DNA of 64,000 bases from Haloarcula sp. CBA1129 (lineage in GTDB: Archaea > Halobacteriota > Halobacteria > Halobacteriales > Haloarculaceae), in NCBI RefSeq assembly GCF_008729015.1, contig NZ_RKSM01000001.1, positions 3,038,001 to 3,102,000 on the forward strand. The letters run 5' to 3'. The translations under genes and the position numbers were made by a program. This document shows positions 1 through 64,000 of this stretch, in pieces (position 1 is the stretch's first letter; every line of letters starts with the position of its first letter). The notes under the pieces were generated by a model. That model ran no database searches. It had not been told where the DNA came from and was given only the letters and a program-made list of their open reading frames with translations.

Positions 1-90
1 GCTATGAACCGCCCCGCGGCGACTGGATGTGGCTTCTCGCTGGCAGTGATGGACCGGGAGGCTTTCCTACTGACGGAACGGCAACCCGGT

Positions 91-528
91 ATGGTTCGAC
101 GCCGATACCGGGTCGCAGACACCGCCCAGCAACTCGTCGGAGGGTTCCTGCTCGCGGGACCGTTCGTCGTGACCGAGGAGGTATGGGTCCTCGCTGAGAA
201 TATGTCTTGGTATCACGCGGTGCTCGTCGTCGGTATCGTGTTCGCTATCGGCTACGGGGCGCTGTACAAGGCTGATGCCGGCCGGGATATCGACACAGAG
301 GCGGAAGTCGCTGGTATTCCGGTCCGCTTCGTCTCGCTGATGATCGTGGCGTTCGGTTCGGTCGCCATCCTCGCGACGGCGCTGACCGCACCGGACACGT
401 TTCTCGTCGACGGTGGGATTCTGCCGGACCCGACGCCGATTGCCGTCGCCCTGACGACCCTGAAAGCGATCATCGTCGGTGCGATTTTCAGCGTCGTCGG
501 GGCTGCGACGGCGGACAGCGTGTTCTGA
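91..528 (+). CDS. DUF2391-like integral membrane protein
   Basis: A small hydrophobic protein of 145 residues with four predicted membrane segments (roughly residues 15-32, 43-62, 87-107 and 122-143) and no soluble domain. The pattern matches the DUF2391 family of putative integral membrane proteins common in haloarchaea; the function is unknown. I prefer the ATG at 91, which directly precedes the conserved-looking RRRYRVADTAQQ stretch. Another in-frame ATG lies at 49, and upstream of that the frame runs to the window edge. The next gene starts 46 bp downstream on the same strand. Family assignment is from memory. Confidence 0.7.
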   Translation: MVRRRYRVADTAQQLVGGFLLAGPFVVTEEVWVLAENMSWYHAVLVVGIVFAIGYGALYKADAGRDIDTEAEVAGIPVRFVSLMIVAFGSVAILATALTAPDTFLVDGGILPDPTPIAVALTTLKAIIVGAIFSVVGAATADSVF

Positions 529-574
529 CCGGGACCCGCACACTTAATTGGGTTCCCCACTCCTTGATGTGCAT

Positions 575-1159
575 ATGGAGTATACGCTGGCTATCGACAA
601 CGCACCCGAGACCGTTCCGGGTGGCACGGGGGTACTGCTCCTGCACCCGAGTACCGGCGAGACGGACCGACTGGATACGGACTTCCTCGCGACCGACACG
701 GACTCGATGCTCGTCATCTCGACCCGGACCACTGCCCGGGAGGTCAAGCAGAAACTGGAGTACTACGAGGTCGACGAGTCGAAGGCGACCATCCTCGACA
801 CGCTGTCGGTCGAACGTGGCTACACTCGTCGCCAGTCCGAAAGCGTCCGATACGTCTCCGCGCCCGACGATCTCTCCGGTATTGTCTCGGAGGCCGAGAC
901 GTTCCTACAGGACCACGACGGGAAACTCCGCGTGACCTTCGACTCGCTGACGGAACTCATCTACTACGCCGACGAGGACGGCGCACTGTCGGCTGTCGAA
1001 GATATCCTTGGCCTGCTTGCAGAGTACGACGCCGTCGGGATGTTCCACCTCGCCGACGAGGTCCACGACGAGGAGACGGTCGCGAGGTTCCGGGAACTCT
1101 TTGACGGCGTCATTGAACTGTCCGAGGACGGAACCGTTTCGAGTTCCTTCGAGGAGTAA
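575..1159 (+). CDS. HTR-like RecA-fold protein without a functional P-loop
   Basis: A 194-residue acidic soluble protein. The order of strands and helices resembles the haloarchaeal HTR-like/KaiC-derived proteins, of which a second member is encoded at 16435-17076. Where the other member has a P-loop, this one has HPSTGET (residues 24-30) with no lysine, so ATP binding is unlikely. ATG at 575 is chosen because the upstream extension reads through promoter-like sequence. The role is unknown; the family is often found near signal-transduction genes. The assignment is by pattern similarity only. Confidence 0.6.
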   Translation: MEYTLAIDNAPETVPGGTGVLLLHPSTGETDRLDTDFLATDTDSMLVISTRTTAREVKQKLEYYEVDESKATILDTLSVERGYTRRQSESVRYVSAPDDLSGIVSEAETFLQDHDGKLRVTFDSLTELIYYADEDGALSAVEDILGLLAEYDAVGMFHLADEVHDEETVARFRELFDGVIELSEDGTVSSSFEE

Positions 1160-1365
1160 CCGGATACGAACCGCCCCGAATCTCCGACTCTTTCGGTGTG
1201 GTTGTGGCCGCCGACTGACACGATACTGTCCGTTGTGTCCTCCGATGGCGTTTCCCTCTCTCGAACGAAACGGTGTTTTCCCCCGGCAGCGACGCCAACA
1301 CCCCGTATGAGAACTCTTACCAGACCAACAACAATTAAGAGGGTATAACCCACATACAGGGTTGT

Positions 1366-1524
1366 ATGCCGGAATGCCAGAACTGCGGTAATTTTGTAAC
1401 GGCTGACTACGCGCGTGTGTTCACGCCGAACGGGGTCGAAAAGCCCAGGGTCTGTCCGCAGTGCGAGGACAAGATTCGTGACGGGGCAGACGTCCGTGAG
1501 GCCCGGTCCACACGCCGTGGATAG
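1366..1524 (+). CDS. Small zinc-ribbon protein (DUF7563-like), copy 1
   Basis: A 52-residue protein starting MPECQNCG and continuing with a VCPQC knuckle, giving two CxxC pairs about 23 residues apart that would bind one zinc ion. The middle reads VTADYARVF. A clear paralogue with the same layout lies at 5323-5472. Such tiny zinc-finger proteins are abundant in haloarchaea and are mostly uncharacterised; nucleic-acid or protein binding is plausible but not shown. The ATG at 1366 is the only start that includes the first CxxC pair. Confidence 0.75.
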   Translation: MPECQNCGNFVTADYARVFTPNGVEKPRVCPQCEDKIRDGADVREARSTRRG

Positions 1525-1630
1525 AACCGATCAGGAACTGCCGCCCTGTGACCTGACGGTTGCGGGGACGTTTTCCTCGCCGGCTGAACTCGCTCCCACT
1601 CGCTGTTTCACCGCACAAGCGTTTCAGTGT

Positions 1631-2947
1631 CTATACTAGCGCGTCTGTCAGGCGTGTCCGTGCCTCTTCAAACACCGCGTCAGCACGGTCTGTATCACGG
1701 GCTTCGGCGGTAATCCGAACGAGCGGCTGGGTCCCGCTGGCCCGCAGGAGGAACCACGCATCGCCGAGATCGACACGGACACCGTCGAGCGTCGTCACGT
1801 CGTCGTAAGCGCCGGTCACCGTCTCACGGACGCGGTCCATCACGGTCTCCTTCCGGTCAGTTTCGACGCTATCCCGGCGGATGGGATACTCCGGGACGTC
1901 GGCGGCGCGGTCGCCCAGCGGACGCTCGCTGTCCAGCGCCGCGGCAGTACAGGCCGCCAGCGGACCGTCCGGACACAGCGTTCGCTCGGGCCAGATCCAC
2001 GCACCGCTTGGTTCACCGCCGAAGGCCACGCCCTCGGCGCTCGCGGCCTCGGCGACGTACACGTCCCCGACCGGAGTGTACTCGACGGCCACGTCGATAT
2101 CGCTGAGGTGGTCCTCGACGGCGAGGCTCGTATCGACCGGGACGGCGACCCGCTCGCCCGGTGACGCCGCAGTACGGGCGAACACGGCCAGCAACACGTC
2201 GCCCGAGAGGAAGGTCCCGTCGCCCGCAACCGCCCGCATCCGGTCGGCGTCGCCGTCGTGTGCGATGCCGAGGTCGGCGTCGGATTCGGCCACCAGCGTC
2301 GCCAGCGACTCGCAGTTCTCGGCTTTCGGCTCCGAGGGCCGGCCCGGGAACGCGCCGTCGGGCTGGCCGTTGAGCGTTTCGACGGTACAGCCCAGCGCCG
2401 AGAGGGCGTCGACGCTGACCCGGCCTGCGCCGTTGCCGAGGTCGACGACGACGTGGCTGTCGAGGTCGCTCTCGCCGATTTCCTCGACCAGCGCGTCAAC
2501 ATGGCGCTGACTGGCATCCCGGGACTCGATGTTGCCGCTCTCGTCCCAGTCAGCCGGCTCGAACGCGTCCTCGTCAAGCCGCTGCTCGATAGTCGACCGC
2601 AGGTCCGCATCGAAGGCCTGTCCGCTGGGTTGCCAGAGCTTGATACCGTTGTCTTCCGGCGGGTTGTGGCTGGCCGTCACTGCGACGCTGGCGTCGGCGT
2701 CCTGCCACGCCACCGCCCGGCCGATGGTGGGCGTCGCTGCACCGCTGAGGTCGATCACGTCGACACCGCTCTCACGGAGGCCAGCCTCCAGCGCCGCCTG
2801 CAGATACTCGCCGCTCGCCCGCGGGTCCCGGCCCACGACGACCCGCTCGCAGTCGATGCCAAGTGCCCGCCCCACGGAGAGCGCCAACTCGGCCGTGACC
2901 GTCTCGCCGACGGGACCCCGAATCCCGCTCGTTCCGAACTGTGTCAT
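1631..2947 (-). CDS. Phosphohexomutase (phosphomannomutase/phosphoglucosamine mutase family), paralogue 1
   Basis: A 438-residue member of the alpha-D-phosphohexomutase family, which interconverts sugar 1- and 6-phosphates through a phosphoserine. Visible motifs are the catalytic loop TASHNPPEDNG (Ser93), the metal loop DGDADR (231-236), the sugar loop GGEPSG (310-315) and the phosphate loop RASGTQP near the C-terminus. Glutamine in this last loop replaces the more usual Glu, a small departure from the two paralogues at 5908 and 48739. The ATG at 2947 puts MTQFGTSGIRG at the N-terminus, as expected. Substrate (mannose, glucose or glucosamine phosphate) cannot be told from motifs. Confidence 0.9.
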   Translation of the reverse strand: MTQFGTSGIRGPVGETVTAELALSVGRALGIDCERVVVGRDPRASGEYLQAALEAGLRESGVDVIDLSGAATPTIGRAVAWQDADASVAVTASHNPPEDNGIKLWQPSGQAFDADLRSTIEQRLDEDAFEPADWDESGNIESRDASQRHVDALVEEIGESDLDSHVVVDLGNGAGRVSVDALSALGCTVETLNGQPDGAFPGRPSEPKAENCESLATLVAESDADLGIAHDGDADRMRAVAGDGTFLSGDVLLAVFARTAASPGERVAVPVDTSLAVEDHLSDIDVAVEYTPVGDVYVAEAASAEGVAFGGEPSGAWIWPERTLCPDGPLAACTAAALDSERPLGDRAADVPEYPIRRDSVETDRKETVMDRVRETVTGAYDDVTTLDGVRVDLGDAWFLLRASGTQPLVRITAEARDTDRADAVFEEARTRLTDALV

Positions 2948-3031
2948 TACTGCTCTCTGGGTCGGGCCACCCCTAAAATCCATCCGGCATCGGACAGGTA
3001 CTGTGGGCTGCTGGTGCTGCCGCTCGCTCCG

Positions 3032-3208
3032 TCACTGCGTCGGTGCCCACTCGCAGGCTGTGCCGGTCGTCAGGTCAGCCTCGTCGATGTGAGCGGAGAG
3101 GCAGCCGTAGTTACAGAACCGTGCTGTCGGCTCTCCGTCGGACGACTCGCTGACGAACACGGGATCGTGGGCCTCGACCGAACAGCCACAGTACGTGCAG
3201 GCGGTCAT
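3032..3208 (-). CDS. Small zinc-finger protein (MTACTYCGC type)
   Basis: A 58-residue protein with CTYCGC at residues 4-9 and FCNYGC at 31-36, giving two CxxC-type knuckles of a treble-clef or zinc-ribbon fold, then a short acidic tail with one further Cys. It belongs to the pool of small haloarchaeal zinc-finger proteins; the function is unknown. It is transcribed divergently from rpiA, with 58 bp between the two start codons, and appears to share a palindromic core promoter with it (see 3231-3243). Confidence 0.7.
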   Translation of the reverse strand: MTACTYCGCSVEAHDPVFVSESSDGEPTARFCNYGCLSAHIDEADLTTGTACEWAPTQ

Positions 3209-3230
3209 ACGGACCCTTGCGGCCGGGAGA

Positions 3231-3243
3231 ACAAACGTTTTGT
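3231..3243. promoter_or_regulatory. Shared palindromic core promoter between zinc-finger gene and rpiA
   Basis: The near-perfect palindrome acaaacgttttgt sits in the middle of the divergent spacer. It lies 23 bp before the rpiA ATG (3267) and 22 bp before the ATG at 3208, the distance at which haloarchaeal TATA boxes lie from leaderless starts. No other A/T-rich element is present in the spacer. A bidirectional promoter is inferred, not shown. Confidence 0.45.
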
Positions 3244-3266
3244 CCGCGTCTGTCGACCCACCGCAT

Positions 3267-3947
3267 ATGAAACAGGGCGGCTCCGACGCAGCGAAACAGG
3301 TAGCGGGGGAATCAGCAGCCGAAGCAGTCGAGGACGGTATGGTGGTCGGCCTCGGGACGGGATCGACGGCGGCCTACGCTATCCGCGCTATCGGGCGGGC
3401 GGTCGACGCCGGACTCGACATCGTCGGCGTCCCTACGTCCTTCCAGTCCCGCCAGCTGGCCCGGGACTGCGGGATTCCGCTGGCCGACCTTGCGGATGTG
3501 TCGGTCGACCTCGCTATCGACGGGGCTGACGAGGTAGCCGACGGTGACCTCATCAAAGGTGGCGGCGCGGCTCACGCACGGGAGAAAATCGTCGACGCGA
3601 ACGCCGACCGCTTCCTCGTCGTCGCCGACCCGACGAAAGAAGCCGAGCGGCTCTCGGTGCCGGTACCTGTTGAGATACTGCCGATGGCCCGCTCGACGGT
3701 CGCCGCGGCGGTCGAGGACTTGGGTGGCGACCCGGCGCTCCGTCGTGCAGAGCGCAAGGACGGCCCTGTTGTCACCGATAACGGGAACCTCGTGCTTGAC
3801 TGCGATTTCGGTGCCATCGAGGACCCACCCGAACTCGCAGCTGCCCTCTCGGCGCTCCCCGGCGTCGTCGAGCACGGGCTGTTCGTCGATATGGCCGACG
3901 AGGTTCACGTCGGCACGACAGACGGCGTCACCGTTCGAACGCCGTAG
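3267..3947 (+). CDS. rpiA: Ribose-5-phosphate isomerase A
   Basis: A 226-residue cytosolic enzyme converting ribose 5-phosphate and ribulose 5-phosphate. Family motifs are visible: VGLGTGSTA (phosphate loop), the ANIDGAD-like segment LAIDGADEV, the KGGGAAHAREK loop and a VVADPTK stretch. Length is normal for RpiA. The ATG at 3267 is preceded by the palindromic promoter element and gives the typical short N-terminus. Haloarchaea lack a complete oxidative pentose pathway, so its main job is probably supplying ribose for nucleotides. Confidence 0.95.
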   Translation: MKQGGSDAAKQVAGESAAEAVEDGMVVGLGTGSTAAYAIRAIGRAVDAGLDIVGVPTSFQSRQLARDCGIPLADLADVSVDLAIDGADEVADGDLIKGGGAAHAREKIVDANADRFLVVADPTKEAERLSVPVPVEILPMARSTVAAAVEDLGGDPALRRAERKDGPVVTDNGNLVLDCDFGAIEDPPELAAALSALPGVVEHGLFVDMADEVHVGTTDGVTVRTP

Positions 3948-3998
3948 AGAGCTGTCGCTGGTTGGCTTGCGTCAAAAAATACGCTGCTCGAAACGACC

Positions 3999-4166
3999 TT
4001 ACAGGTCGCGCGGCTGGACCGTCTTCCGGTCGTTCTCGTCGGCTCGGCGGGCTGCGTCCTGAAGCAGCTCTTCGACTTCCTCGTCGAGTGCGTCGTAGAA
4101 GTCGGACGCTACGTTCATGTCGTTGAGCTCTTCCTTAACGGCGGCTTTGACGATTAGGTCTGCCAT
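3999..4166 (-). CDS. DUF1931-type single histone-fold protein
   Basis: A 55-residue protein starting MADLIVKAAVKEEL, predicted to be entirely helical with strand-loop-helix spacing like a histone fold. It matches the DUF1931 family (Pfam PF09123), whose bacterial members have been shown structurally to contain a histone fold. This is a half-length version typical of haloarchaea; whether it binds DNA is not known. The gene has a strong TATA box 26-33 bp upstream, so the transcript is probably leaderless. Too short for ordinary gene callers, but the start, promoter and family match agree. Confidence 0.75.
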   Translation of the reverse strand: MADLIVKAAVKEELNDMNVASDFYDALDEEVEELLQDAARRADENDRKTVQPRDL

Positions 4167-4191
4167 ACAGACGAGGTATCGACGGGGGTTA

Positions 4192-4199
4192 CTTATATA
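4192..4199 (-). promoter_or_regulatory. TATA box of the histone-fold gene
   Basis: Read on the minus strand this is TATATAAG, an excellent archaeal TATA element, 26-33 bp before the ATG whose first base is 4166. The spacing predicts a leaderless or nearly leaderless mRNA. Confidence 0.7.
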
Positions 4200-4455
4200 C
4201 TTTCTCCAATTAGTTCGCTCTCGACCCTATTACCGGCAGTTTGAGGCGTTATACGACACATAACCGCTTATAAATCCGCAATTGTGTCCGAAAGGATCCA
4301 TCAGAATGTGCCCATTCGGCTGCGCTAGACCGCTATTATCGCGTTACTCCGGCCGAGCGTCGCTCACGCGCGCTCGCACAGGTCCGGCCCTGATTGGGAC
4401 GAGACGACGACTGGGGACCGACGGATAGGAGTGGCCGTATCTCTCAATAACTCCT

Positions 4456-5220
4456 ATGCGCGATATACTCGATTCGGTTGCGGCAGGCGACCTCTCCCCG
4501 GCGGAGGCCGAGGCGGCGCTTGCGGGCTATGCGACCAGTGGGGCCGGTCGGTTCGACGCCGCTCGGGAGGACCGCGCTGGCGTTCCCGAGGCCGTCCTCG
4601 CGGACGGGAAGACACCAGCGGAAGTGGCGGATCTGGCGGCGACAGCTATCGAAACGACGGACCGAGCTATCGTGACGCGGCTCGATACGTCCACTGCAAC
4701 GGCCGTTCGGGAGCGGTTGGACGAGACCGCCCCGGACGCGACGGTCCGATGGGACGACCGCTCAAACTGGTTGGTAGCGACGACACCTGCGTTCGAGCGT
4801 CCGTCGCTTGATGCATCAGTAGGCATCGTCACCGCTGGGACGTCCGACGCCGTCCCAGCCGGTGAAGCCGCGCTCATCGCCGAGGAGATGGGGGCGACCG
4901 TGACTCGCATCGACGACGTCGGCGTTGCGAGCCTCGCACGGACGGTCGACGCGGTCGATGGCTTCCGAGATCAGGACGTGCTGATCGTCGCAGCAGGCCG
5001 CGAAGGCGCGCTCCCGACGGTCGTTGCCGGTCTCGTGGACGTACCGGTCATCGGCCTCCCGGTCTCGACCGGCTACGGCCATGGCGGCGAGGGTGAGGCA
5101 GCCCTCTCGGGGCTGCTCCAGTCCTGCACCGCCCTCTCCGTTGTGAACATCGATGCCGGCTTCACCGCCGGAACGCAGGCCGGCCTAATCGCCAGACAGC
5201 TCGACGATGCGCGGACATAG
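4456..5220 (+). CDS. larB: LarB, nickel-pincer cofactor biosynthesis protein
   Basis: A 254-residue protein of the AIR-carboxylase-related LarB family, which carboxylates and hydrolyses nicotinic acid adenine dinucleotide in the first step of nickel-pincer nucleotide synthesis for lactate racemase-type enzymes. The N-terminal helical part contains LSPAEAEAAL. The C-terminal PurE-like domain contains GTSDAVPAGEAA, VAAGREGALPTVVAGL and PVIGLPVSTGYGHGGEGEAAL. larA, larC and larE are not in the window. The sequence upstream (4167-4455) holds no gene. Confidence 0.9.
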   Translation: MRDILDSVAAGDLSPAEAEAALAGYATSGAGRFDAAREDRAGVPEAVLADGKTPAEVADLAATAIETTDRAIVTRLDTSTATAVRERLDETAPDATVRWDDRSNWLVATTPAFERPSLDASVGIVTAGTSDAVPAGEAALIAEEMGATVTRIDDVGVASLARTVDAVDGFRDQDVLIVAAGREGALPTVVAGLVDVPVIGLPVSTGYGHGGEGEAALSGLLQSCTALSVVNIDAGFTAGTQAGLIARQLDDART

Positions 5221-5322
5221 ACAACCTCGCCGACCGCGGACATACCCAAGTATTTGGGTAAAGAGCTATGAGAACAACGCGCGTACGCGTATACGTCGGC
5301 GGTGGTGTCGCCGACGAACACG

Positions 5323-5472
5323 ATGCCTGAATGTGATCATTGCGGCGCGCACGTCTCAGACCAGTTCGCCCGAGTGTTCGCGGATGAACGCGGGCATATC
5401 AGGGCTTGTCCCAACTGCTCGGCAAACGCTGGCATTGCCGAGGTATCGAGAGAGCGCGCCCAACAAGTGTGA
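5323..5472 (+). CDS. Small zinc-ribbon protein (DUF7563-like), copy 2
   Basis: A 49-residue paralogue of the protein at 1366-1524, starting MPECDHCG with a second knuckle ACPNC and a similar middle (VSDQFARVF). Two CxxC pairs make one zinc site. It is followed 27 bp later by the GIY-YIG gene on the same strand, so the two may be cotranscribed. Function unknown. Confidence 0.75.
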   Translation: MPECDHCGAHVSDQFARVFADERGHIRACPNCSANAGIAEVSRERAQQV

Positions 5473-5499
5473 GGCCCACTGGGCCACCAGCATCGTGCG

Positions 5500-5784
5500 A
5501 TGACTACCGCGCGGAGCCCTTACCACGTGTACGTCCTCCGGTGTGACGACAACACGTTTTACACCGGTTATACGACCGACGTAGAGCGCCGCGTCCGCGA
5601 ACACGACACCGGAAACGGCGCGAAGTACACGCGCGGCCGAACCCCGGTCGAACTGATCCACGTCGAGTCGTTCGACTCACAGTCCGAAGCGATGAGTCGT
5701 GAGTACGAGATCAAACAGTACACGAGAGCGGAGAAGGAGCGGCTCGTCGAGGCCAGCGACGCCGAAGCTGACTTTGATCTCTGA
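5500..5784 (+). CDS. GIY-YIG domain protein, UPF0213 family
   Basis: A 94-residue protein made up of a single GIY-YIG nuclease-like domain. The two signature strands are YHVYVL and FYTGYT, followed by the conserved RRVREHDTG and a YTRGRTPVELIH segment, and a late Glu in SREYEIKQ. This matches the short UPF0213/YhbQ group. Some bacterial members act on DNA, but the archaeal role is not established. Start at ATG 5500. Confidence 0.85.
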   Translation: MTTARSPYHVYVLRCDDNTFYTGYTTDVERRVREHDTGNGAKYTRGRTPVELIHVESFDSQSEAMSREYEIKQYTRAEKERLVEASDAEADFDL

Positions 5785-5907
5785 GCCGCAGAAACGACCG
5801 TGCTGCCGTCTCAGATGCCGACGCTCGACTCCTTTCACCGGTAAACGGGCAGTGACCGCTCGGTGATTGGGCGTGATTTTTTGTCGAGGGGCTGAGAACC
5901 GCGGGAC

Positions 5908-7305
5908 ATGGACAACGATGCGGATGCCGACGCAGGTGCAATCGCCTTCGGGACGGACGGCTGGCGAGCGACGCTGGACGTATTTACAAAGCCGCGGGTC
6001 CGGATGGTGGGTCAGGCCGTTGCCACGACGCTCGCCGAGCGCGGGGCGACCGGGACCGTCGCCATCGGGTACGACGCCCGCGAAACCTCGCCCGGGTTCG
6101 CAGACGAACTCGCACACGTCCTGCGCGCGAACGGCTTCGACGTACTCCTGCCGGACCGGGACACGCCGACGCCGATTGTCGCTTGGACGGTCAAGGATCG
6201 TGATCTCGCGGGGGCGCTCCAGATCACGGCCAGTCACAACCCACCGGAGTACAACGGCGTGAAGTTCATCCCCGGCGACGGCTCGCCGGCGCTGCCCGAC
6301 TGGACGGCCGCCTTCGAGGAGAACCTCGCCGTCCTCGACCCGCTCCCCGAAGACGAGTGGGGTGAGCGAACCGAGGACGACCTCATCGGTCCGTTCCACG
6401 ACCACGCGCTGGACTTCGTCGACACCGACCTCGACGGCCTGCCGGTCGCCTACGACGCGCTGTACGGCAGCGGCCGCGGCGTCACCGATGCACTCCTTGA
6501 AGCGGCCGGGGCCGACGTGACCCGGCTCAACTGCGTACAGGACCCCGAGTTCGGCGGTGGGTCGCCCGAGCCGTCAGCGGAAAACGCCGAAGGACTCGTC
6601 GAGGAGGTCAGCGAGGGCGACGCCGCGCTGGGCATCATCAACGACGGCGACGCCGACCGCATCGGCGTCGTCACGCCCGACCGCGGCTATCTGGACCCCA
6701 ACCTGTTTTTCGCCGCGATGTACGACTTCCTGCTGGAGGACGGCACGGGCGACGTCGTCCGAACAGTCTCGACGTCCAGCATCGTCGACCGCGTCGCCGA
6801 GGCACACGGACAGGACGTCCACGAGGTCGCCGTCGGTTTCAAGTGGGTTGCCGAGGCGATGGCCGACCACGACGCGCTGTTCGGCGGCGAGGAGTCCGGC
6901 GGCTTCGGCCTGCCGGACCACCTGCGGAACAAGGACGGCGTGCTGGTGGCGCTTGTCGCCGCCGCCGCTGAGCACGAGGAGCCCCTCGATGCCCGCGTCG
7001 ACCGACTGCTGGACGAACACGGCGAGATCCACCAGAACCGGATCAGCGTCGACTGTCCGGACGACCGCAAGGAGTCAGTCCTCGACGACCTCGAAACCGC
7101 ACTTCCCGACACACTGGCGGGGGTCCCTGTCGACGGTATCAACACCGTGGACGGGTTCAAGATCCGACTCGACGACGGGACGTGGGTGCTTGTCCGCCCC
7201 TCCGGAACGGAGCCGAAACTTCGCGTCTACGCCGAGGCATCGAGTGCGGAGCGCGTCGAAGAGCTATTAGAAGCGGGCCGCGAATTGGTCGAACCGCTGG
7301 TCTGA
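5908..7305 (+). CDS. Phosphohexomutase, paralogue 2 (phosphoglucomutase/phosphomannomutase type)
   Basis: A 465-residue alpha-D-phosphohexomutase with the complete motif set: catalytic serine in TASHNPPEYNG (Ser109), metal loop DGDADRIG, sugar loop GGEESGGFG and phosphate loop RPSGTEPKLR. GEESGG in the sugar loop is usual for enzymes acting on glucose or mannose phosphates. It is the second of three family members in the window (also 1631-2947 and 48739-50118). Likely role: supplying sugar phosphates for nucleotide-sugar and surface-glycan synthesis. Substrate is not determined by sequence alone. Confidence 0.9.
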   Translation: MDNDADADAGAIAFGTDGWRATLDVFTKPRVRMVGQAVATTLAERGATGTVAIGYDARETSPGFADELAHVLRANGFDVLLPDRDTPTPIVAWTVKDRDLAGALQITASHNPPEYNGVKFIPGDGSPALPDWTAAFEENLAVLDPLPEDEWGERTEDDLIGPFHDHALDFVDTDLDGLPVAYDALYGSGRGVTDALLEAAGADVTRLNCVQDPEFGGGSPEPSAENAEGLVEEVSEGDAALGIINDGDADRIGVVTPDRGYLDPNLFFAAMYDFLLEDGTGDVVRTVSTSSIVDRVAEAHGQDVHEVAVGFKWVAEAMADHDALFGGEESGGFGLPDHLRNKDGVLVALVAAAAEHEEPLDARVDRLLDEHGEIHQNRISVDCPDDRKESVLDDLETALPDTLAGVPVDGINTVDGFKIRLDDGTWVLVRPSGTEPKLRVYAEASSAERVEELLEAGRELVEPLV

Positions 7306-7307
7306 CC

Positions 7308-7883
7308 TCACTTGGTTTCGCTGACGACGTACGTCCCGGCCACGCGGTCGCCGAGGCGCTGTGCGTCGTCGCTCACGAACATGACGGCCGCCTCGACGAG
7401 GAGCCAACCGACCATCAGAACGAGCGCGAACACGAACCCGAACCCGCCGAGAATGCCGCCCAGAAGGAGCATAATCGGGAACGGCGCGAGTAGCACGCCC
7501 GTCCGGACTAACCGGTCACGCTGGCTCGGCGGCGCGCCGTTCTCGTCGACGACCGCGACGTTCTGGGACCGCTTTCCGACTGTTTCGTTCGACTCGGCGT
7601 AGTAGCCGAAGTAATAGACGAGTACCGCACCGATAGCGAGCCATAGGGCGAAGTTGATGACGATACCCAGCAGCCCCGCGGCCAGCATCGACCCGCCGCC
7701 CATCGCGCCCGGGCTCTCGGGCGAGGCGGCGGCCATCGCCCCGACCGAGAGGACCGTGTTGAGAACGAACGTGACGAGCCATAGCCCGAATGCGACGGCG
7801 CTCAGAATAGCGAAATCGATGAGGTATGCGACGACCCGGTCATCCCGAGCTTCGACTGCGTTTTCAGCGACAGTTGCTGCCAT
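7308..7883 (-). CDS. RDD family membrane protein
   Basis: A 191-residue membrane protein. The N-terminal ARDDRVVAYLIDF supplies the RDD-type Arg-Asp signature, followed by about four membrane segments (residues 22-47, 58-85, 138-160 and nearby). A charged loop SQRDRLVRTGVLL fits the second conserved part of the family. RDD proteins are thought to be involved in transport or Na+/H+ exchange in some halophiles, but most have no known role. It is convergent with the phosphohexomutase at 5908, separated by 2 bp. Confidence 0.8.
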   Translation of the reverse strand: MAATVAENAVEARDDRVVAYLIDFAILSAVAFGLWLVTFVLNTVLSVGAMAAASPESPGAMGGGSMLAAGLLGIVINFALWLAIGAVLVYYFGYYAESNETVGKRSQNVAVVDENGAPPSQRDRLVRTGVLLAPFPIMLLLGGILGGFGFVFALVLMVGWLLVEAAVMFVSDDAQRLGDRVAGTYVVSETK

Positions 7884-7969
7884 TGTCTTAAAACCGTTCT
7901 CGAAACTATCTAAAGAATGTTACGACGCCGTGCCAACCGTTGCGACCCGTTCCTGAGAAACTGCGACGG

Positions 7970-8350
7970 CTACGCGCGCTCGCCACGAAACCGGTCGGGC
8001 TCGTCCAGCGGCTCGATATCGAACCCCAGAGCGTCGTAGAACGGTCGCACGTCCGCGTCGAACTCGGCGGTGACCCGGTCGCGCCGGTCGAGCGCGGCCT
8101 TGACGAGTGCTGTTCCGATGCCTTGGTCGCGGCGACTGCGGCGGACAGCGACAGCTTCGATGTGAGACCCGTTGAGCACGAGTGCGCCGAGGATGCGCCC
8201 ATCCGTCTCGCTGTCACCGGACGCTGCGACGAGTGTGCCGCCGTCTTCAGCACCCGCTCGCACGGTCTCGACGGCGATTGAGAGGACCGCCCCGTCGAGG
8301 ACGTTCATCACGGCGGGCACTTCGTCGAGGTGCGCTGTACGGACGTGCAT
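7970..8350 (-). CDS. GNAT-family N-acetyltransferase
   Basis: A 126-residue protein starting MHVRTAHLDEVPAVMNVL. The acetyl-CoA-binding motif is visible as VRRSRRDQGIGTALV, followed by an Asp-rich strand VTAEFDADVRPFYDALGF typical of the GNAT C-terminus. Substrate unknown. The ATG at 8350 is chosen over an upstream in-frame one because the GNAT fold begins within the first few residues. It lies 29 bp downstream of samp2 on the same strand and may be cotranscribed with it. Confidence 0.85.
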   Translation of the reverse strand: MHVRTAHLDEVPAVMNVLDGAVLSIAVETVRAGAEDGGTLVAASGDSETDGRILGALVLNGSHIEAVAVRRSRRDQGIGTALVKAALDRRDRVTAEFDADVRPFYDALGFDIEPLDEPDRFRGERA

Positions 8351-8379
8351 CGCTGTGCTAGAGGCCACTGTTCAGCGAC

Positions 8380-8580
8380 TCAGCCGCCCTTGATGAGCCT
8401 GACGACCCGAACGTGGGTGTGCTCGACTGGCTGGTCCGTCGGCACGTGCTCGCCGTCGACGAGGACGGACACCTCGTGGGGGCTCAGGTCGACCGGCGCG
8501 AGCAGGTCGGCGTAGGTCGCGCCGTCGCCCACCTCCAGTTCGTGGGTGTCCTCGCCGGCGATTTCGACGGTGACGTGCAT
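8380..8580 (-). CDS. samp2: Ubiquitin-like small archaeal modifier protein SAMP2
   Basis: A 66-residue beta-grasp protein ending in Gly-Gly. It contains ATYADLLAPVDLSPHEVSV and the terminal RVVRLIKGG, very like Haloferax volcanii SAMP2 as I remember it. SAMP2 is activated by the E1-like UbaA, is conjugated to protein lysines and also serves as the sulfur carrier for tRNA thiolation; its C-terminal Gly-Gly is what is activated. It is divergent from rfcS, an arrangement also known from Haloferax. Cytosolic. Confidence 0.92.
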   Translation of the reverse strand: MHVTVEIAGEDTHELEVGDGATYADLLAPVDLSPHEVSVLVDGEHVPTDQPVEHTHVRVVRLIKGG

Positions 8581-8657
8581 GCCCGGACGTACTCCGCCGA
8601 GGCACCTGAGACTGTCGACTCGCGGGGTTTAAGACCGGCCCACGCTTCCCATCGTCC

Positions 8658-9635
8658 ATGAGTGAGGCCGAGTCCGAGTCGCGGGCGGGACGCGAGGAGG
8701 TCTGGATCGAGAAGTACCGCCCGCAGACGCTCGACGACGTGATGGGCCACGAGAACATCGTCGGGCGGCTCAAGAGCTACGTCTCGCGCAACGACCTGAG
8801 CCACATGCTCTTTTCCGGCCCTGCGGGGACGGGGAAAACGACGTGTGCGACGGCTATCGCCCGCGAACTGTACGGCGACGACTGGCGCGAGCACTTCCTC
8901 GAACTGAATGCCTCCGACGAGCGCGGTATCGACGTGGTCCGGGACCGCATCAAGAACTTCGCCCGGACGAGTTTCGGCGGCGTCGAGTACCGTATCATCT
9001 TCCTCGACGAGGCCGACGCCCTCACGTCCGACGCCCAGTCGGCCCTGCGCCGGACGATGGAACAGTTCTCGAACAACGTTCGCTTCATTCTCTCGTGTAA
9101 CTACTCCAGCCAGATTATCGACCCGATTCAGTCACGCTGTGCGGTCTTTCGGTTTTCGCCGCTGGCCGACGATGCCGTCGCCGAAGAAATCCGAAATATC
9201 GCCGCCGAGGAGGACATCGAACTGACCGAGGATGGACTCGACGCGCTCGTCTACGCCGCTGACGGTGATATGCGGAAAGCCATCAACGGCCTGCAAGCCG
9301 CGTCGGTCAGCGGTGATACGGTCGATGAGTCGGCGGTGTACGCTATCACCTCGACGGCCCGTCCAGAGGAGATTCGGACGATGGTCCAGTCGGCGCTGGA
9401 CGGCGACTTCACCGCATCCCGGGCGACCCTCGATAGACTGCTGACCGAGGAAGGGATCGCCGGCGGTGACATCATCGACCAACTGCACCGCTCTATCTGG
9501 GAGTTCGACATCGGCGACGAGGCAGCTGTCCGGGTGCTCGAACGTATCGGCGAGACCGACTACCGCATCACCCGCGGCGCGAACGAGCGCGTGCAGCTCG
9601 AAGCGATGCTGGCCTCGCTCGCACAGGGCGAGTAA
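8658..9635 (+). CDS. rfcS: Replication factor C small subunit
   Basis: A 325-residue AAA+ clamp-loader subunit that opens and loads PCNA at primer junctions. The motifs are Walker [10 protein letters not shown] (residues 54-62), Walker B IIFLDEAD, the SRC motif QSRCAVFRF and sensor-2 region [10 protein letters not shown]. Length is standard and no intein interrupts it, unlike several archaeal relatives. A TATA-like gtttaag lies about 26 bp before the ATG. Divergent from samp2 across 77 bp. Confidence 0.96.
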
Positions 9636-9714
9636 GCGTCTCTTTCGTTGTAGTTCGACTACGTCTCCCTGACAACAGTAATGCCCGGCTCAATACTCGG
9701 CCCCTTCGGAACAG

Positions 9715-9720
9715 TTTTAG
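9715..9720 (+). promoter_or_regulatory. TATA-like element of alaS
   Basis: The hexamer ttttag lies 26-31 bp before the alaS ATG (9746), consistent with a leaderless transcript. No ribosome binding site is seen. Confidence 0.5.
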
Positions 9721-9745
9721 GCGAACGTGGGCCAACTGAACACCA

Positions 9746-12529
9746 ATGAGCGACCTCGACGAGGCCTACCAACTCGACTACTTCGAAGAGGAAGGCTTCC
9801 ACAGACAGGAGTGTGCCTCCTGTGGCGATATGTTCTGGTCCCGTGTCGAGCGCGAGACCTGCGGCGAGCCGCCGTGTGCCGAGTACGACTTCATCGACAA
9901 CCCCGGCTTCGACGAGTCCCACTCGCTGACGGAGATGCGCGAGGCGTTCCTCTCTTTCTTCGAGGAGCGCGACCACGAGCGCATCGACCCGTACCCGGTC
10001 GCGGCCAACCGCTGGCGCGACGACGTACTGTTGACGCAGGCGTCGATCTACGACTTCCAGCCGCTGGTGACCTCGGGGACGACGCCGCCGCCGGCGAACC
10101 CGCTGTGTATCAGCCAGCCCTGTATCCGGATGCAGGACATCGACAACGTCGGCAAGACCGGCCGACACACGATGGCCTTCGAGATGATGGCCCACCACGC
10201 GTTCAACGCGCGAGAGGACATCGAAGACCCCGAGCAGTACGCCTACGAGGGCGAGGTGTACTGGAAGGACGAAACAGTCCGGTACTGTGACGAACTGTTC
10301 GAGGAGATGGGCGCGAACCTCGATGAAATCGTCTACATCGAGGACCCGTGGGTCGGCGGCGGCAACGCTGGCCCGGCCATCGAGGTCATCTACCGCGGGG
10401 CCGAACTCGCCACGCTGGTCTTCATGTCGATGGAGCAGGACCCCGATGGCGAGTACGAGATGAAAGACGGCAACCGGTACTCGCCGATGGACACCTACAT
10501 CGTCGACACCGGCTACGGGCTCGAACGCTGGACGTGGATGAGTCAGGGGACGCCGACGGTGTACGAGGCCGTCTACCCCGACATGATCGCCTTCCTCAAG
10601 GACAACGCCGGCATCGAACTCACCGACGAAGAGGAGCGGATCGTCCACGAGGCCGCGAAACTCGCGGGCCGGATGGACATCGACGAGGCCGAAGACATCG
10701 AGGCCGAACGCGACACCATCGCCGCCGAAATCGGCGTCGAGGTCGAGGAGATGCGGGCCCTGATGGCACCGCTTGAGGACATCTACGCCATTGCCGACCA
10801 CTGCCGCACGCTCGCGTACATGCTCGGCGACGGCATCGTCCCCTCGAACGTCGGAACTGGCTATCTGGCACGGATGGTGCTGCGCCGCACGAAGCGACTG
10901 GCCGATGGCGTCGGCGTTGACGCGCCGCTGGACGAACTCGTCGATATGCAGGCCGAACGCCTCGACTACGAGAACCGCGATACTATCCGCGACATCGTCC
11001 GTACCGAGGTCGAGAAGTACCGCGAGACACTGGACCGCGGCGGCCGGCGCGTCCGCCAGCTGGCCGGCGAGTATGCGGAGAAAGGTGAGCCGATTCCGAC
11101 CGCAGAACTGGTCGAACTGTACGACTCCCACGGCATTCAGCCGGACATGGTCGAGGAGATCGCCGCCGAGAAAGGCGTCGATGTGGACGTGCCAGATGAC
11201 TTCTATGCGGTCGTCGCCCAGCGCCACGGCGGCGACGACACCGACACCGAGGAGTCACAGACACCCTACGCGGACCGGCTCGAAGAACTGCCCGAGACCG
11301 ACCGGCTCTACTACGAGGACCAGCAGCGGACCGAGTTCGAGGCTGTCGTTCTGGAGGTGTTCGACCGCGACGACGGGGATTACGACGTAGTGCTCGACCA
11401 GACGATGTTCTACCCCGAAGGCGGTGGCCAGCCGCCGGACGAGGGCGCGCTCTCAACTGACGATGTCTCCGCCGAGGTGACTGACGTCCAGCAGTACGGC
11501 GACGTAATCGTCCACACCTGCGACGACGACCCCGGCAAGGGCGAGTTCGTTCGCGGGCAGGTCGACGCGACCCGTCGGCAGCGTCTGATGCAACACCACA
11601 CGGCGACCCACATCGTCATCCACAGTGCCCGGCAGGTGCTCGGCGAGCACGTCAGGCAGGCCGGGGCCCAGAAGGGGACCGACTCCGCTCGCATCGATAT
11701 CAGCCACTACGAATCGGTGAGCCGCGAGGAGGTCAAGGCAATCGAACGCCTCGCAAACGACATCATTCAGGACAACATCACCGTTTCTCAGGAATGGCCC
11801 GACCGCAACGAGGCAGAGGAGCGCCACGGCTTCGACCTCTATCAGGGCGGGATTCCGGCTGGCGAGCAGATTCGGCTCATCACCGTCGGCGACGACGTAC
11901 AGGCCTGCGGTGGCACCCACGTCGCCCGCACTGGTGATATCGGAGCCGTCAAACTGCTGAACACCGAGCGGATTCAGGATGGCGTCATCCGCCTGACGTT
12001 CGCGGCGGGCAACGCGGCCATCGAGGCCACCCAGCGCACCGAGGACGCACTCACCGAGGCCGCAGATATCCTCGACGTCGCGCCCGATGCTGTCCCGGAG
12101 ACCGCCGCACGGTTCTTCGACGAGTGGAAGGCCCGCGGCAAGGAGATCGAACAGCTCAAAGAGCAACTCGCCGAGGCCCGCGCCAGCGGTGGCGGCGACA
12201 GCGAGGAAGTCGACGTGGGCGAGGCGACCGCCGTCGTCCAGCGCATCGACGCCGACATGGACGAGCTCCGCGCGCAGGCCAACGCCATCGTCGAGCAGGG
12301 CAACATCGCGGTGCTCGGGTCGGGACTCGACGGCGCGCAGTTCGTCGTCTCCGTCCCCGACGGTGTCGATGTCGACGCGGGCGAGGTCGTCGGCGAACTC
12401 GCGGGTCGTGTCGGCGGTGGCGGCGGCGGCCCGCCGGACTTCGCACAGGGTGGCGGTCCCGACACGGACGCGCTCGACGACGCGCTCGACGACGCGCCGG
12501 AGATCCTGCGAACTGTCGCAAACGTCTGA
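9746..12529 (+). CDS. alaS: Alanyl-tRNA synthetase
   Basis: A 927-residue class II aminoacyl-tRNA synthetase that charges tRNA-Ala. The layout is archaeal: an N-terminal Cys-rich segment (CASCGDMFW), a catalytic domain ending in the AlaX-like editing domain with HHTATH and CGGTHV metal ligands, a [11 protein letters not shown] segment before it, and a C-terminal helical plus glycine-rich domain with [14 protein letters not shown]. Editing residues are intact, so mischarged Ser and Gly should be cleared. The whole antisense strand is open over long stretches, which is a codon-bias artefact. Confidence 0.97.
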
Positions 12530-12681
12530 ACGGTCCCCGTTCTTTCTCGCCGTTGGTGCCGCTCTGTAGCCATCGCTTCGCACAGTTGTCCGATTGGGGC
12601 TCGATGTTCTGCCCGAACGACCCAAATCCACTCAATGGATACAATTACATTTAGTTGTATTAGGTGTATCTGGATGCCCTT

Positions 12682-12697
12682 CCAAAAGTATTTTTAG
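12682..12697 (+). promoter_or_regulatory. BRE/TATA promoter of the 49-aa zinc-ribbon gene
   Basis: The run ccaaaag followed by tatttttag is a purine-rich BRE plus TATA element ending 22 bp before the ATG at 12720. The surrounding 12640-12720 sequence is markedly AT-rich for this genome. An imperfect inverted repeat, tacaa ... ttgta (about 12638-12658), lies just upstream and could be an operator. Confidence 0.55.
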
Positions 12698-12719
12698 TAA
12701 CTGCCCATCTATATCGGAT

Positions 12720-12869
12720 ATGGTCGAAAAACGTGACATCGACCACATCAAGGCCCACACCGAGTACGTTCGGTCACAACGGACGTGTCGGCGTTGTGGG
12801 ACCGGTGTCCCCGCTGCGAGCGGTCCCGACGAACTGTGTGACAACTGCAGCAGTACCCGTGCTACCTGA
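12720..12869 (+). CDS. Small zinc-ribbon protein, 49 residues
   Basis: Starts MVEKRDIDHIKAHTEYV, a short helix, then carries CRRCGTGV and LCDNCSS, two CxxC pairs that would hold one zinc. Clear BRE/TATA signals place the start at 12720 with a leaderless mRNA. The next small gene begins 3 bp after its stop, so the two form a minioperon. No function is known to me. Confidence 0.7.
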   Translation: MVEKRDIDHIKAHTEYVRSQRTCRRCGTGVPAASGPDELCDNCSSTRAT

Positions 12870-12872
12870 CTC

Positions 12873-13064
12873 ATGAGTACGACCACGACGCCCCCGTCGG
12901 ACACCGACTTGGATGAAACGCCCGAGTTCGAACTGGACTGCCGGTACGACGACCCCGAGAACCCATCGGAACTGACGATTTTTCCCTCGGACCTCCAGCA
13001 ATCCGTGACCGAATGGGTCACCGCGGACCGATCAGCGACTGTCTCGCTTGAGGAACTGCGCTGA
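12873..13064 (+). CDS. DUF7511-like tiny acidic protein, copy 1
   Basis: A 63-residue acidic protein whose core ELDCRYDDPENPSELTIF is followed by TEWVTADRSATVSLEELR. The ending W-hydrophobic-x-(A/V)D/S...V-S-L-(E/D)(E/D) is shared with two other tiny proteins in this window (53772-53978 and 54035-54238). I recognise this as the haloarchaeal DUF7511-type family; no function is known. It directly follows the zinc-ribbon gene, implying cotranscription. Confidence 0.65.
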   Translation: MSTTTTPPSDTDLDETPEFELDCRYDDPENPSELTIFPSDLQQSVTEWVTADRSATVSLEELR

Positions 13065-13082
13065 CCAGCGTCTATCGCGCGC

Positions 13083-14945
13083 CTATTCGCTCTGACACAG
13101 TCTTCTGGCGTCCTGCATCGCCTCGTTGGTCTCGCAGACGAGCGTCAGGTGGTCGCCGCTCGCAAGACGGAAGTCCCTGTCGGGGACTCTGTCGGTTCCG
13201 TTGCGGCTCACCATTGCGACCAGACACCCGTTCGGGAGTTCTTCCGCTGTTTCCGCTATCGTCCGGTCGGTCAGCGAGTCGTTCCTGAGTTCGACCTCCA
13301 GTACGTCTCCGGTGCGAGCGGAGTCCGACAGCCAGTGGGCGAGAGATGGTCGCTCGACCGCGTCGTCGATGGCGTCGGCGACGGCGAAGCCGGCGGAGAT
13401 CGTTTCGACATCGAGGTCCTCGAAGGCCTCGACGTTGTCCGGCTGGTTCGCTCTGGCGACCACCGTATCGACATCGAACCGAGTCGTCGCCAGCTGTGCG
13501 ACGAGCAGGTTCACGTCGTCGTCTGCGGTCGCGGCGACGACGACGGATGCCCGGTTTGCCCCTGCTTCTTCGAGGACGCTCGCGTCCGTCGCGTCCCCGC
13601 GGACGACGCGGTGGCCGTCCGCCCGGGTCCGCTCGACCGTGTCTTCGTTGCTGTCGATGAGAACGACCTCCTCGCCGCGTGATTCGTACCGCACTGCCAG
13701 TTCCCGACCGACACGACCGCCACCGACGATGAGTGTTTGCATGGGAAGGATGTCAAGCGCTTGCGCGAAGTGACGGGCCAGCCCGCCTTGAAACATGACG
13801 GTTGCGAAGATGACGAGAAAGACAGTGCCGACGAGGACCGTCGCAGCCTCCGGGTTTTCTGGCCGCAGCTCGATGGCAAACAGCGTGGCGACGCTGGCCG
13901 GAACGATACCCCGTGGCCCCATTGCACCGACGAACATCCGCTCGCGAACCGTCAGCCGACCGCCCAGCGTCGAGAGGAACACGCCCAGCGGGCGGACGAG
14001 CGCGACGACGGCGATAACGACCACGAGGCCGCCGAACCCGAGCGCGCGCAGGTCGCCGAGCGATAGCTGGGCGGCCAGCACGATGAACACAAACGAAAGG
14101 ACAAACAACGTGATGCCGCCCTTGAAGTCGGCTACTTCCTCCTCGTGAGGGATGTCGGCGTTCCCAAGCACGATCCCGGCGACGGCGGCGGCTGCGATGC
14201 CGGCCTCTGAGAGCCACATACTCCCCAGTGCGTACGATAGCAGCGCTGCGGTCAGGACCACGACACGGGCGTTCTGTGTGGCGTTGTCCGCCGAGAGGTG
14301 CCACCGTTGAAGCAGCAGTGCGATGCCGCCGCCGACGGCGATGCCGACGACGTGGCCCACGACCAGCCGGGCGATGAACGCCTCGACGACGACCACCGGC
14401 GAGGACTGGCTTGCAATGACGAACTCGAACGTCGCCACCGCGAGGATAGCGGCGGTCACGTCGTTGATAATCCCCTCTGTCTCCAGTGCAGCAGCGACCC
14501 GGTCACGGACCGGGACGACCTGCATAATGGGCGTAATGACCGTCGGTCCGGTGGCGATTAGCAGGCTCCCGACGAGGACGGCCACCGGCCACGTCGTCCC
14601 GAACACGACTTTGACGGCCGTTGCGGTTCCGACAAGCGAGACGAACGCGCCGATTGTCACTAGTCCCAGCGCCTCTCTTGACGCCTCACGGACCCGCTCG
14701 ACGGTGAGGTGGAAGGCCCCCTCGAAAACGATGATGCCGACGCTGAGGCCGATGATGGCCTGCAGCCCGGTCTGCCCGAATATCGCGGGGTCGACCAGCC
14801 CGAACGCCTGCGGGCCGACGAGGACGCCGGCGACCAGCAGGAAGGCGACGCTTGGGATCTGGAGCCAGTCGGCGACCAGTTGCGCGGCGACACCCAGACT
14901 CACGACCAACACGACAGCGCCGATAAGTGATGCTGCTCCGGACAC
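13083..14945 (-). CDS. CPA-type cation:proton antiporter with TrkA-N and TrkA-C domains
   Basis: A 620-residue protein. About residues 1-395 form 12-13 membrane segments of a Na+/H+ exchanger domain (for example SVAFLLVAGVLVGPQAFGL, LIATGPTVITPIMQ, VGAMGPRGIVPASVA). Residues 400-520 are a Rossmann TrkA-N domain starting TLIVGGGRVGREL, with the acidic residue VVLIDSNEDT expected for NAD(H) binding. Residues 535-615 are a TrkA-C domain. It should exchange Na+ or K+ for H+, with nucleotide control through TrkA. It ends 19 bp after the upstream convergent tiny gene. Confidence 0.9.
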   Translation of the reverse strand: MSGAASLIGAVVLVVSLGVAAQLVADWLQIPSVAFLLVAGVLVGPQAFGLVDPAIFGQTGLQAIIGLSVGIIVFEGAFHLTVERVREASREALGLVTIGAFVSLVGTATAVKVVFGTTWPVAVLVGSLLIATGPTVITPIMQVVPVRDRVAAALETEGIINDVTAAILAVATFEFVIASQSSPVVVVEAFIARLVVGHVVGIAVGGGIALLLQRWHLSADNATQNARVVVLTAALLSYALGSMWLSEAGIAAAAVAGIVLGNADIPHEEEVADFKGGITLFVLSFVFIVLAAQLSLGDLRALGFGGLVVVIAVVALVRPLGVFLSTLGGRLTVRERMFVGAMGPRGIVPASVATLFAIELRPENPEAATVLVGTVFLVIFATVMFQGGLARHFAQALDILPMQTLIVGGGRVGRELAVRYESRGEEVVLIDSNEDTVERTRADGHRVVRGDATDASVLEEAGANRASVVVAATADDDVNLLVAQLATTRFDVDTVVARANQPDNVEAFEDLDVETISAGFAVADAIDDAVERPSLAHWLSDSARTGDVLEVELRNDSLTDRTIAETAEELPNGCLVAMVSRNGTDRVPDRDFRLASGDHLTLVCETNEAMQDARRLCQSE

Positions 14946-15027
14946 GGGATTGGCGGCCCTTCGACAGCCAGCGCTAAAGACCTACGCACCGAAAGAGCCA
15001 CACTGCCAGCGACGGAACCGGCGGACA

Positions 15028-15789
15028 ATGCCGACCGCACGTAACGGCGACGTATCCCTCTACTACGAGGCTGACGGCGATGGCCCGACTGTCGTGTTCA
15101 TCAACGACGTAGGATACGGCGCGTGGCTCTGGGGCTGGCACTACGACGCCGTTGCCGGCCCGTACGAGACGGTGGTATGGGACCTCCGCGGCACTGGCCG
15201 GTCGGACGCACCGGCGGGGCCGTACGATGTGGGCACGCTGGCGGCCGACCTCGAAGCCGTTCTGTCCGACCACGGCGTTGGGAGCGCCCACCTCGTCGGG
15301 GCTGGTCTCGGCGGGATGGTCGCACTCCAGTATGCCCACCAGTACAGCCGCGCCCGCTCGCTGACGCTGTACTGCACGGCCGGGTCCGGCGACGCCGTCG
15401 ACCGGGCGGCACTGGATGGGCTCGCGCTCGATTCCCCGTCGTCGCTTGACGGGGCGTTCTCGTCGGCGTTTCGCGACCACGACCCGGAACTCATGGAGCG
15501 AATCGAAGGCTGGCGCGCCGACGAGGATGCGACTGGCGCGGCCCGCGACGCGCAGACTACAGCGATGACAGCCTTCGATGCGCCGCCGCTGTACGAAATC
15601 ACCCAGCCCGCCGAGGTGTACTACGGGCTGGACGACCCCGTCGTCGAACCCGAGGCCGCGGAGTCGCTGGCGGCCGACCTCCCCCGCGGGACCGGGGAGG
15701 CCGTCGAGGGCCGCCATTGCTGTTATATCGAGCACGCGCCGGCGGTGACCGACCGCTTGCTGGCGCTGCTGGACGAGCAGACCGAGTGA
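15028..15789 (+). CDS. Alpha/beta hydrolase
   Basis: A 253-residue alpha/beta-hydrolase-fold protein. It has an oxyanion segment VVFINDVGYGAWLW, WDLRGTGRSD, and a nucleophile-elbow position reading LVGAGLGGM, where alanine-glycine replaces the usual Gly-x-Ser-x-Gly serine. A late acidic residue sits in YYGLDDPVV and a histidine in EGRHCCYIEH. Loss of the elbow Ser means ordinary esterase chemistry is doubtful. The ATG at 15028 gives the usual compact N-terminus; the much longer upstream frame is antisense to the antiporter. Confidence 0.8.
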   Translation: MPTARNGDVSLYYEADGDGPTVVFINDVGYGAWLWGWHYDAVAGPYETVVWDLRGTGRSDAPAGPYDVGTLAADLEAVLSDHGVGSAHLVGAGLGGMVALQYAHQYSRARSLTLYCTAGSGDAVDRAALDGLALDSPSSLDGAFSSAFRDHDPELMERIEGWRADEDATGAARDAQTTAMTAFDAPPLYEITQPAEVYYGLDDPVVEPEAAESLAADLPRGTGEAVEGRHCCYIEHAPAVTDRLLALLDEQTE

Positions 15790-15823
15790 GTGACCGGAGC
15801 GGCCGACTGACCGGACGCAACCC

Positions 15824-15831
15824 ACAAATAC
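15824..15831 (+). promoter_or_regulatory. TATA-like element of hisB
   Basis: acaaatac lies 22-29 bp before the hisB ATG (15853), following a short pyrimidine/purine stretch. Spacing fits a leaderless mRNA. Confidence 0.4.
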
Positions 15832-15852
15832 GCGGCCTGATAGGTGATAGGT

Positions 15853-16440
15853 ATGACTGACCGGACGGCGGCCGTCACGCGGACCACGGCCGAGACGGAC
15901 ATCGAGGTTACGCTCGACGTCGACGGCGACGGCGACAGCACCATCGACACCGGCATCGGCTTTTTCGACCACATGCTCGACTCGTTCTCGACCCACGGAC
16001 TGTTCGACCTGACCGTGCAGTGTGACGGCGATCTCGACATCGACGACCACCACACCGTCGAGGACGTCGCCATCACGCTCGGTGAGGCGTTCACCGAGGC
16101 ACTGGACGACAAGCGCGGCATCCGCCGGTTTGCCGACCGCAAGGTCCCGCTCGACGAGGCCGTCGCGAGCGTCGTCGTCGATATCTCCGGCCGGCCGTAC
16201 TTCGAGTTCGACGGCGACTTCTCACAGGCCGAGGTTGGCGGGATGACCAGCCACATGGCTCAGCACTTCTGTCGCTCGCTTTCGATGAACGCCGGGCTGA
16301 CGCTACACTGTGGCGTCGAGGGCGAGAACGCTCACCACGAGATAGAGGCGCTGTTCAAGGGGCTGGCGCGGGCGCTCGACGACGCGACCCGAATCGACGA
16401 GCGCCGGTCCGATGTTGCGAGTACCAAAGGCGAACTATAG
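15853..16440 (+). CDS. hisB: Imidazoleglycerol-phosphate dehydratase
   Basis: A 195-residue single-domain HisB that dehydrates imidazole-glycerol phosphate in histidine synthesis. Duplicated metal-binding motifs are intact: [11 protein letters not shown] and [12 protein letters not shown], together with [10 protein letters not shown]. The start at 15853 ([10 protein letters not shown]) matches the family better than the ATG 9 bp upstream. Its 3' end overlaps the convergent gene at 16435 by 6 bp. Other histidine genes here, hisA and hisI, are far away, as is normal in haloarchaea. Confidence 0.96.
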
Positions 16441-17076
16441 CCCGACCGTCTCGTACTCGATGTTACCGCCGTCCTCACGGACCCGTATCGCGCCGTCGAA
16501 CTGCGCCTTGATGCTGTTGACGACTGTCTCCTCGTGGATCCCCGGGTCCAGTGTGAACACGCCGAGATAGTTCGCTGCCGACACCCGTCCGGTCAGGACG
16601 TGGAGGAAGTTGAACACGCGGTCGAAATCGGTGTACTGCAACACTGTCGACAGTGAGAGAACGGCCATGCGGAGCCCGTCGGTTGCGTCGGCTCCGATAG
16701 CACGGGTACATTTCACGATGTCCATTCCGATTCCCGTGATGTCTTCCGGCGACGCCGTACAGGCCAGCCGCCGGTCCGGGTAGAAGCCCGGGTTGCCGAC
16801 GCCGGAGCAGTCGATGAGGTAGGCGTCGTCCAGTGCCGGCCGCTGGTCGCGAAGCGTGTTCGCCGGCGTCCGAGGCGTGAGGACGGCCCCGGACTGGCCA
16901 GTTTCAAGCCCGTAGCTGACGATGTCGAGCGCCAGCCTGTCTTTCCCGACCATCGGTGGCCCCAGAATGAGGAGGTTGGAGCCGGCAGCCACGGGGCCAA
17001 TCTCTGCCAGCGGGCCGTCGTCGACGAGTCGGTACGACTCGACCCGTGATCGCGTGGCCGCCCCGTCCGAACTCAT
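16435..17076 (-). CDS. HTR-like (DUF7504-type) RecA-fold ATPase-like protein
   Basis: A 213-residue protein with a P-loop-like GPPMVGKD (residues 39-46; Asp replaces the usual Thr/Ser), a second segment [14 protein letters not shown] and a late strand [14 protein letters not shown], resembling single-domain KaiC/RecA relatives. It is the last gene of a three-gene minus-strand operon: its ATG overlaps the stop of the response-regulator gene (ATGA). In haloarchaea this family often accompanies two-component genes. A role as signalling output is inferred. Confidence 0.7.
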
Positions 17077-17657
17077 CCGTCCTCGCCTCCGGCGAGATCA
17101 CGGAGCTGGCCAACGAACGTGGCGTCGTCTAACAGCTCGGCCTGCTCGTGTTCTAGATCGGCCTTGAGTTCCTCAATACGACGCTTGAGGGTCTGGTAAG
17201 CTTCGCTCGCTTCGAGTTCCTCACCCTGCTTTTCCGCCTGCAGCGCCGACCGTTTCGCCACAAGCGAACGGTACTCCCTGACAGTCTCGGCGTAGGCGTC
17301 GCGTTCGAGCAGCTCCGCCACCGTCTCCTGAAGCGTCTCGCGGCTCGGCGGCTTCGTGATGTAGGCGTCGAACCCCATCTCCAGAATGTCGAAATCGGGG
17401 TCGACAGCGGTCACCATCGCCACGTACGGGTCGAAGTCGCTGGCGTGGATCTCCGCAAGGACTTCGGCGCCGGACAGTCCGGGCATCATTCGGTCGAGCA
17501 ATACCACGTCCACGTCGGGGCCGAGAGCATCGAGCGCGGCCGCGCCGCTGTCTGTCACTCTGACCTCGTAGTCGTCGCTGAGCCAGAGCTGGTAGGATTC
17601 GGCCACGTCGGGTTCGTCCTCGACGACGAGGACGACCGGCTCGGTGTCTGCACTCAT
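17073..17657 (-). CDS. Response regulator with HalX domain
   Basis: A 194-residue protein. Residues 6-120 are a receiver domain with acidic pocket VVEDEPD, phosphoacceptor Asp55 in VVLLDRMMPG, the conserved Thr in AMVTAV and Lys in YITKPP. Residues 125-190 are an all-helical HalX domain (Pfam PF08663), found in haloarchaeal regulators and of unknown function, with a long coiled-coil stretch. No DNA-binding domain is present. It lies 27 bp after the kinase gene and overlaps the next gene, so the three are cotranscribed. Confidence 0.92.
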   Translation of the reverse strand: MSADTEPVVLVVEDEPDVAESYQLWLSDDYEVRVTDSGAAALDALGPDVDVVLLDRMMPGLSGAEVLAEIHASDFDPYVAMVTAVDPDFDILEMGFDAYITKPPSRETLQETVAELLERDAYAETVREYRSLVAKRSALQAEKQGEELEASEAYQTLKRRIEELKADLEHEQAELLDDATFVGQLRDLAGGEDG

Positions 17658-17684
17658 TACAGATGTTCTACGGCGAGACAGGCT

Positions 17685-19601
17685 TCAGTGTTCCCCAGCG
17701 GCATCAAGCGTGATAATGAACGCAGCCCCTCCGGCGGGGGTGTCCTCGATGCTGACCCGGCCACCGTAGCGCTGGATCATCGAATCGACGAAAAACAGGC
17801 CAAAGCCGGAGCCGCTCGATTTCGCGTGGCCGCTCTCCTCGCGACGTAACACTGCCTCTTTCCTGTCGTCTGGAATCCCCTGCCCGTCGTCGGCGATACG
17901 GACAGTCACCGTGTCGCCGGTCCGCTCGACGGCTACCGAGAGCGTAAGCGATGCCGGATCGTTGTGCTCGATGGCGTTCGACAGGATGTTCCCGACGACT
18001 TCACCGAGCAGTTCGTTCGCCAAGACTGTCACGCCGTCCTGAATCTCTGTCTCGTAGGTGACCTGTGGATACGTCTCTCGAAGCGTCGCCAGTTCCTCCC
18101 GAAGCACCCGGGAGACAGACACCGCTTCGAGATTGATGTCGCCTTCGCTTGCGAGGGTCTTGATGATTCGCTGGACGCGGCTGACGATGGTCGACATATC
18201 GTCACACCACGCGAGGATGGTTGTCGCCATGTCCCGGACGTGGTCGTCGTCGTGATCGCTGAGCACGTCGGCACGGGTCTGGATGACGGTGAGTCCGTTG
18301 AGCACGTCGTGACGGAGGATACTGTTGAAAAACTCCAGTTGTTCGGTCTGGCGCTCCAGAGTCCGCTCGCGCTCGGCCCGTTCTAGGGCGACTCTGGCGT
18401 TCGCGCCGAGCAAATTCGCCATCGATACCTCTTCCTCTGCGAACCCTCCACCGCCCTCGGCGGCGACGCCGAGAACACCGTAGTCGCCGAGTGGAACCAG
18501 CGTGACGGCGCTGTCAGACGCCAGATTGGTCTGGTGTGAGAACCGACAGCCGTCATTCTCGACAACGGTCCTGTTCTGAATGAATGCGGTGCCCATCGCT
18601 GATGCCTCGTCGAGCGGTATCGACACCTCACCGAAGGCCGTCGCTGCCGGCGTGGTCAGCGCTGCGGGTGACAGCCGCTCGCCGCTCTCGTCGACGAGCC
18701 AGATACCAGCGTACTCGTAGTTCAACAGGAGTTCAACCGTCTCGACGACGTTTCGGCAGACATCCTGCTCGCTCTCCTCGCTCATCAGCTCCCGGGTGAC
18801 GCCGTGGAGTGACTCGATAGTGTTTTCGTACCGTTTCTGTTCGCTGATGTCCCGGACGACGATGACGGCCATTTCCCGATCGGCCATCGATGCGACCGAC
18901 AGCGCTATCGGAAACGTGGTGCCGTCGGTTCGCCGCCCGAGCAGTTCACCGCGCCACTCGCCGTCGACACCAAGCGCCGTGTCCATCACCTCGTCCAGTC
19001 TGTCCGCGTCCTCCGTGTGGAAGCACCGGTCGAGTGACCCCCCTTCCAGTGCGTCCGTCTCCAGCCCGAACAGATCGGTAAACGCCCGGTTGACTTCGAC
19101 AAACGTCCGATCCCCGTCGACAATCGCGATGCCGTCCCGTGACGTTTCGACAGCGGTCTGAGCGAGTTCGGCCTGTTCGCGGAGATCCTGCTGGAGCACG
19201 TCGTAGTAGCCGACAATCGCACCTGCCAGTGTCCCCAGTGAGAGCTGCGTGATGAGCTGGTAGCCATAGCCGATAAGCGCCGCGTCCCCGATGCGAAGGA
19301 GGAACAGCTCCCAGACGCTGAGCAGGACGAGCACCGCCAGCCCGGCGCTGGCCCACGCGGCGATTCGGAACCGGTCGGTGCTATCGTAGTCTGTCGTCGT
19401 GAGCCAGCCGCCGAAGGCGATGAGCGTCGTGCCGATGGCGAACGGCACCGTCACCTCGAGTACTTTCGAGCCAAGCGGCTGGCCGCTGAGCTGGAGCTGA
19501 CCGGCGACGAGTCCGAGCACCGCCGCACCGACCAGTGCCAGTGCCCAGTCCACCAGTACGGCGAACTGGGATGTACACGGCCGCCCCGTTCGCTCCTGCA
19601 T
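17685..19601 (-). CDS. Membrane sensor histidine kinase (4TM-PAS-GAF-HisKA-HATPase)
   Basis: A 638-residue kinase. The N-terminal 130 residues hold about four membrane segments with little external loop. Next come a PAS domain (about 145-260, ending VIVVRDISEQ), a GAF domain (about 270-410), the dimerisation helix with phosphoacceptor His in SILRHDVLNGL, and the ATPase domain with N box NILSNAIEHND, G1 ADDGQGIPDD and G2 GSGFGLFFVDSMI. It should phosphorylate the HalX regulator encoded immediately downstream. The ligand is unknown. Confidence 0.92.
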   Translation of the reverse strand: MQERTGRPCTSQFAVLVDWALALVGAAVLGLVAGQLQLSGQPLGSKVLEVTVPFAIGTTLIAFGGWLTTTDYDSTDRFRIAAWASAGLAVLVLLSVWELFLLRIGDAALIGYGYQLITQLSLGTLAGAIVGYYDVLQQDLREQAELAQTAVETSRDGIAIVDGDRTFVEVNRAFTDLFGLETDALEGGSLDRCFHTEDADRLDEVMDTALGVDGEWRGELLGRRTDGTTFPIALSVASMADREMAVIVVRDISEQKRYENTIESLHGVTRELMSEESEQDVCRNVVETVELLLNYEYAGIWLVDESGERLSPAALTTPAATAFGEVSIPLDEASAMGTAFIQNRTVVENDGCRFSHQTNLASDSAVTLVPLGDYGVLGVAAEGGGGFAEEEVSMANLLGANARVALERAERERTLERQTEQLEFFNSILRHDVLNGLTVIQTRADVLSDHDDDHVRDMATTILAWCDDMSTIVSRVQRIIKTLASEGDINLEAVSVSRVLREELATLRETYPQVTYETEIQDGVTVLANELLGEVVGNILSNAIEHNDPASLTLSVAVERTGDTVTVRIADDGQGIPDDRKEAVLRREESGHAKSSGSGFGLFFVDSMIQRYGGRVSIEDTPAGGAAFIITLDAAGEH

Positions 19602-19715
19602 TATTCGTCACTGGCACTCCAGCGGTGTAAACGCGACGGCTACTTCGCGTCAGGTTCGGCGCCGACCGTATCGCGCTGTCGGCATCGATTAGTGGGCCCG
19701 CGATGACTTCCGTGT

Positions 19716-20219
19716 ATGTTCGACGAGATTATGCAGAAATTCGAGGACTCTCCCGGCCAGCAGGACGTCATCCGCCTGCTGCTGGAACGAGGGTTCTCTG
19801 TCAACGAGGACGGCCGTGTCGTCTCGGGCGGCATCGAGATTCCGAACACGGGCATCGCCCGCGAGGCCGGCGTCGACCGCCGCGTCGTCAACGCCACCAC
19901 CGACGCCATCCTCGACGACGATGACCTGCGGCGCATCTTCCGCAACATCTCCTCCGTCCCGAGCCTCCTCGACCTCGCCCCGGTGCTCGACCTGCACGCG
20001 GTGACCGTCACCGTCCGCGCCGCCGACGAGTCCGGCATCGTTTCGACTGTCACCTCGGCTATCGCCGACCGCGACATCTCGATTCGGCAGGTCCTGAGCG
20101 AAGACCCCGAGTTCACCGACGAACCGAAGCTGTACGTCATCACCGACGAGGAACTCCCCGGCGACCTCATCAACGAAATCCGCCGTCTGGCGTTCGTCCG
20201 GACCATCGAACTGGCGTAG
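19716..20219 (+). CDS. ACT-domain amino-acid-binding regulator
   Basis: A 167-residue protein. Residues 1-75 are a helical region resembling a winged helix (DVIRLLLERGFSVNEDG, GIAREAGVDRRVVNATTDAIL). Residues 90-165 form an ACT domain (AVTVTVRAADESGIVSTVTSAIADRDISI). This architecture is typical of haloarchaeal amino-acid-binding proteins thought to adjust metabolism or transcription in response to amino acids. Target unknown. It is divergent from the sensor kinase gene. Confidence 0.85.
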   Translation: MFDEIMQKFEDSPGQQDVIRLLLERGFSVNEDGRVVSGGIEIPNTGIAREAGVDRRVVNATTDAILDDDDLRRIFRNISSVPSLLDLAPVLDLHAVTVTVRAADESGIVSTVTSAIADRDISIRQVLSEDPEFTDEPKLYVITDEELPGDLINEIRRLAFVRTIELA

Positions 20220-20258
20220 CGCCGGCCGATTTTTGACGGTCCCGGCCCACAGTCCGGT

Positions 20259-20612
20259 ATGAACCCGCGAACGCTCGTCCGACTCGAAGGCGCGCTCGTC
20301 GGTGCCGGGGCGACCGCGCTGTACGTCCTGCAGGGGCGGTCGCTCCTCCTCTTTCTCGCCCTGATTTTGCTCCCAGACACCTCGATGGCGGGCTATCTCC
20401 ACAGCACACGCGTTGGAGCGGCCAGCTACAACGCGGTCCACACGTACCTCGGATCGGGGTTGCTGGCCGTCGCAGGCATCGTCGCCGCGGTAGACGTTGC
20501 TATCGGCGCGGCGCTCGTCTGGACCGTCCATATCGGGGCGGACCGCCTGTTCGGCTTCGGGCTGAAATACGCCGACCGCGAGTTCGGCGACACGCACGTC
20601 CAGCGGCTCTGA
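20259..20612 (+). CDS. DUF4260 family membrane protein
   Basis: A 117-residue membrane protein with three or four segments and the characteristic PDTSMAGYL and AVHTYLG pieces, ending GADRLFGFGLKYAD. These match DUF4260, a family of small membrane proteins of unknown role found in bacteria and archaea. The ferredoxin gene begins 2 bp after its stop, so the two are cotranscribed. Confidence 0.85.
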   Translation: MNPRTLVRLEGALVGAGATALYVLQGRSLLLFLALILLPDTSMAGYLHSTRVGAASYNAVHTYLGSGLLAVAGIVAAVDVAIGAALVWTVHIGADRLFGFGLKYADREFGDTHVQRL

Positions 20613-20614
20613 CC

Positions 20615-20950
20615 ATGCCGGCAACGCTCACCGTCGAGACACCTGCGGGCGAAACTCACGAACTCACGGCCGAACCCGGGGCCGTCCTCCGAGACGTGTT
20701 GCTCGATGCCGGACTCTCGCCACACGGCCGCTACGCGAAGCGGGTCAACTGCGGCGGCCGTGGCATCTGTGCCACCTGCGGCGTGCGCCTCGCCGAATCG
20801 CCCGACCCCGACCACTGGCACGACGACCTCGCCGACCGCTTTGGCTACCCCCGACTCTCCTGTCAGCTCCGGGTTCGGGACGGAATGGCGGTCAAACTGC
20901 TGGACAAACGGGTCTGGGGGTCGCGACAGTCCGGCGACGGCTCGGACTGA
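20615..20950 (+). CDS. Plant-type 2Fe-2S ferredoxin domain protein
   Basis: A 111-residue beta-grasp ferredoxin. Cluster ligands are visible as NCGGRGICATC (three cysteines, Cx5CxxC) and a fourth Cys in RLSCQLRV. It is shorter than the halo-type ferredoxin at 45679 and lacks that protein's acidic insertion. Translationally coupled to the DUF4260 gene, which suggests electron transfer connected with a membrane component, though this is inference. Confidence 0.9.
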   Translation: MPATLTVETPAGETHELTAEPGAVLRDVLLDAGLSPHGRYAKRVNCGGRGICATCGVRLAESPDPDHWHDDLADRFGYPRLSCQLRVRDGMAVKLLDKRVWGSRQSGDGSD

Positions 20951-21018
20951 CTCGGTGGCTGCCAGCCACAGGAGCGCGAACGACAAACGCTATTCCGCGG
21001 CCGGGCGTACCCCGGCCT

Positions 21019-21621
21019 GTGACGGAGAGTTATCGGACCGTTCCGGACCGCGGCGAGGCGCGCTTCGAGGTACGAGGCTCGGAGTTCATCGGCCACGTCG
21101 CGCCGGCGACAACTGTCGAAGACGCCGAGGCGTTCGTCGACGCCGTCAGCGAGGAGTACGCCGACGCGACCCACAACGTCCCCGCCTACCGCGTCAGGTC
21201 CGACCCCTTTCGAGAGTATGCCAGCGACGACGGGGAGCCAAGCGGCAGCGCCGGCGACCCCGCGCTGAACGTCCTCCAACAACGCGATATTGAGAACGTC
21301 GTCGCCGTCGTCACACGCTACTACGGCGGGACGAACCTCGGTGTGGGCGGTCTCGCAAGTGCCTACTCCAGAGCGATAAAGGAGGGCGTGGACGACGCCG
21401 GTGTCGTCGAGGAAGTACCTCACGAGCAGTTCACGGTAACCGTCGCCTACGATGACTCCGGCAGCGTTCGGAGCCTGCTCGAATCGGCAGGTGTCGAGTT
21501 CGAGGCCGACTACGAGGCCGAAGTCGTGTTCGATGTTCGGGTGCCCACGGCTGACGGGAGTGGCCTGCGGGACCGGATTCGAAGTGCGACTAGCGGGCGG
21601 GCGGCTATCGAACTGGAGTGA
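21019..21621 (+). CDS. YigZ/IMPACT (UPF0029) family protein
   Basis: A 200-residue protein with GTG start at 21019 (TESYRTV...). It contains the family signature DDGEPSGSAGDPALNVL and VVTRYYGGTNLGVGGLASAYSRA, then a C-terminal DUF1949-like ferredoxin fold (FTVTVAYDDSGSVRSLLE). IMPACT-type proteins are linked to translational control in eukaryotes; the archaeal role is unknown. The start is supported by position at the edge of the conserved fold; no TATA box is obvious. Confidence 0.9.
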   Translation: MTESYRTVPDRGEARFEVRGSEFIGHVAPATTVEDAEAFVDAVSEEYADATHNVPAYRVRSDPFREYASDDGEPSGSAGDPALNVLQQRDIENVVAVVTRYYGGTNLGVGGLASAYSRAIKEGVDDAGVVEEVPHEQFTVTVAYDDSGSVRSLLESAGVEFEADYEAEVVFDVRVPTADGSGLRDRIRSATSGRAAIELE

Positions 21622-21627
21622 GCGACG

Positions 21628-22713
21628 CTACTCGTATATCGGCAGCCGCGCCGACCGTGCCGACCCGTCGATGAAGGGTAAATCGACCTGCTGTGCGCTG
21701 ACCGGTTTGCCGTCGACGCGGATCGTCAGCGCTGCTTCGGGCCGTTCCCAACTGAGGGTGGCTAGCGCGATAGGGGCTTCCCGCATCGGGCTCTGAGTGG
21801 CCCGGGTAACGTCGCCGACGTGCTCGTCGCCGGCGAACACTGCCGCACCGGGTTCCGGACACTCCTCGACGGCGAGGCCGACCAGTCGCTGGGTCGGGTG
21901 GCCGCGGTTCTCGATTCGGGAGACGACTTCTTGGCCGACGTAACACCCCTTCTCGAAGTCCAGCGCGTTGCGGAGGCCCAGATCGTTCGGGAGCGCGCCT
22001 TCGATTTCGCTGTCGAACAGTGGTGTCCCGGCCTCCAGCGTCAGCGTCTCCCAAGTCTGGTAGCCGAAGGGAACGGCGTTGAGCCCGCGGTTGACCAGCG
22101 TATCGAACACGGGTTCGGCGTCGTCGGCGCTACACACCACGTCGTAGCTCTCCTCGCCGCCGAGATTGTCCGTCCGGATGACGGAGACGCCGGCGTCACC
22201 GAGTTCGCCCCGCTCGAAGGTGAGCGGCGCTGGCGGGGTCCCGGTCTGGTGGAGGACACTGGCGATTTTCTCGGTCGCTTTCGGTCCGTGGACGCCGAAG
22301 ACGGCGAAGTCGTCAGTCGCCACCTCGAACGCCACGTCCTGAATGAAGGTCTTATCAGACCACTCCGAAGCGAGGTCCTCGGCTTTCTGGGGCGGCGTGA
22401 ACACGAGCAGGCGCTCGCCGGCGTTGTACACGTACATGTCCGTGTCGACGCGGCCGTCGGGGTCGAGCAGGAGCGCGTAACAGCCAGCGCCGTCTTCCGC
22501 GGGCACATGGTTCGAGACAGCGTTGTCGACGTAGTCGACGCGGTCCTCGCCGGTGACGACGATCACGCCGTAGCCGTATTCCATCGCTCCGACGACGTTC
22601 CGAACCGCGCGGTGGGTCCGCTCCGGTCGCCCGTAGTTGTCGACGACGCGTCGACCGCCGACCTCCCTGAACGTCGCTCCGTGGGCCTCGTGAACGGACT
22701 CGAGAACAGTCAT
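21628..22713 (-). CDS. Folate-binding YgfZ/GcvT-like protein
   Basis: A 361-residue member of the aminomethyltransferase superfamily. The C-terminal motif EKGCYVGQEVVSRI is the YgfZ signature (KGCYxGQE), pointing to folate-dependent help in Fe-S cluster maintenance rather than the glycine cleavage T-protein. An N-terminal GcvT fold with VDYVDNAVSNHVP is visible. The ATG at 22713 is used; the upstream frame has no support. It ends 6 bp after the convergent YigZ gene. Confidence 0.88.
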   Translation of the reverse strand: MTVLESVHEAHGATFREVGGRRVVDNYGRPERTHRAVRNVVGAMEYGYGVIVVTGEDRVDYVDNAVSNHVPAEDGAGCYALLLDPDGRVDTDMYVYNAGERLLVFTPPQKAEDLASEWSDKTFIQDVAFEVATDDFAVFGVHGPKATEKIASVLHQTGTPPAPLTFERGELGDAGVSVIRTDNLGGEESYDVVCSADDAEPVFDTLVNRGLNAVPFGYQTWETLTLEAGTPLFDSEIEGALPNDLGLRNALDFEKGCYVGQEVVSRIENRGHPTQRLVGLAVEECPEPGAAVFAGDEHVGDVTRATQSPMREAPIALATLSWERPEAALTIRVDGKPVSAQQVDLPFIDGSARSARLPIYE

Positions 22714-22861
22714 TGCACGGGTATGCGGCCTTCGTGGGGAAAAACGTCCCGTTACCACCGTCGGTGTGTGAGAGCGGCACTACGAGCAGTGTAGGCTGGA
22801 CGGCCCAACCGGCCTGCGTGCCAAACCAGTGGGCGGAAATCAACACCGGGGCAGGTATCAC

Positions 22862-23806
22862 CTACGGCCGTCTGGATTGCTGTGAATTGACGAGCCGCTC
22901 AACTTCGGCCGGTTCAAGCGGCGTCAACGGCCCTGACAGTGTCCGAGCGAGCGCTGCTGCCGCGACACCATGGAGCAGCGCTTCGTCCGTGTCAGCGCCG
23001 GCAGCGAGTTGCTGGAGCGTCGCGCCGATGAAAGCCTCATGTTGCCCCGATTCGTCGACTGCGGTCGTCTCAATGGCGTCCTGCTCGTGAATGACGCCGT
23101 CGTGGTAGGCCACCGCGCCGTACTCGCTTCGTGTGAGAATCACGCGGGTGAGATCGTACTCCGTTGCGAGCGTGTGCACGACTTCGCGCGGACTCCCTGT
23201 CGTGTCAAACACCGCGGACACCTGCTCTTCGGCGGCAAAGAGGGTATCGACGGCTGGTAGCAGGTCTGCAAGTGCATCGTGTGCGTCGCCGGCGTCCCAC
23301 AGCCCGGGGTGGAAATCGAGGTCGAACGCCCGGGTTCCTGCGGCCGCTCTGAGCAACGCCCCCGTCGTGTCGGCGGCTGTCTCAGAGAGTGAGAGGGTTG
23401 CGCCCGAAGTGAACACCACGTCCGCGTTCTGTATCTCACCCATCGGCAACTCGCCGGGCGTCAGCGTCGCCATCGCGGTGTTGCCACGGTCCTGTAGCAG
23501 CCGTTCGGCGCGAGGTGGGTCGGCGTCTTCGTGGAAGGTGAGCCCCTGCCGGCCGGTGTCCGGGTCGGTCCAGACGACGTCGGTCTCTAGACCGAACTCG
23601 TGGAGTTCCGCGACGACGCGCCGCCCGAGCGGCGTGTCCGGGACCTTCGAGAGCCACCGTGCGTCAGCACCGAGTCGGCCGGCTGTCGCCGCAACGCCGC
23701 TCGCGGTCCCGTCGACGCGAATCGATGCCTCGCGGGCCGTCTCGAACCGCTGGCCGTCGGGCGGTGCAAATCTGAGGGCGGTCTCGCCGAACGTTACAAG
23801 TGACAT
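22862..23806 (-). CDS. PfkB-family sugar kinase with altered catalytic motif
   Basis: A 314-residue ribokinase-fold protein with the family N-terminus LVTFGETALRF and the substrate-closing regions of KDG/fructose kinases. The usual DTTGAGDAF signature instead reads DESGQHEAF (residues 251-259), so the GAGD anion hole is changed and the catalytic Asp is replaced by Glu257. The fold is otherwise full length. It may be a 2-keto-3-deoxygluconate-type kinase, a kinase with relaxed chemistry, or a non-catalytic binder. Substrate unknown. Confidence 0.8.
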   Translation of the reverse strand: MSLVTFGETALRFAPPDGQRFETAREASIRVDGTASGVAATAGRLGADARWLSKVPDTPLGRRVVAELHEFGLETDVVWTDPDTGRQGLTFHEDADPPRAERLLQDRGNTAMATLTPGELPMGEIQNADVVFTSGATLSLSETAADTTGALLRAAAGTRAFDLDFHPGLWDAGDAHDALADLLPAVDTLFAAEEQVSAVFDTTGSPREVVHTLATEYDLTRVILTRSEYGAVAYHDGVIHEQDAIETTAVDESGQHEAFIGATLQQLAAGADTDEALLHGVAAAALARTLSGPLTPLEPAEVERLVNSQQSRRP

Positions 23807-23883
23807 ACCGCGTGCATCGGGAGACGGAGGTTTAGTTCAATCGGCTGTATCGGCTGGTGTGTCGGTGGCCGGGCACGCCCTCG

Positions 23884-26013
23884 CTATCGCCGCCGACCGC
23901 CGTGGCCGGGATAGTCCCGCTCGAACCGGTCTTCGAGTTCCTGCCGGTCGATGTGAATGATTGTCGGCCGCCCGTGGGGACACGCGTAGGGGTTCTCACA
24001 GGCATCCAGCGCGGCGAGTAGCTCCCGGACGGAACCCTCGGTCAGCGACGTGTTCCCGGTCACCGAGGGATAACACGCCAGATCGCCGAGCAGTTCGTCG
24101 GCCGCCGCTTCGACCGTTGCCGCCGCCTCGTCGTCGCCGGCGACGAACGCGCCCAGCACGTCCCTCACGATATCCGGGCCGGCCACGTCGGCGATGACGC
24201 CCGGGAGAGTGCGCACCTCGACGCTTCGCTCACCTGTGCGAGCCGTATGGAACCCCAGACTCGCCAGTGCGTCGCTACGTCGGTCGAACACTTCGGCCTC
24301 GCGGGCAGTCAGTTCCAGTTCGACAGGGTCGGCGAGTGCCTGCGTCGTGGTTTCGCCCTCGAACTTGGCCTTGAGCCGCTCGTAGTTGACCCGCTCGTCC
24401 GCCGCGTGCTGGTCGACGAGCACGAGGCCGTCGTCCGTCTCCGCGACGACGTAGGTGTCGGCTAACTGCCCGAGAATCCGCATCGAGGGCAGCGACTCGT
24501 GGGTCGCTTCGGGTTCGTCGCCGAGGCGTGCCTGCTCCTGCCCGCCGGTGAATTTCCGCCCCTCGCTCTCCGTGGCTGGCCGCGTCGTGGACGTTTCGGG
24601 GTCGCTATCTCCACTCGAAACACTACCCCCTGTCTGGCCCCTCTCGGATTCGCCCGATGCGTCGCTCGTCGTCTCGGTTTCAGGGGACCACTTCTCATCG
24701 CCTGCTTGACCTGATTGGGCCGTGTCGGATGACTGGCCATCTGTTGTCTCCGCCCGGGTCCGGTCCGGTCGGTCTGTAGAGACGGTATCTGGTTCCTGTG
24801 CCGTTACATCAGCTCTGCTCTCCGTGTCGGTGGTCTCCGTCTGTTCTGACGGTGTTGTATCGTCTCCGTCGTCCCGACTGGACCGTTCGCGTTCGCTGTC
24901 GCCCGCTCCGGCTGATTCCGGCGTTATCTCGGTCTGCTCGGGAGCCGACCGGCCACGCGGAGCTGTCGAGCGCAACAGTCCCTCACGCAACAGCGCGTCC
25001 TCGACGGCGGTCCGGACCTGCTCTCGAACCCCCTCGTCGTCGGCGAAGCGGACCTCTAACTTCCGGGGGTGGACGTTCACGTCCACGTCGCCCGCGGGCA
25101 CGTCCAGAAAGAGGACGGCGAAGGGGTAACGGTCCGGCGCTATCTGGGTGCCATAGGCGTCGACGACGGCGTCGCGGACGGTCCCAGCCCGGACGTAGCG
25201 GCCGTTGACGTACGTCGAGAGATACTCGCGGCCGGCACGGTTCGTCTCAGGGTGAGAGACGAGGCCGTGAACGCCGTCGAGTGGCCCGTCGGGGAAACTG
25301 GTGTCGTCTTCATCCCCGTTCGCCCCCGAACCCGCCCCGACTGAAATCATCGATTCGGCGACCTCCCGACCGTAGACGGACATCACCGCCTCGCGCAGGT
25401 CGCCTCGGCCAGTCGTCGAGAACGTCTCGCGGTCGCCGTGGGTCAGCGAGACTGCGACGTCCGGGTTCGCCAGCGCGTAACTGGCGACGACGGTGTTGAC
25501 GTGTGCGAACTCCGTCGACTCCTGTTTGAGGTACTTCCGTCGGGCCGGGACGTTGTAGAAGAGGTCCTCGACCGCTATCGTCGTTCCCTCCGGACAGCCG
25601 GCGGGGCCGACCGACGTGACCTCACCCCCTTCCAGCACTAATTCCGCCCCCGCGTCGCCGCCGCGGGGTCTGGTTCGAATCGTCAGCCGCGAGACTGCCC
25701 CGATTGCGTGCAGGGCCTCGCCGCGGAACCCGAGCGTCCCGACGCCGCCCTCCAGATCCGCGATGTCGCGGATTTTCGACGTCGTGTGTTTCTCGACGGC
25801 CGTCTCGACGGCCTCGCGGTCCATCCCGATGCCGTCGTCCGTGACGCGAATCCCGTCAGTCCCTCCGGCCTCCACGACGACCTCGACCCGATTCGCGTCG
25901 GCGTCGATGGCGTTCTCGACCAGTTCCTTGACGACGGAGGCCGGTCGCTCGACCACCTCGCCGGCCGCGATGCGTTCGACGGTCCGGTCGTCGAGTCGCT
26001 GGATGTCGGTCAT
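23884..26013 (-). CDS. mutL: DNA mismatch repair protein MutL
   Basis: A 709-residue MutL. The N-terminal GHKL ATPase has VKELVENAIDAD, DDGIGMD and GFRGEALHAI. A long low-complexity linker rich in Ser, Thr, Asp and Glu (about residues 360-510) leads to the C-terminal dimerisation/endonuclease domain, with LVDQHAADERVNYE matching the DQHA(x)2E(x)4E nuclease motif and a late CPHGRP metal motif. The nicking activity should be intact. The ATG at 26013 is the first before the conserved IQRLDDRTVERIAAGEVVERP. Its partner mutS is at 35379. Confidence 0.96.
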   Translation of the reverse strand: MTDIQRLDDRTVERIAAGEVVERPASVVKELVENAIDADANRVEVVVEAGGTDGIRVTDDGIGMDREAVETAVEKHTTSKIRDIADLEGGVGTLGFRGEALHAIGAVSRLTIRTRPRGGDAGAELVLEGGEVTSVGPAGCPEGTTIAVEDLFYNVPARRKYLKQESTEFAHVNTVVASYALANPDVAVSLTHGDRETFSTTGRGDLREAVMSVYGREVAESMISVGAGSGANGDEDDTSFPDGPLDGVHGLVSHPETNRAGREYLSTYVNGRYVRAGTVRDAVVDAYGTQIAPDRYPFAVLFLDVPAGDVDVNVHPRKLEVRFADDEGVREQVRTAVEDALLREGLLRSTAPRGRSAPEQTEITPESAGAGDSERERSSRDDGDDTTPSEQTETTDTESRADVTAQEPDTVSTDRPDRTRAETTDGQSSDTAQSGQAGDEKWSPETETTSDASGESERGQTGGSVSSGDSDPETSTTRPATESEGRKFTGGQEQARLGDEPEATHESLPSMRILGQLADTYVVAETDDGLVLVDQHAADERVNYERLKAKFEGETTTQALADPVELELTAREAEVFDRRSDALASLGFHTARTGERSVEVRTLPGVIADVAGPDIVRDVLGAFVAGDDEAAATVEAAADELLGDLACYPSVTGNTSLTEGSVRELLAALDACENPYACPHGRPTIIHIDRQELEDRFERDYPGHGGRRR

Positions 26014-26099
26014 ACGTGCCTCCGCATGTGAGTACCACCGGCTAACGGGCGAAGCGACTTGATACTGTCTGCCCTCGCCGCGCCTATCAGTAGAATCAT

Positions 26100-26110
26100 G
26101 AAAATAGTTA
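26100..26110 (+). promoter_or_regulatory. Probable TATA element of the MCHH mini-gene
   Basis: The AT-rich string aaaaatagtta lies about 40 bp before the ATG at 26148 in an otherwise GC-rich spacer, suggesting a short 5' leader. Weak evidence on its own. Confidence 0.35.
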
Positions 26111-26147
26111 ACACAGCCCAGTACTGACCCTCGCATGGTGACGACCC

Positions 26148-26291
26148 ATGTGCCACCACAGAGAACGTTCTTGGACCGAAGCGACGGCAGACGACGAGGC
26201 AACTGACGGGGACGAGGAGGAACTGCCATCCTTCCTCAACGACGAGGTGACCGAAACCGAGGTGCTGACCGACGGCGGCGACGAGGCGTAG
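26148..26291 (+). CDS. Small acidic MCHH protein, 47 residues
   Basis: Starts MCHHRERSW and continues with an extremely acidic tail (DDEATDGDEEELPSFL). Short proteins beginning Met-Cys-His-His recur in haloarchaeal genomes, as far as I recall, and the Cys-His-His cluster could bind a metal. It stands alone between the divergent mutL and a HAD hydrolase gene. The codon use is normal for the genome and an AT-rich promoter-like string lies upstream. Function unknown. Confidence 0.5.
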   Translation: MCHHRERSWTEATADDEATDGDEEELPSFLNDEVTETEVLTDGGDEA

Positions 26292-26413
26292 CAGCGGGCA
26301 CCCCCGGTAGCGGTGTTGGCAAACCAGCTATTTTGTTGTGTGTGTGTGAGTACCGCAAACCCGATAGCTAAAGTACACTCGCCGTCAGTCGTCAGTATCC
26401 TGTGGATCTCGAC

Positions 26414-27670
26414 ATGGAACAATACGACCAACTCTACCGTCTGTATAAAAGCGTAGACACGACGACGCTGCGCGGATATCAGGAGTTCGTCGACCTGTTT
26501 CCCCCGCTCAGCTCGACCGTTGCGCTGGAACAGTGGGAAACCGCCAGCGACCGACTCGATGACCTCAAAGCCGACATCACAGCGGAATTCTCCGGGACCG
26601 GCGAGACCTACGCAGAAATCGCGGCCCGGCTGACCCGCGACGAGGCCTTCACCGCGCTCGACCTCTATTCGAAGTACGACCGGTCGGTGAACGTGCTCGT
26701 GCTGGACGTCGACGAGACGCTCCGCTCGGCCGGCGACACCGACAACGAAATCCCCCGGGATACGCTGTATCTCCTGACGCAGTTCCACGAAGCGGGCGTC
26801 CCCATCGTCGTCTGTACCGGCCAGACCTTGGAGAACGTCAAGGGGTTCATGATTCAGGGCCTTGGCAACGACCTCGTTTCCTCCGGACAGATGAGCATTG
26901 TCTATGAGTCCGGTAACGGCGTGTTCACCCCCAAGCACGGCGAAGACACCAAGCGACTCCTCTACGAGCGCCTCGACGACGCGGTCGTGGACGTGTTCGA
27001 GACCGTCCGCCGTCGAGTCCTCTCGGAGGCCCCAGACGCCGTGGGTAAGCGCTGTCATCTTCAGGGCAACGAGTTCAACGTCACGCTGAAGCCCAACGCC
27101 GAGGTCGGGAGCGACAACGCCGTCGAAATCATCGACGAGTCGCTGCGCTACCTCTGTGGCCTCGTCGGCGACGCTATCGCCACACAAGTTGACGCCGCGG
27201 TCGACGACCCCGCAGGCTACGCGCGGGCCTACTTCAGCCGCGACCCGGAGATTCTCGACGTGTTGGAGTCGGGCGGCCTGTCGACCGACGCCGACATCGA
27301 CGACGCGCCCGAGGCCTTCCGTGCTATCCTCGAACGCGTCGATCTGGGCTATTACGAGGGCGATGCGGCCGAACTCGTGAGCCTCGAACTGGACAAATCC
27401 GCCGGCGTCGAGGAGGCCTTCGACGTGCTCGGCATCGACGACCCGTTCGCGCTCGTGATGGGTGATAGCAAGAGCGACCTGCGGGTGATGCGCTGGGTCG
27501 ACGAGCACGACGCCGGCATCGCCGCTGCCCCCGCACACTCCTCACCGGACGTGCTCGACCACGTCAGTTCGAAGGATGACCTAGTGTACGAGGCCGGCGA
27601 CGCCAGCACGGTGCTGCGGACGATCTACGGTATCAGCCTCGTCGAGCAACTGGACGAGCGGGGCGAGTGA
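26414..27670 (+). CDS. HAD-superfamily hydrolase with extra N-terminal domain
   Basis: A 418-residue protein. A helical N-terminal region (1-90) precedes a HAD phosphatase core with motif I LVLDVDETLRS (second Asp present), a motif II threonine in VVCTGQ and motif IV GDSKSDLRVMRW. A large cap lies between. It resembles haloarchaeal HAD hydrolases of undefined substrate, possibly sugar-phosphate phosphatases. ATG at 26414 is preferred over a GTG 12 bp upstream. A T6 run downstream looks like a terminator. Confidence 0.85.
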   Translation: MEQYDQLYRLYKSVDTTTLRGYQEFVDLFPPLSSTVALEQWETASDRLDDLKADITAEFSGTGETYAEIAARLTRDEAFTALDLYSKYDRSVNVLVLDVDETLRSAGDTDNEIPRDTLYLLTQFHEAGVPIVVCTGQTLENVKGFMIQGLGNDLVSSGQMSIVYESGNGVFTPKHGEDTKRLLYERLDDAVVDVFETVRRRVLSEAPDAVGKRCHLQGNEFNVTLKPNAEVGSDNAVEIIDESLRYLCGLVGDAIATQVDAAVDDPAGYARAYFSRDPEILDVLESGGLSTDADIDDAPEAFRAILERVDLGYYEGDAAELVSLELDKSAGVEEAFDVLGIDDPFALVMGDSKSDLRVMRWVDEHDAGIAAAPAHSSPDVLDHVSSKDDLVYEAGDASTVLRTIYGISLVEQLDERGE

Positions 27671-27687
27671 GCGACCGTTCCGCGTCG

Positions 27688-27693
27688 TTTTTT
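27688..27693 (+). terminator. T-run terminator after the HAD gene
   Basis: A run of six T 17 bp after the stop, following GC-rich sequence, is the usual archaeal termination signal. Confidence 0.45.
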
Positions 27694-27761
27694 GCTCTCC
27701 ATGTACTGGTTCGGTTGTCTCTCCACCCAACAGTTAGGCGTCCGCTGACCGAACGACGACC

Positions 27762-28268
27762 ATGAGTCTTGATACCGTGTTCGGGCAGGTACCGGACCCG
27801 CAGTCGTACTCTTTCCCGGACTACTCGCTCCCGCAGGGCGACCCGGTCAAACCCATTGCGCTGACCGACGACGAGCTGACGGCGCTGCTCGACCTGTACG
27901 ATGCGTTCAGTGCTGTAGACCCGACTGGGATGGATTCGAACCCGTTCCTCCGGGCGACCAGCGAGTTCCTCCAGCAGACGCTCGGTGCGCCGCTCACTCG
28001 TCCCGACGAGGAACTGAACGACGACATCGCCGCCCTGCTCAACGACTTTTCCGACGACTTGGGCGGGCAGCCGATGGGCGTCGTCGACGCGACGCCGGCC
28101 CACCACCGGACGCTGTACTTCTTTCTGACCAGTTGCAAGGCGTACCACATGGCCCCGCATCTGCAGTTCGACCCCGACCCGGCCGCCGTCGAGACGCTGT
28201 ATGCGGTGTACGAACGCGTCACCGAGCAGGCGTTCTATCTCAAGCGGCCGAAAAGCGTGCTCGAGTGA
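27762..28268 (+). CDS. Conserved haloarchaeal hypothetical protein
   Basis: A 168-residue acidic, mainly helical protein without membrane segments or Cys clusters. It has a helical segment LTDDELTALLDLYDAF, a HHRTLYFFLTSCKAYHM stretch and a C-terminal helix. I do not recognise a characterised family. Codon use and the ATG at 27762 fit a real gene. The next gene (28322) begins 53 bp later on the same strand with its own TATA-like element. Confidence 0.7.
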   Translation: MSLDTVFGQVPDPQSYSFPDYSLPQGDPVKPIALTDDELTALLDLYDAFSAVDPTGMDSNPFLRATSEFLQQTLGAPLTRPDEELNDDIAALLNDFSDDLGGQPMGVVDATPAHHRTLYFFLTSCKAYHMAPHLQFDPDPAAVETLYAVYERVTEQAFYLKRPKSVLE

Positions 28269-28291
28269 CGACCGGCGGCCGCTCCGGTCCG

Positions 28292-28297
28292 TTTATC
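28292..28297 (+). promoter_or_regulatory. TATA-like element upstream of 28322
   Basis: tttatc lies 25-30 bp before the ATG at 28322, matching leaderless spacing. Confidence 0.4.
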
Positions 28298-28321
28298 GGG
28301 GAGCGAAGTAAACTGCCGCCA

Positions 28322-28522
28322 ATGACAGCTGACCAGCCCGAGATCCCGGTCGTCTGCGAGGAGTGCGGGACGCGAACATCGGTCGCATTTGACGACGTCG
28401 AGGACGCCGTCGCGCGCCACAACGAGCAACTCCACGACGGCGAGCCGGTCGCCGAGGTCGACCCCGATGTACTGGAGGAACTCGCCGACCGGCTCGCGAA
28501 GGATATCGGCCTGTTGGAGTAG
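28322..28522 (+). CDS. Small CxxC protein, 66 residues
   Basis: A 66-residue acidic protein with one CEEC pair near the N-terminus (residues 12-15), then a His in AVARHNEQLH that could complete a zinc site, and an amphipathic C-terminal helix (VLEELADRLAKDIGLLE). This pattern is common among haloarchaeal mini-proteins of unknown function. It is convergent with the following gene, stop to stop with no spacer. Confidence 0.7.
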   Translation: MTADQPEIPVVCEECGTRTSVAFDDVEDAVARHNEQLHDGEPVAEVDPDVLEELADRLAKDIGLLE

Positions 28523-28972
28523 TCAGTCGTCCAGCGGGAGCCGCTCGTAGGCCTCGCGGTCAGCGCTGGCGGCGAGCGTGCGCGGCCGCAGCCGACAGAC
28601 GTTCTTCACGGTACGCGGACCGAGCACGCGGGGCGAGACGAAACGCGGTCGCCCCGCCTCGGTTCCGGGGCCGTCGCCCAGCGCGAGTACTGCGCCGTTG
28701 AGATCGGCGAGCGGGATACACGCTAGGTCGCCGTTCGCCGATTCGAACTGGACATGGGTCGTGTCGCCGGGCATCGCCGCCGCTTCCAGCAGGTCGAACA
28801 CGGCGACGCCGGTGTATTCGCGTTCAATCCGGTCGCCCGAGGCACACTCGAACGCGACCGGCCCGCGGACGACATCGAAGGGGAGCGTTTCGGGTGCCAC
28901 GTCCCAAGGAAGCACTAGCGGGTCAGCCCCGTCGATGCGGACCGTCGGGCGTCTCTCTGGCGTCTGGGCCAT
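28523..28972 (-). CDS. Small protein resembling a molybdopterin-dependent oxidoreductase domain
   Basis: A 149-residue protein. The ordering of short strands, GVAVFDLLEAA, VQFESANGDLACIPL and the ending LGPRTVKNVCRL, resembles the C-terminal half of the sulfite-oxidase-type molybdopterin fold (strand, then F/DLL, then xFxSxDG). It is too short for a full cofactor site and the cofactor cysteine cannot be assigned. It may be a degenerate or accessory protein. The similarity is from memory and not strong. Confidence 0.5.
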   Translation of the reverse strand: MAQTPERRPTVRIDGADPLVLPWDVAPETLPFDVVRGPVAFECASGDRIEREYTGVAVFDLLEAAAMPGDTTHVQFESANGDLACIPLADLNGAVLALGDGPGTEAGRPRFVSPRVLGPRTVKNVCRLRPRTLAASADREAYERLPLDD

Positions 28973-29042
28973 GAGCTACCCTTTCGGCCTGTGGACCTTC
29001 AGCAGTTCGGGACGGCCATGATTTGCCATCCCGATCTAACTC

Positions 29043-29354
29043 TTATTCCCGCGAGTGGAGCGAGTACGCGATAAAGAGAACGCCGACGAACTGGAACGCG
29101 CGGGTGACGAGCGTGAGCGGCTGCTGGAACTGGCTGGAAAGCAGCCCCTGACGCAGGAGGACTGAGCCGGTGAACGCCACGACGAAAGCCACCGCAGTGA
29201 GACAGAACAGCCCGACCGAGAGATACTGCATCGCGCGGCTGTTGTGCCGTCGATACCCCCGGTAGGCCTGATAGCCGACGTACCCACCCAGTACTGTCGA
29301 GCCAAACGCCAGAGCGGTAATGAGCCAGTTCGTGAGCGTTTCGATGGCGACCAT
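29043..29354 (-). CDS. DUF7521-type membrane protein
   Basis: A 103-residue protein with three membrane segments (about residues 8-27, 43-64 and 79-98) and a basic loop YRGYRRHNSRAM between the first two. This is the pattern of a haloarchaeal family (DUF7521 by my recollection) that is regularly paired with a winged-helix regulator, as here: the regulator gene ends 1 bp before this ATG. A signalling pair is a reasonable inference; the function is unknown. Confidence 0.75.
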   Translation of the reverse strand: MVAIETLTNWLITALAFGSTVLGGYVGYQAYRGYRRHNSRAMQYLSVGLFCLTAVAFVVAFTGSVLLRQGLLSSQFQQPLTLVTRAFQFVGVLFIAYSLHSRE

Positions 29355-29355
29355 G

Positions 29356-29727
29356 TCAGAGATTCTCCCACATCTTTGTGAATCGGTCCGCGGTGTCCTG
29401 TTCGTCCTGTCCCGGGAACGCCGGCGGCTCAGCCCGCTCGATTTCGGTCTCGAAATCGCCGTCGGCAAGCGCCAGCGAGAACTCCGACAGCGTGGCAGCG
29501 AACACGCTGTAGTCGTTGCCGCCCGTCTCTATCTGGGTCTGTTCCTCGATGAGGCCGTACTCCTGAAGCCACTCGACCCGTCTGTACACGGTCGGTTGTG
29601 ACATCTCACACTGGTCGGCGAGCTGTTTCGCGGACATGGGTTTGACACTCGTTGCTGCGAGGATGTCCCGGGCGTACTCGTCACTGAGCAGGTCGAGGAT
29701 GTCGCCCACGGCCGGGTCCTCACTCAC
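29356..29727 (-). CDS. Winged-helix transcriptional regulator
   Basis: A 123-residue regulator with an ArsR-like winged helix: LLSDEYARDILAATSVKP, then the recognition helix QLADQCEMSQPTVYRRVEWLQEYGLI and wing. The GTG at 29727 (MSEDPAVGD) is preferred over an upstream TTG at 29739 because a TATA element (29752-29760) sits at leaderless distance from it. It is translationally coupled to the DUF7521-type membrane protein and likely controls it. Confidence 0.85.
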   Translation of the reverse strand: MSEDPAVGDILDLLSDEYARDILAATSVKPMSAKQLADQCEMSQPTVYRRVEWLQEYGLIEEQTQIETGGNDYSVFAATLSEFSLALADGDFETEIERAEPPAFPGQDEQDTADRFTKMWENL

Positions 29728-29751
29728 GTACTGGCCCAACGTCCCGTCCCT

Positions 29752-29760
29752 GAATAAAAG
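29752..29760 (-). promoter_or_regulatory. TATA box of the winged-helix regulator
   Basis: On the minus strand this reads ttttattca. It is 25-33 bp upstream of the GTG start at 29727 and decides in favour of that start over the TTG at 29739. Confidence 0.5.
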
Positions 29761-30091
29761 GTCCTGTCAGTTTCCGAGTCAGAAGTCACCCGCGTCAGAG
29801 AAGGGCACAGCGTCAGCGGAGACCGGCGCGGTCAGGGCGTCGCCTTCGGGCGAAGGTGGGGCGAGGGAGGGGACCAGTTTACGGACGGCCTGACCCACAG
29901 CACCCCCAGGGTGGCAGTTCTGGGGGACCCCAGGGCAGTGTGGTGGACAGACAGCGGCCATCGCCGGAGGGCGTTGGTGGCACGGTTGTTGTCAGGGCCG
30001 CTGCACTCGAATTGAGGTGGCGTTCCATAATATAACGTGCAGTCGAACTTCTGGCCCAGAAAACGGCGGCTTGATATGCCAGCGGGGGTGT
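29761..30091. other. Gene-free interval with mutually exclusive hairpins and a minus-strand TATA box
   Basis: A 330-bp stretch with no convincing protein gene. It contains CCCCCAG (29903-29909), CTGGGGG (29920-29926) and CCCCAG (29928-29933): the central segment can pair with either flank, giving two alternative hairpins. A TATA-like ttatatt on the minus strand lies near 30020-30030, and no start codon with good coding follows it at leaderless distance. A small ORF of 48 codons exists on the minus strand but overlaps the TATA box, so it is not counted as a gene. A small RNA or long leader is possible. Confidence 0.35.
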
Positions 30092-31276
30092 TCACTCGCC
30101 GCTGGGACAGCCGATTGACTGGCCGACCGTGATGAGTCGGTCCGCGGACACGCCCTCACCGCGAATCGTGTATCGGTACCGCTCACAGCTCCACGAAACT
30201 GAGGTCGTCAGCCCGTAGCTGACCTGTACCGGTTGCCCGTCGATTGTCGCCGTCTGGCTGGTGCTCTCCCCCACACTCGGCCGGTCGTACTTGGCAACGG
30301 TGATCAGACTGGTTCGGTTCATATAACGGAGGCCGACGCTGTGGACTCGTCCCCGTGTCTGGGTCGCATAGGTCAGTTCGTACCCCGGTGGAATGTCGGG
30401 TTCTGGGACCTGTACCTCGGTGTCGGCTTCGAGTGCACCGACTGACTCGTAGGTCTGTCTCTCGGGCGTCTCCGGGACGGTGACGGTAGTGCCGTCTGGG
30501 AAGTCGGGGGTAAACACGTCATCGGACACACCGGTATCGTAGGTGACGTTTGTGTGCGTCGTCGTCACGACTGTTCGCTCACCGTCGGCCGTCCACGCAG
30601 TGCGTTTTTTCACCGGAAAGAACTGCTCTGTGTCTACCCAGATCGTCTGCTCGTAGGCCGCTGTGTCGTCTTTCGGTGCCACGTGGATGACGTACGCCTC
30701 ACGCCCGTCGATTGCTTCAGTACCGCGGTAGCTGACGGTCATTGAGCCAGCAGACACGGTTGGCCGTTGCTCGCCGCGGGGAACGACGGGCAACGGCTCA
30801 ACCGACGGCGAGTCGGTTGTCGTATCGGCCGCTGTAGACATGTTGAGATTCGCAAACAGACGCTGCAGCCGCTCGCCCTGCTCTGAATCGGTTCTGCTGA
30901 GAGTGATGCGTGTGGCGTTCTCGCGGCGCTGGTCGTACAGCCACAGCATCGACCCGTTCGACACCCGGCGGTCGTATCGCTCGACGGTGCTGTTGACGAC
31001 TGCCAGCCGTTTCTTCTGGGTCCCCGGCTGGAGCGCGGCGGCGTAGGTCGTTTGGCTTGCAACCGTCCCGTTCCGGGTAATCGTCGTCGTCTGTGTCGCG
31101 TTCACGCCGTCTATCGACTCGTAGCGTTGTTGCACGTCCGCGTCGATCCGGGGCTGATCTGCGGTTCCGGCGCTCGCGAACGCAAGTGACCATATCGCAA
31201 TCGCCAGCACACCGACGACGACTACCGTCGCGATGGTGAGCACCAGTCGTTCCGATGTGAGGTGTCGAGTGACCAT
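30092..31276 (-). CDS. LolA-like exported or membrane-anchored protein
   Basis: A 394-residue protein with an N-terminal membrane anchor (about residues 12-35) and a large extracellular part rich in beta strands and N-glycosylation sequons. It follows the pattern of haloarchaeal outer-membrane-lipoprotein-sorting (LolA) homologues: repeated strands, AYVIHVAPKDD and TIWVDTEQFFPVKKRT, then a second domain with DIPPGYELTYATQTR. No lipobox Cys is present. Archaea lack an outer membrane; the role in haloarchaea is unknown, perhaps lipid or lipoprotein handling. Confidence 0.75.
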   Translation of the reverse strand: MVTRHLTSERLVLTIATVVVVGVLAIAIWSLAFASAGTADQPRIDADVQQRYESIDGVNATQTTTITRNGTVASQTTYAAALQPGTQKKRLAVVNSTVERYDRRVSNGSMLWLYDQRRENATRITLSRTDSEQGERLQRLFANLNMSTAADTTTDSPSVEPLPVVPRGEQRPTVSAGSMTVSYRGTEAIDGREAYVIHVAPKDDTAAYEQTIWVDTEQFFPVKKRTAWTADGERTVVTTTHTNVTYDTGVSDDVFTPDFPDGTTVTVPETPERQTYESVGALEADTEVQVPEPDIPPGYELTYATQTRGRVHSVGLRYMNRTSLITVAKYDRPSVGESTSQTATIDGQPVQVSYGLTTSVSWSCERYRYTIRGEGVSADRLITVGQSIGCPSGE

Positions 31277-31383
31277 TTGTGGGGTACAGGGCGGGGACTG
31301 CCTGACGCTGTGCGGTCAGTCCGAATGACAGCGTTACGTATCACATTACCGGCATCATAAGTAAAAGCATCTGTCTACCTCGG

Positions 31384-32229
31384 TCAGTAGTCGCCGAGGA
31401 CGCCGAGCCGTCTGGCCCGCCGCGTCGTGTACTGGAACACGACGTATCCTAGCAGTACGTAGCCGGCTGGGACACCGACGAGGAGGCTCAGGTCGACGGC
31501 GGAGAACTGCCACAGCCGGGTCCCGTCGACCATTGCCCGCTGCAGCAGTGCGCTCCCGTGAGCCAGTGGCAGGACCCGCGTCCAGCCGAGTTCGAACACG
31601 GGCGCGGAGATGAGGATAATGAACCCGAACTGAAGTAGATTGAGCCAGTTCCCGATGCGCTTGTACAGCACCGCGACGCCGCCGGCAGCGAAGCCCAGAC
31701 CCAGCACCGACGCGATGGTCAGCGACGCGACGACGACGACCGTAAGCACGTTCAACTGGAGCGTCGTCCCGGTGATCGCAAGCATCACCGCAAGCACTAC
31801 TGTCGAGGTGATGAACGTCCGGACGACTTTCGCGACGCCTTTGCAGAACGCGACCGGCGCGAAGCCAAACGGCGTCATGACGTGCCGTTCGAGCGTCCCC
31901 CACTGGGCCTCGCTGCCGATGTCGTTCGAGATGGACTGATACGCGCCGACAGAGAGGGACCACAGGAAGTAACCGACGATGATGCCCTCGATGGAGTCTG
32001 TTATCGCCTGCCCGGCGAGCATTCGGCCGCCGTAAAACAGCAGGCCGAAGAAGAACACCGAGATGACGATACCGCCGACCGCGTTGGCCGGATAGCGGAC
32101 GAAGATGAGGTACTCGCGGTACAGCACCGCCCGCGCGAGGTCGAGATAGCCGGCCTGCATGGCGGCATCGACGGCCGGAGTCTCGCTGCCGTCACTGCCG
32201 CTCGCGTGCGTGTCAGTACTCGCCGTCAT
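31384..32229 (-). CDS. ABC-2 type transporter permease
   Basis: A 281-residue permease with six membrane segments in the ABC-2 pattern, a short cytosolic N-terminus rich in Ser and Asp, and the signature GSEAQWGTLERHVMTPFGFAPVAFCKG between the second and third segments. Its start is 19 bp downstream of the ATPase stop, so the two genes form an operon. Likely an exporter of a drug, lipid or polysaccharide; the substrate is unknown. Confidence 0.88.
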   Translation of the reverse strand: MTASTDTHASGSDGSETPAVDAAMQAGYLDLARAVLYREYLIFVRYPANAVGGIVISVFFFGLLFYGGRMLAGQAITDSIEGIIVGYFLWSLSVGAYQSISNDIGSEAQWGTLERHVMTPFGFAPVAFCKGVAKVVRTFITSTVVLAVMLAITGTTLQLNVLTVVVVASLTIASVLGLGFAAGGVAVLYKRIGNWLNLLQFGFIILISAPVFELGWTRVLPLAHGSALLQRAMVDGTRLWQFSAVDLSLLVGVPAGYVLLGYVVFQYTTRRARRLGVLGDY

Positions 32230-32248
32230 CGACTCGACTCCTGGCCTG

Positions 32249-33265
32249 TCATGGTCCGTGACCCGTGATCTCGACGAACACGTCCTCTAAATCCGGTTCG
32301 ACCGTGCCGACGCCGGTCAGCGTCACGTCGTGGTCCCGACACAGGGCCAGCAGGCGGTAGAACCCGTCGCTGTCGGTCGCTACCTCGACGCGCCGGCCCC
32401 GCTCGACGCTCGTCACGTCGACCACCTCGAAGCGCTCCCGGATGGTCCCCAGCAGGTCGTCGGAGATGTCGGGACTAGTGACGGCGAAGGCGTTCGCGGT
32501 GAACTGGTCGAGTACGGCCGGGACGCTGTCGTCTGCGATGATCTCTCCCTCGTTCATGATGATGACCCGGTCACAGACGTCCTCGATGACATCCATATCG
32601 TGGCTGCTGACGACGGCCGTGAGGTCGCGCTCGTCGACGATACGGCGCAGTTCCCGTCGCAACGTCAGCGAGCTTTCCACGTCCAGTCCCAGCGTCGGCT
32701 CGTCGAGAAACACCAGATCGGACTCGCTTGCCAGCACGCTCGCCAGCGACACCTTCTGTTTCATTCCCCGAGAGAGGTCCCGAACCGGTTCGTCGGCCTT
32801 CTCTAGGAGATCGAGTTTCGCCAGTAGCCGCTCGTGTCGGTCGGCGACAGCATCCGGCTTGACGCCCTTGATGGTCGAGAAATAGCGCAGGTTCTCCCGA
32901 ACGGTCAGCCGCCAGTAGTCGTTTCGCGCGCCTTCGAGCATCCCGTCGACGTGGCGGTAGGCTGCCCGCGGGTTCTCGTTCATATCGATACCCTGAACGT
33001 GAATCTTCCCGGAATCAGGCAACACCAGCCCGAGAATCGATTTTATCGTCGTCGTCTTGCCCGCCCCGTTGGGGCCCAGCAGGCCGACGACCGTGCCCTG
33101 CTCGATGCGAAACGACACGTCGTCGACGGCCGTCACCGCGTCCGCGCCGCTCCCGAACTGCTTTGACAACCCCTCGACGGCGAGTGCGGGCGTCGCTTCG
33201 GCCCGCGGCGCAGCCGACTGGTCGGTGACTCGCGAGCCCCGCCGGGGCGGGCGCTGGGATGACAT
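32249..33265 (-). CDS. ABC transporter ATP-binding protein (NatA/DrrA type)
   Basis: A 338-residue ATPase with Walker A GPNGAGKTT, signature LSRGMKQKV, Walker B LVFLDEPTLG and H-loop SSHDMDVIEDV. A 100-residue C-terminal extension is usual for DrrA-type exporter ATPases. The ATG at 33265 (MSSQRPP) is used. It pairs with the permease at 31384. Cytosolic face of the membrane. Confidence 0.92.
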   Translation of the reverse strand: MSSQRPPRRGSRVTDQSAAPRAEATPALAVEGLSKQFGSGADAVTAVDDVSFRIEQGTVVGLLGPNGAGKTTTIKSILGLVLPDSGKIHVQGIDMNENPRAAYRHVDGMLEGARNDYWRLTVRENLRYFSTIKGVKPDAVADRHERLLAKLDLLEKADEPVRDLSRGMKQKVSLASVLASESDLVFLDEPTLGLDVESSLTLRRELRRIVDERDLTAVVSSHDMDVIEDVCDRVIIMNEGEIIADDSVPAVLDQFTANAFAVTSPDISDDLLGTIRERFEVVDVTSVERGRRVEVATDSDGFYRLLALCRDHDVTLTGVGTVEPDLEDVFVEITGHGP

Positions 33266-33363
33266 TACCCATATTGAGGGCTTCAGACCCAAAAGGCCAG
33301 TCACGTCCCGCGTGAGTCTGCCGTCGGCGTCGCTGTTCCGTACCCGGCGTCTCCGCTGCCTGT

Positions 33364-35304
33364 TCAGTCGGGGTCGAGACCCGTCACCTCGAACCGCGCA
33401 CCGCCGTCGTCACTTTCTGTCACTGTGACCGTCCACCCGTGGACCTCGGCGATCCGCTGGACGATTTTGAGCCCGAACCCGGTCCCGTCCTCGCCGGTCG
33501 AGTACCCCCCTTCAAACACCTGTTCACGGGCGTCCACTGGAATACCCGGCCCGTTGTCGGCGACGTAGAAGCCGTGCCGATCCGCGTCTTCGACTGTCCC
33601 GACTCGCACAGTCACGTGCTCCCCGTCGTGGTCCGCGGCGCAGTCGGCCGGTGTCTGAGTGCTCGCGGCCCCGTGTTCGACACTGTTCCGCAGGAGGTTC
33701 GATAACAGCCGGCGGAGTTTCGCCGTATCAGCCCGAATCTGACGGTCGGCCTCGACAATGAGTGTCGCTTGGTCCCCCTCCACGGTCTGCCAGCACTCTT
33801 CGACGAGACTCGCAAGCGTGACGTATTCGAGGTCGGTCGCCGTTTCGCCGGCGCGTGCAAACGTCAGGAGGTCCTCTATCAGCGCTCGCATCCGCTCGTG
33901 AGCACGCGACACCTTGTCGAGCGCATCGCTATCACAGTCTGCTCTGGCCAGTTCCAGATTCCCTTCTGCGACTGTCAGCGGGTTTCGGAGGTCGTGGCTG
34001 ACGATGCTGGTGAACTCGTCGAGGCGCTCGTTTTTCTGTTCCAGCCGCTGTTCGTATGCCCTGCGCTGGGAGATGTCTCGTCCGATACCCACGGTTCCCG
34101 CTATCGCTCCGTCAGCGTCTGTCAGCCGGGTGCCAGCAAATTCGTATGGGATCCGCTCTCCGTCGGCAGTCAGAATCTCGGCTTCGACAGTCACCCGGTC
34201 AGTGGTTCGCACCTTGTCTATTGCCGCTTCGATTGCCTCGTACTCGTCATCGGGAAAGAAGTCCGAGATTGCCATCTCGTCGATTTCGTCGTCGCTATAT
34301 CCCGTGACTTCGGGGATGCGCTCGTTCCACCGCCGAAGGCCACCGTCCGTGTCGATGACGTAGAACAGGTCGCCGAGGGTATCGAGCGCTTGGTCGATGA
34401 ACTCACGTTCCTCGCGGAGCTGGCGGTCGCGGTCGAGACGGTTAAGCGCCGCCGTCGCGTGGACCGAGAGCGTCTGTGCGAGCGTGGCGTCCGTGTCGTC
34501 GAACGCACCGACCTCACACGAGCCAATGAGAAGGACGCCGTGGTCTCCGAGCGGAAGGATGAGCTCGCTACGGATGTCCGTCTCCGGATTGTACCGATCC
34601 GGGTTCGACGTGATATCGTCGTGAATCCGTGTTTGGCCGGTTTCGAAGGCCTGCCACGCGAGCCCGTCCCCCGGCCTGAATACCGGCGGCGTCCCGATGA
34701 GTTCCTCGACCTGCTCGGTCCATGCGACCGGATGCAGGCCGTCACCGTCGGCGAAGTGGACCGCGTTGGCCGGCATATTGAGGATGGTACGGGCAGTGTC
34801 TACTGTGATCTGCGCAACCGCATCCGCAGTCGTGGCTCGCATGAACGCTCTGGCGGTGGAGTGAAGCTCCTCGATAGCGCGCTCGCGCCGCGTGATCTGT
34901 GCGTGTTCGATGTCCTCCGCTGTCCGTTCGACAGCGTCGACGACGGTGTGTGCGAGTCGGGCGTACGGCTCGGCGCCGCCGTCGGCCCGGAGATACTCGG
35001 TCACCCCGGCGGAAATCGCGTCGCTGGCGGCTGCCTCGCTCCCCTCGCTGGTGAACAGCACGAACGGTAGGTCCGGCGCTCGCTTCCGGACCGCATCGAG
35101 GAACTCGACGCCAGTCTGCTCCGGCAGGTCGTAGCCAGCGATCACGCAGTCGAACGCTTCAGCGTCGAGCCGCTCGATGCCGTCAGCAGCGTTCGTCGCT
35201 GTCTCGACCGTGATGCCACAGTGCTCCTGTTCCAGAGCGTTTGTGGCCGCTTCGATGACAGCCGGATCGTCGTCGACGTGGAGGACACGGATCCGGTCGG
35301 GCAT
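33364..35304 (-). CDS. Hybrid sensor histidine kinase (receiver-GAF-PAS-HisKA-HATPase)
   Basis: A 646-residue soluble kinase. Residues 1-120 form a receiver domain with acidic pair DDDPAV. The position of the phosphoacceptor reads DCVIAGYD, where Ala replaces the Asp-containing motif of active receivers, so its phosphorylation is uncertain. Then come a GAF domain (about 150-290), a PAS domain (about 305-425), the dimerisation helix FTSIVSHDLRNPL with the phospho-His, and the ATPase with N box NLLRNSVEHG, VADNGPGIP and GTGFGLKIV. No membrane segment. An orphan kinase with no neighbouring regulator. Confidence 0.88.
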   Translation of the reverse strand: MPDRIRVLHVDDDPAVIEAATNALEQEHCGITVETATNAADGIERLDAEAFDCVIAGYDLPEQTGVEFLDAVRKRAPDLPFVLFTSEGSEAAASDAISAGVTEYLRADGGAEPYARLAHTVVDAVERTAEDIEHAQITRRERAIEELHSTARAFMRATTADAVAQITVDTARTILNMPANAVHFADGDGLHPVAWTEQVEELIGTPPVFRPGDGLAWQAFETGQTRIHDDITSNPDRYNPETDIRSELILPLGDHGVLLIGSCEVGAFDDTDATLAQTLSVHATAALNRLDRDRQLREEREFIDQALDTLGDLFYVIDTDGGLRRWNERIPEVTGYSDDEIDEMAISDFFPDDEYEAIEAAIDKVRTTDRVTVEAEILTADGERIPYEFAGTRLTDADGAIAGTVGIGRDISQRRAYEQRLEQKNERLDEFTSIVSHDLRNPLTVAEGNLELARADCDSDALDKVSRAHERMRALIEDLLTFARAGETATDLEYVTLASLVEECWQTVEGDQATLIVEADRQIRADTAKLRRLLSNLLRNSVEHGAASTQTPADCAADHDGEHVTVRVGTVEDADRHGFYVADNGPGIPVDAREQVFEGGYSTGEDGTGFGLKIVQRIAEVHGWTVTVTESDDGGARFEVTGLDPD

Positions 35305-35378
35305 TGCCGTCTAGCAGTGACAACGCGTGTATACCTTTTTGGTCGCGAGTATCTATATTGAGAATCGGGCGACAGCCG

Positions 35379-38132
35379 CTACTCGTCGTCCAGTTCGGCC
35401 TGCCACTCCTGTACCTTTGCCATCAGCTCTACCGGCGGCGTCTCGTTGACGTCCAGTTCCGTCAGCTCCGAGAGGACGGCCTCGGTTTCCGGGTCGAGCG
35501 ATGCCGTGGGTTCGTCCGTGGCGCTCCCGGTTCCGGGCGCGTGCTTCGGATGACCGTCGGTCGCCACTGGCTCAGCAGTCGAGCCGGCCGATGCGCCTTC
35601 TGACTGGGACGCGCCGTCCCTGAACTGTCCTGAATCGAGGTCGAAGACGGCCTGTGTCGTCCCACCGCCGTCCCCCTCGCTACCCCGAATCTCGATGGCC
35701 TTGTCGTCGCGCAGGCGGTCGAGGACATCTTGTGACCGGTCGACGACCGGTTCGGGGACGCCGGCGAGGTCGGCAACGTGGACGCCGTAGGAGCGGTCGG
35801 TCGGACCGTCCCGGACCGTTCGGAGGAACGTCACGTCGCTGTCTCCCTCCGCTGACCGCGGCTCGCCGTCGACCGCGACGTGGACGTTCTCGACGGTCGG
35901 CAGTTCCTCGCCCAGCGCCGTCAGTTCGTGGTAGTGCGTCGCAAACAGCGTCTTCGACTGGATCGAGTTGACGATGTACTCCGTCGCCGCCCATGCGATT
36001 GAAATGCCGTCGAAAGTAGCCGTCCCGCGACCCACTTCGTCCAGTATCACGAGTGATTCTTCGGTGGCCGAGTGGAGGATGTTCGACAGCTCCTGCATCT
36101 CGACCATGAACGTCGAGCGGCCCTGTGCGAGCTCGTCCAGCGCGCCGACACGAGTGAAGATGCCGTCGACCATGCCGACCGTCGCCGACCGTGCCGGCAC
36201 GAAACTCCCTACCTGAGCAAGGAGCGTGATGAGCGCGGCCTGACGCATATACGTCGACTTTCCGCTCATGTTGGGGCCGGTGACGATGAGGAACTGCCGG
36301 TCGTCGTCCATGTAGAGGTCGTTCGGGACGAACTCCGTGGTCTGCTCGACGACCGGGTGGCGGCCGGCCTCGATGGAGAGTTCGTTGCCCTCAGTGACCG
36401 CCGGCCGCGTCCAGTCGTTTTCGACGGCATGGACCGCAAGCGATGCGAACGCGTCCAGTTCCGCCAGTGCCCGCCCCACGTCCTGTAGCAACGTTGCACG
36501 CTCGGAAACCCGCTCTCGGAGCGCCTGAAAGCGCTCGTACTCCATGTCGTGGCGGCGCTCCTCTAAGCGCAACACGTCCCGCTCCTTCTCGTCGAGTTCG
36601 GGCGTCGTGTAGCGTTTGGAGTTCTTGAGCGTCTTGATATGCTGGTACTTCTCGGGGACGGCGTCGGTCTCGCTCTTGCCGACTTGGATGTAGTAGCCGT
36701 CGGTCTTGTTCCGGTCGACGGAGAGGTGGGTGATGCCGGTCCGCTCCTTTTCCCGGTCCGGGAGCGTCTCTAGCCACTCCAGCGCCGACTCGTGCTCTCC
36801 GATTATCTCGTCGAGTTCGTCGTCGTACCCTCGCTTGAACAGCCCGCCCTGTCGGACCGTCCCCGGTGGGTCTTCGACGAGGGCATCGTCGAGTTCCGCG
36901 GCCAGCGTGTCGGCCGCTTCGCGGTCGGCCCCGTCAAGGGCATCGGCAAGCGGCGACTCGGCCAGCCGCTCGGTCTCGGTGACGGCGTCGGCGACCTGCC
37001 CGAGCAATGCCAGCGTCTCCTGAACCGCCCGCAGGTCCCGCGCGTCGGCGCTCCCCGACGTAGCCCGGGCGGCCAGCCGTTCGAGGTCGTAGGCGTCCGA
37101 CAGCGTCTCTCGTATCCGCTCGCGGGCCATCGCTGACTCCCCCAGCGCCGCCACGCAGGACTGCCGCCGCGTGAGTTCCGTCCGGTTTCGCCGGGGTCGC
37201 TGGAGCCACTGTTGCAGGAGCCGGCCGCCGGCAGCGGTAACGGTGTGATCGATGGTGTCGAACAGCGACCCCGAACTGTCGCCCTGCATCGTCTCGGTGA
37301 GTTCGAGATTGCGCTGGGTGGTCGCGTCGAGGTCGACGTGGTCGCGCTCGCCGTACGCCTGCAGACGCGTGACCGCCGCGAGCGTCCCGACGCCGGTGTC
37401 CTCGACGTATGATAATACTGCGCCGGCAGCCCGAACTGCCACGTCCTGCTCGCCGATACCGACGCTATCGACCGTCTCGTCACCGAACTGCTCGCGAACG
37501 GTGTGGCGCGCCCGGCCCGGCTCGAACGACGCTGAATCGTGCAGCGTCAGCGCCGCGTCGGTCCGCTCGCGCAGGCGGTCGAGAAACGCATCGTCGTTCC
37601 GGAGCTCGGGGCCGGGCAGAATCTCCGCCGGTGCGAACGTGTACAGCTCCGTCAGGGCCTCGCCCGCGTCGGCGTCATCCAGTTGCGTGACCTGAAACTG
37701 GCCCGTGGTCACGTCCGTCGCGGCGATGCCGTAGGTGTCGCCGCCGTCCCGACGCGCCTCCCGGACGACTGCGGCGAGGTATTGTGCCGACTCGTCGCCG
37801 GTCTCCAGATGTGTCCCGGGCGTGACGACCCGCGTTATCTCGCGGGCGTGGCCGTTCTCGGTCTCGTGCTGGTCGGCGATGGCGACCCGGAAGCCCCGCT
37901 CGACCAGCGCGGAGACGTACGGCGTCAGGTCGTCGACCGGCACCCCCGCCATCGGGTACGACGAGCCGTGGGAGGATTTCTGACTCACCTTCAGGTCGAG
38001 TTCGTCGGCGACGATCTCGGCGTCCTCGTCGAAAAACTCGTAGAAGTCGCCACACTGCATCGCCAGCAGGTCCGCGTCGGTCCCCTCTTTGAGCGTGAGG
38101 AACTCCCCGACGATTCCCGTCGCCTCTGTCAT
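35379..38132 (-). CDS. mutS: DNA mismatch repair protein MutS
   Basis: A 917-residue MutS. The mismatch-binding N-terminus has the Phe-x-Glu motif in GDFYEFF; connector, lever and clamp domains follow (VIGIxG-like regions, RKGGLFKRGYDDELD-type segment). The ATPase has Walker A GPNMSGKSTYMRQ and Walker B VILDEVGRGTATFDG. A 150-residue acidic tail rich in Ser, Gly, Thr and Asp is a haloarchaeal feature. ATG at 38132 gives MTEATGIVGEFL. It acts with MutL, about 9 kb away and on the same strand. Confidence 0.96.
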   Translation of the reverse strand: MTEATGIVGEFLTLKEGTDADLLAMQCGDFYEFFDEDAEIVADELDLKVSQKSSHGSSYPMAGVPVDDLTPYVSALVERGFRVAIADQHETENGHAREITRVVTPGTHLETGDESAQYLAAVVREARRDGGDTYGIAATDVTTGQFQVTQLDDADAGEALTELYTFAPAEILPGPELRNDDAFLDRLRERTDAALTLHDSASFEPGRARHTVREQFGDETVDSVGIGEQDVAVRAAGAVLSYVEDTGVGTLAAVTRLQAYGERDHVDLDATTQRNLELTETMQGDSSGSLFDTIDHTVTAAGGRLLQQWLQRPRRNRTELTRRQSCVAALGESAMARERIRETLSDAYDLERLAARATSGSADARDLRAVQETLALLGQVADAVTETERLAESPLADALDGADREAADTLAAELDDALVEDPPGTVRQGGLFKRGYDDELDEIIGEHESALEWLETLPDREKERTGITHLSVDRNKTDGYYIQVGKSETDAVPEKYQHIKTLKNSKRYTTPELDEKERDVLRLEERRHDMEYERFQALRERVSERATLLQDVGRALAELDAFASLAVHAVENDWTRPAVTEGNELSIEAGRHPVVEQTTEFVPNDLYMDDDRQFLIVTGPNMSGKSTYMRQAALITLLAQVGSFVPARSATVGMVDGIFTRVGALDELAQGRSTFMVEMQELSNILHSATEESLVILDEVGRGTATFDGISIAWAATEYIVNSIQSKTLFATHYHELTALGEELPTVENVHVAVDGEPRSAEGDSDVTFLRTVRDGPTDRSYGVHVADLAGVPEPVVDRSQDVLDRLRDDKAIEIRGSEGDGGGTTQAVFDLDSGQFRDGASQSEGASAGSTAEPVATDGHPKHAPGTGSATDEPTASLDPETEAVLSELTELDVNETPPVELMAKVQEWQAELDDE

Positions 38133-38271
38133 ACACGTCCGTGTGGCCGTCCGCGGCGTAAGGATTGCGGGTCTGGCGTGGGCCGAGAATCGAGTGACCG
38201 GTGTCCCTAACGGCGGGAAAACCCCGTCTGTGGGTGCGTCAGTGAAGTGTCCGGCCGCCGTACGCAGACAC

Positions 38272-38664
38272 ATGGACGCCAGCGAAACTATCGCAGCCTA
38301 CTACGCGGCGCTCCGGGCCGGCGAGCCGCTCAGCCCCTTCTTTGCCGAGGACGGTGACCGCTCGGTGGTCAAGTTCGGCATCTCCGAACAGTTAGTCGGG
38401 ACCGACGCCGTCAGGGCAGGATTGCGGGAGCAGACTGAGACGACGACGGAGTGGGTCGTCGAGAGCCACGCGCTCCGGGTGACAGAAGCGGAGGGCTACG
38501 CGTGGTTCAGCGACGACGTTGCACTGTGCTGGACTGATATTGAGGCGGGGGTCCGCCACGAGTACGACACCCGCTGGAGCGGGACCCTCGAAGCCACCGG
38601 TGGGGCGCGCGAGTGGCAGTTCGTCGGGATGCACGTCAGCACTGCCGACTCGATCCACGGGTGA
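38272..38664 (+). CDS. SnoaL-like (NTF2 superfamily) protein
   Basis: A 130-residue protein with the SnoaL/ketosteroid-isomerase-like arrangement: an N-terminal helix pair (ETIAAYYAALRAGEPL, GTDAVRAGLREQ) followed by a curved sheet with WVVESHALRVTE, YAWFSDDVALCW and WQFVGMHVS. It may be a binding protein or an enzyme of unknown substrate. Start at 38272 follows a short divergent spacer to mutS. Confidence 0.75.
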   Translation: MDASETIAAYYAALRAGEPLSPFFAEDGDRSVVKFGISEQLVGTDAVRAGLREQTETTTEWVVESHALRVTEAEGYAWFSDDVALCWTDIEAGVRHEYDTRWSGTLEATGGAREWQFVGMHVSTADSIHG

Positions 38665-38802
38665 GTGGTAGTCGCTTGAGATAACACGACGCGGTTTGGT
38701 ACTGTTGTGCTCCGTCGCGATAGCTGCTCAGTTGGCGGAACAACCTTCTATATCATGCTGTTTCTGACGAACTGTGAAGGACTAACTGTAATCTGGGTAA
38801 AC

Positions 38803-38814
38803 TTTTATTTATTA
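38803..38814 (+). promoter_or_regulatory. TATA box of the GH97 gene, followed by a Shine-Dalgarno-like GGGAGGT
   Basis: ttttatttatta lies 21-32 bp before the ATG at 38835, the leaderless position. Unusually, a strong gggaggt (38824-38830) sits 4 bp before the same ATG. If that is a real ribosome binding site, transcription would have to start further upstream, for example from tctatatcat near 38748. The two readings conflict, so both are recorded. Confidence 0.5.
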
Positions 38815-38834
38815 TCCGTTTGAGGGAGGTATTG

Positions 38835-41800
38835 ATGTTTGACGAACAATTACCTCCTAGTTCTCACCAGAGTCGAAGACAGTTCCTCAGTGGCGTCGGT
38901 TCGCTCCTCGCCGCGTCGGCGTTCTCGGTCTCCGTGGCCGAGGACGCTGCTGCGCAGGTGACAGATGGCGACGACTCCCCCATACAGACTGTCTCATCAC
39001 CTGATGGGTCAGTGTCACTCTTCGTGGATGTCACCGACGGCGTCGTAACATACGAGGTTGCACACGACGGGACGACGCTCATCGAGGACTCCGAACTGGG
39101 GTTCGAATTCCAGAATCAGGACACGTTCGGCTCCGGCCTGGCAGTCACCGGGAGCGAGCGGACCGAGGTCGACACTACTTGGACGCCGGTCTGGGACCGT
39201 TACGACGAGATCGAGGAGCGGTACACGGAACTCCGCCTAGGGGTCGCGGAGTCGTCCGGGCCCGAGCGGTTCGGGACGCTCGTCTTCCGGGTGTTTGACG
39301 ACGGCGTCGGCTTCCGGTTCGTCTTCGGTGAGCCGTTTGGCGACCAGTTCGTTATCACCTCCGAGCGGACGGCGTACAACTTCGCCGGGGACTACGACTC
39401 CTGGTGGATTCCAAACAACTACAACAACTTCGAGGTGGAGTACGAGGAAACAGCGCTGAGCGAAGTCGCCGGCGAACTGGACGGCACCGACTTCGACGGC
39501 GTCCACACGCCGATGACGATGCGGACCGACGACGGGCGCTATCTCGCCGTCCACGAGGCCGACCTCACGGACTACGCATCCCTTGCGCTTACGCCGTCGG
39601 ATGCCGGCGACACGGCTTTCGAATCGACGCTTGCGCCGCTGCCCGACGGGACGAAAGTCTCCGCCGCAGCGCCGCACGTCACCCCGTGGCGGACGGTCCA
39701 GGTTGGGACCAGCGCCGGCGACCTCATCGAGTCAAATCTGGTGGTGAATCTCAACGAGGACTACGACAAGGACGTGTTCACCCAGGGCGTCGACTGGATC
39801 GAACCCCAGAAGTTCATCGGCGTCTGGTGGCTGATGATCACCGGCCGCGCGCAGTGGGAGTACACCACGAACGACGACGGCACTGTCACCGGCAACCACG
39901 GCGCACAGACCGGCCGCGCCAAGCAGTACATGGACTTCGCCAGCGAGCACGACATCCCCGGTGTTCTCGTCGAGGGGTGGAACGAGGGCTGGTCGAGCTA
40001 TCCCGACGGCGGTGGCACGGCGTTTGACTTCACCGAGCCGTACCCGGACTTCGACCTTGCGGAAGTCACGAGCTACGGGTCGAGTCTCGATCCCTTGACC
40101 CAGATGACGATGCACAACGAGACGGCAGGCGGCTTCCGGAACTACGAGTCCCAGCTCGATGCGGCGTTCTCGCTGTACGACGACCTCGGCATCCGGACCA
40201 TCAAGAACGGCTACGTCTCAGACAGCGGCGACCTCGCGGGCGAGGGGTTTAATCATCACAACCAGGTGCTCGTCAATCACCACACGCTGGTTGCCGAGAC
40301 GGCGGCGGCTAACCGCCAGATGCTCGATATGCACGAACCGATTCACCCGACTGGCCGCCGCCGGACGTATCCGAATCTGATGACCCGCGAGGGGGTCAAG
40401 GGACAGGAGTACGATTCCTTCGGCGACGTGAGCCCCGAGCACCACGTCACCTTCCCCTTTACGCGAATGCTGGGCGGCCCGGTCGAGTACACGCCGGGCA
40501 TCTTCGACATGGATTCGGGGTCGGGCGGTATCGAGTCCACTCGCGCCAAGCAGCTTGCGATGTACCCGACGTACTTCAGCGGCCTCCAGATGGCCGCAGA
40601 TCTGCCCAGTTCCTACCTGGCCGACCAGCCGTCCACGACGAGCATTGGCGAGGTCGCACAGGCCGAGTGGGGCGACATCGAGGGCTTCTCGACGGCCGCC
40701 CGCTGGGCCAACGCCCAAGGCGAGCAGTACGTCGCCATCGACCCCAACAGCGCTTCGCCCGGCGCGACAGTTTCTTGGACCGTCGAAGACACCAGCGAGG
40801 GCGAGTACGAGGTCCACTTCCGCTACGCCAGCGACGCCGAGGAGAACGCCGTCGGTCCGGATACCGACCGCACCGCGACGGTGCTGGTCAACGGCAGCGA
40901 GGCCGGCCAGGTCACGTTCCCGCCCACTGAATACTGGAACGTCTGGGAGAGCGTCTCGACAACCGTCTCGCTGTCCGGCGACGAGGACGAAATCGCGCTT
41001 TCGCTGACCAGCAAAGACACCGGCGGCTTCAACCTCGACTCGATGGCCGTCACCGAGTCCGGCGCGTCGATGCCTACGCCCGAGACGGCTCCCATCCGCG
41101 GCGAGACCGTCGACGCGTTCCAGTTCATCGAAGATGTGCCGGCCGCCGGCTGGGACGATACGCGCGTCGTCGATGCCGAAATCGGCGATTACATGGTCAC
41201 TGCGCGGCAGAAAGACGACGAGTGGTATCTCGGCGCGATGACTGACGAGGGCGGCCGTGCCATCGACGTACCCCTGTCGTTCCTCTCACCCGCTTCGGAC
41301 AGCAACGGGCAGGGACCAAGGAACAGCAACGGTAACGGCAATGGAAACAGCGGAAACGGCAACGGTAGGGCTCCCAACGGGCCGAAATACGTCGCCGAAA
41401 TCTACGCCGACGGCATCGACGCGGCCTACGACGAGAACCTGAGCGATGTTCGCGTCGGTGAAGCTATCGTCACGCCGAGGACGACCCTGCTCGCGTCGAT
41501 GGTCGGCAGCGGCGGGACGGCCGTCCGCTTCCGCCGGGCGCAGGGCCAGGAAATCAACGACCTGCCCGAGTACGAACGGCCCGAACAGGACTTTGATGTT
41601 CACATCGGCGACGAGGTGTTCATTCAGGAGTCGTTCATTCAGGCCACGGGGAGCAACAGCGGGGCGTTCATCGGCGGGACCACGGTGACGCTCCACGTTG
41701 ACGGCGAACGCGTCGGGACGGAGAACGTCCGCTTCCCGCCCAACGCCGGCGACGCCACCTACGACTTCGGCTACAGCATTGACACGGCCGGTGAGTACGA

Positions 41801-42557
41801 GGTGACGGTGGCGCTCCCGGACGGTACAGTGCTTGCCAGCACCACGGTGACGGTCAAGCCACCGGCGACGGTGGCTGAACTCACCGACCCGTCTGGCGAC
41901 GACGACGGCCCTGGTGAGTACACCTACCCAACCGCCGACGCATTCCAGTCGGGCGCGTTCGACCTGGAGTCACTGACTATCGAGCAGACGCCGAGCCTCC
42001 ACCGCTTTACCTTTGAGGTCGACAACCTCTACAACGCCTTCGGCAGCAGTCGGAACTTCTCGCCGCAGTGGTTCGTCCTCTGGCTCCGCGACCCCACCGC
42101 GGATAGCGGGGCGACGAGCAGTCTGGGCGATATCGGCGCGAACGTCGACTTCGAAGCGCCGTGGCAGTACCGCATCGAAATCAGCGGCTTCTCGAAAAGC
42201 GCGGTCGATGCCAGCGGGGCGGCGCTGACCGACGCCGATGGAGATATCGTTTCGCTCGGTGAGGCCGTCGACGTGGACGCTGGCACGGTCACAGTCTCCC
42301 TTGATAGGGAAGCTGTCGGCGGCGCGGACGCGTCGGACCTCGAACTCGTCGCGATGGTGCAGTCCGAGGACCGCGGGTCGCTTCGTCCGGTCGCCGAATC
42401 GGCCGACGGCTACGTCTTCGGCGGTGCGAAATCCGGTGCGGTTGAGAACGCCCCGCTCATTATGGATCTGACGACGCCCGAGGGCGTCAGCCAGGCCGAC
42501 GCGCTGGCCTACAGCGCCGACTCGCGGGCGACGGTGCCGTTCGTCTCGCTCGACTAA
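38835..42557 (+). CDS. Tat-exported GH97 glycoside hydrolase with inserted CBM and two accessory domains
   Basis: A 1240-residue extracellular enzyme. It has a Tat signal (SRRQFLSG, then hydrophobic core and AAAQ cleavage region), a GH97 N-domain (about 45-285) and the catalytic barrel (about 290-640) with EGWNEGWS, MHNETAG and TREGVKGQE, whose glutamates are likely catalytic. Next come a CBM6/35-like domain (about 660-745), a GH97 C-domain split by an Asn/Gly-rich loop (about residues 830-855), an Ig-like domain (about 920-1010) and a C-terminal domain like the glucodextranase C module (from about 1020). Expected alpha-glucosidase or alpha-galactosidase activity on extracellular glycans. The ATG at 38835 is used, not the TTG at 38820. 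Confidence 0.88.
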   Translation: MFDEQLPPSSHQSRRQFLSGVGSLLAASAFSVSVAEDAAAQVTDGDDSPIQTVSSPDGSVSLFVDVTDGVVTYEVAHDGTTLIEDSELGFEFQNQDTFGSGLAVTGSERTEVDTTWTPVWDRYDEIEERYTELRLGVAESSGPERFGTLVFRVFDDGVGFRFVFGEPFGDQFVITSERTAYNFAGDYDSWWIPNNYNNFEVEYEETALSEVAGELDGTDFDGVHTPMTMRTDDGRYLAVHEADLTDYASLALTPSDAGDTAFESTLAPLPDGTKVSAAAPHVTPWRTVQVGTSAGDLIESNLVVNLNEDYDKDVFTQGVDWIEPQKFIGVWWLMITGRAQWEYTTNDDGTVTGNHGAQTGRAKQYMDFASEHDIPGVLVEGWNEGWSSYPDGGGTAFDFTEPYPDFDLAEVTSYGSSLDPLTQMTMHNETAGGFRNYESQLDAAFSLYDDLGIRTIKNGYVSDSGDLAGEGFNHHNQVLVNHHTLVAETAAANRQMLDMHEPIHPTGRRRTYPNLMTREGVKGQEYDSFGDVSPEHHVTFPFTRMLGGPVEYTPGIFDMDSGSGGIESTRAKQLAMYPTYFSGLQMAADLPSSYLADQPSTTSIGEVAQAEWGDIEGFSTAARWANAQGEQYVAIDPNSASPGATVSWTVEDTSEGEYEVHFRYASDAEENAVGPDTDRTATVLVNGSEAGQVTFPPTEYWNVWESVSTTVSLSGDEDEIALSLTSKDTGGFNLDSMAVTESGASMPTPETAPIRGETVDAFQFIEDVPAAGWDDTRVVDAEIGDYMVTARQKDDEWYLGAMTDEGGRAIDVPLSFLSPASDSNGQGPRNSNGNGNGNSGNGNGRAPNGPKYVAEIYADGIDAAYDENLSDVRVGEAIVTPRTTLLASMVGSGGTAVRFRRAQGQEINDLPEYERPEQDFDVHIGDEVFIQESFIQATGSNSGAFIGGTTVTLHVDGERVGTENVRFPPNAGDATYDFGYSIDTAGEYEVTVALPDGTVLASTTVTVKPPATVAELTDPSGDDDGPGEYTYPTADAFQSGAFDLESLTIEQTPSLHRFTFEVDNLYNAFGSSRNFSPQWFVLWLRDPTADSGATSSLGDIGANVDFEAPWQYRIEISGFSKSAVDASGAALTDADGDIVSLGEAVDVDAGTVTVSLDREAVGGADASDLELVAMVQSEDRGSLRPVAESADGYVFGGAKSGAVENAPLIMDLTTPEGVSQADALAYSADSRATVPFVSLD

Positions 42558-43288
42558 GCGTCGGCCAGCGCGTCGATTGCCGCTTCGAGCGTGAAATTCC
42601 CCTCGTAGAGTGCGCTGCCGACGACGACGGCGGCGGCCCCGGCCGACCGGAGCGCCAGCACGTCGTCGATGGTCGCGACGCCGCCGCTTGCGATGACCGG
42701 AATGTCGACGCTGTCGACCAGCCGGCGGACCGGGTCGGTTCGGACGCCGTCCAGTTGCCCCTCCACGTCGACATCGGTAAAGAGGATGCCACCCGCACCG
42801 AGGTCGGCGTACCGCTCGGCGGCTTCGGCGGGGTCTAGGCCGGTTCCTTCGGTCCATCCCGACACCACAACTTCGCCGTCCTTCGCATCGAGGCTCACGA
42901 GCACGCTGCCGGGGTGTTCCGCGCTGATTTCGCCGACGATTTCCGGCGTCTCGACGGCTGCCGTTCCGAGGATGACGCGGTCCAGCCCGCGGTCAAGCAG
43001 CGAGACGGCGTCCTCGGCGGTCCGGATGCCGCCGCCCAATTGCACGTCCACGTCGTCCCCTACTGCGTCGAGGACGGCGTCGATGGCCGTCGCGTTCTGT
43101 CGCTCGCCCTCGAACGCGCCGTCGAGGTCGACGAGGTGGAGTGTCCGCGCGCCAGCGTCGACCCACCGCTGTGCGGCCTCGACCGGGTCGCCGTAGGTCT
43201 TCTCCGTGCCGCGTTCGCCGCCGACCAGTTGGACCACCTGTCCGTCCTGCATGTCGACCGCGGGGACGACCTCGAACTCGGGGTACAT
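42554..43288 (-). CDS. hisA: Phosphoribosylformimino-AICAR-phosphate isomerase
   Basis: A 244-residue TIM-barrel isomerase of histidine synthesis. Both half-barrel motifs are visible: VPAVDMQDGQVVQL at the N-terminus and the matching VLVSLDAKDGEVVVSGW, plus phosphate-binding GGGIR and ASGGVA. Length is normal. Its stop codon overlaps the 3' end of the GH97 gene by 3 bp, the two being convergent. Confidence 0.96.
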   Translation of the reverse strand: MYPEFEVVPAVDMQDGQVVQLVGGERGTEKTYGDPVEAAQRWVDAGARTLHLVDLDGAFEGERQNATAIDAVLDAVGDDVDVQLGGGIRTAEDAVSLLDRGLDRVILGTAAVETPEIVGEISAEHPGSVLVSLDAKDGEVVVSGWTEGTGLDPAEAAERYADLGAGGILFTDVDVEGQLDGVRTDPVRRLVDSVDIPVIASGGVATIDDVLALRSAGAAAVVVGSALYEGNFTLEAAIDALADA

Positions 43289-43370
43289 GGCCGGTGGTCC
43301 GGCGGCGGCCGTCGAAAGCGTGTCGGTCCGCTCTGTCCGGACGACCGGCCGCTCCGGTGTACCCCCATCC

Positions 43371-43376
43371 TTTTAC
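43371..43376 (+). promoter_or_regulatory. TATA element of the coiled-coil gene
   Basis: ttttac lies 23-28 bp before the ATG at 43399. Confidence 0.45.
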
Positions 43377-43398
43377 GCCGCGATGGGAAAGGTCCGCT

Positions 43399-44277
43399 AT
43401 GGTCACTGCAACACTCGTCCTCACACCGCTCGCCCGTCGGCTCGAAGCAATCATGTTCGGGCGGTACGAGCGCGAATACCGCCTGTTCGAGCAGGCCGTG
43501 CTGGTCGTTGCCGTCGCCTTGGCGCTGGTCTGGGGGCTGGCCGCGTTCGGTATTCTCCCGCTCGGTGCTGGGGCGGTGTCGTTGCTTGCGACCGCTGCCA
43601 GCGTCGCCATCTCGGCGTTCGTCGTCGTCGGCCTGCTGCAGTTCCTCGTCCTCGCGAACGTCCTCGAACGGACCAACGAGGATGTCGCTACCAAGGCCGC
43701 TGAACTCGAAGAGGCTGCCGAGCAACTGGAAACGACCGCGGAGGAACTGGAAACGACCGCCGACGAGGTCGAGGACGCCGCGGAGACGGTTGACGAAGCC
43801 GCCGAAGATGTCGAGAAGACGGCTGACGACGTCGAGCAAACCGCGGACGAGGTTGAACAGACGGCCGACGAAGTGAAAGAGACCGTCGATGAGGTGGAGC
43901 AGACGGCTGACGCGGTCGAACAGACTGCGACACAGACCGGCGACGAGGACGCGGCTGAGAAAGCCACCGAGGTCAAGGACAAGACGACCGAAGTGAAAGA
44001 CAAGACGACCGAAGTCAAGGACAAGGCAACGGAAGCGAAGGACAAGACGACTGAAGTGAAAGACAAGACGACCGAGGTCAAAGACAAGACAAGCAATGCG
44101 AAACAGACCGCCGAATCGGTTACCGACGAGGTCGAAGCGGCCAAGGAGACGGCGAGCGAGGTCGAGGAGACCGCGGCGGAAGTCGAGGAGACGGTGCCGG
44201 CCGACGACGAGCCCCTCATCGATGAGGGCGGCGAGACCGATACCGACGACGGTGAACCCGGCGAGCGGTCGCCGTAG
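43399..44277 (+). CDS. Membrane-anchored coiled-coil protein with heptad repeats
   Basis: A 292-residue protein with two membrane segments at the N-terminus (about residues 34-56 and 59-86), then a long coiled coil. The first part is built of AEQLETT/ADEVEDAA heptads; the second repeats VKDKTTE seven-residue units about six times, encoded by 21-bp tandem repeats (43969-44094). It ends in a DD/EE-rich tail. The K/E/T-rich repeats look like group-3 LEA-type or apolipoprotein-like helices. Function unknown; stress protection or membrane organisation are only guesses. Next downstream is a phosphate transporter. Confidence 0.75.
   Translation: MVTATLVLTPLARRLEAIMFGRYEREYRLFEQAVLVVAVALALVWGLAAFGILPLGAGAVSLLATAASVAISAFVVVGLLQFLVLANVLERTNEDVATKAAELEEAAEQLETTAEELETTADEVEDAAETVDEAAEDVEKTADDVEQTADEVEQTADEVKETVDEVEQTADAVEQTATQTGDEDAAEKATEVKDKTTEVKDKTTEVKDKATEAKDKTTEVKDKTTEVKDKTSNAKQTAESVTDEVEAAKETASEVEETAAEVEETVPADDEPLIDEGGETDTDDGEPGERSP
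43969..44094 (+). repeat. Six 21-bp tandem repeats in the coiled-coil gene
   Basis: Six consecutive 21-bp units of the form gaNgtNaaNgacaagacgacN encode seven-residue VKDKTTE heptads. Units differ at a few third positions and at some codons (gca for Thr, aag tga swaps). In-frame unit number could vary between strains without shifting the frame. Confidence 0.85.
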
Positions 44278-44317
44278 GTGCGGTCGTTGCCGCTCACCTG
44301 ACTGACCGTTCGGTACG

Positions 44318-44323
44318 TTTTAA
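44318..44323 (+). promoter_or_regulatory. TATA element of the phosphate transporter gene
   Basis: ttttaa lies 24-29 bp before the ATG at 44347; leaderless spacing. Confidence 0.5.
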
Positions 44324-44346
44324 CCCAGTGAGGAACTGGCATCCGT

Positions 44347-45555
44347 ATGGTCGAAGTTCTCTTTGCCCTCGGTGTTCTCGTGGCTATCTTCGTCGGCTTC
44401 AATATCGGGGGTTCTTCGACGGGTGTTGCGTTCGGACCTGCAGTCGGGTCAGATACGCTTTCGAAACTGTCCGCGGCGGCCTTGATGACCATCTTCGCTC
44501 TGGCCGGGGGACTCATCGTCGGCCCGGAAGTCGTCGAAAGCCTCGGGAGCGACCTCGTCGAGACTGCCTTCTCGCCGCTTATCAGTATCGTCGTCCTGTT
44601 TTTCATCGGCGTCGCGCTGTTTCTCTCGAACGTGGTCGGCGTCCCGGCGTCGACTTCGATGACGGCCGTCGGCGCAATCGCCGGCCTCGGCCTCGCTCGC
44701 GGGACGCTGAACGCCGCACTGATGCTCGAAATCGTCTCGTGGTGGCTCGTCTCCCCGATTATCGCCTTCTGGGTTAGCGGCGTTATCGGTCGGTACTTCT
44801 ACCCGCGCCTCGTCGAGTGGTTCGCTGTCTCTCAGAGCGAAGGTGCGCTACTGGATTTCGAGCGGTCCGGTGCCATTCCGCGGCCGACACTCGGCGAGAA
44901 CACGACGCCGCGTGAGTTCGTTGGGACCGTCGTCGTCATCGGTATCGGCTGTTACATGGCCTTCTCAGCTGGCGCGTCGAACGTCGCCAACGCCGTCGCC
45001 CCCCTCGTGGGGAACGGCTCGCTGGAGATGTACCCGGCAATCCTGCTCGGCGGCGGGGCCATCGGTCTCGGTGCGTTCACCATCGCCCGCCGGACAATGG
45101 ACACGGTCGGCAACGACCTGACCGATCTCCCGCTGGTCGCCGCCATCGTCGTCGCGGCAGTCGCCTCCACTATCGTCACCTTCCTCTCGGCGCTAGGTAT
45201 CCCGGCAAGTTTCGTCATCATCGCGACGATGAGCATCGTCGGGCTCGGGTGGGGCCGTGCGACGCGAACGACGAGCCTCTCCGACACTGTACAGGGAGAG
45301 GCCCCCGTCGCCTCCGTCGGTGCGCTGACTACCGACGCGGAGGCTGCAGACGCGCCGACCGTTGGCGGCAAGAAGGGGACGCCGAAGCCGGCCGAGACCG
45401 AACCTATCGGCGAGGAATCGCGGGAGGACATCCCGTCGGCGTCGGACCTGTTCGAACCCGGAACCACTGCTAGAGTGATCTTCCTCCAGAACATTGTTCC
45501 CTCGATTGCGACGCTTGCGGCGTATCTGGTGTTCAAGTTTCTCCCGATTGCCTGA
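44347..45555 (+). CDS. PiT-family inorganic phosphate transporter
   Basis: A 402-residue membrane protein with duplicated PiT halves. The N-terminal repeat has FNIGGSSTGVAFGPAVGS and the C-terminal repeat has AFSAGASNVANAVAPLVG; both are the P-type family signature positions. About ten membrane segments are predicted, with a large hydrophilic loop (about residues 305-375) before the last one. It should take up phosphate with H+ or Na+. A TATA box is placed just upstream. No PhoU gene is adjacent. Confidence 0.9.
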   Translation: MVEVLFALGVLVAIFVGFNIGGSSTGVAFGPAVGSDTLSKLSAAALMTIFALAGGLIVGPEVVESLGSDLVETAFSPLISIVVLFFIGVALFLSNVVGVPASTSMTAVGAIAGLGLARGTLNAALMLEIVSWWLVSPIIAFWVSGVIGRYFYPRLVEWFAVSQSEGALLDFERSGAIPRPTLGENTTPREFVGTVVVIGIGCYMAFSAGASNVANAVAPLVGNGSLEMYPAILLGGGAIGLGAFTIARRTMDTVGNDLTDLPLVAAIVVAAVASTIVTFLSALGIPASFVIIATMSIVGLGWGRATRTTSLSDTVQGEAPVASVGALTTDAEAADAPTVGGKKGTPKPAETEPIGEESREDIPSASDLFEPGTTARVIFLQNIVPSIATLAAYLVFKFLPIA

Positions 45556-45678
45556 GCGGTCATCGATCCCGAACAGGTGCCCCTGATTCCCGCTGATCCC
45601 CGCGTCGTCCCTCATTATTTTGCACGGCCTAAAACCGAAGGGCAAAGTCTAACAGTGCGGGGTTCAAACTCTCAGGTG

Positions 45679-46068
45679 ATGCCCACGGTAGAGTACCTTA
45701 ACTACGAAGTAGTGGACGATAACGGCTGGGACATGTACGACGACGACGTCTTCGCAGAGGCGTCAGATATGGACCTCGACGGTGAGGACTACGGGTCCCT
45801 CGAGGTGAACGAAGGCGAGTACATCCTTGAGGCCGCCGAGGCGCAGGGCTATGACTGGCCCTTCTCGTGTCGCGCCGGTGCCTGTGCGAACTGCGCCGCC
45901 ATCGTCCTCGAAGGCGACATCGACATGGACATGCAGCAGATCCTCAGCGACGAGGAAGTCGAAGACAAGAATGTCCGCCTGACCTGTATCGGCAGCCCGG
46001 ACGCCGACGAGGTCAAGATCGTCTACAACGCCAAGCACCTCGACTACCTGCAGAACCGCGTCATCTAA
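45679..46068 (+). CDS. fdx: Halo-type 2Fe-2S ferredoxin
   Basis: A 129-residue acidic ferredoxin with an insertion near the N-terminus (about residues 10-35), typical of halophilic ferredoxins, and four cluster Cys in CRAGACANC (Cys64, Cys69, Cys72) and LTC (Cys103). From memory it is almost identical to the crystallised Haloarcula marismortui ferredoxin, which is the best species clue in the window. It carries electrons for 2-oxoacid oxidoreductases, for example. The ATG at 45679 gives the known N-terminus after Met removal. Confidence 0.95.
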
Positions 46069-46170
46069 CGCGGCTCCTGCAGCGCACTACACTTTCTGCT
46101 TCCAGCAGCGACTGCGTCCGACAGCTGCCGTATCGGAACCATTAGGGGCGGCCCTGTATTGCGTATAGCC

Positions 46171-47199
46171 GTGCTCGGGTCGATACCGGACCTGCTTCGG
46201 CTGGTCGCCATCCCGGTGTTCGGGTGGGCGGCCTACCGGGATGTAAAAACCCGCCGGGTGCCGAACTGGACATGGACCCCGCTTGCTGTGCTGGCGGTCG
46301 TGCTCCTGCTGTGGGACGCCTACACCGTCTGGACCGCCCCGACAGCGGTCGGCCAGCGGCTGTTCTTCATCAGGGTCGCTATCAGCCTCGGCTTCGTCAT
46401 CCCGCTGTCGTACGGTTTCTGGCTCATCGGCGGGTTCGGCGGTGCTGACGCGAAGGCGTTCATGCTCGTCGCCGTCCTCTTTCCCGTCTATCCGGTGTAC
46501 TACCTACCGACCGTCGCCCTCCCGCTCCAGCAGAGCGCTATCGGTGTCTTCTCGCTGACGATTCTCTCGAACACCGTGCTTGCTGGCATCGTCTATCCGC
46601 TGGCCGTCGCCGCCGGCAACCTCGTACGGGGACGCTTCTCGTTGGCGATGTTCATCGGACGGCCTGTCGCCGCCGCCGCCGTCACTGAGGAATACGGCCG
46701 CCTGCTCGAATCCCCCGACGGGTTCGACCGCGGCGGCCTCGACCTCGATGCGCTCCGGATGTATCTTCGCTGGCGCGGCTGCTCGCTCGCCGATATCCGC
46801 GCCGATCCCGACCGCCATCGGCTCCCGACCTCGCTCCCGGCGGTCCCGAACGACCCCGGCGACGGCTCGCTGGCGACCGACGGCGGCGACCCGGCGGCCG
46901 ATGACGTGAACGGGACGAGCGGTCGCGGTGACGACAGCTCGCTGCAGACCGTGACTGACCGCACTGACGATATCGACGACCGCTGGGGTGCCGAGCGGTT
47001 CCTGAACGACATCGACCACTCGGCCTACGGCACGTCGCCGGACCAACTCCGTGATGGACTGGACGTACTCGCCGAACAGGACGAGGTGTGGATTTCGCCC
47101 GGGATTCCGTTCCTCGTCCCGATGTTCGCCGGGCTGGCCGTCTCACTCACCTACGGTGACGTACTGTTCTCGCTGTTGCAGGCCGTCGGGCTGGCCTGA
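46171..47199 (+). CDS. pibD: Archaeal prepilin/preflagellin peptidase with long C-terminal extension
   Basis: A 342-residue aspartic membrane protease that processes type IV pilin and archaellin precursors. Catalytic aspartates are Asp24 in [13 protein letters not shown] and Asp93 in FGGADAKAF (the GxHyD motif). About six membrane segments span residues 1-165. A 150-residue extension follows, with a hydrophilic linker and a terminal hydrophobic segment ([17 protein letters not shown]), a haloarchaeal feature. The GTG at 46171 is chosen; a TTG lies 12 bp upstream. Confidence 0.88.
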
Positions 47200-47218
47200 C
47201 TTCAGACAGCAGAAGACC

Positions 47219-47226
47219 TATTTTAC
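47219..47226 (+). promoter_or_regulatory. TATA element of hisI
   Basis: tattttac lies 21-28 bp before the hisI ATG (47247). Confidence 0.5.
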
Positions 47227-47246
47227 GGACACGCCTCGGGCCGAGT

Positions 47247-47609
47247 ATGACCGACGTCGACCTCGCGTTCGACGAGCAGGAGTATATTCCGGCCGTCGCT
47301 CAGGACGCAGACTCCGGTGAGGTGCTCATGCTCGCCTACGTCACCGAGGAAGCGCTCCGGAAGACCCGCGAGACGGGGGAAGCCCACTACTACTCGCGGA
47401 GCCGGGACGAACTCTGGCACAAGGGCGGGACGAGCGGCCACACGCAGGCCGTCGAAGAGGTGCGAGTCGACTGTGACGGGGACGCGCTGCTGTACATCGT
47501 CGACCAGACCGGCGGGGCCTGCCACACCGGCTACGAGTCCTGTTTCCACCGGACTGTCGACGGCGAGACGGTCGGTGAGCAAGTGTTCGACCCCGACGAC
47601 GTGTACTGA
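47247..47609 (+). CDS. hisI: Phosphoribosyl-AMP cyclohydrolase
   Basis: A 120-residue metal-dependent enzyme of histidine synthesis, without the fused HisE domain. It has the ligand motifs [20 protein letters not shown] and [21 protein letters not shown]. Its TGA stop overlaps the ATG of the next gene by one base, which indicates coupled translation with a protein of unknown role. Confidence 0.96.
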
Positions 47610-48754
47610 TGGCGCGATCCGATACCGAACTCAGCACGGGAACGCCTGACGCCGTGTCGCGACTCGAACAGGCCGCCGAGGCGTACGACCGAGCACAGGC
47701 GCGCGTCGAGGAAATCGGTGCCGACGCGCTGCGTGACTGTCGTGAGGTCTACAGCGAACTCGAGCAGTTGCTCGAACGCTACGACGGCCGGGCGACCGGC
47801 GGCGGCGACTTCGAGGCGTTCATGGAGTTTCAGGGGCGGGTCGGGACGCTGACCGACGACCTCCCCGACGACCTGCCCGAGCGTGATACCTTCGAGGAAA
47901 TCGACGACTTCCTCCAGCAGCGGCGGCTCACCGAGAGCGACTTCGAGCAGGCCCGCGAGATGCTTTCCCCCATCGGCGACCTCGTCGGGCGACTCGGTGA
48001 ACTCGACGACGCGCGTGAGCAGTACAAGAAGGCTCGGACCGATGCGAACCGTCGGCGCGACGAACTGGGCGACCGCATCGACGATCTTGAACGCCTCCAG
48101 CGCCTCGGCGACGCCGACCTCGATGCCCCAGTCGAGCATCTCCGTGAGCCAATCGAGCACTACAACGACGCCGTCACCGAGGCGTTCACCGAGTTTCGGC
48201 GCAACACACCGGCCGGAGACGCCCTTGCGGTCATCGAACGGGCGGACGCGTACCCGCTGGTCGAGTTCCGGTCGCCGCCCGCGGAACTGTTGACGTACGT
48301 CCGCGAGCACGACGCCGGGACGGAGCCGATTCCGAAGCTACTGGAGTACGCTGACTACTCCGCCTCGAAACTGGACCACTACGTCGACGACGCGGCGGCG
48401 TTGCGAAGCGCCGTCGCCACTCGGCAGACGTATCTCCGGCGGCTCGACGCCGAGCCGGTGCGGATCGACTGGCCGCCGCCGTCGGCCGACGCCCTGCCGT
48501 GGTATTGCCGGGAGTACCGCTCGGTCGTCGCCCGCTTCGCCGACGAGTCCGTGGTCGCGGCACTGCGGGACGTGCGTGGACTTGCGGAGCGAGACGACTA
48601 CGAGCGACTCCGGGAGAGCGCCGTTGCTCGCGCAGAACTCACAGAAAGCGAGCGCGAGCGGCTGGCGAGCGGCGCTGTCGAAGACGAACTGTCGGCCGCC
48701 CGAGAGGCACGAGCAGCTATCGATGACGCCGTAGACACTCACTCGCCGCTGTAG
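47609..48754 (+). CDS. Haloarchaeal coiled-coil protein (DUF7118-like)
   Basis: A 381-residue acidic, almost wholly helical protein with long coiled coils, for example LEQAAEAYDRAQARVEEIG and DDAREQYKKARTDANRRRDELGDRIDDLERLQ. No enzyme motif or membrane segment is seen. The start overlaps the hisI stop, and the 3' end overlaps the convergent phosphohexomutase gene by 16 bp. I recall haloarchaeal proteins of this type annotated as DUF7118. Function unknown. Confidence 0.7.
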   Translation: MARSDTELSTGTPDAVSRLEQAAEAYDRAQARVEEIGADALRDCREVYSELEQLLERYDGRATGGGDFEAFMEFQGRVGTLTDDLPDDLPERDTFEEIDDFLQQRRLTESDFEQAREMLSPIGDLVGRLGELDDAREQYKKARTDANRRRDELGDRIDDLERLQRLGDADLDAPVEHLREPIEHYNDAVTEAFTEFRRNTPAGDALAVIERADAYPLVEFRSPPAELLTYVREHDAGTEPIPKLLEYADYSASKLDHYVDDAAALRSAVATRQTYLRRLDAEPVRIDWPPPSADALPWYCREYRSVVARFADESVVAALRDVRGLAERDDYERLRESAVARAELTESERERLASGAVEDELSAAREARAAIDDAVDTHSPL

Positions 48755-50118
48755 GTGTCTCTCTGCTGGGTCGCCCGGCTGACCATCGTCTCTGCGAGTT
48801 CTTCGGCGCGGTCGAGTGCGCGCGCTTCTGCGTAGACCCGGACGACGGGCTCTGTCCCGGACGGTCGAGCAAGCACCCAGCCGTCGCCGTAGTCGAGGCG
48901 GTAGCCGTCCGTCGTATCCAGATCGGCCGTCGCCTCGTTTGCATGGGCCTCGATGCCTTCGAGCATCGCTTCGCGCTCGTCTTCGGTCTCGTATTCGAGG
49001 TTCCGACGGACGTTGTAGTAGTCGTCGTAGTCCGCAGCGACTTCGCTTGCGGGTCGCTCGGCGACGAGTTCGAGGAACTTCGCGGCAGTGAACGCGCCGT
49101 CCCGGGCGATACGGTAATCGGGGAAGAGGATGCCACCGTTGCCCTCGCCGGCGATGGCGACGTGTGTCCCCTCGTTTTGCAGTTTGCGGATGCGGCTGAC
49201 GATGTACGTCGAGCCGATGGGAGTAAGCGAAAGGGTCGCGCCGGCGTTCTCGACCACGTCGACCAGCCGCTGTGAGGCGTTGACTGCCGAGACGACGCCG
49301 TCGCCGGCCTCGATTTCTGCCGCCGTGAGCGCGGCCAGCGCGGCGTCGCCTTCGATGTGTGTCCCGGTCTCGTCGACGAACATCCCGCGGTCGGCGTCGC
49401 CGTCGTGGGCGAATCCGAGATCGGCGTCGGTCGCGCGAACGAACGCCCGCAGGTCTTCGAGGTTCTCTGCGACGGGTTCGGGGTCGCGGCCGGGGAAGTG
49501 GCCGTCGGGCTGAGTGTTGACGGTGTGGACTTCACAGCCGAGTTCGCGGAACAGGTCGGGGCTGGTAAGGGACCCAGCGCCGTGGCCGGGGTCGACGACG
49601 ATAGTGAGGTCGGCGTCGGCGATACGGTCGCGGTCGACGGCAGACAGCACCTGCTCGCGGTATCGGCGGCGAGCACTCTCGATAGCGGTGTCGGACCCGA
49701 CTGTCTCCCAGTCCGCGTAGGCCGGGGTGTCGTCTCGGAGCGACTGTTCGACGCGGTCGAGCGTCCCCCGCGTCAGTTCGACGCCGTCCGCGCCGATGAG
49801 CTTCACCCCGTTGTACGCGGCGGGGTTGTGACTCGCGGTAATCATCACGCCCGGGACCGCCTCACGCTCACAGTAGGCCTGTAGCCCCGGTGTCGGGACG
49901 ACGCCGAGGCGGTCGACGTCGAATTCAACGGTCGTCAACCCGCTTGTCGCGGCGTTGATAAACGTCCGTCCGGTCGTCCGCGTGTCACGGGCGATTGCCA
50001 CGCGGTCGTGGTCGTCACGCCAGACGTCCCCGGCGGCCTGTGCAACCCGAAGGACGTACCGCGGTGTCAGCTCATCGCCCGCGACACCTCGGACGCCACT
50101 CGACCCGAACACTTGCAT
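48739..50118 (-). CDS. glmM: Phosphohexomutase, paralogue 3 (phosphoglucosamine-mutase type)
   Basis: A 459-residue alpha-D-phosphohexomutase. Catalytic serine in TASHNPAAYNG (Ser96), metal loop DGDADRGM, sugar loop AGEGNGG and phosphate loop RPSGTEPVVRV are all intact. The GEGNGG sugar loop is typical of archaeal phosphoglucosamine/phosphomannomutases, so I use the symbol glmM with caution. It is the third family member in the window. It begins MQVFGSSGVRGVAG, as expected. Confidence 0.88.
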   Translation of the reverse strand: MQVFGSSGVRGVAGDELTPRYVLRVAQAAGDVWRDDHDRVAIARDTRTTGRTFINAATSGLTTVEFDVDRLGVVPTPGLQAYCEREAVPGVMITASHNPAAYNGVKLIGADGVELTRGTLDRVEQSLRDDTPAYADWETVGSDTAIESARRRYREQVLSAVDRDRIADADLTIVVDPGHGAGSLTSPDLFRELGCEVHTVNTQPDGHFPGRDPEPVAENLEDLRAFVRATDADLGFAHDGDADRGMFVDETGTHIEGDAALAALTAAEIEAGDGVVSAVNASQRLVDVVENAGATLSLTPIGSTYIVSRIRKLQNEGTHVAIAGEGNGGILFPDYRIARDGAFTAAKFLELVAERPASEVAADYDDYYNVRRNLEYETEDEREAMLEGIEAHANEATADLDTTDGYRLDYGDGWVLARPSGTEPVVRVYAEARALDRAEELAETMVSRATQQRDTYSGE

Positions 50119-50204
50119 TCGAGCGAGTGTCTGAGGCGGAGGGGCTTAGGAATGTCGCTGTCCGAATTCAACAGTCATTAGCCCCGTGACCGTTCAGTGA
50201 GCGT

Positions 50205-50756
50205 ATGGCAAACGACGAACTCATCGCAGCCCTGCGGGACGCTGACGCCGTCAAATTCGGGGAGTTCGAACTCTCCCACGGTGGCACATCGAACTACTAC
50301 GTCGACAAGTACGTCTTCGAGACCAACCCCGACTGTCTGAACCTGATCTCCGAATCCTTCGCCGAGCGCATCGCCGAGTGGGACACGGACGCCACACTCG
50401 CTGGCGTCGCCCTCGGCGCGGTCCCGCTGGTCGCGGTCACCAGTGTCGAGACCGGCATCCCCTACGTCATCGCCCGAAAGCAGGCCAAAGAGTACGGCAC
50501 GGGCAACCGCATCGAAGGCGATCTGACCGACGGTGAGGAGGTCATCATCCTCGAAGACATCGCGACGACCGGCCAGAGCGCGGTCGACGCCGCCGAGGCG
50601 CTCCGCGAGGCCGGTGCTGTCGTCAACCGCGTGCTCGTTGTCGTCGACCGCGAGGAAGGGGCCAGCGAAAACCTCGCCGACCACGATCTCGAACTCTCGC
50701 CGCTCGTGACCGCTTCTGATCTGCTCGCCGACGCGCCCGACGACATCGACGCATAG
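50205..50756 (+). CDS. pyrE2: Orotate phosphoribosyltransferase PyrE2
   Basis: A 183-residue type I phosphoribosyltransferase of pyrimidine synthesis. It contains [19 protein letters not shown] and the PRPP motif [18 protein letters not shown]. It resembles Haloferax volcanii PyrE2, the enzyme used for orotate in haloarchaea, which have a second PyrE-like paralogue. Cytosolic. Confidence 0.93.
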
Positions 50757-50840
50757 GGCCTGTCACGTCGCCGCGACGCTGCGCGGCCGGGACACATCAC
50801 CGATGTGTTCTTGACGCTGGCTCGCTTATCGGTGGCTGTA

Positions 50841-51089
50841 ATGGCTAATCTCGAACTCTACGAACTTGAGGGCTGTCCGTACTGTGCGAAAGTAATCAAG
50901 AAACTCGACGAACTGGGCCTCGACTACGACTCCCACATGGTCCCGCGGTCCCACGGCGAGCGGACCGAAGTGAAGGAGGTTTCGGGACAGACCGGCGTTC
51001 CCGTCCTCGTCGACACGGACAACGGCGTCGACGGGATGCCTGAATCCGACGACATCGTCGAATATCTCGAAGAAACGTACGGGCAGTAG
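50841..51089 (+). CDS. Glutaredoxin-like protein
   Basis: An 82-residue thioredoxin-fold protein with redox motif CPYC (residues 11-14) and cis-Pro segment TGVPVLVD, then GMPESDDIVEYLEETYG. It is the minimal glutaredoxin size. Haloarchaea use gamma-glutamylcysteine in place of glutathione, so it may reduce disulfides with that thiol. The ATG at 50841 is chosen over upstream in-frame codons. Confidence 0.9.
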   Translation: MANLELYELEGCPYCAKVIKKLDELGLDYDSHMVPRSHGERTEVKEVSGQTGVPVLVDTDNGVDGMPESDDIVEYLEETYGQ

Positions 51090-51146
51090 ACCCGACACTT
51101 GCGGCGGTTTTCGTTTTCACTTGACAGCGAAGACTGAGGGCCCCGC

Positions 51147-52115
51147 TCAGGCTACTTCTTCGCGGTCCTCGCCGCGTTCCATAATCAGATCCCGCAGATC
51201 GACGGCGTCCTCGATGTTCTCCATCTCCTCCTTTTCGATGAGGGCGGTCCCCTCGACGGACTCCCGTCGGAGTTCGTCGACGACGTACACCGACCGGGTT
51301 CGGGTCACCTCGCCGACCGAAGACATGATGCGGGCCCGCTTCTCGGCTGTCTCGGTGAACGCGGAGTGTCCGGCAAGGACCTGTCCATGCTGATCGTCGC
51401 TCTCGTTGACGCTCTTGAAGGGCGCGCGATCCGTCGGATGGACCTCGAAGCCGATACGGGTGAACACCGTCACAATCGGCTCGTCCTCCGGCGCGACATC
51501 GGGGTCGTCCGGTGTCGGCTCGTCGTCGCGGACCTCCTCGGCGCCGTCGAGGACGCTCACTGGCGATGTCAGCGGCGCGTCGAACAGGTCTTCGAGTTCG
51601 GCGGCCACTTCGACGGAGGCGTCCATTCCGTCCTCGTATTTCGAGACTGTCCGCCGGGAGACGCCCAGTTCCTTCGCCAGCCGACCGAGCGACCAGTCGC
51701 GGTTCTCGCGCACGTCGGCAAGAATCTCGGAGTCGATGTTGACGTAGAGCCCGCCCGGGGCGGCGTAAATGAGCGGGGGGACCTCCTCGACGAACAGGTC
51801 CATCGCGGTGTCGGGTGATAACACAGGGACGCCGTGGCGGAAGTAGACGACGCCCGGTTTCAGTTCCTCGTCCCGTGTGCGGAGTCCGATCACAATCGGC
51901 GTGGCATTCAGATACGTGCCCAGTCGCCGCATCTCGCCGCCGGTCTGTGCGTCGAAGGCGTCGATGTTGCCCAGTATCTTCAGGAGCAACACGTCCTCAC
52001 CGCGACGGGCAGCGATGTCGAAACTCTTCGGACGAATCGCACAGCGGTCGCTGACGAGGAAGCCAGCGTCTTCGAGCATCGCCATGACGTTTTCTACCAG
52101 CGCCGACCGTGACAT
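51147..52115 (-). CDS. Conserved archaeal HTH-type transcriptional regulator (XRE helix-turn-helix)
   Basis: A 322-residue protein. Residues 1-115 are a domain with a core like DUF-type restriction-fold proteins ([35 protein letters not shown]). An XRE helix-turn-helix follows ([19 protein letters not shown], about residues 130-160). The C-terminal half has an acidic linker and a conserved [11 protein letters not shown] segment. This matches a widespread archaeal family of putative HTH-type regulators of unknown target. The ATG at 52115 is used. Confidence 0.88.
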
Positions 52116-52247
52116 AGTACTCTGTACCTCTACTGAGTCTAGCCCGCTCACCCATTATATGTATTGCGCCGTCCGTTGCTCTCTCAGGCCGAATCGAGGG
52201 CCGGGCGTGACGAAAGGCGTTTGACCGCTTCGGGGCTACAGAGTAGC

Positions 52248-53513
52248 GTGACTGTCGTCGGCCTCGATGATACGGACTCGCGCGAACGGGGAATGTGTAC
52301 GACCTACGCCGCCGCCACCCTCGCCGAGTCGATTCGGGACGCTGGGGGGACTGTCGAGCGACTGCTCCTCGTCCGGCTGAATCCCGCCGTCAAACACAAA
52401 ACCCGCGGGAACGCGGCGCTTGCGGTGCATACGGACCTCGATGCCGACACGACGCTTGCACTGGCCGAGGACGTGCTCGACATGGCCGAAACTGACGATC
52501 CCCGGACCAACCCCGGCGCTATCGTCGCCGACTGCAAGCCGGAAGCTGTCCCGCCGCAGGTCGCAACGTTCGCCCGTGAGACGATCCGGTCGATACAGGA
52601 CCCGATGGCGGCGACGACGCTAGCTGACGTGGTCGGGTTCGCCCGCTGCCAGCGGGGCAACGGTCGCGGGCTCGTCGGTGCACTCGCGGCGGTCGGGGCT
52701 TGGGCCGAACTATCGGACTGGACCTACGAACACATCGCGTACCGCGAGCGGGACCGCTGGGGGACCGAACGGACGGTCGACGCCGAGAGCGTTCGCGCCG
52801 CGGCCGAGGAGTACTACCCCGACGTGTGGGACACCGTCGACCGCACGTCGGGCTATCCGGTCTGTGTCCCGCGGACGCCGTGCCCGATTCTCTACGGGAT
52901 TCGCGGCGACGACCCCGACGCCTGCCGTGCTGTCGCCGACGCCATCGACAGCGAACCCGTCGCCCGCCGGGCGACGTTCGTGACGAATCAGGGGACGGAC
53001 GTGCACCTACGGGACGCGACCCTCGACGCGGTCACGGCCGACAGCGCCTCCCGCGTCACCGGCGACGTGGTCGCCGCGCCCGAGACACGGCCGGGGGGAC
53101 ACGTGTTCCTCACGCTCGAAGGCGACGGCGCGACCCTCGACTGTGCGGCCTTCGAGCCGACGAAGGCGTTCCGCGACCGGGTCCGTTCGCTCCGGGTCGG
53201 CGACCGAATCACTGCCTGTGGTGAGGTGAGCGACGGGACGCTCAAACTGGAGAAGTTCGCGGTCCGTGACCTCGTTCGGACCGAGTCCGTCACGCCGGAC
53301 TGCCCGGACTGCGGCCGGTCGATGAAATCCGCCGGCCGGAATCAGGGCTATCGATGCCGGGACTGCGGGACCAGCGCCGACGGCAAGACTGAGCAGTCTA
53401 TCGAGCGGGGACTGGAACGCGGCTGGTACGAGGTACCGCCGGTCGCACGCCGCCACATCGCGAAGCCGCTGGTCCGCGGCGGGTTCGACGCACCCACCCA
53501 CCCGTCTCGTTGA
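52248..53513 (+). CDS. tiaS: tRNA(Ile2) 2-agmatinylcytidine synthetase TiaS
   Basis: A 421-residue enzyme that ligates agmatine to C34 of tRNA(Ile2), letting it read AUA codons; essential in archaea. The GTG at 52248 gives VTVVGLDDTDSRERGMCT, the family N-terminus. Other pieces are the TCKD-like ATP region VRLNPAVKHKTRGNAAL, GNGRGLVGALAAVG, an OB-fold (DRITACGEVSDGTLKLEKF) and a zinc ribbon CPDCGRSMKSAGRNQGYRCRDCG-type segment (two CxxC pairs). Confidence 0.94.
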   Translation: MTVVGLDDTDSRERGMCTTYAAATLAESIRDAGGTVERLLLVRLNPAVKHKTRGNAALAVHTDLDADTTLALAEDVLDMAETDDPRTNPGAIVADCKPEAVPPQVATFARETIRSIQDPMAATTLADVVGFARCQRGNGRGLVGALAAVGAWAELSDWTYEHIAYRERDRWGTERTVDAESVRAAAEEYYPDVWDTVDRTSGYPVCVPRTPCPILYGIRGDDPDACRAVADAIDSEPVARRATFVTNQGTDVHLRDATLDAVTADSASRVTGDVVAAPETRPGGHVFLTLEGDGATLDCAAFEPTKAFRDRVRSLRVGDRITACGEVSDGTLKLEKFAVRDLVRTESVTPDCPDCGRSMKSAGRNQGYRCRDCGTSADGKTEQSIERGLERGWYEVPPVARRHIAKPLVRGGFDAPTHPSR

Positions 53514-53771
53514 GACGGACTGTCGTCGCTGTTTCCCGGTCTCTATCGACTTCGGAACGGCCTTGCCGAGACAGACGCGACACCAATTCGAATGCGACGT
53601 GATACCCTCGTGGAAACTTCCAGCCCGGCGATCAATCGCGGCTCTGTTTCTGTCTGCTATCTGGTTCGAACTGGCTACCGGTGAGTAAGCAGCACGAATA
53701 TTCCGGTAATACGTGGATACATCTCGATTTAGACTGCGGATAACAATACTGCTATCCCGTTATTTGCGGGC

Positions 53772-53978
53772 ATGAACAGTGAGGAGTCAGACATTCAGCG
53801 CCGAGATACGACGGACGACGGGGTCACGGAGAAACTACTGACTGTCGAACACGAACCGGCTGCGGGTGGCGGCCAGCGTTCAATCCTGTATCCGCCCGGC
53901 AGCACAGGCTCCGAACTGGAAGCGAACTGGCTGGCCGTTTCGTCGGATTTCGTCGTTTCGCTTGACGACGTTCAGTAG
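53772..53978 (+). CDS. DUF7511-like tiny acidic protein, copy 2
   Basis: A 68-residue acidic protein with a core RSILYPPGSTGSELEANW and the ending LAVSSDFVVSLDDVQ. The core and the ending align with the proteins at 12873 and 54035. A small hairpin, cccg-ttatttg-cggg (53755-53769), lies just before the ATG. The gene is 258 bp from tiaS and 56 bp from the next family member on the same strand. Function unknown. Confidence 0.65.
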   Translation: MNSEESDIQRRDTTDDGVTEKLLTVEHEPAAGGGQRSILYPPGSTGSELEANWLAVSSDFVVSLDDVQ

Positions 53979-53995
53979 CCCTTACGACCGATAAT

Positions 53996-54023
53996 CGACA
54001 GGTAACAATAATAACACCTGTCG
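53996..54023. promoter_or_regulatory. Perfect 8-bp inverted repeat enclosing a TATA-like core
   Basis: CGACAGGT (53996-54003) and ACCTGTCG (54016-54023) flank aacaataataac, the only AT-rich segment here. That segment is 20-31 bp before the ATG at 54035, where a TATA box should be. A dimeric repressor bound to the palindrome would cover the TATA box, so this looks like an operator. Confidence 0.5.
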
Positions 54024-54034
54024 TGAATCGAGAC

Positions 54035-54238
54035 ATGGACTCCGATACCCGGTCGACGAGCGAGGTGACGGCAGCGACTGACACCGACGAAGGAACGCTG
54101 CCTGCCGTGGTACGTTCTCGTCCCGACGGCAGTGAGCGGCTCATCTGCTACGCGCCAGATGTCGACACAACAGACGTAGAGGACCAGTGGCTCTCTGTTG
54201 ATGCCGACTTTCCGGTGTCGACGCTGCTGATGCGGTAG
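54035..54238 (+). CDS. DUF7511-like tiny acidic protein, copy 3
   Basis: A 67-residue acidic protein whose ERLICYAPDVDTTDVEDQW core and LSVDADFPVSTLLMR ending parallel the DUF7511-like proteins at 12873 and 53772. The ATG at 54035 (MDSDTRS) is preferred over a GTG at 54023 that lies inside the palindromic operator. It is convergent with the threonine synthase gene, with a 1-bp spacer. Function unknown. Confidence 0.65.
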   Translation: MDSDTRSTSEVTAATDTDEGTLPAVVRSRPDGSERLICYAPDVDTTDVEDQWLSVDADFPVSTLLMR

Positions 54239-54239
54239 G

Positions 54240-55304
54240 CTAGTCGTTTCGCCCGGTCAACGCAACAACCACGTCGTCACCGCCCCGGAGTTCTCCTTGC
54301 TCTCTGAACTGGGTTAGCGCCGCAGTCGCCGTCGCACACGTAGGTTCGACGTGAAACCCAGCCGCACCGAGGCGGGCGTGTTCCCGCTCCGTTGCCGCCG
54401 CGGAGACGGCGACGGCGGCGCCACCGGTTGCCTCGATGGCATGCCGTATTTGATGGGCACGCGGCGGGTCCCGGATGTGGATCCCGTCGGCGAGGTCGTT
54501 TGCAGCGTCGGCATCCGTTACACTGCCGTCTTCGGCAGCGATGGGACTGTATCCGACCGCTTGCGCCCCCAGTATGCGTGGCATAGCGTCTGTCCATCCA
54601 GCTTGTTCCAGTGCCCGAAATCCGCGATAGAGGCCGAGAAACAGCGTCCCGTGACCAAGCGGTGTGACGACAGCGTCCGGGACGTTCCAGTCCCGCTGGG
54701 CGGCGATTTCGTAGGCGGTTGTCGCTGTCCCAGCGAAGAAGGCTGGGTTCCAAGCGTGGCTGGCGTACCAGCCCGGTCCACTCTCCACGGCGTCGATACA
54801 GGCCGCGGTTACGGACTCTCTACTCCCCGCTACTGGGACCACGTCGGCTCCGGTCCGCTCGATGCGGCGAACCTTCGCTTCCTTCGCGCCCTCGGGGACG
54901 TATATCTCCGCGTCCAGGCCCGCCCGTGCCGCGTAGGATGCGACTGCAAGCCCAGCGTTTCCCGAGGAGTCTTCGAGTACGCGGTCGGCCCCGACCACCA
55001 AGGCTTCGGCGATGACCGTCGCCGCGCCGCGGTCCTTGAAGCTCCCCGTCGGGTGGAGATACTCCAGTTTGAAGCTGGCGTCCCACTCGGGCGCATCGAC
55101 CAGTGGCGTCCAGCCCTCGCCGAGGCTGACCCGCTCGCGCATCGGGAGGAAGTCGACGAAGTCCCAGACACCGCTGGTCCGCGAGAACTGGTCCGGTCGG
55201 CTGTTAGGCAGCGGCTGGGTGGCGTAGTCAAGTGGTTCCCCGCAGGAACATCGCCAAGGTTCATCACGGAGGTACTCCCGGTCGCAGACGCTACAGGTGC
55301 GCAT
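54240..55304 (-). CDS. thrC: Threonine synthase (archaeal type)
   Basis: A 354-residue PLP enzyme making threonine from O-phosphohomoserine. An N-terminal zinc-ribbon-like segment (CSVCDREYL, CSCG) is present, as in archaeal ThrC. The PLP lysine is in HPTGSFKDRGA (Lys90), and the SSGNAG loop, GAKEAKVRRI and GHGTLFLG segments follow. Related PLP synthases cannot be fully excluded, but this layout fits ThrC best. A TATA-like gcttttgg lies about 25 bp upstream. The stretch 55305-55560 between this gene and the next carries no gene, only GC-rich palindromes. Confidence 0.9.
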   Translation of the reverse strand: MRTCSVCDREYLRDEPWRCSCGEPLDYATQPLPNSRPDQFSRTSGVWDFVDFLPMRERVSLGEGWTPLVDAPEWDASFKLEYLHPTGSFKDRGAATVIAEALVVGADRVLEDSSGNAGLAVASYAARAGLDAEIYVPEGAKEAKVRRIERTGADVVPVAGSRESVTAACIDAVESGPGWYASHAWNPAFFAGTATTAYEIAAQRDWNVPDAVVTPLGHGTLFLGLYRGFRALEQAGWTDAMPRILGAQAVGYSPIAAEDGSVTDADAANDLADGIHIRDPPRAHQIRHAIEATGGAAVAVSAAATEREHARLGAAGFHVEPTCATATAALTQFREQGELRGGDDVVVALTGRND

Positions 55305-55560
55305 GGGTTTGCTCCGTGGCGAACTGTCCAAAAGCCTGCGACCGCTGTGGCCACAGTAGTCGGTACCTGTAGCTAGCTTCCGGTACACACAGAGCGGTGG
55401 CCGGGCGGCCGCTCCGTCGGCCGCCCCGGGGAAAGGAAGGCTGGCAAACGAGCATACGCGGCGCGAAGCGTCGTGTTTCGCGAGGACGAGCGAACGAGAT
55501 CCCGCGGTTTTTGCAAGTAGGGATTCGCTACGTGCACCCACTCGCAGTACAGAGTGGCTT

Positions 55561-56517
55561 CTAGTAGGTATCGATGTTCGTTCCGACCGAGCAGACGTAC
55601 TCGCCGGTCGCGACCTGCGGGAGCCGGCGGGCACGCCAGAACACGCCGCTGGAGTCGGCGGTGATTTCGGCCTTCGGCTCGCCGAACACATCAGTCACTT
55701 CGAACAGCGTCTCACCGCGGGAGACACGGTCGCCGAGGTCGGGCTTGAGGTCGAGAAGGCCGCCTACGGGAGAACCGTACTGCTCGAACCCGGAGGCGCG
55801 GGTCTGTGGGCGCGTGTCGTGGTGGCCGTCGAGGAAGCCGTAGTAGTTCAGGACGTTGAAGACGCCGTCGACGCCCCGCTGGATGGACCGTTCGTCCCAG
55901 CCGACACAGCCGCCGAGTTCGGGATCGATTGTCGGAACGCCCTCGTCAGGGGCAGCGCGGGCCAACTGCCCATCGGGGCCTTTCTGGTCGAGAATGTAGC
56001 CACAGCCAAACACCTTCGCGAGTTCGAGGCATTCCTCGTGGAGGCGATGGCGGGTGCCACATCGGACCCGCACTTCGTCGATCATCTGCGAGGTCGACCC
56101 TTGGTGCAGGTCGAGCACGTAATCGGCGCTGATGGCGGCGTTGAACGTTGCCGCGGCGATGCGCTCGCTCGATGTCCCCGTTTTGTCGCCCGGGTACGCC
56201 CGGTTCATCTTCGTGTCGTCGACCGGGTTGCGGTGCTCGGCGACCTGAAAGGCGTGGTAGTTCACGACGCCACAGACCAGAATCGTCCCGGACAGCTCCG
56301 TCGGATCGAGCTGTGGGAGCACCTGCTGGATGACGCCGACGCCGTTCAGTTCGTCGCCGTCGCTGGCCGCCTGTATGTAGAGGGTCCGTCCGTCGTCGAC
56401 ACCGTTGACGACGGCGACCGGTAGCCCGAACGTCGACCCGTCGCGGGTCTCACCGACCTCCAGCCGCCCCGTGTCTTTCTCACCGGGGGCAGCGGTCGCC
56501 GTACCGAAAGTAACCAT
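55561..56517 (-). CDS. Succinylglutamate desuccinylase/aspartoacylase family protein
   Basis: A 318-residue zinc-dependent amidohydrolase. The conserved GDELNG (metal ligands) and a His in VLDLHQGS, plus KMNRAYPGDK, fit the AstE/aspartoacylase superfamily. A C-terminal beta domain has GDRVSRGETLFEVTDVFGEPKAEI, which resembles a lipoyl-like barrel. The substrate is an N-acylated amino acid or similar; the true one is unknown. ATG at 56517 is preferred to a GTG at 56526. Confidence 0.88.
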   Translation of the reverse strand: MVTFGTATAAPGEKDTGRLEVGETRDGSTFGLPVAVVNGVDDGRTLYIQAASDGDELNGVGVIQQVLPQLDPTELSGTILVCGVVNYHAFQVAEHRNPVDDTKMNRAYPGDKTGTSSERIAAATFNAAISADYVLDLHQGSTSQMIDEVRVRCGTRHRLHEECLELAKVFGCGYILDQKGPDGQLARAAPDEGVPTIDPELGGCVGWDERSIQRGVDGVFNVLNYYGFLDGHHDTRPQTRASGFEQYGSPVGGLLDLKPDLGDRVSRGETLFEVTDVFGEPKAEITADSSGVFWRARRLPQVATGEYVCSVGTNIDTY

Positions 56518-56616
56518 TGTTCCCACGTTTGCCTTGGGAGCCTTTACTGGTTCGGATTACAGCAGCAGTTGCGCCGGACCGACGGCATCTTGGGGCCGCC
56601 GACCCTATCGGCAGGT

Positions 56617-56868
56617 GTGTCCCAGTCCGAGCCACAGAGCGGCAAAGCGGCGATGGTCGCGGCGCTGAACGTGCCACGCAACGCGAAAATCGGCTTCGCA
56701 ATCGCCAGCCTGTTCACGGCGGGGCTGTTCGCCCTGCTCGTCCTGCCGGGGAGCCAGCGGCCGATGGGCTTCTACGTGGCGCTGGCGTTCGTTCTCGCGA
56801 CTTCGCTGGGCGGCCTGCTGACGGCGCTGTTTACGGCCGTGTCGGCTGTGCGACTCGCCAGACGCTGA
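56617..56868 (+). CDS. Small two-segment membrane protein
   Basis: An 83-residue protein with GTG start at 56617 (VSQSEPQSGKAAMVAAL) and two membrane segments (about residues 22-41 and 48-75). The length, basic segment RNAKIGFAIAS and the second segment match small haloarchaeal membrane proteins; I do not know the function. It is divergent from the aspartoacylase gene and convergent with the next. Confidence 0.65.
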   Translation: MSQSEPQSGKAAMVAALNVPRNAKIGFAIASLFTAGLFALLVLPGSQRPMGFYVALAFVLATSLGGLLTALFTAVSAVRLARR

Positions 56869-56883
56869 TATTGTCCCGCTCGC

Positions 56884-58104
56884 CTACCCTTCGGCCAGTT
56901 CTGTCAGTCGACCGCCGCCGGTTCGAGTCCCCTTCGCGATGAGTACGTCGCCTGTCTGAATCTGTGTTTCCGGGCCCGGCGAAACGACCCAGTCGCCGCC
57001 CTCGCGGCCGGTCCGCTCGCTCTCCCCGGCCCCACGCCGTATCGCGATGATCCGCATACCCGTCGCCGTCTTGACTTCTGCGTCGCCGATGGTCGTCCCC
57101 GCGAGGTCGCTGTCGGGATATACGGTGGTTCGAACAATGACTTCGTCTGACTCCTGAACGGCCTCGGCGACGACCGGATGCGTCGACAGGCCCCGCAGGA
57201 CGCCCTCGCTCATCTCCAGCGCAGCGTCAGAGATGACTTCTGTCGACCGGGCCAGATGGACGAGGCCCCGAAGCGACACCGGGTCGTCGATGTCGGCGGC
57301 GGCCCGGAGCGTCCATGCCTCGAACCGGGACTGCAGCGCGTCGACCTCGGCTTCGAGTTCGACGACTTCTTCGGCGACTTCCGTGCTGTCGAACAGCACC
57401 GCGCCGTAGGCCAGATCGACGGCCAGCTCGCCCATGTCTTTCATCAGGACGATAGAGTCGACGGCACGTTCGAGGTCGCGGACGCCGCCCTCGGGTGGCT
57501 CTGGCGGTTCGTACACGTCGCCGCTCGCGTCCTGATACACCTCGGCGATGCCGTCCTCGGGGCCGCGGAACAGCACTACGTCGCCCGCTTCGAGGCGTGT
57601 CTCCCGGTCCGGATTGAGCAGCCAGTTCCCCTGCCGGCGGATTGCCAGCGCGCGGACGCCCGTCTCGGTTTCGAGGTTCAGGTCCCCAAGCGTCTCGTCG
57701 GCCAGCGGCGAATCCGACCCGACGGTCGCCCGCACGAGCGTCTCGACTGCCTCGGGGAGGGCTGCCCGCATCGTGTCCGGCAGGCCGATATCTTCGAGCA
57801 CAATTTTGGCAATATCGCCGGCGGCGTCGCTGATTTTCTCCGCCGCTCCGACCATCCCCAGAACAGGGGCTAGCGACTCCGCGTCCGCCGTCGACCGGCA
57901 GGCCATCAGGAGACTCATGCGTGCACGCAACTGGAGTACGTCCATCTTCTCCTCCAACTCCAGCACCTCCGCGGCGACGTCGTCGCTCCCCAGCAGGACG
58001 GCCGAGTACGAGAGGTCGATGAGCAACTCGGCGGTGTCTTTCATCTCGGCCAGCACCTGCTTCACGCTGACCGGTTCGTACTCGACCGTCCCTGTCGGGT
58101 CCAT
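56884..58104 (-). CDS. Tandem PhoU-like/TrkA-C protein (potassium channel-associated)
   Basis: A 406-residue protein consisting of two copies of a unit made of a PhoU-like helical half and a TrkA-C (RCK-C) domain: first copy about residues 10-195, second about 215-395. Matching landmarks are DLSYSAVLLGSDDVAAEVLELE and DLAYGAVLFDSTEVAEEVVELE, and the TrkA-C motifs ETGVRALAIRR and ATGMRIIAIRR. No membrane segment, so it is probably a cytosolic regulatory subunit for a K+ channel or transporter. The start ATG 58104 gives MDPTGTVEYEP. Confidence 0.85.
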   Translation of the reverse strand: MDPTGTVEYEPVSVKQVLAEMKDTAELLIDLSYSAVLLGSDDVAAEVLELEEKMDVLQLRARMSLLMACRSTADAESLAPVLGMVGAAEKISDAAGDIAKIVLEDIGLPDTMRAALPEAVETLVRATVGSDSPLADETLGDLNLETETGVRALAIRRQGNWLLNPDRETRLEAGDVVLFRGPEDGIAEVYQDASGDVYEPPEPPEGGVRDLERAVDSIVLMKDMGELAVDLAYGAVLFDSTEVAEEVVELEAEVDALQSRFEAWTLRAAADIDDPVSLRGLVHLARSTEVISDAALEMSEGVLRGLSTHPVVAEAVQESDEVIVRTTVYPDSDLAGTTIGDAEVKTATGMRIIAIRRGAGESERTGREGGDWVVSPGPETQIQTGDVLIAKGTRTGGGRLTELAEG

Positions 58105-58337
58105 AGCCGCCGGTTCGACGGCCCCGAGCAAAAACGTTCCTCACTATTTGGGTCGCCACCCGTTCGTTATTGAGCCGAGTGCGAGCGAATGAACGCCGAG
58201 TTCCCCGGCATCGATGTAATAGACAAACGAACTTATCCGGAAAATAGTAAACGAACGGGCAGTCTCAGCTCCTGACAGTGTGACACACAGGCCCAGAAAG
58301 AAAATGTTTTTCCCGGAAGGTAGGGAAGAGATTGCGT

Positions 58338-59483
58338 ATGTCCGACGACCTCAAGAAGGGACTCGAGGGTGTCATCGTCGCCGAGTCCGAACTCAGCGTT
58401 ATCGACGGCGACGCTGGCAAACTCGTGTATCGGGGGTACACCATCGAGGACCTCGCGAAGGGTGCCAGCTACGAAGAGGTGCTGTACCTGCTCTGGCACG
58501 GCCACCTGCCGAACCGGGACGAGCTCTCCGAGTTCAAGGAGGCGATGGTGGACGCACGCGACGTGGACGACGACGTTATCTCGACCGTGCGACAACTCGC
58601 CGAGGCGGACGAGGACCCGATGGCAGCGCTCCGGACCGCGGTGTCGATGCTCTCGGCGTTCGACCCTGCGCCCGAGGACGCCGAGCCGACCGACGAGACG
58701 GTCAACCTCGAAACGGGCCGCCGCATCACGGCCAAGATCCCGACTATCATCGCGGCCTTCACTCGCATCCGCGACGGCAAGGAGCCCGTCGAACCCCGCG
58801 ACGACCTCGACCACGCGGCGAATTTCCTCTACATGCTCAACGGCGAGGAGCCCGACGACGTACTTGCCGACGTGTTCGATCAGGCGCTCGTGCTCCACGC
58901 CGACCACGGCCTCAACGCCTCGACGTTCTCGGCCATCACGACGGCGTCGACGCTGTCGGACATCCACAGCGCGGTCACCTCAGCTATCGGGACGCTGAAG
59001 GGACCGCTCCACGGCGGGGCCAATCAGGACGTTATGGAGATGCTAAAGGAAGTCGACGACGCCGAATCCGACCCGCTCGACTGGGTCAAGAACGCCCTCG
59101 ACGAGGGCCGCCGCGTCTCCGGCTTCGGCCACCGCGTCTACAACGTCAAGGACCCGCGCGCGAAGATCCTCGGCGAGCGCTCGAAGGAACTCGGCGAGGC
59201 CGCCGGGACGCTCAAGTGGTACGAGATGTCGACCACCATCGAGGACTACCTCATGGAAGAGAAGGGACTGGCCCCCAACGTCGACTTCTACTCCGCGTCG
59301 ACGTACTACCAGATGGGCATTCCCATCGACATCTACACCCCCATCTTCGCGATGTCCCGCGTCGGCGGCTGGGTCGCCCACGTCTTCGAGTACATCGAGG
59401 ACAACCGCCTGATCCGCCCGCGCGCCCGCTACGTCGGCAAGAACCCCGACGAGACCACGTTCGTGCCGCTTGAGGAGCGGTAA
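58338..59483 (+). CDS. citZ: Citrate synthase
   Basis: A 381-residue type II citrate synthase condensing oxaloacetate and acetyl-CoA. Active-site motifs are ADHGLNASTF, PLHGGANQDV, GFGHRVYNVKDPRA and the Asp in NVDFYSAS. It begins MSDDLKKGLEG. Its last 80 bp are repeated, with silent changes only, at 59647-59726. It is followed by a hairpin-plus-T-run terminator. Central metabolism, cytosolic. Confidence 0.95.
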   Translation: MSDDLKKGLEGVIVAESELSVIDGDAGKLVYRGYTIEDLAKGASYEEVLYLLWHGHLPNRDELSEFKEAMVDARDVDDDVISTVRQLAEADEDPMAALRTAVSMLSAFDPAPEDAEPTDETVNLETGRRITAKIPTIIAAFTRIRDGKEPVEPRDDLDHAANFLYMLNGEEPDDVLADVFDQALVLHADHGLNASTFSAITTASTLSDIHSAVTSAIGTLKGPLHGGANQDVMEMLKEVDDAESDPLDWVKNALDEGRRVSGFGHRVYNVKDPRAKILGERSKELGEAAGTLKWYEMSTTIEDYLMEEKGLAPNVDFYSASTYYQMGIPIDIYTPIFAMSRVGGWVAHVFEYIEDNRLIRPRARYVGKNPDETTFVPLEER

Positions 59484-59492
59484 GAAACCGTC

Positions 59493-59519
59493 CCGAGTGC
59501 GAGCGTAGCGAGCACTCGG
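59493..59519. terminator. Stem-loop with T-run after citrate synthase
   Basis: CCGAGTGC-GAGCGTAGCGA-GCACTCGG is a perfect 8-bp stem with an 11-base loop, immediately followed by tctttttcgcc. It begins 9 bp after the stop codon. The same architecture is found at 59944-59970 in a second cassette. Several further palindromes follow at once (59533-59559, 59563-59586, 59605-59621). Confidence 0.6.
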
Positions 59520-59586
59520 TCTTTTTCGCCACCGAAAGACTCGCTTCGCTCGTCTTTCGAGCCTTGCTTCACTCCGTTCAGCAAGA

Positions 59587-59640
59587 CCACGTTTTTGCCG
59601 TGAGCGATGGCCGCAGGCCATCCGAACGGGAAAAAGGTGG
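59587..59640. repeat. Palindromic cassette A (CCACGTTTTTG ... AAAAAGGTGG)
   Basis: A 54-bp element bounded by ccacgtttttg and aaaaaggtgg, which are inverse complements with one mismatch, around an inner hairpin (gatggccgcaggccatc). Cassette B at 59981-60041 has the same ends with a different inner hairpin. The element is immediately followed by the duplicated tail of citrate synthase. Confidence 0.65.
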
Positions 59641-59646
59641 AGGGTG

Positions 59647-59726
59647 ACCGCCTGATTCGCCCGCGCGCCCGCTACGTCGGCAAGAACCCTGACGAGACCA
59701 CGTTCGTGCCGCTTGAGGAGCGATAG
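59647..59726 (+). pseudogene. Duplicated 3' tail of citrate synthase
   Basis: An 80-bp copy of 59404-59483, offset by 243 bp and thus in the same frame. Only four positions differ (atc/att, ccc/cct, cgg/cga, taa/tag), and all are silent. It cannot be expressed alone as a citrate synthase. It has no ribosome binding site or start codon and is separated from the gene by several palindromes. Confidence 0.85.
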
Positions 59727-59943
59727 GTCCGTACCGCTACTGTTCGGCTGAAGAGTGGATTACTGACGGCCGTGAGCGCGTTTCATCGCGCGAACCGGGG
59801 CAGGGCAGGGCGGCCAGCATCCGGCGGCGACGCCGCCGGTTCCCGGAATCAGCACGAGATTCATTTCTTGTCGAGTCTCTCTAAAATCGGGCTCTACGGT
59901 AACGGACACGTAGTGACTGTCCGCGAACGAAGTGAGCGGTTCA
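59727..59943. other. Gene-free interval between citZ tail copy and cassette B
   Basis: No convincing gene. A minus-strand ORF (59760-59984) yields 34 residues after an internal Met (MNLVLIPGTGG...) with odd Cys/Pro content; it has no promoter and overlaps the palindromes, so it is not counted. A small palindrome gtccgcgaacgaagtgagcggt occurs at about 59919-59940, again with the GAACGAAGTGAGC centre common in these cassettes. Confidence 0.5.
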
Positions 59944-60041
59944 CCGAACGCGAGCATAGCGAGCGTTCGGCCTTTTTCGCCCACGTTTTTGCGCGGGGGT
60001 TGAGGGCGCGTAGCGCCCGAACCCCCCGTGGAAAAAGGTGG
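59944..60041. repeat. Palindromic cassette B, abutting the potassium-channel gene
   Basis: Contains CCGAACGC-GAGCATAGCGA-GCGTTCGG (59944-59970; same 8-bp-stem, 11-base-loop design as at 59493), cctttttcgcc, then ccacgtttttg (59981-59991), a large hairpin gggggtt...aaccccc (59995-60026) with an inner GGGCGC-GTA-GCGCCC, and gaaaaaggtgg (60031-60041). The element ends exactly at the stop codon of the minus-strand channel gene (tta at 60042). Confidence 0.65.
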
Positions 60042-61676
60042 TTAGCCAAACACCGACTTGAACCGCGTCACGCCGTCGTCGGTACCGGCGATGACGAGCT
60101 TGTCAGTCGGTTCGATAGTCACGTCGGGGCTGAGGTCGGTGATGACTGCGCCGTCGCGTTCGATGGCGACGACCGTACAGCCCGTTCGCGAGCGGACATC
60201 GGCCTCGCCGAGCGTCGTATTACCGAGGCCGTTAGCGGCGACGCGGATGACCTCGACTTGCTGATCCATCGAGATGACGTCCTCGTCTTCGAGAATTGTG
60301 GAGGCGAGCATCCGGCCGCTGACCGTCGACAGCGCGAGGACGTAGTCAGCGCCCGCCCGATACATCTTCTGGACGTTCTCGCTTTCCTCGGCACGGGCGA
60401 TGATTTCGACATCCGGATTGAGGTCGCGGATGACAAGCGTCGCGAACTCGGTGTCAGTGTCCGCCGACAGGGCGAGAATAACCGTTCTGGCTGCGCCGAC
60501 GCCGGCGTGTCGCAGGTCCTCTGGCTCCGTGGCGTCGCCGACGACATCGACGCCCGGCTCATCGGTCTGATCGAGTACCGTATGCGGCACTCCGGCGTTC
60601 GTGAGCGCCGACGTGATCGTCTGACCGACCTCGCCGGCACCGATAATTACCGTCTCTCCACGGCGGAAGCCACGCACGCTGGAGAGGGTCATCTCCTTGA
60701 GTTGTTCCAGTTGGCGCTCGGTCCCCGAGACCAGCAGGACCGTGCTCCCGTCGAGTTCGGCGTCGGGGTCGGGCGGACTCACGAACTGACCGCGGAACCA
60801 CGCACCGATGACGTTGACACCGGTTTCCTCGCGGATGCCACTGTCGGCCAGCGTCGTGCCGACGAGGTCGCTCCCGCGGTGGATCGGTAGTTCGGCGATG
60901 TCGAAGTCTTCGCCGATCTCTATCGAGTCCCCGAGCGTCGTCGAGACGCCGGTCGTGACCTTGCTCGCGAGGCTTTCGCCGAGCAGGCCACGCGGTGACA
61001 GGACGGCGTCGGCACCGGCGAGATCGTGATACTTCGCCCGGTCGGGCTCCTTGACGACGCTGACGGTCTGGACGGATTCGTCGACCTCGCGGGCGGTGAG
61101 GATTATGCTGGTGTTGACTTGGTCGGAGGCGTCGGCCACAAGCGCGCGGGCGGATGACAGGTGGGCCCGTTCGAGCCCGTCGACGGACTGCGGGTCGGCG
61201 TGAATGACGTTGTACCCGTCTTCGTAGAGGTTGTTAGCCCGGTCACGGTCCGGTTCGACGATAACGTAGTTGACGCCCCACGTGTCGAGTTCGGTGACAA
61301 GCGTCTCACCGCGGGGGGAGAACTGACAGATGACGACGTGGTCGCTGAGATCGTTCTCGACCGTGTTCGGGGCTGTCGTCTCCATCGCCTCTTCGAACAG
61401 CGGAAACAGCAACACCGGCAGCGCGAGGAAAATGAGCACGACGCCGGTGATGTCCATCACGATGACGAGCAGCCGCATCTCCGTGGTGCTCCACGGGGCG
61501 TCCGAGCCATATCCGGTTGTGGTGAACGTTTCGACCACAACGCGAAGCGACCGAAGGAACGGCTGTGGGTCGTTTTCGAATGCCGCCATGCCGTAGTCGT
61601 ATGCGAACGCATACCCCAGAATGATGCCGCCAAGCGCGACGATATACACCAGCGTCCGTCGCAGCCAGGTATCCAT
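60042..61676 (-). CDS. Potassium channel with tandem RCK (TrkA-N/TrkA-C) domains
   Basis: A 544-residue 2TM K+ channel. The first membrane segment spans about residues 8-28. The pore loop follows with selectivity filter TTTGYG (52-57), and the second segment is at about residues 70-95. Two RCK units follow: TrkA-N DHVVICQFSPRGE (about 110-235) plus TrkA-C, then a second TrkA-N beginning TVIIGAGEVGQTITSAL (about 345-470) plus TrkA-C. Fits NAD- or Ca2+-gated archaeal channels of the MthK type. It maintains the high internal K+ of the salt-in strategy. Upstream lie two caacgctacc repeats. Confidence 0.93.
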   Translation of the reverse strand: MDTWLRRTLVYIVALGGIILGYAFAYDYGMAAFENDPQPFLRSLRVVVETFTTTGYGSDAPWSTTEMRLLVIVMDITGVVLIFLALPVLLFPLFEEAMETTAPNTVENDLSDHVVICQFSPRGETLVTELDTWGVNYVIVEPDRDRANNLYEDGYNVIHADPQSVDGLERAHLSSARALVADASDQVNTSIILTAREVDESVQTVSVVKEPDRAKYHDLAGADAVLSPRGLLGESLASKVTTGVSTTLGDSIEIGEDFDIAELPIHRGSDLVGTTLADSGIREETGVNVIGAWFRGQFVSPPDPDAELDGSTVLLVSGTERQLEQLKEMTLSSVRGFRRGETVIIGAGEVGQTITSALTNAGVPHTVLDQTDEPGVDVVGDATEPEDLRHAGVGAARTVILALSADTDTEFATLVIRDLNPDVEIIARAEESENVQKMYRAGADYVLALSTVSGRMLASTILEDEDVISMDQQVEVIRVAANGLGNTTLGEADVRSRTGCTVVAIERDGAVITDLSPDVTIEPTDKLVIAGTDDGVTRFKSVFG

Positions 61677-61724
61677 CTACTACTTTCTGGGATACCGAGT
61701 GTAAAACAGTTCTGTCCGGCTAGC

Positions 61725-61769
61725 CAACGCTACCTTCAGGAGACGAGCGATAGGGTAAGCAACGCTACC
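61725..61769. repeat. Direct repeat of caacgctacc upstream of the channel gene
   Basis: caacgctacc occurs at 61725-61734 and 61760-61769, 35 bp apart (about 3.3 helical turns). The second copy is part of gggta-agcaacgc-taccc, an inverted repeat (61753-61770). This lies in the divergent spacer between the potassium channel (start 61676) and ilvA (61962), a plausible regulator site. Confidence 0.45.
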
Positions 61770-61930
61770 CGTACGCTCTCCTGCACTTTCACTTTCACCG
61801 CGCTACGACGGGATTTAAGTCAATCGCGTTCGTTCTCCCGCGTGCAGTCACACGCTCCCCTTTCCGTTTCAGTACACTACCCAAACAGTCGCGGCTGTGG
61901 CACCTGCCGATACCGCATAGTCGGCCGACA

Positions 61931-61937
61931 GTATAAC
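61931..61937 (+). promoter_or_regulatory. TATA box of the threonine deaminase gene
   Basis: gtataac lies 25-31 bp before the ATG at 61962; leaderless spacing. Confidence 0.55.
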
Positions 61938-61961
61938 ATGGTCCGGTGAATAGCCACTCCC

Positions 61962-63173
61962 ATGCTCTCGTTTGAGGATGTCCTCGCGGCACAGGATACC
62001 GTCTCCGAAACGGCCAGACACACACCGCTTGATTACTCGCACACGTTTTCGGCGATGACCGGCGCGGATATCCATCTCAAGCTCGAACTGTTCCAGCGCA
62101 CGGGGTCGTTCAAGATTCGAGGTGCGACCAACCGCATCGCGTCGCTCTCAGACGCTGAACGGGAGGCTGGTGTTGTCACAGCGAGTGCCGGCAACCACGC
62201 ACAGGGTGTCGCACTGGCAGCCACGCGAATCGGCGTCGATTCGAAGATCGTGATGCCGGAACGGGCACCAGTCTCGAAGGTGAAGGCGACCCGGAGCTAC
62301 GGCGGTAACGTAGTCCTCCACGGTCGGGACTACGACGCGGCCGCCGAACACGCTCACGAACTCGAGCGCGAGGAGGGCCGGACCTACGTCCACGCCTTCG
62401 ACGACGAGAAAGTGATGGCAGGGCAGGGGACCATCGGACTGGAGATCTACGAGGACCTCCCCGGTGTGGATACGGTCGTCGTTCCTATCGGCGGCGGCGG
62501 ACTCATCAGCGGTATCGCAACGGCGCTCAAAGGCAAGGACGAAAGCATCCGTGTCATCGGTGTACAGGCCGAGGGAGCCTCCAGCGTGGCCGAATCTCTG
62601 GAGAAAGGTCACCGCATCGAACGCGACAGCGTCGAGACCATTGCCGACGGCATCGCCACTCGCACTGTCGGTGAGCAGACGTTTGAGGTCATCAGCGAAC
62701 GCGTCGACGAGGTCGTGACGGTGTCGGACTCGGAGATCGCTGTCGCCCTGACCACGCTACTTGAGCGCTCGAAAACGCTTGCCGAGGGTGCGGGTGCCGT
62801 CGCGTTGGCCGCCGTCATGGAGGAGAAGTTCGACTTCGAGGACGACGAGACGATCGTCCCCGCGCTGTGTGGTGGCAACATCGACCTGAATATGTTGACT
62901 AACGTCATCATGCGCGGCCTCGTCGAGACCGGCCGCTATCTCAAGATTCGGACCGTCCTACAGGACCGACCCGGCGCGCTGGAAGAACTCGTCGAGGTCC
63001 TTTCACGCGAGCAGGTCAACATCTACGGCATCGAGCACGACCGGACCAGCCGCGACGTAGCGATGAGTTCGGCCGAAGTCGAACTGGATCTGGAGACTCG
63101 CGGCCCCGACCACGTCGACGCACTCATCGACGCGCTCACCGACGAGGGGTATGAGGTCGACGTGCTCGTCTGA
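61962..63173 (+). CDS. ilvA: Threonine ammonia-lyase with C-terminal ACT domain
   Basis: A 403-residue PLP enzyme converting threonine to 2-oxobutanoate and ammonia. PLP lysine in RTGSFKIRGATNR (Lys51), SAGNHAQG phosphate loop and GGGGLISG are visible. An ACT domain covers about residues 325-400 (LKIRTVLQDRPGALEELVEVL), typical of short ACT-containing (biodegradative-like) forms. Many haloarchaea make isoleucine from citramalate, so the role here could be catabolic or biosynthetic. Confidence 0.93.
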   Translation: MLSFEDVLAAQDTVSETARHTPLDYSHTFSAMTGADIHLKLELFQRTGSFKIRGATNRIASLSDAEREAGVVTASAGNHAQGVALAATRIGVDSKIVMPERAPVSKVKATRSYGGNVVLHGRDYDAAAEHAHELEREEGRTYVHAFDDEKVMAGQGTIGLEIYEDLPGVDTVVVPIGGGGLISGIATALKGKDESIRVIGVQAEGASSVAESLEKGHRIERDSVETIADGIATRTVGEQTFEVISERVDEVVTVSDSEIAVALTTLLERSKTLAEGAGAVALAAVMEEKFDFEDDETIVPALCGGNIDLNMLTNVIMRGLVETGRYLKIRTVLQDRPGALEELVEVLSREQVNIYGIEHDRTSRDVAMSSAEVELDLETRGPDHVDALIDALTDEGYEVDVLV

Positions 63174-63345
63174 CCGGACGGGCTGTGGCTCGAATGCTCA
63201 CGCCCTCGGCTTCTTGCCGCTGTCGCTTGTCGCGGCTCTGCGTTGATTCCGGCGATGTTTTAGCCGCGGCGGCCACCGATTCGTGTATGCGATGGCCTGC
63301 ACGTCCCGTCTCAGTCGAGACAACAGCACGGAGTGGAGGGCGCTG

Positions 63346-63549
63346 ATGGACCCGCGAACGAAGGCCAGTCTGCTGTGGGGCGTCGTCGGGGGCCTCGCGT
63401 TTCTGGTTCTCGTTCAGGGCTACGAGCTGCTGGCCGGGACGCCGGTGTCGATATCGGCCAAAGCTGGTGTCGCCGTAGCCGTCGGTGTCGGGGCGACGCT
63501 TGCCTCCTACCGTATGCAGTCGCGGCTGTTCGGAAACGAAAGCCCTTAA
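63346..63549 (+). CDS. Small two-segment membrane protein (DUF7981-like)
   Basis: A 67-residue protein with membrane segments at about residues 8-28 and 36-55, starting MDPRTKASLLWGVVGG. I recall a haloarchaeal family of this type (DUF7981) but am not certain. Its stop codon lies within the probable TATA element of the tRNA that follows. No function is known. Confidence 0.6.
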   Translation: MDPRTKASLLWGVVGGLAFLVLVQGYELLAGTPVSISAKAGVAVAVGVGATLASYRMQSRLFGNESP

Positions 63550-63578
63550 TCGCCCGCCCTCGCACTCTCGAAACACGA

Positions 63579-63660
63579 GCCAGGATGGCCGAACGGTAAG
63601 GCGCACGCCTGGAAAGCGTGTTCCCTTTCGGGATTCTGGGTTCAAATCCCAGTCCTGGCG
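63579..63660 (+). tRNA. tRNA-Ser (anticodon GGA)
   Basis: Acceptor stem GCCAGGA (63579-63585) pairs with TCCTGGC (63653-63659), followed by discriminator G. The anticodon loop reads cctggaaag with anticodon GGA. A long variable arm, as required for class II tRNA-Ser, is present (gttccctttcgggat). The T loop is ggttcaaatcc. A TATA-like cttaat lies about 30 bp upstream. No CCA is encoded and no intron is seen. Confidence 0.95.
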
Positions 63661-63767
63661 TCTTCTGTGACTGACTGCGAGTGAGAAGCGACAGCGTCCG
63701 TTACATTTTCCTCCCGCCACTGTGCCCACCGCACCGTTTTCCCGCCCCCAGCACTGATACGTGAGCG

Positions 63768-64000
63768 ATGGTCGACCAGCGTGACGGCGACGAGATAGAC
63801 CTGCTGGACTCCTCGATTCGGACGACCAGCGGGGCGCTGTTCTCGACGACGCTGTTCGTTCTCAGCGGCATCGTCTACGCGTTCGTCACGTCGCCCGCGG
63901 CGACTGGGACGTACTTTTTCATCAGTATCTCAGTCTCACTCGTCCTCCGCCCGATTCGGGGCATCAGCCAGACGCTGCAGAAGGTCGGTAGCGAACGGGG
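63768..64000 (+). CDS. Oligosaccharide flippase family protein (5' end only)
   Basis: The first 77 residues of a multi-pass membrane protein of the polysaccharide flippase (Wzx-like) type, cut by the window edge. It has a short acidic N-terminus, two or more membrane segments (ALFSTTLFVLSGIVYAFV, TYFFISISVSLVL) and the RGISQTLQKVGSERG segment characteristic of haloarchaeal lipid-linked oligosaccharide flippases. It presumably flips glycan-lipid intermediates for surface glycosylation. Confidence 0.8.
   Translation, partial: MVDQRDGDEIDLLDSSIRTTSGALFSTTLFVLSGIVYAFVTSPAATGTYFFISISVSLVLRPIRGISQTLQKVGSER

Follow-up and report, generated by a model that had tools for sequence, protein, structure and literature searches.

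How does the end of a central metabolic gene come to stand twice on the same DNA, and which of the two ends is the older? The question is raised by citZ of Haloarcula sp. CBA1129, an intact citrate synthase gene (58338–59483, forward strand; an open reading frame with homology to annotated citrate synthases) that ends CGG TAA and lies in a window of 64,000 nucleotides, the whole stretch of DNA analysed here. A repeat search matched the end of the gene, tail 1 (59397–59483), to a second copy on the same strand, tail 2 (59640–59726; VEGDRLIRP...EER TAG): 59397–59482 and 59640–59725 are 93% identical over 86 bp at a spacing of 243 bp, the homology extending slightly leftward into GAGG (59397–59400 and 59640–59643), with mismatches adjoining the junction. 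This confirms what an earlier note on this DNA had seen, that 59404–59483 recurs at 59647–59726 at an offset of 243 bp with four mismatches in 80 bp. The note had called all four differences silent, which holds for ATC/ATT, CCC/CCT and CGG/CGA; the fourth, TAA/TAG, exchanges one stop for another. The repeat was the sole one found when the 64-kb window was scanned at all offsets from 70 to 1200, and a chance origin is ruled out, since its best stretch is identical at 59 of 60 positions and block-shuffled windows reached at most 37 of 60. Tail 2 does not lie in a conserved coding gene, its stop-to-stop frame comprising just 40 amino acids, and Rfam gave zero family matches across 59300–60100.

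The two tails are separated by a gene-free insert of about 160 bp, made up of a terminator and a hairpin. The predicted terminator (T, 59493–59530, forward strand) is a palindrome, CCGAGTGCGAGCGTAGCGAGCACTCGG, followed by TCTTTTTCGCC; the hairpin (R, 59587–59640, forward strand) is an imperfect palindrome, CCACGTTTTTGCC...GGGAAAAAGGTGG, with a conserved G.G mismatch. Both fold far better than shuffled sequences (z = -4.2 for T and -5.9 for R), as does R2 (z = -7.4), the hairpin of a second predicted T–R terminator (59944–60041, with T2 at 59944–59970 and R2 at about 59980–60041) that adjoins the stop codon of a convergent gene (60042–61676). A palindromic module of 56 bp (59531–59586, forward strand) lies between T and R and is evidently optional, being missing at the same place in Har. 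vallismortis (L032); it was also seen, as a nested optional module, in other T–R copies of the window genome. The junction is the right foot of R, GGTGG, at which the truncated tail 2 directly starts; behind tail 2 lies D (59727–59943), the original downstream DNA. T–R, whose T runs (those of T and of R) lie 3′ of the citZ stop codon, is most likely a terminator, to judge from sequence, because T runs ending in C are an established intergenic termination signal in Haloferax volcanii (PMC7237163). The signals described there resemble T–R in having T runs and then C, an optional hairpin and a position behind genes; the passages that describe them treat them as termination signals alone, with no mention of linked gene-end duplications.

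Which tail, then, came in? In close relatives without the insert (G014, G025, G030 and G020), citZ has a single tail that reads CGA-TAG-GCCC... and runs directly into D. It is tail 2 with D that matches this gene end, and not tail 1, which reads CGG-TAA-GAAACCG and is followed by T and R, this T matching the one that follows citZ in Har. salina at 91–93% identity over 45 bp. The earlier note had proposed that the old tail was stranded distally and the proximal one arrived with the insert, and had suggested other Haloarcula genomes as the place to look; the comparison supports it, with tail 2 and D as the old end and tail 1–T–R as the incoming piece. The direction rests on the match of stop codon and D to the relatives rather than on presence and absence alone, because a clean tail–tail deletion would yield the same single-tail state. 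In homology-facilitated illegitimate recombination, known from bacterial transformation, one side of the incoming DNA is homologous and the other forms a non-homologous junction. The citZ locus is alike in its homologous and seamless gene body, in the R/tail junction without extended homology and in the partial duplication of the homologous segment, and the recipient state that such a reading calls for is visible in the relatives without the insert; it is unlike in that the illegitimate end has a constant position across many genes, at the base of hairpins from a single family.

R is not peculiar to citZ. Hairpins of this kind (CCCACGTTTTTCG...CGAAAAAGGTGG) are dispersed in Haloarcula-group genomes, and were surveyed in the sampled genomes by an exact 11-mer, GAAAAAGGTGG, which defines most of the sample. 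In the window genome this R end occurs ten times, and behind four of these, citZ included, the end or start of the adjacent gene is repeated. Over the 99 R ends, which come mostly from the genus, a repeat of the adjacent gene's end or start lay within 25 bp in 41 cases, the corresponding figure for random positions within these loci being 13 of 297. Among the 88 hairpins with both feet, 38 had a truncated end of the neighbouring gene to their right, the copy beginning 0–8 bp past GGTGG in nearly all cases, and none (0 of 88) had the mirror-image junction, in which the left foot of R is joined to the end of the convergent gene. Other T-tract sites (TTTTTC) had such a repeat in only one of 84 cases (Fisher p about 2e-12 against R, a value that is overstated, as orthologous loci are not independent). 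The feet of R are conserved and the terminal stem was present in all 40 of the hairpins folded from the family of 88. Of these 88, 26 lie at most 6 nt from a convergent gene's stop codon, with CCACCTTTTTC directly after the stop. Duplicated gene ends beside R belong to about two dozen unrelated gene families, further taxonomic families within the order also provide examples (L225, L248 and L249), and their length runs from about 24 bp to more than 150 bp and up to a whole tail–T–R unit. We found no description of hairpin-linked gene-end duplications in the open-access literature, which is weak evidence of novelty.

Some copies of R have settings of their own. At three loci (L156, L209 and L230) the hairpin appears to abut the 3′ end of a tRNA gene. 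Tandem units of gene end, T and R, each 157–186 bp long and with up to four R ends, occur at L160, L161 and L163 (all in G005) and at L162 (in G011), L160 and L161 looking like two copies of one array within their genome. At L165 (G004 C2:150500–152800), several R ends in both orientations accompany one gene end, in direct and inverted copies. A regular reading frame leading from R into the tails was considered and rejected: a common frame was seen at three loci, and it was absent, by eye, in Halosimplex and Halarchaeum.

The citZ arrangement itself, compared here with one genome per species, is patchily distributed. The same junction (VEGD/VEGE-RLIRP, or near it) is found in Har. vallismortis (G031), Har. 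salina (G021), SYNS111 (G018, which has three citZ tails), G016, G011 and Halosimplex; G022 and Halarchaeum have shorter tail copies with other breakpoints, and the duplication is present in G034 as well. Occupied genomes are spread over the citZ tree, and some of them stand beside an empty sister (G018/G005 and G016/G019). The earlier note had held that an identical arrangement with the same differences in distant genera would speak against a recombinational origin; the arrangement does recur in Halosimplex, but with that lineage's own sequence, so that this is only half the case. In G022 (L025) the breakpoint is shifted by about 50 bp towards the stop relative to the other Haloarcula-group genomes, which suggests an independent event or a later deletion. 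The citZ end also takes inserts that bear genes: in Halorhabdus salina (L085, 7146–7946), as in G067 and G069, about 800 bp lie between two citZ tails (in L085 a repeat of 158 bp at 96% identity), without an R hairpin and with a Fic/Doc-like open reading frame (HIFEDGNKRTAW) and a small acidic one.

How have the two tails remained so similar? The earlier note had taken the silent differences as a sign that each copy was under selection. Both copies were probably once real gene ends, since their stop codons or last residues often differ and yet are valid (citZ, TAA/TAG; L121, TAG/TGA; L125, TAA/TGA; L157, TGA/TAG; L171, TAG/TGA; L201, LDS-stop/LE-stop). However, the tails evolve in concert. Paired citZ tails within a genome are 93–100% identical in the Haloarcula group (83–100% with Halosimplex and G034 included), compared with 71–85% for citZ tails between most species; at a second locus, M, the lineage variants VADVPE, IADVPE, IATVPE and IAQVPE are each common to both tails of a genome. 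At both loci, then, the copies are more alike within than between species, although homogenisation is not universal, tail 2 of locus M having decayed in G003, G024, G008 and G031. In all the insert-free relatives compared, the two codons just before the last two of citZ read CTG GAC. In the sister G031 this pair stands in tail 1, and tail 2 reads CTT GAG; the window has CTT GAG in both tails, tail 1 still ending CGG TAA; and among the compared relatives CTT GAG is otherwise confined to the stranded copies of the window genome and its sister. This is most simply read as the stranded copy having overwritten codons of the live gene, apparently changing the third-last residue of citrate synthase from D to E; conversely, tail 1 of G031 may have been restored from elsewhere. 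Efficient gene conversion is reported for H. volcanii and polyploid haloarchaea in two studies (PMC8223754, PMC11276520). Selection on each copy independently is thus not supported, and the silent-only differences are better explained by two alleles and gene conversion, because the tail pairs evolve in concert and the stranded copy apparently overwrote live codons. A tally of silent and non-silent differences over the loci serves as a guide only, some of the loci having been given a wrong frame in it.

What is observed comprises the architecture of the locus, the exact junction at the R foot and its repeated occurrence beside many unrelated genes, together with the agreement of tail 2 and D with insert-free relatives and the concerted evolution of the tails. 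On balance, we think it probable that citZ is one of the sites occupied by a terminator cassette that is dispersed. A piece comprising gene end, T and R would have been joined to the corresponding end of the recipient's copy of that gene, so that the gene body is now followed in turn by the incoming tail, T, R, the old tail and the old downstream DNA. As a first step, the cassette may move between strains by ordinary homologous recombination, which the copies of the target gene's end on either side of it would allow, and it may be lost cleanly by recombination between the tails; gain and clean loss together would explain both the patchy distribution and the way in which T–R travels with the gene tail. 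Deletions mediated by direct repeats are frequent in Haloquadratum (PMC3119063). As a second step, gene conversion would keep the stranded tail coding-like and could rewrite the live gene. The third and least certain step, to which we hold only tentatively, concerns the founding junction: a copied or broken donor strand ending at the foot of R may have been joined inside the recipient's tail, in a hairpin-limited form of homology-facilitated illegitimate recombination. A strand end at a folded hairpin is suggested because the fixed point is the base of the R stem, and on the right side only. Alternatively, the founding junction may have come from the circularisation of a protected transcript or DNA end, from slippage, or from an as yet hypothetical nuclease.

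Might the insert instead have entered each gene only once? One ancient insertion for each gene, handed down vertically and never spreading from strain to strain, its tails evolving in concert and repeatedly recombining to leave a clean deletion, seems to us a serious possibility that stops short of being probable. It is well suited by the junctions: that of citZ is the same in most occupied Haloarcula-group species and nearly so in Halosimplex, which counts against cassette spread in that one ancient insertion with many losses would also produce it, and that of locus M, which we followed through the genus, is identical in all 14 occupied genomes of 30. Losses alone can, moreover, give patchiness. 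However, many of them would be required at citZ, and the T of G000 and G031 is similar to the one at citZ in Har. salina, a more distant species, nearer relatives being empty.

Local tandem duplication of tail–T–R, through replication slippage at the hairpin and with the second T–R mostly lost later, is unlikely. The arrays at L160, L162 and L163 and the near-complete copies at L197 and L164 speak for it, and a right boundary at the hairpin foot would be suitable; indeed, local duplication explains the near-complete tail–T–R tandems at L160, L162, L163 and L197 as well as the cassette does, which counts against the latter. The citZ relatives, however, have tail and D joined directly, and because their stop codon and D are found with tail 2, it is two different alleles that seem to have been joined here.

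It is more doubtful still that R, or T–R, is a small mobile element with long and variable target duplications, comparable to the SMRs and MITEs of Haloquadratum. R is a dispersed inverted-repeat element (88 hairpins), of about 42–134 bp and lying between direct repeats, and the SMRs, MITEs and PATEs of Haloquadratum walsbyi are likewise short, dispersed, non-coding and bounded by inverted repeats, with movement that is unexplained (PMC3119063). SMRs, however, cause no duplication of their targets, which are IS605-type elements and PATEs (PMC3119063), whereas R is a putative gene-end terminator tied to truncated gene copies, 38 of the 88 hairpins having a gene-end duplication. Nor are these duplications of fixed length and identical, as beside a MITE: they range from about 24 bp to whole tail–T–R units, and the homology of the copies usually ends at the stop codon, the stops themselves often differing (TAA/TAG, TAG/TGA, TAA/TGA). 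Simple target-site duplication was rejected on account of the differing stops and of homology that ends at the stop, and a good many copies of R are predicted terminators that border on the stop of a convergent gene. R at L122, L140, L149 and L172 is accompanied by a duplicated gene start (of a MTLDVGMLGYRFMGKAH-type protein) and not by an end, which is awkward for a view of R as a terminator only and counts against the cassette.

REP/BIME repeats and the attC sites of integrons stand at the 3′ ends of genes as imperfect hairpins, their feet being conserved and their middle variable. R shares all of these features, but its feet (CCAC/GTGG) are by eye unlike attC core sites, and the fragments beside it are gene ends, not whole cassettes as in integrons.

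Elements such as e14 in icd, and those with tRNA-targeting integrases, integrate into gene 3′ ends with replacement of the tail. The earlier note's comparison with such attachment sites, of which the locus would now be a remnant, finds some favour in the new tail supplied, the old tail stranded, the direct repeat as boundary and the repeated use of the citZ end (including the Halorhabdus insert), but is very improbable, as the inserts of this type read at citZ are short (here less than 200 bp), non-coding and devoid of integrase or any other recombinase gene linked to the hairpin–tail junction, several breakpoints occur in citZ itself in place of a fixed attachment sequence, and the same R foot adjoins many unrelated target genes at variable distances from their ends. 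As to outside sources for the citZ tail, a viral one was rejected, as the phage records searched yielded nothing beyond weak matches, from Listeria and Staphylococcus, and a plasmid one likewise, the annotated matches being citrate or methylcitrate synthase genes.

If the cassette reading is taken to its full extent, R would represent an undescribed class of portable gene-end cassettes, in which a terminator between two copies of a host gene's end spreads to the same gene in other strains, is lost without trace and edits the C-terminus by gene conversion, new ones being made by a dedicated process at the hairpin foot; we consider this somewhat unlikely as a whole. What the junctions themselves indicate is a recurrent recombination process with a defined endpoint, one R foot being joined to a truncated neighbouring gene end in more than 40% of the sampled copies, in polyploid organisms known for gene conversion. 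They thereby offer natural and countable material for the study of illegitimate recombination in archaea. Fragments of this kind are to be reckoned with behind genes in annotation and in phylogenetics, and the D-to-E change at the third-last residue of citrate synthase points to a probable way for a dead gene fragment to edit a live central gene.
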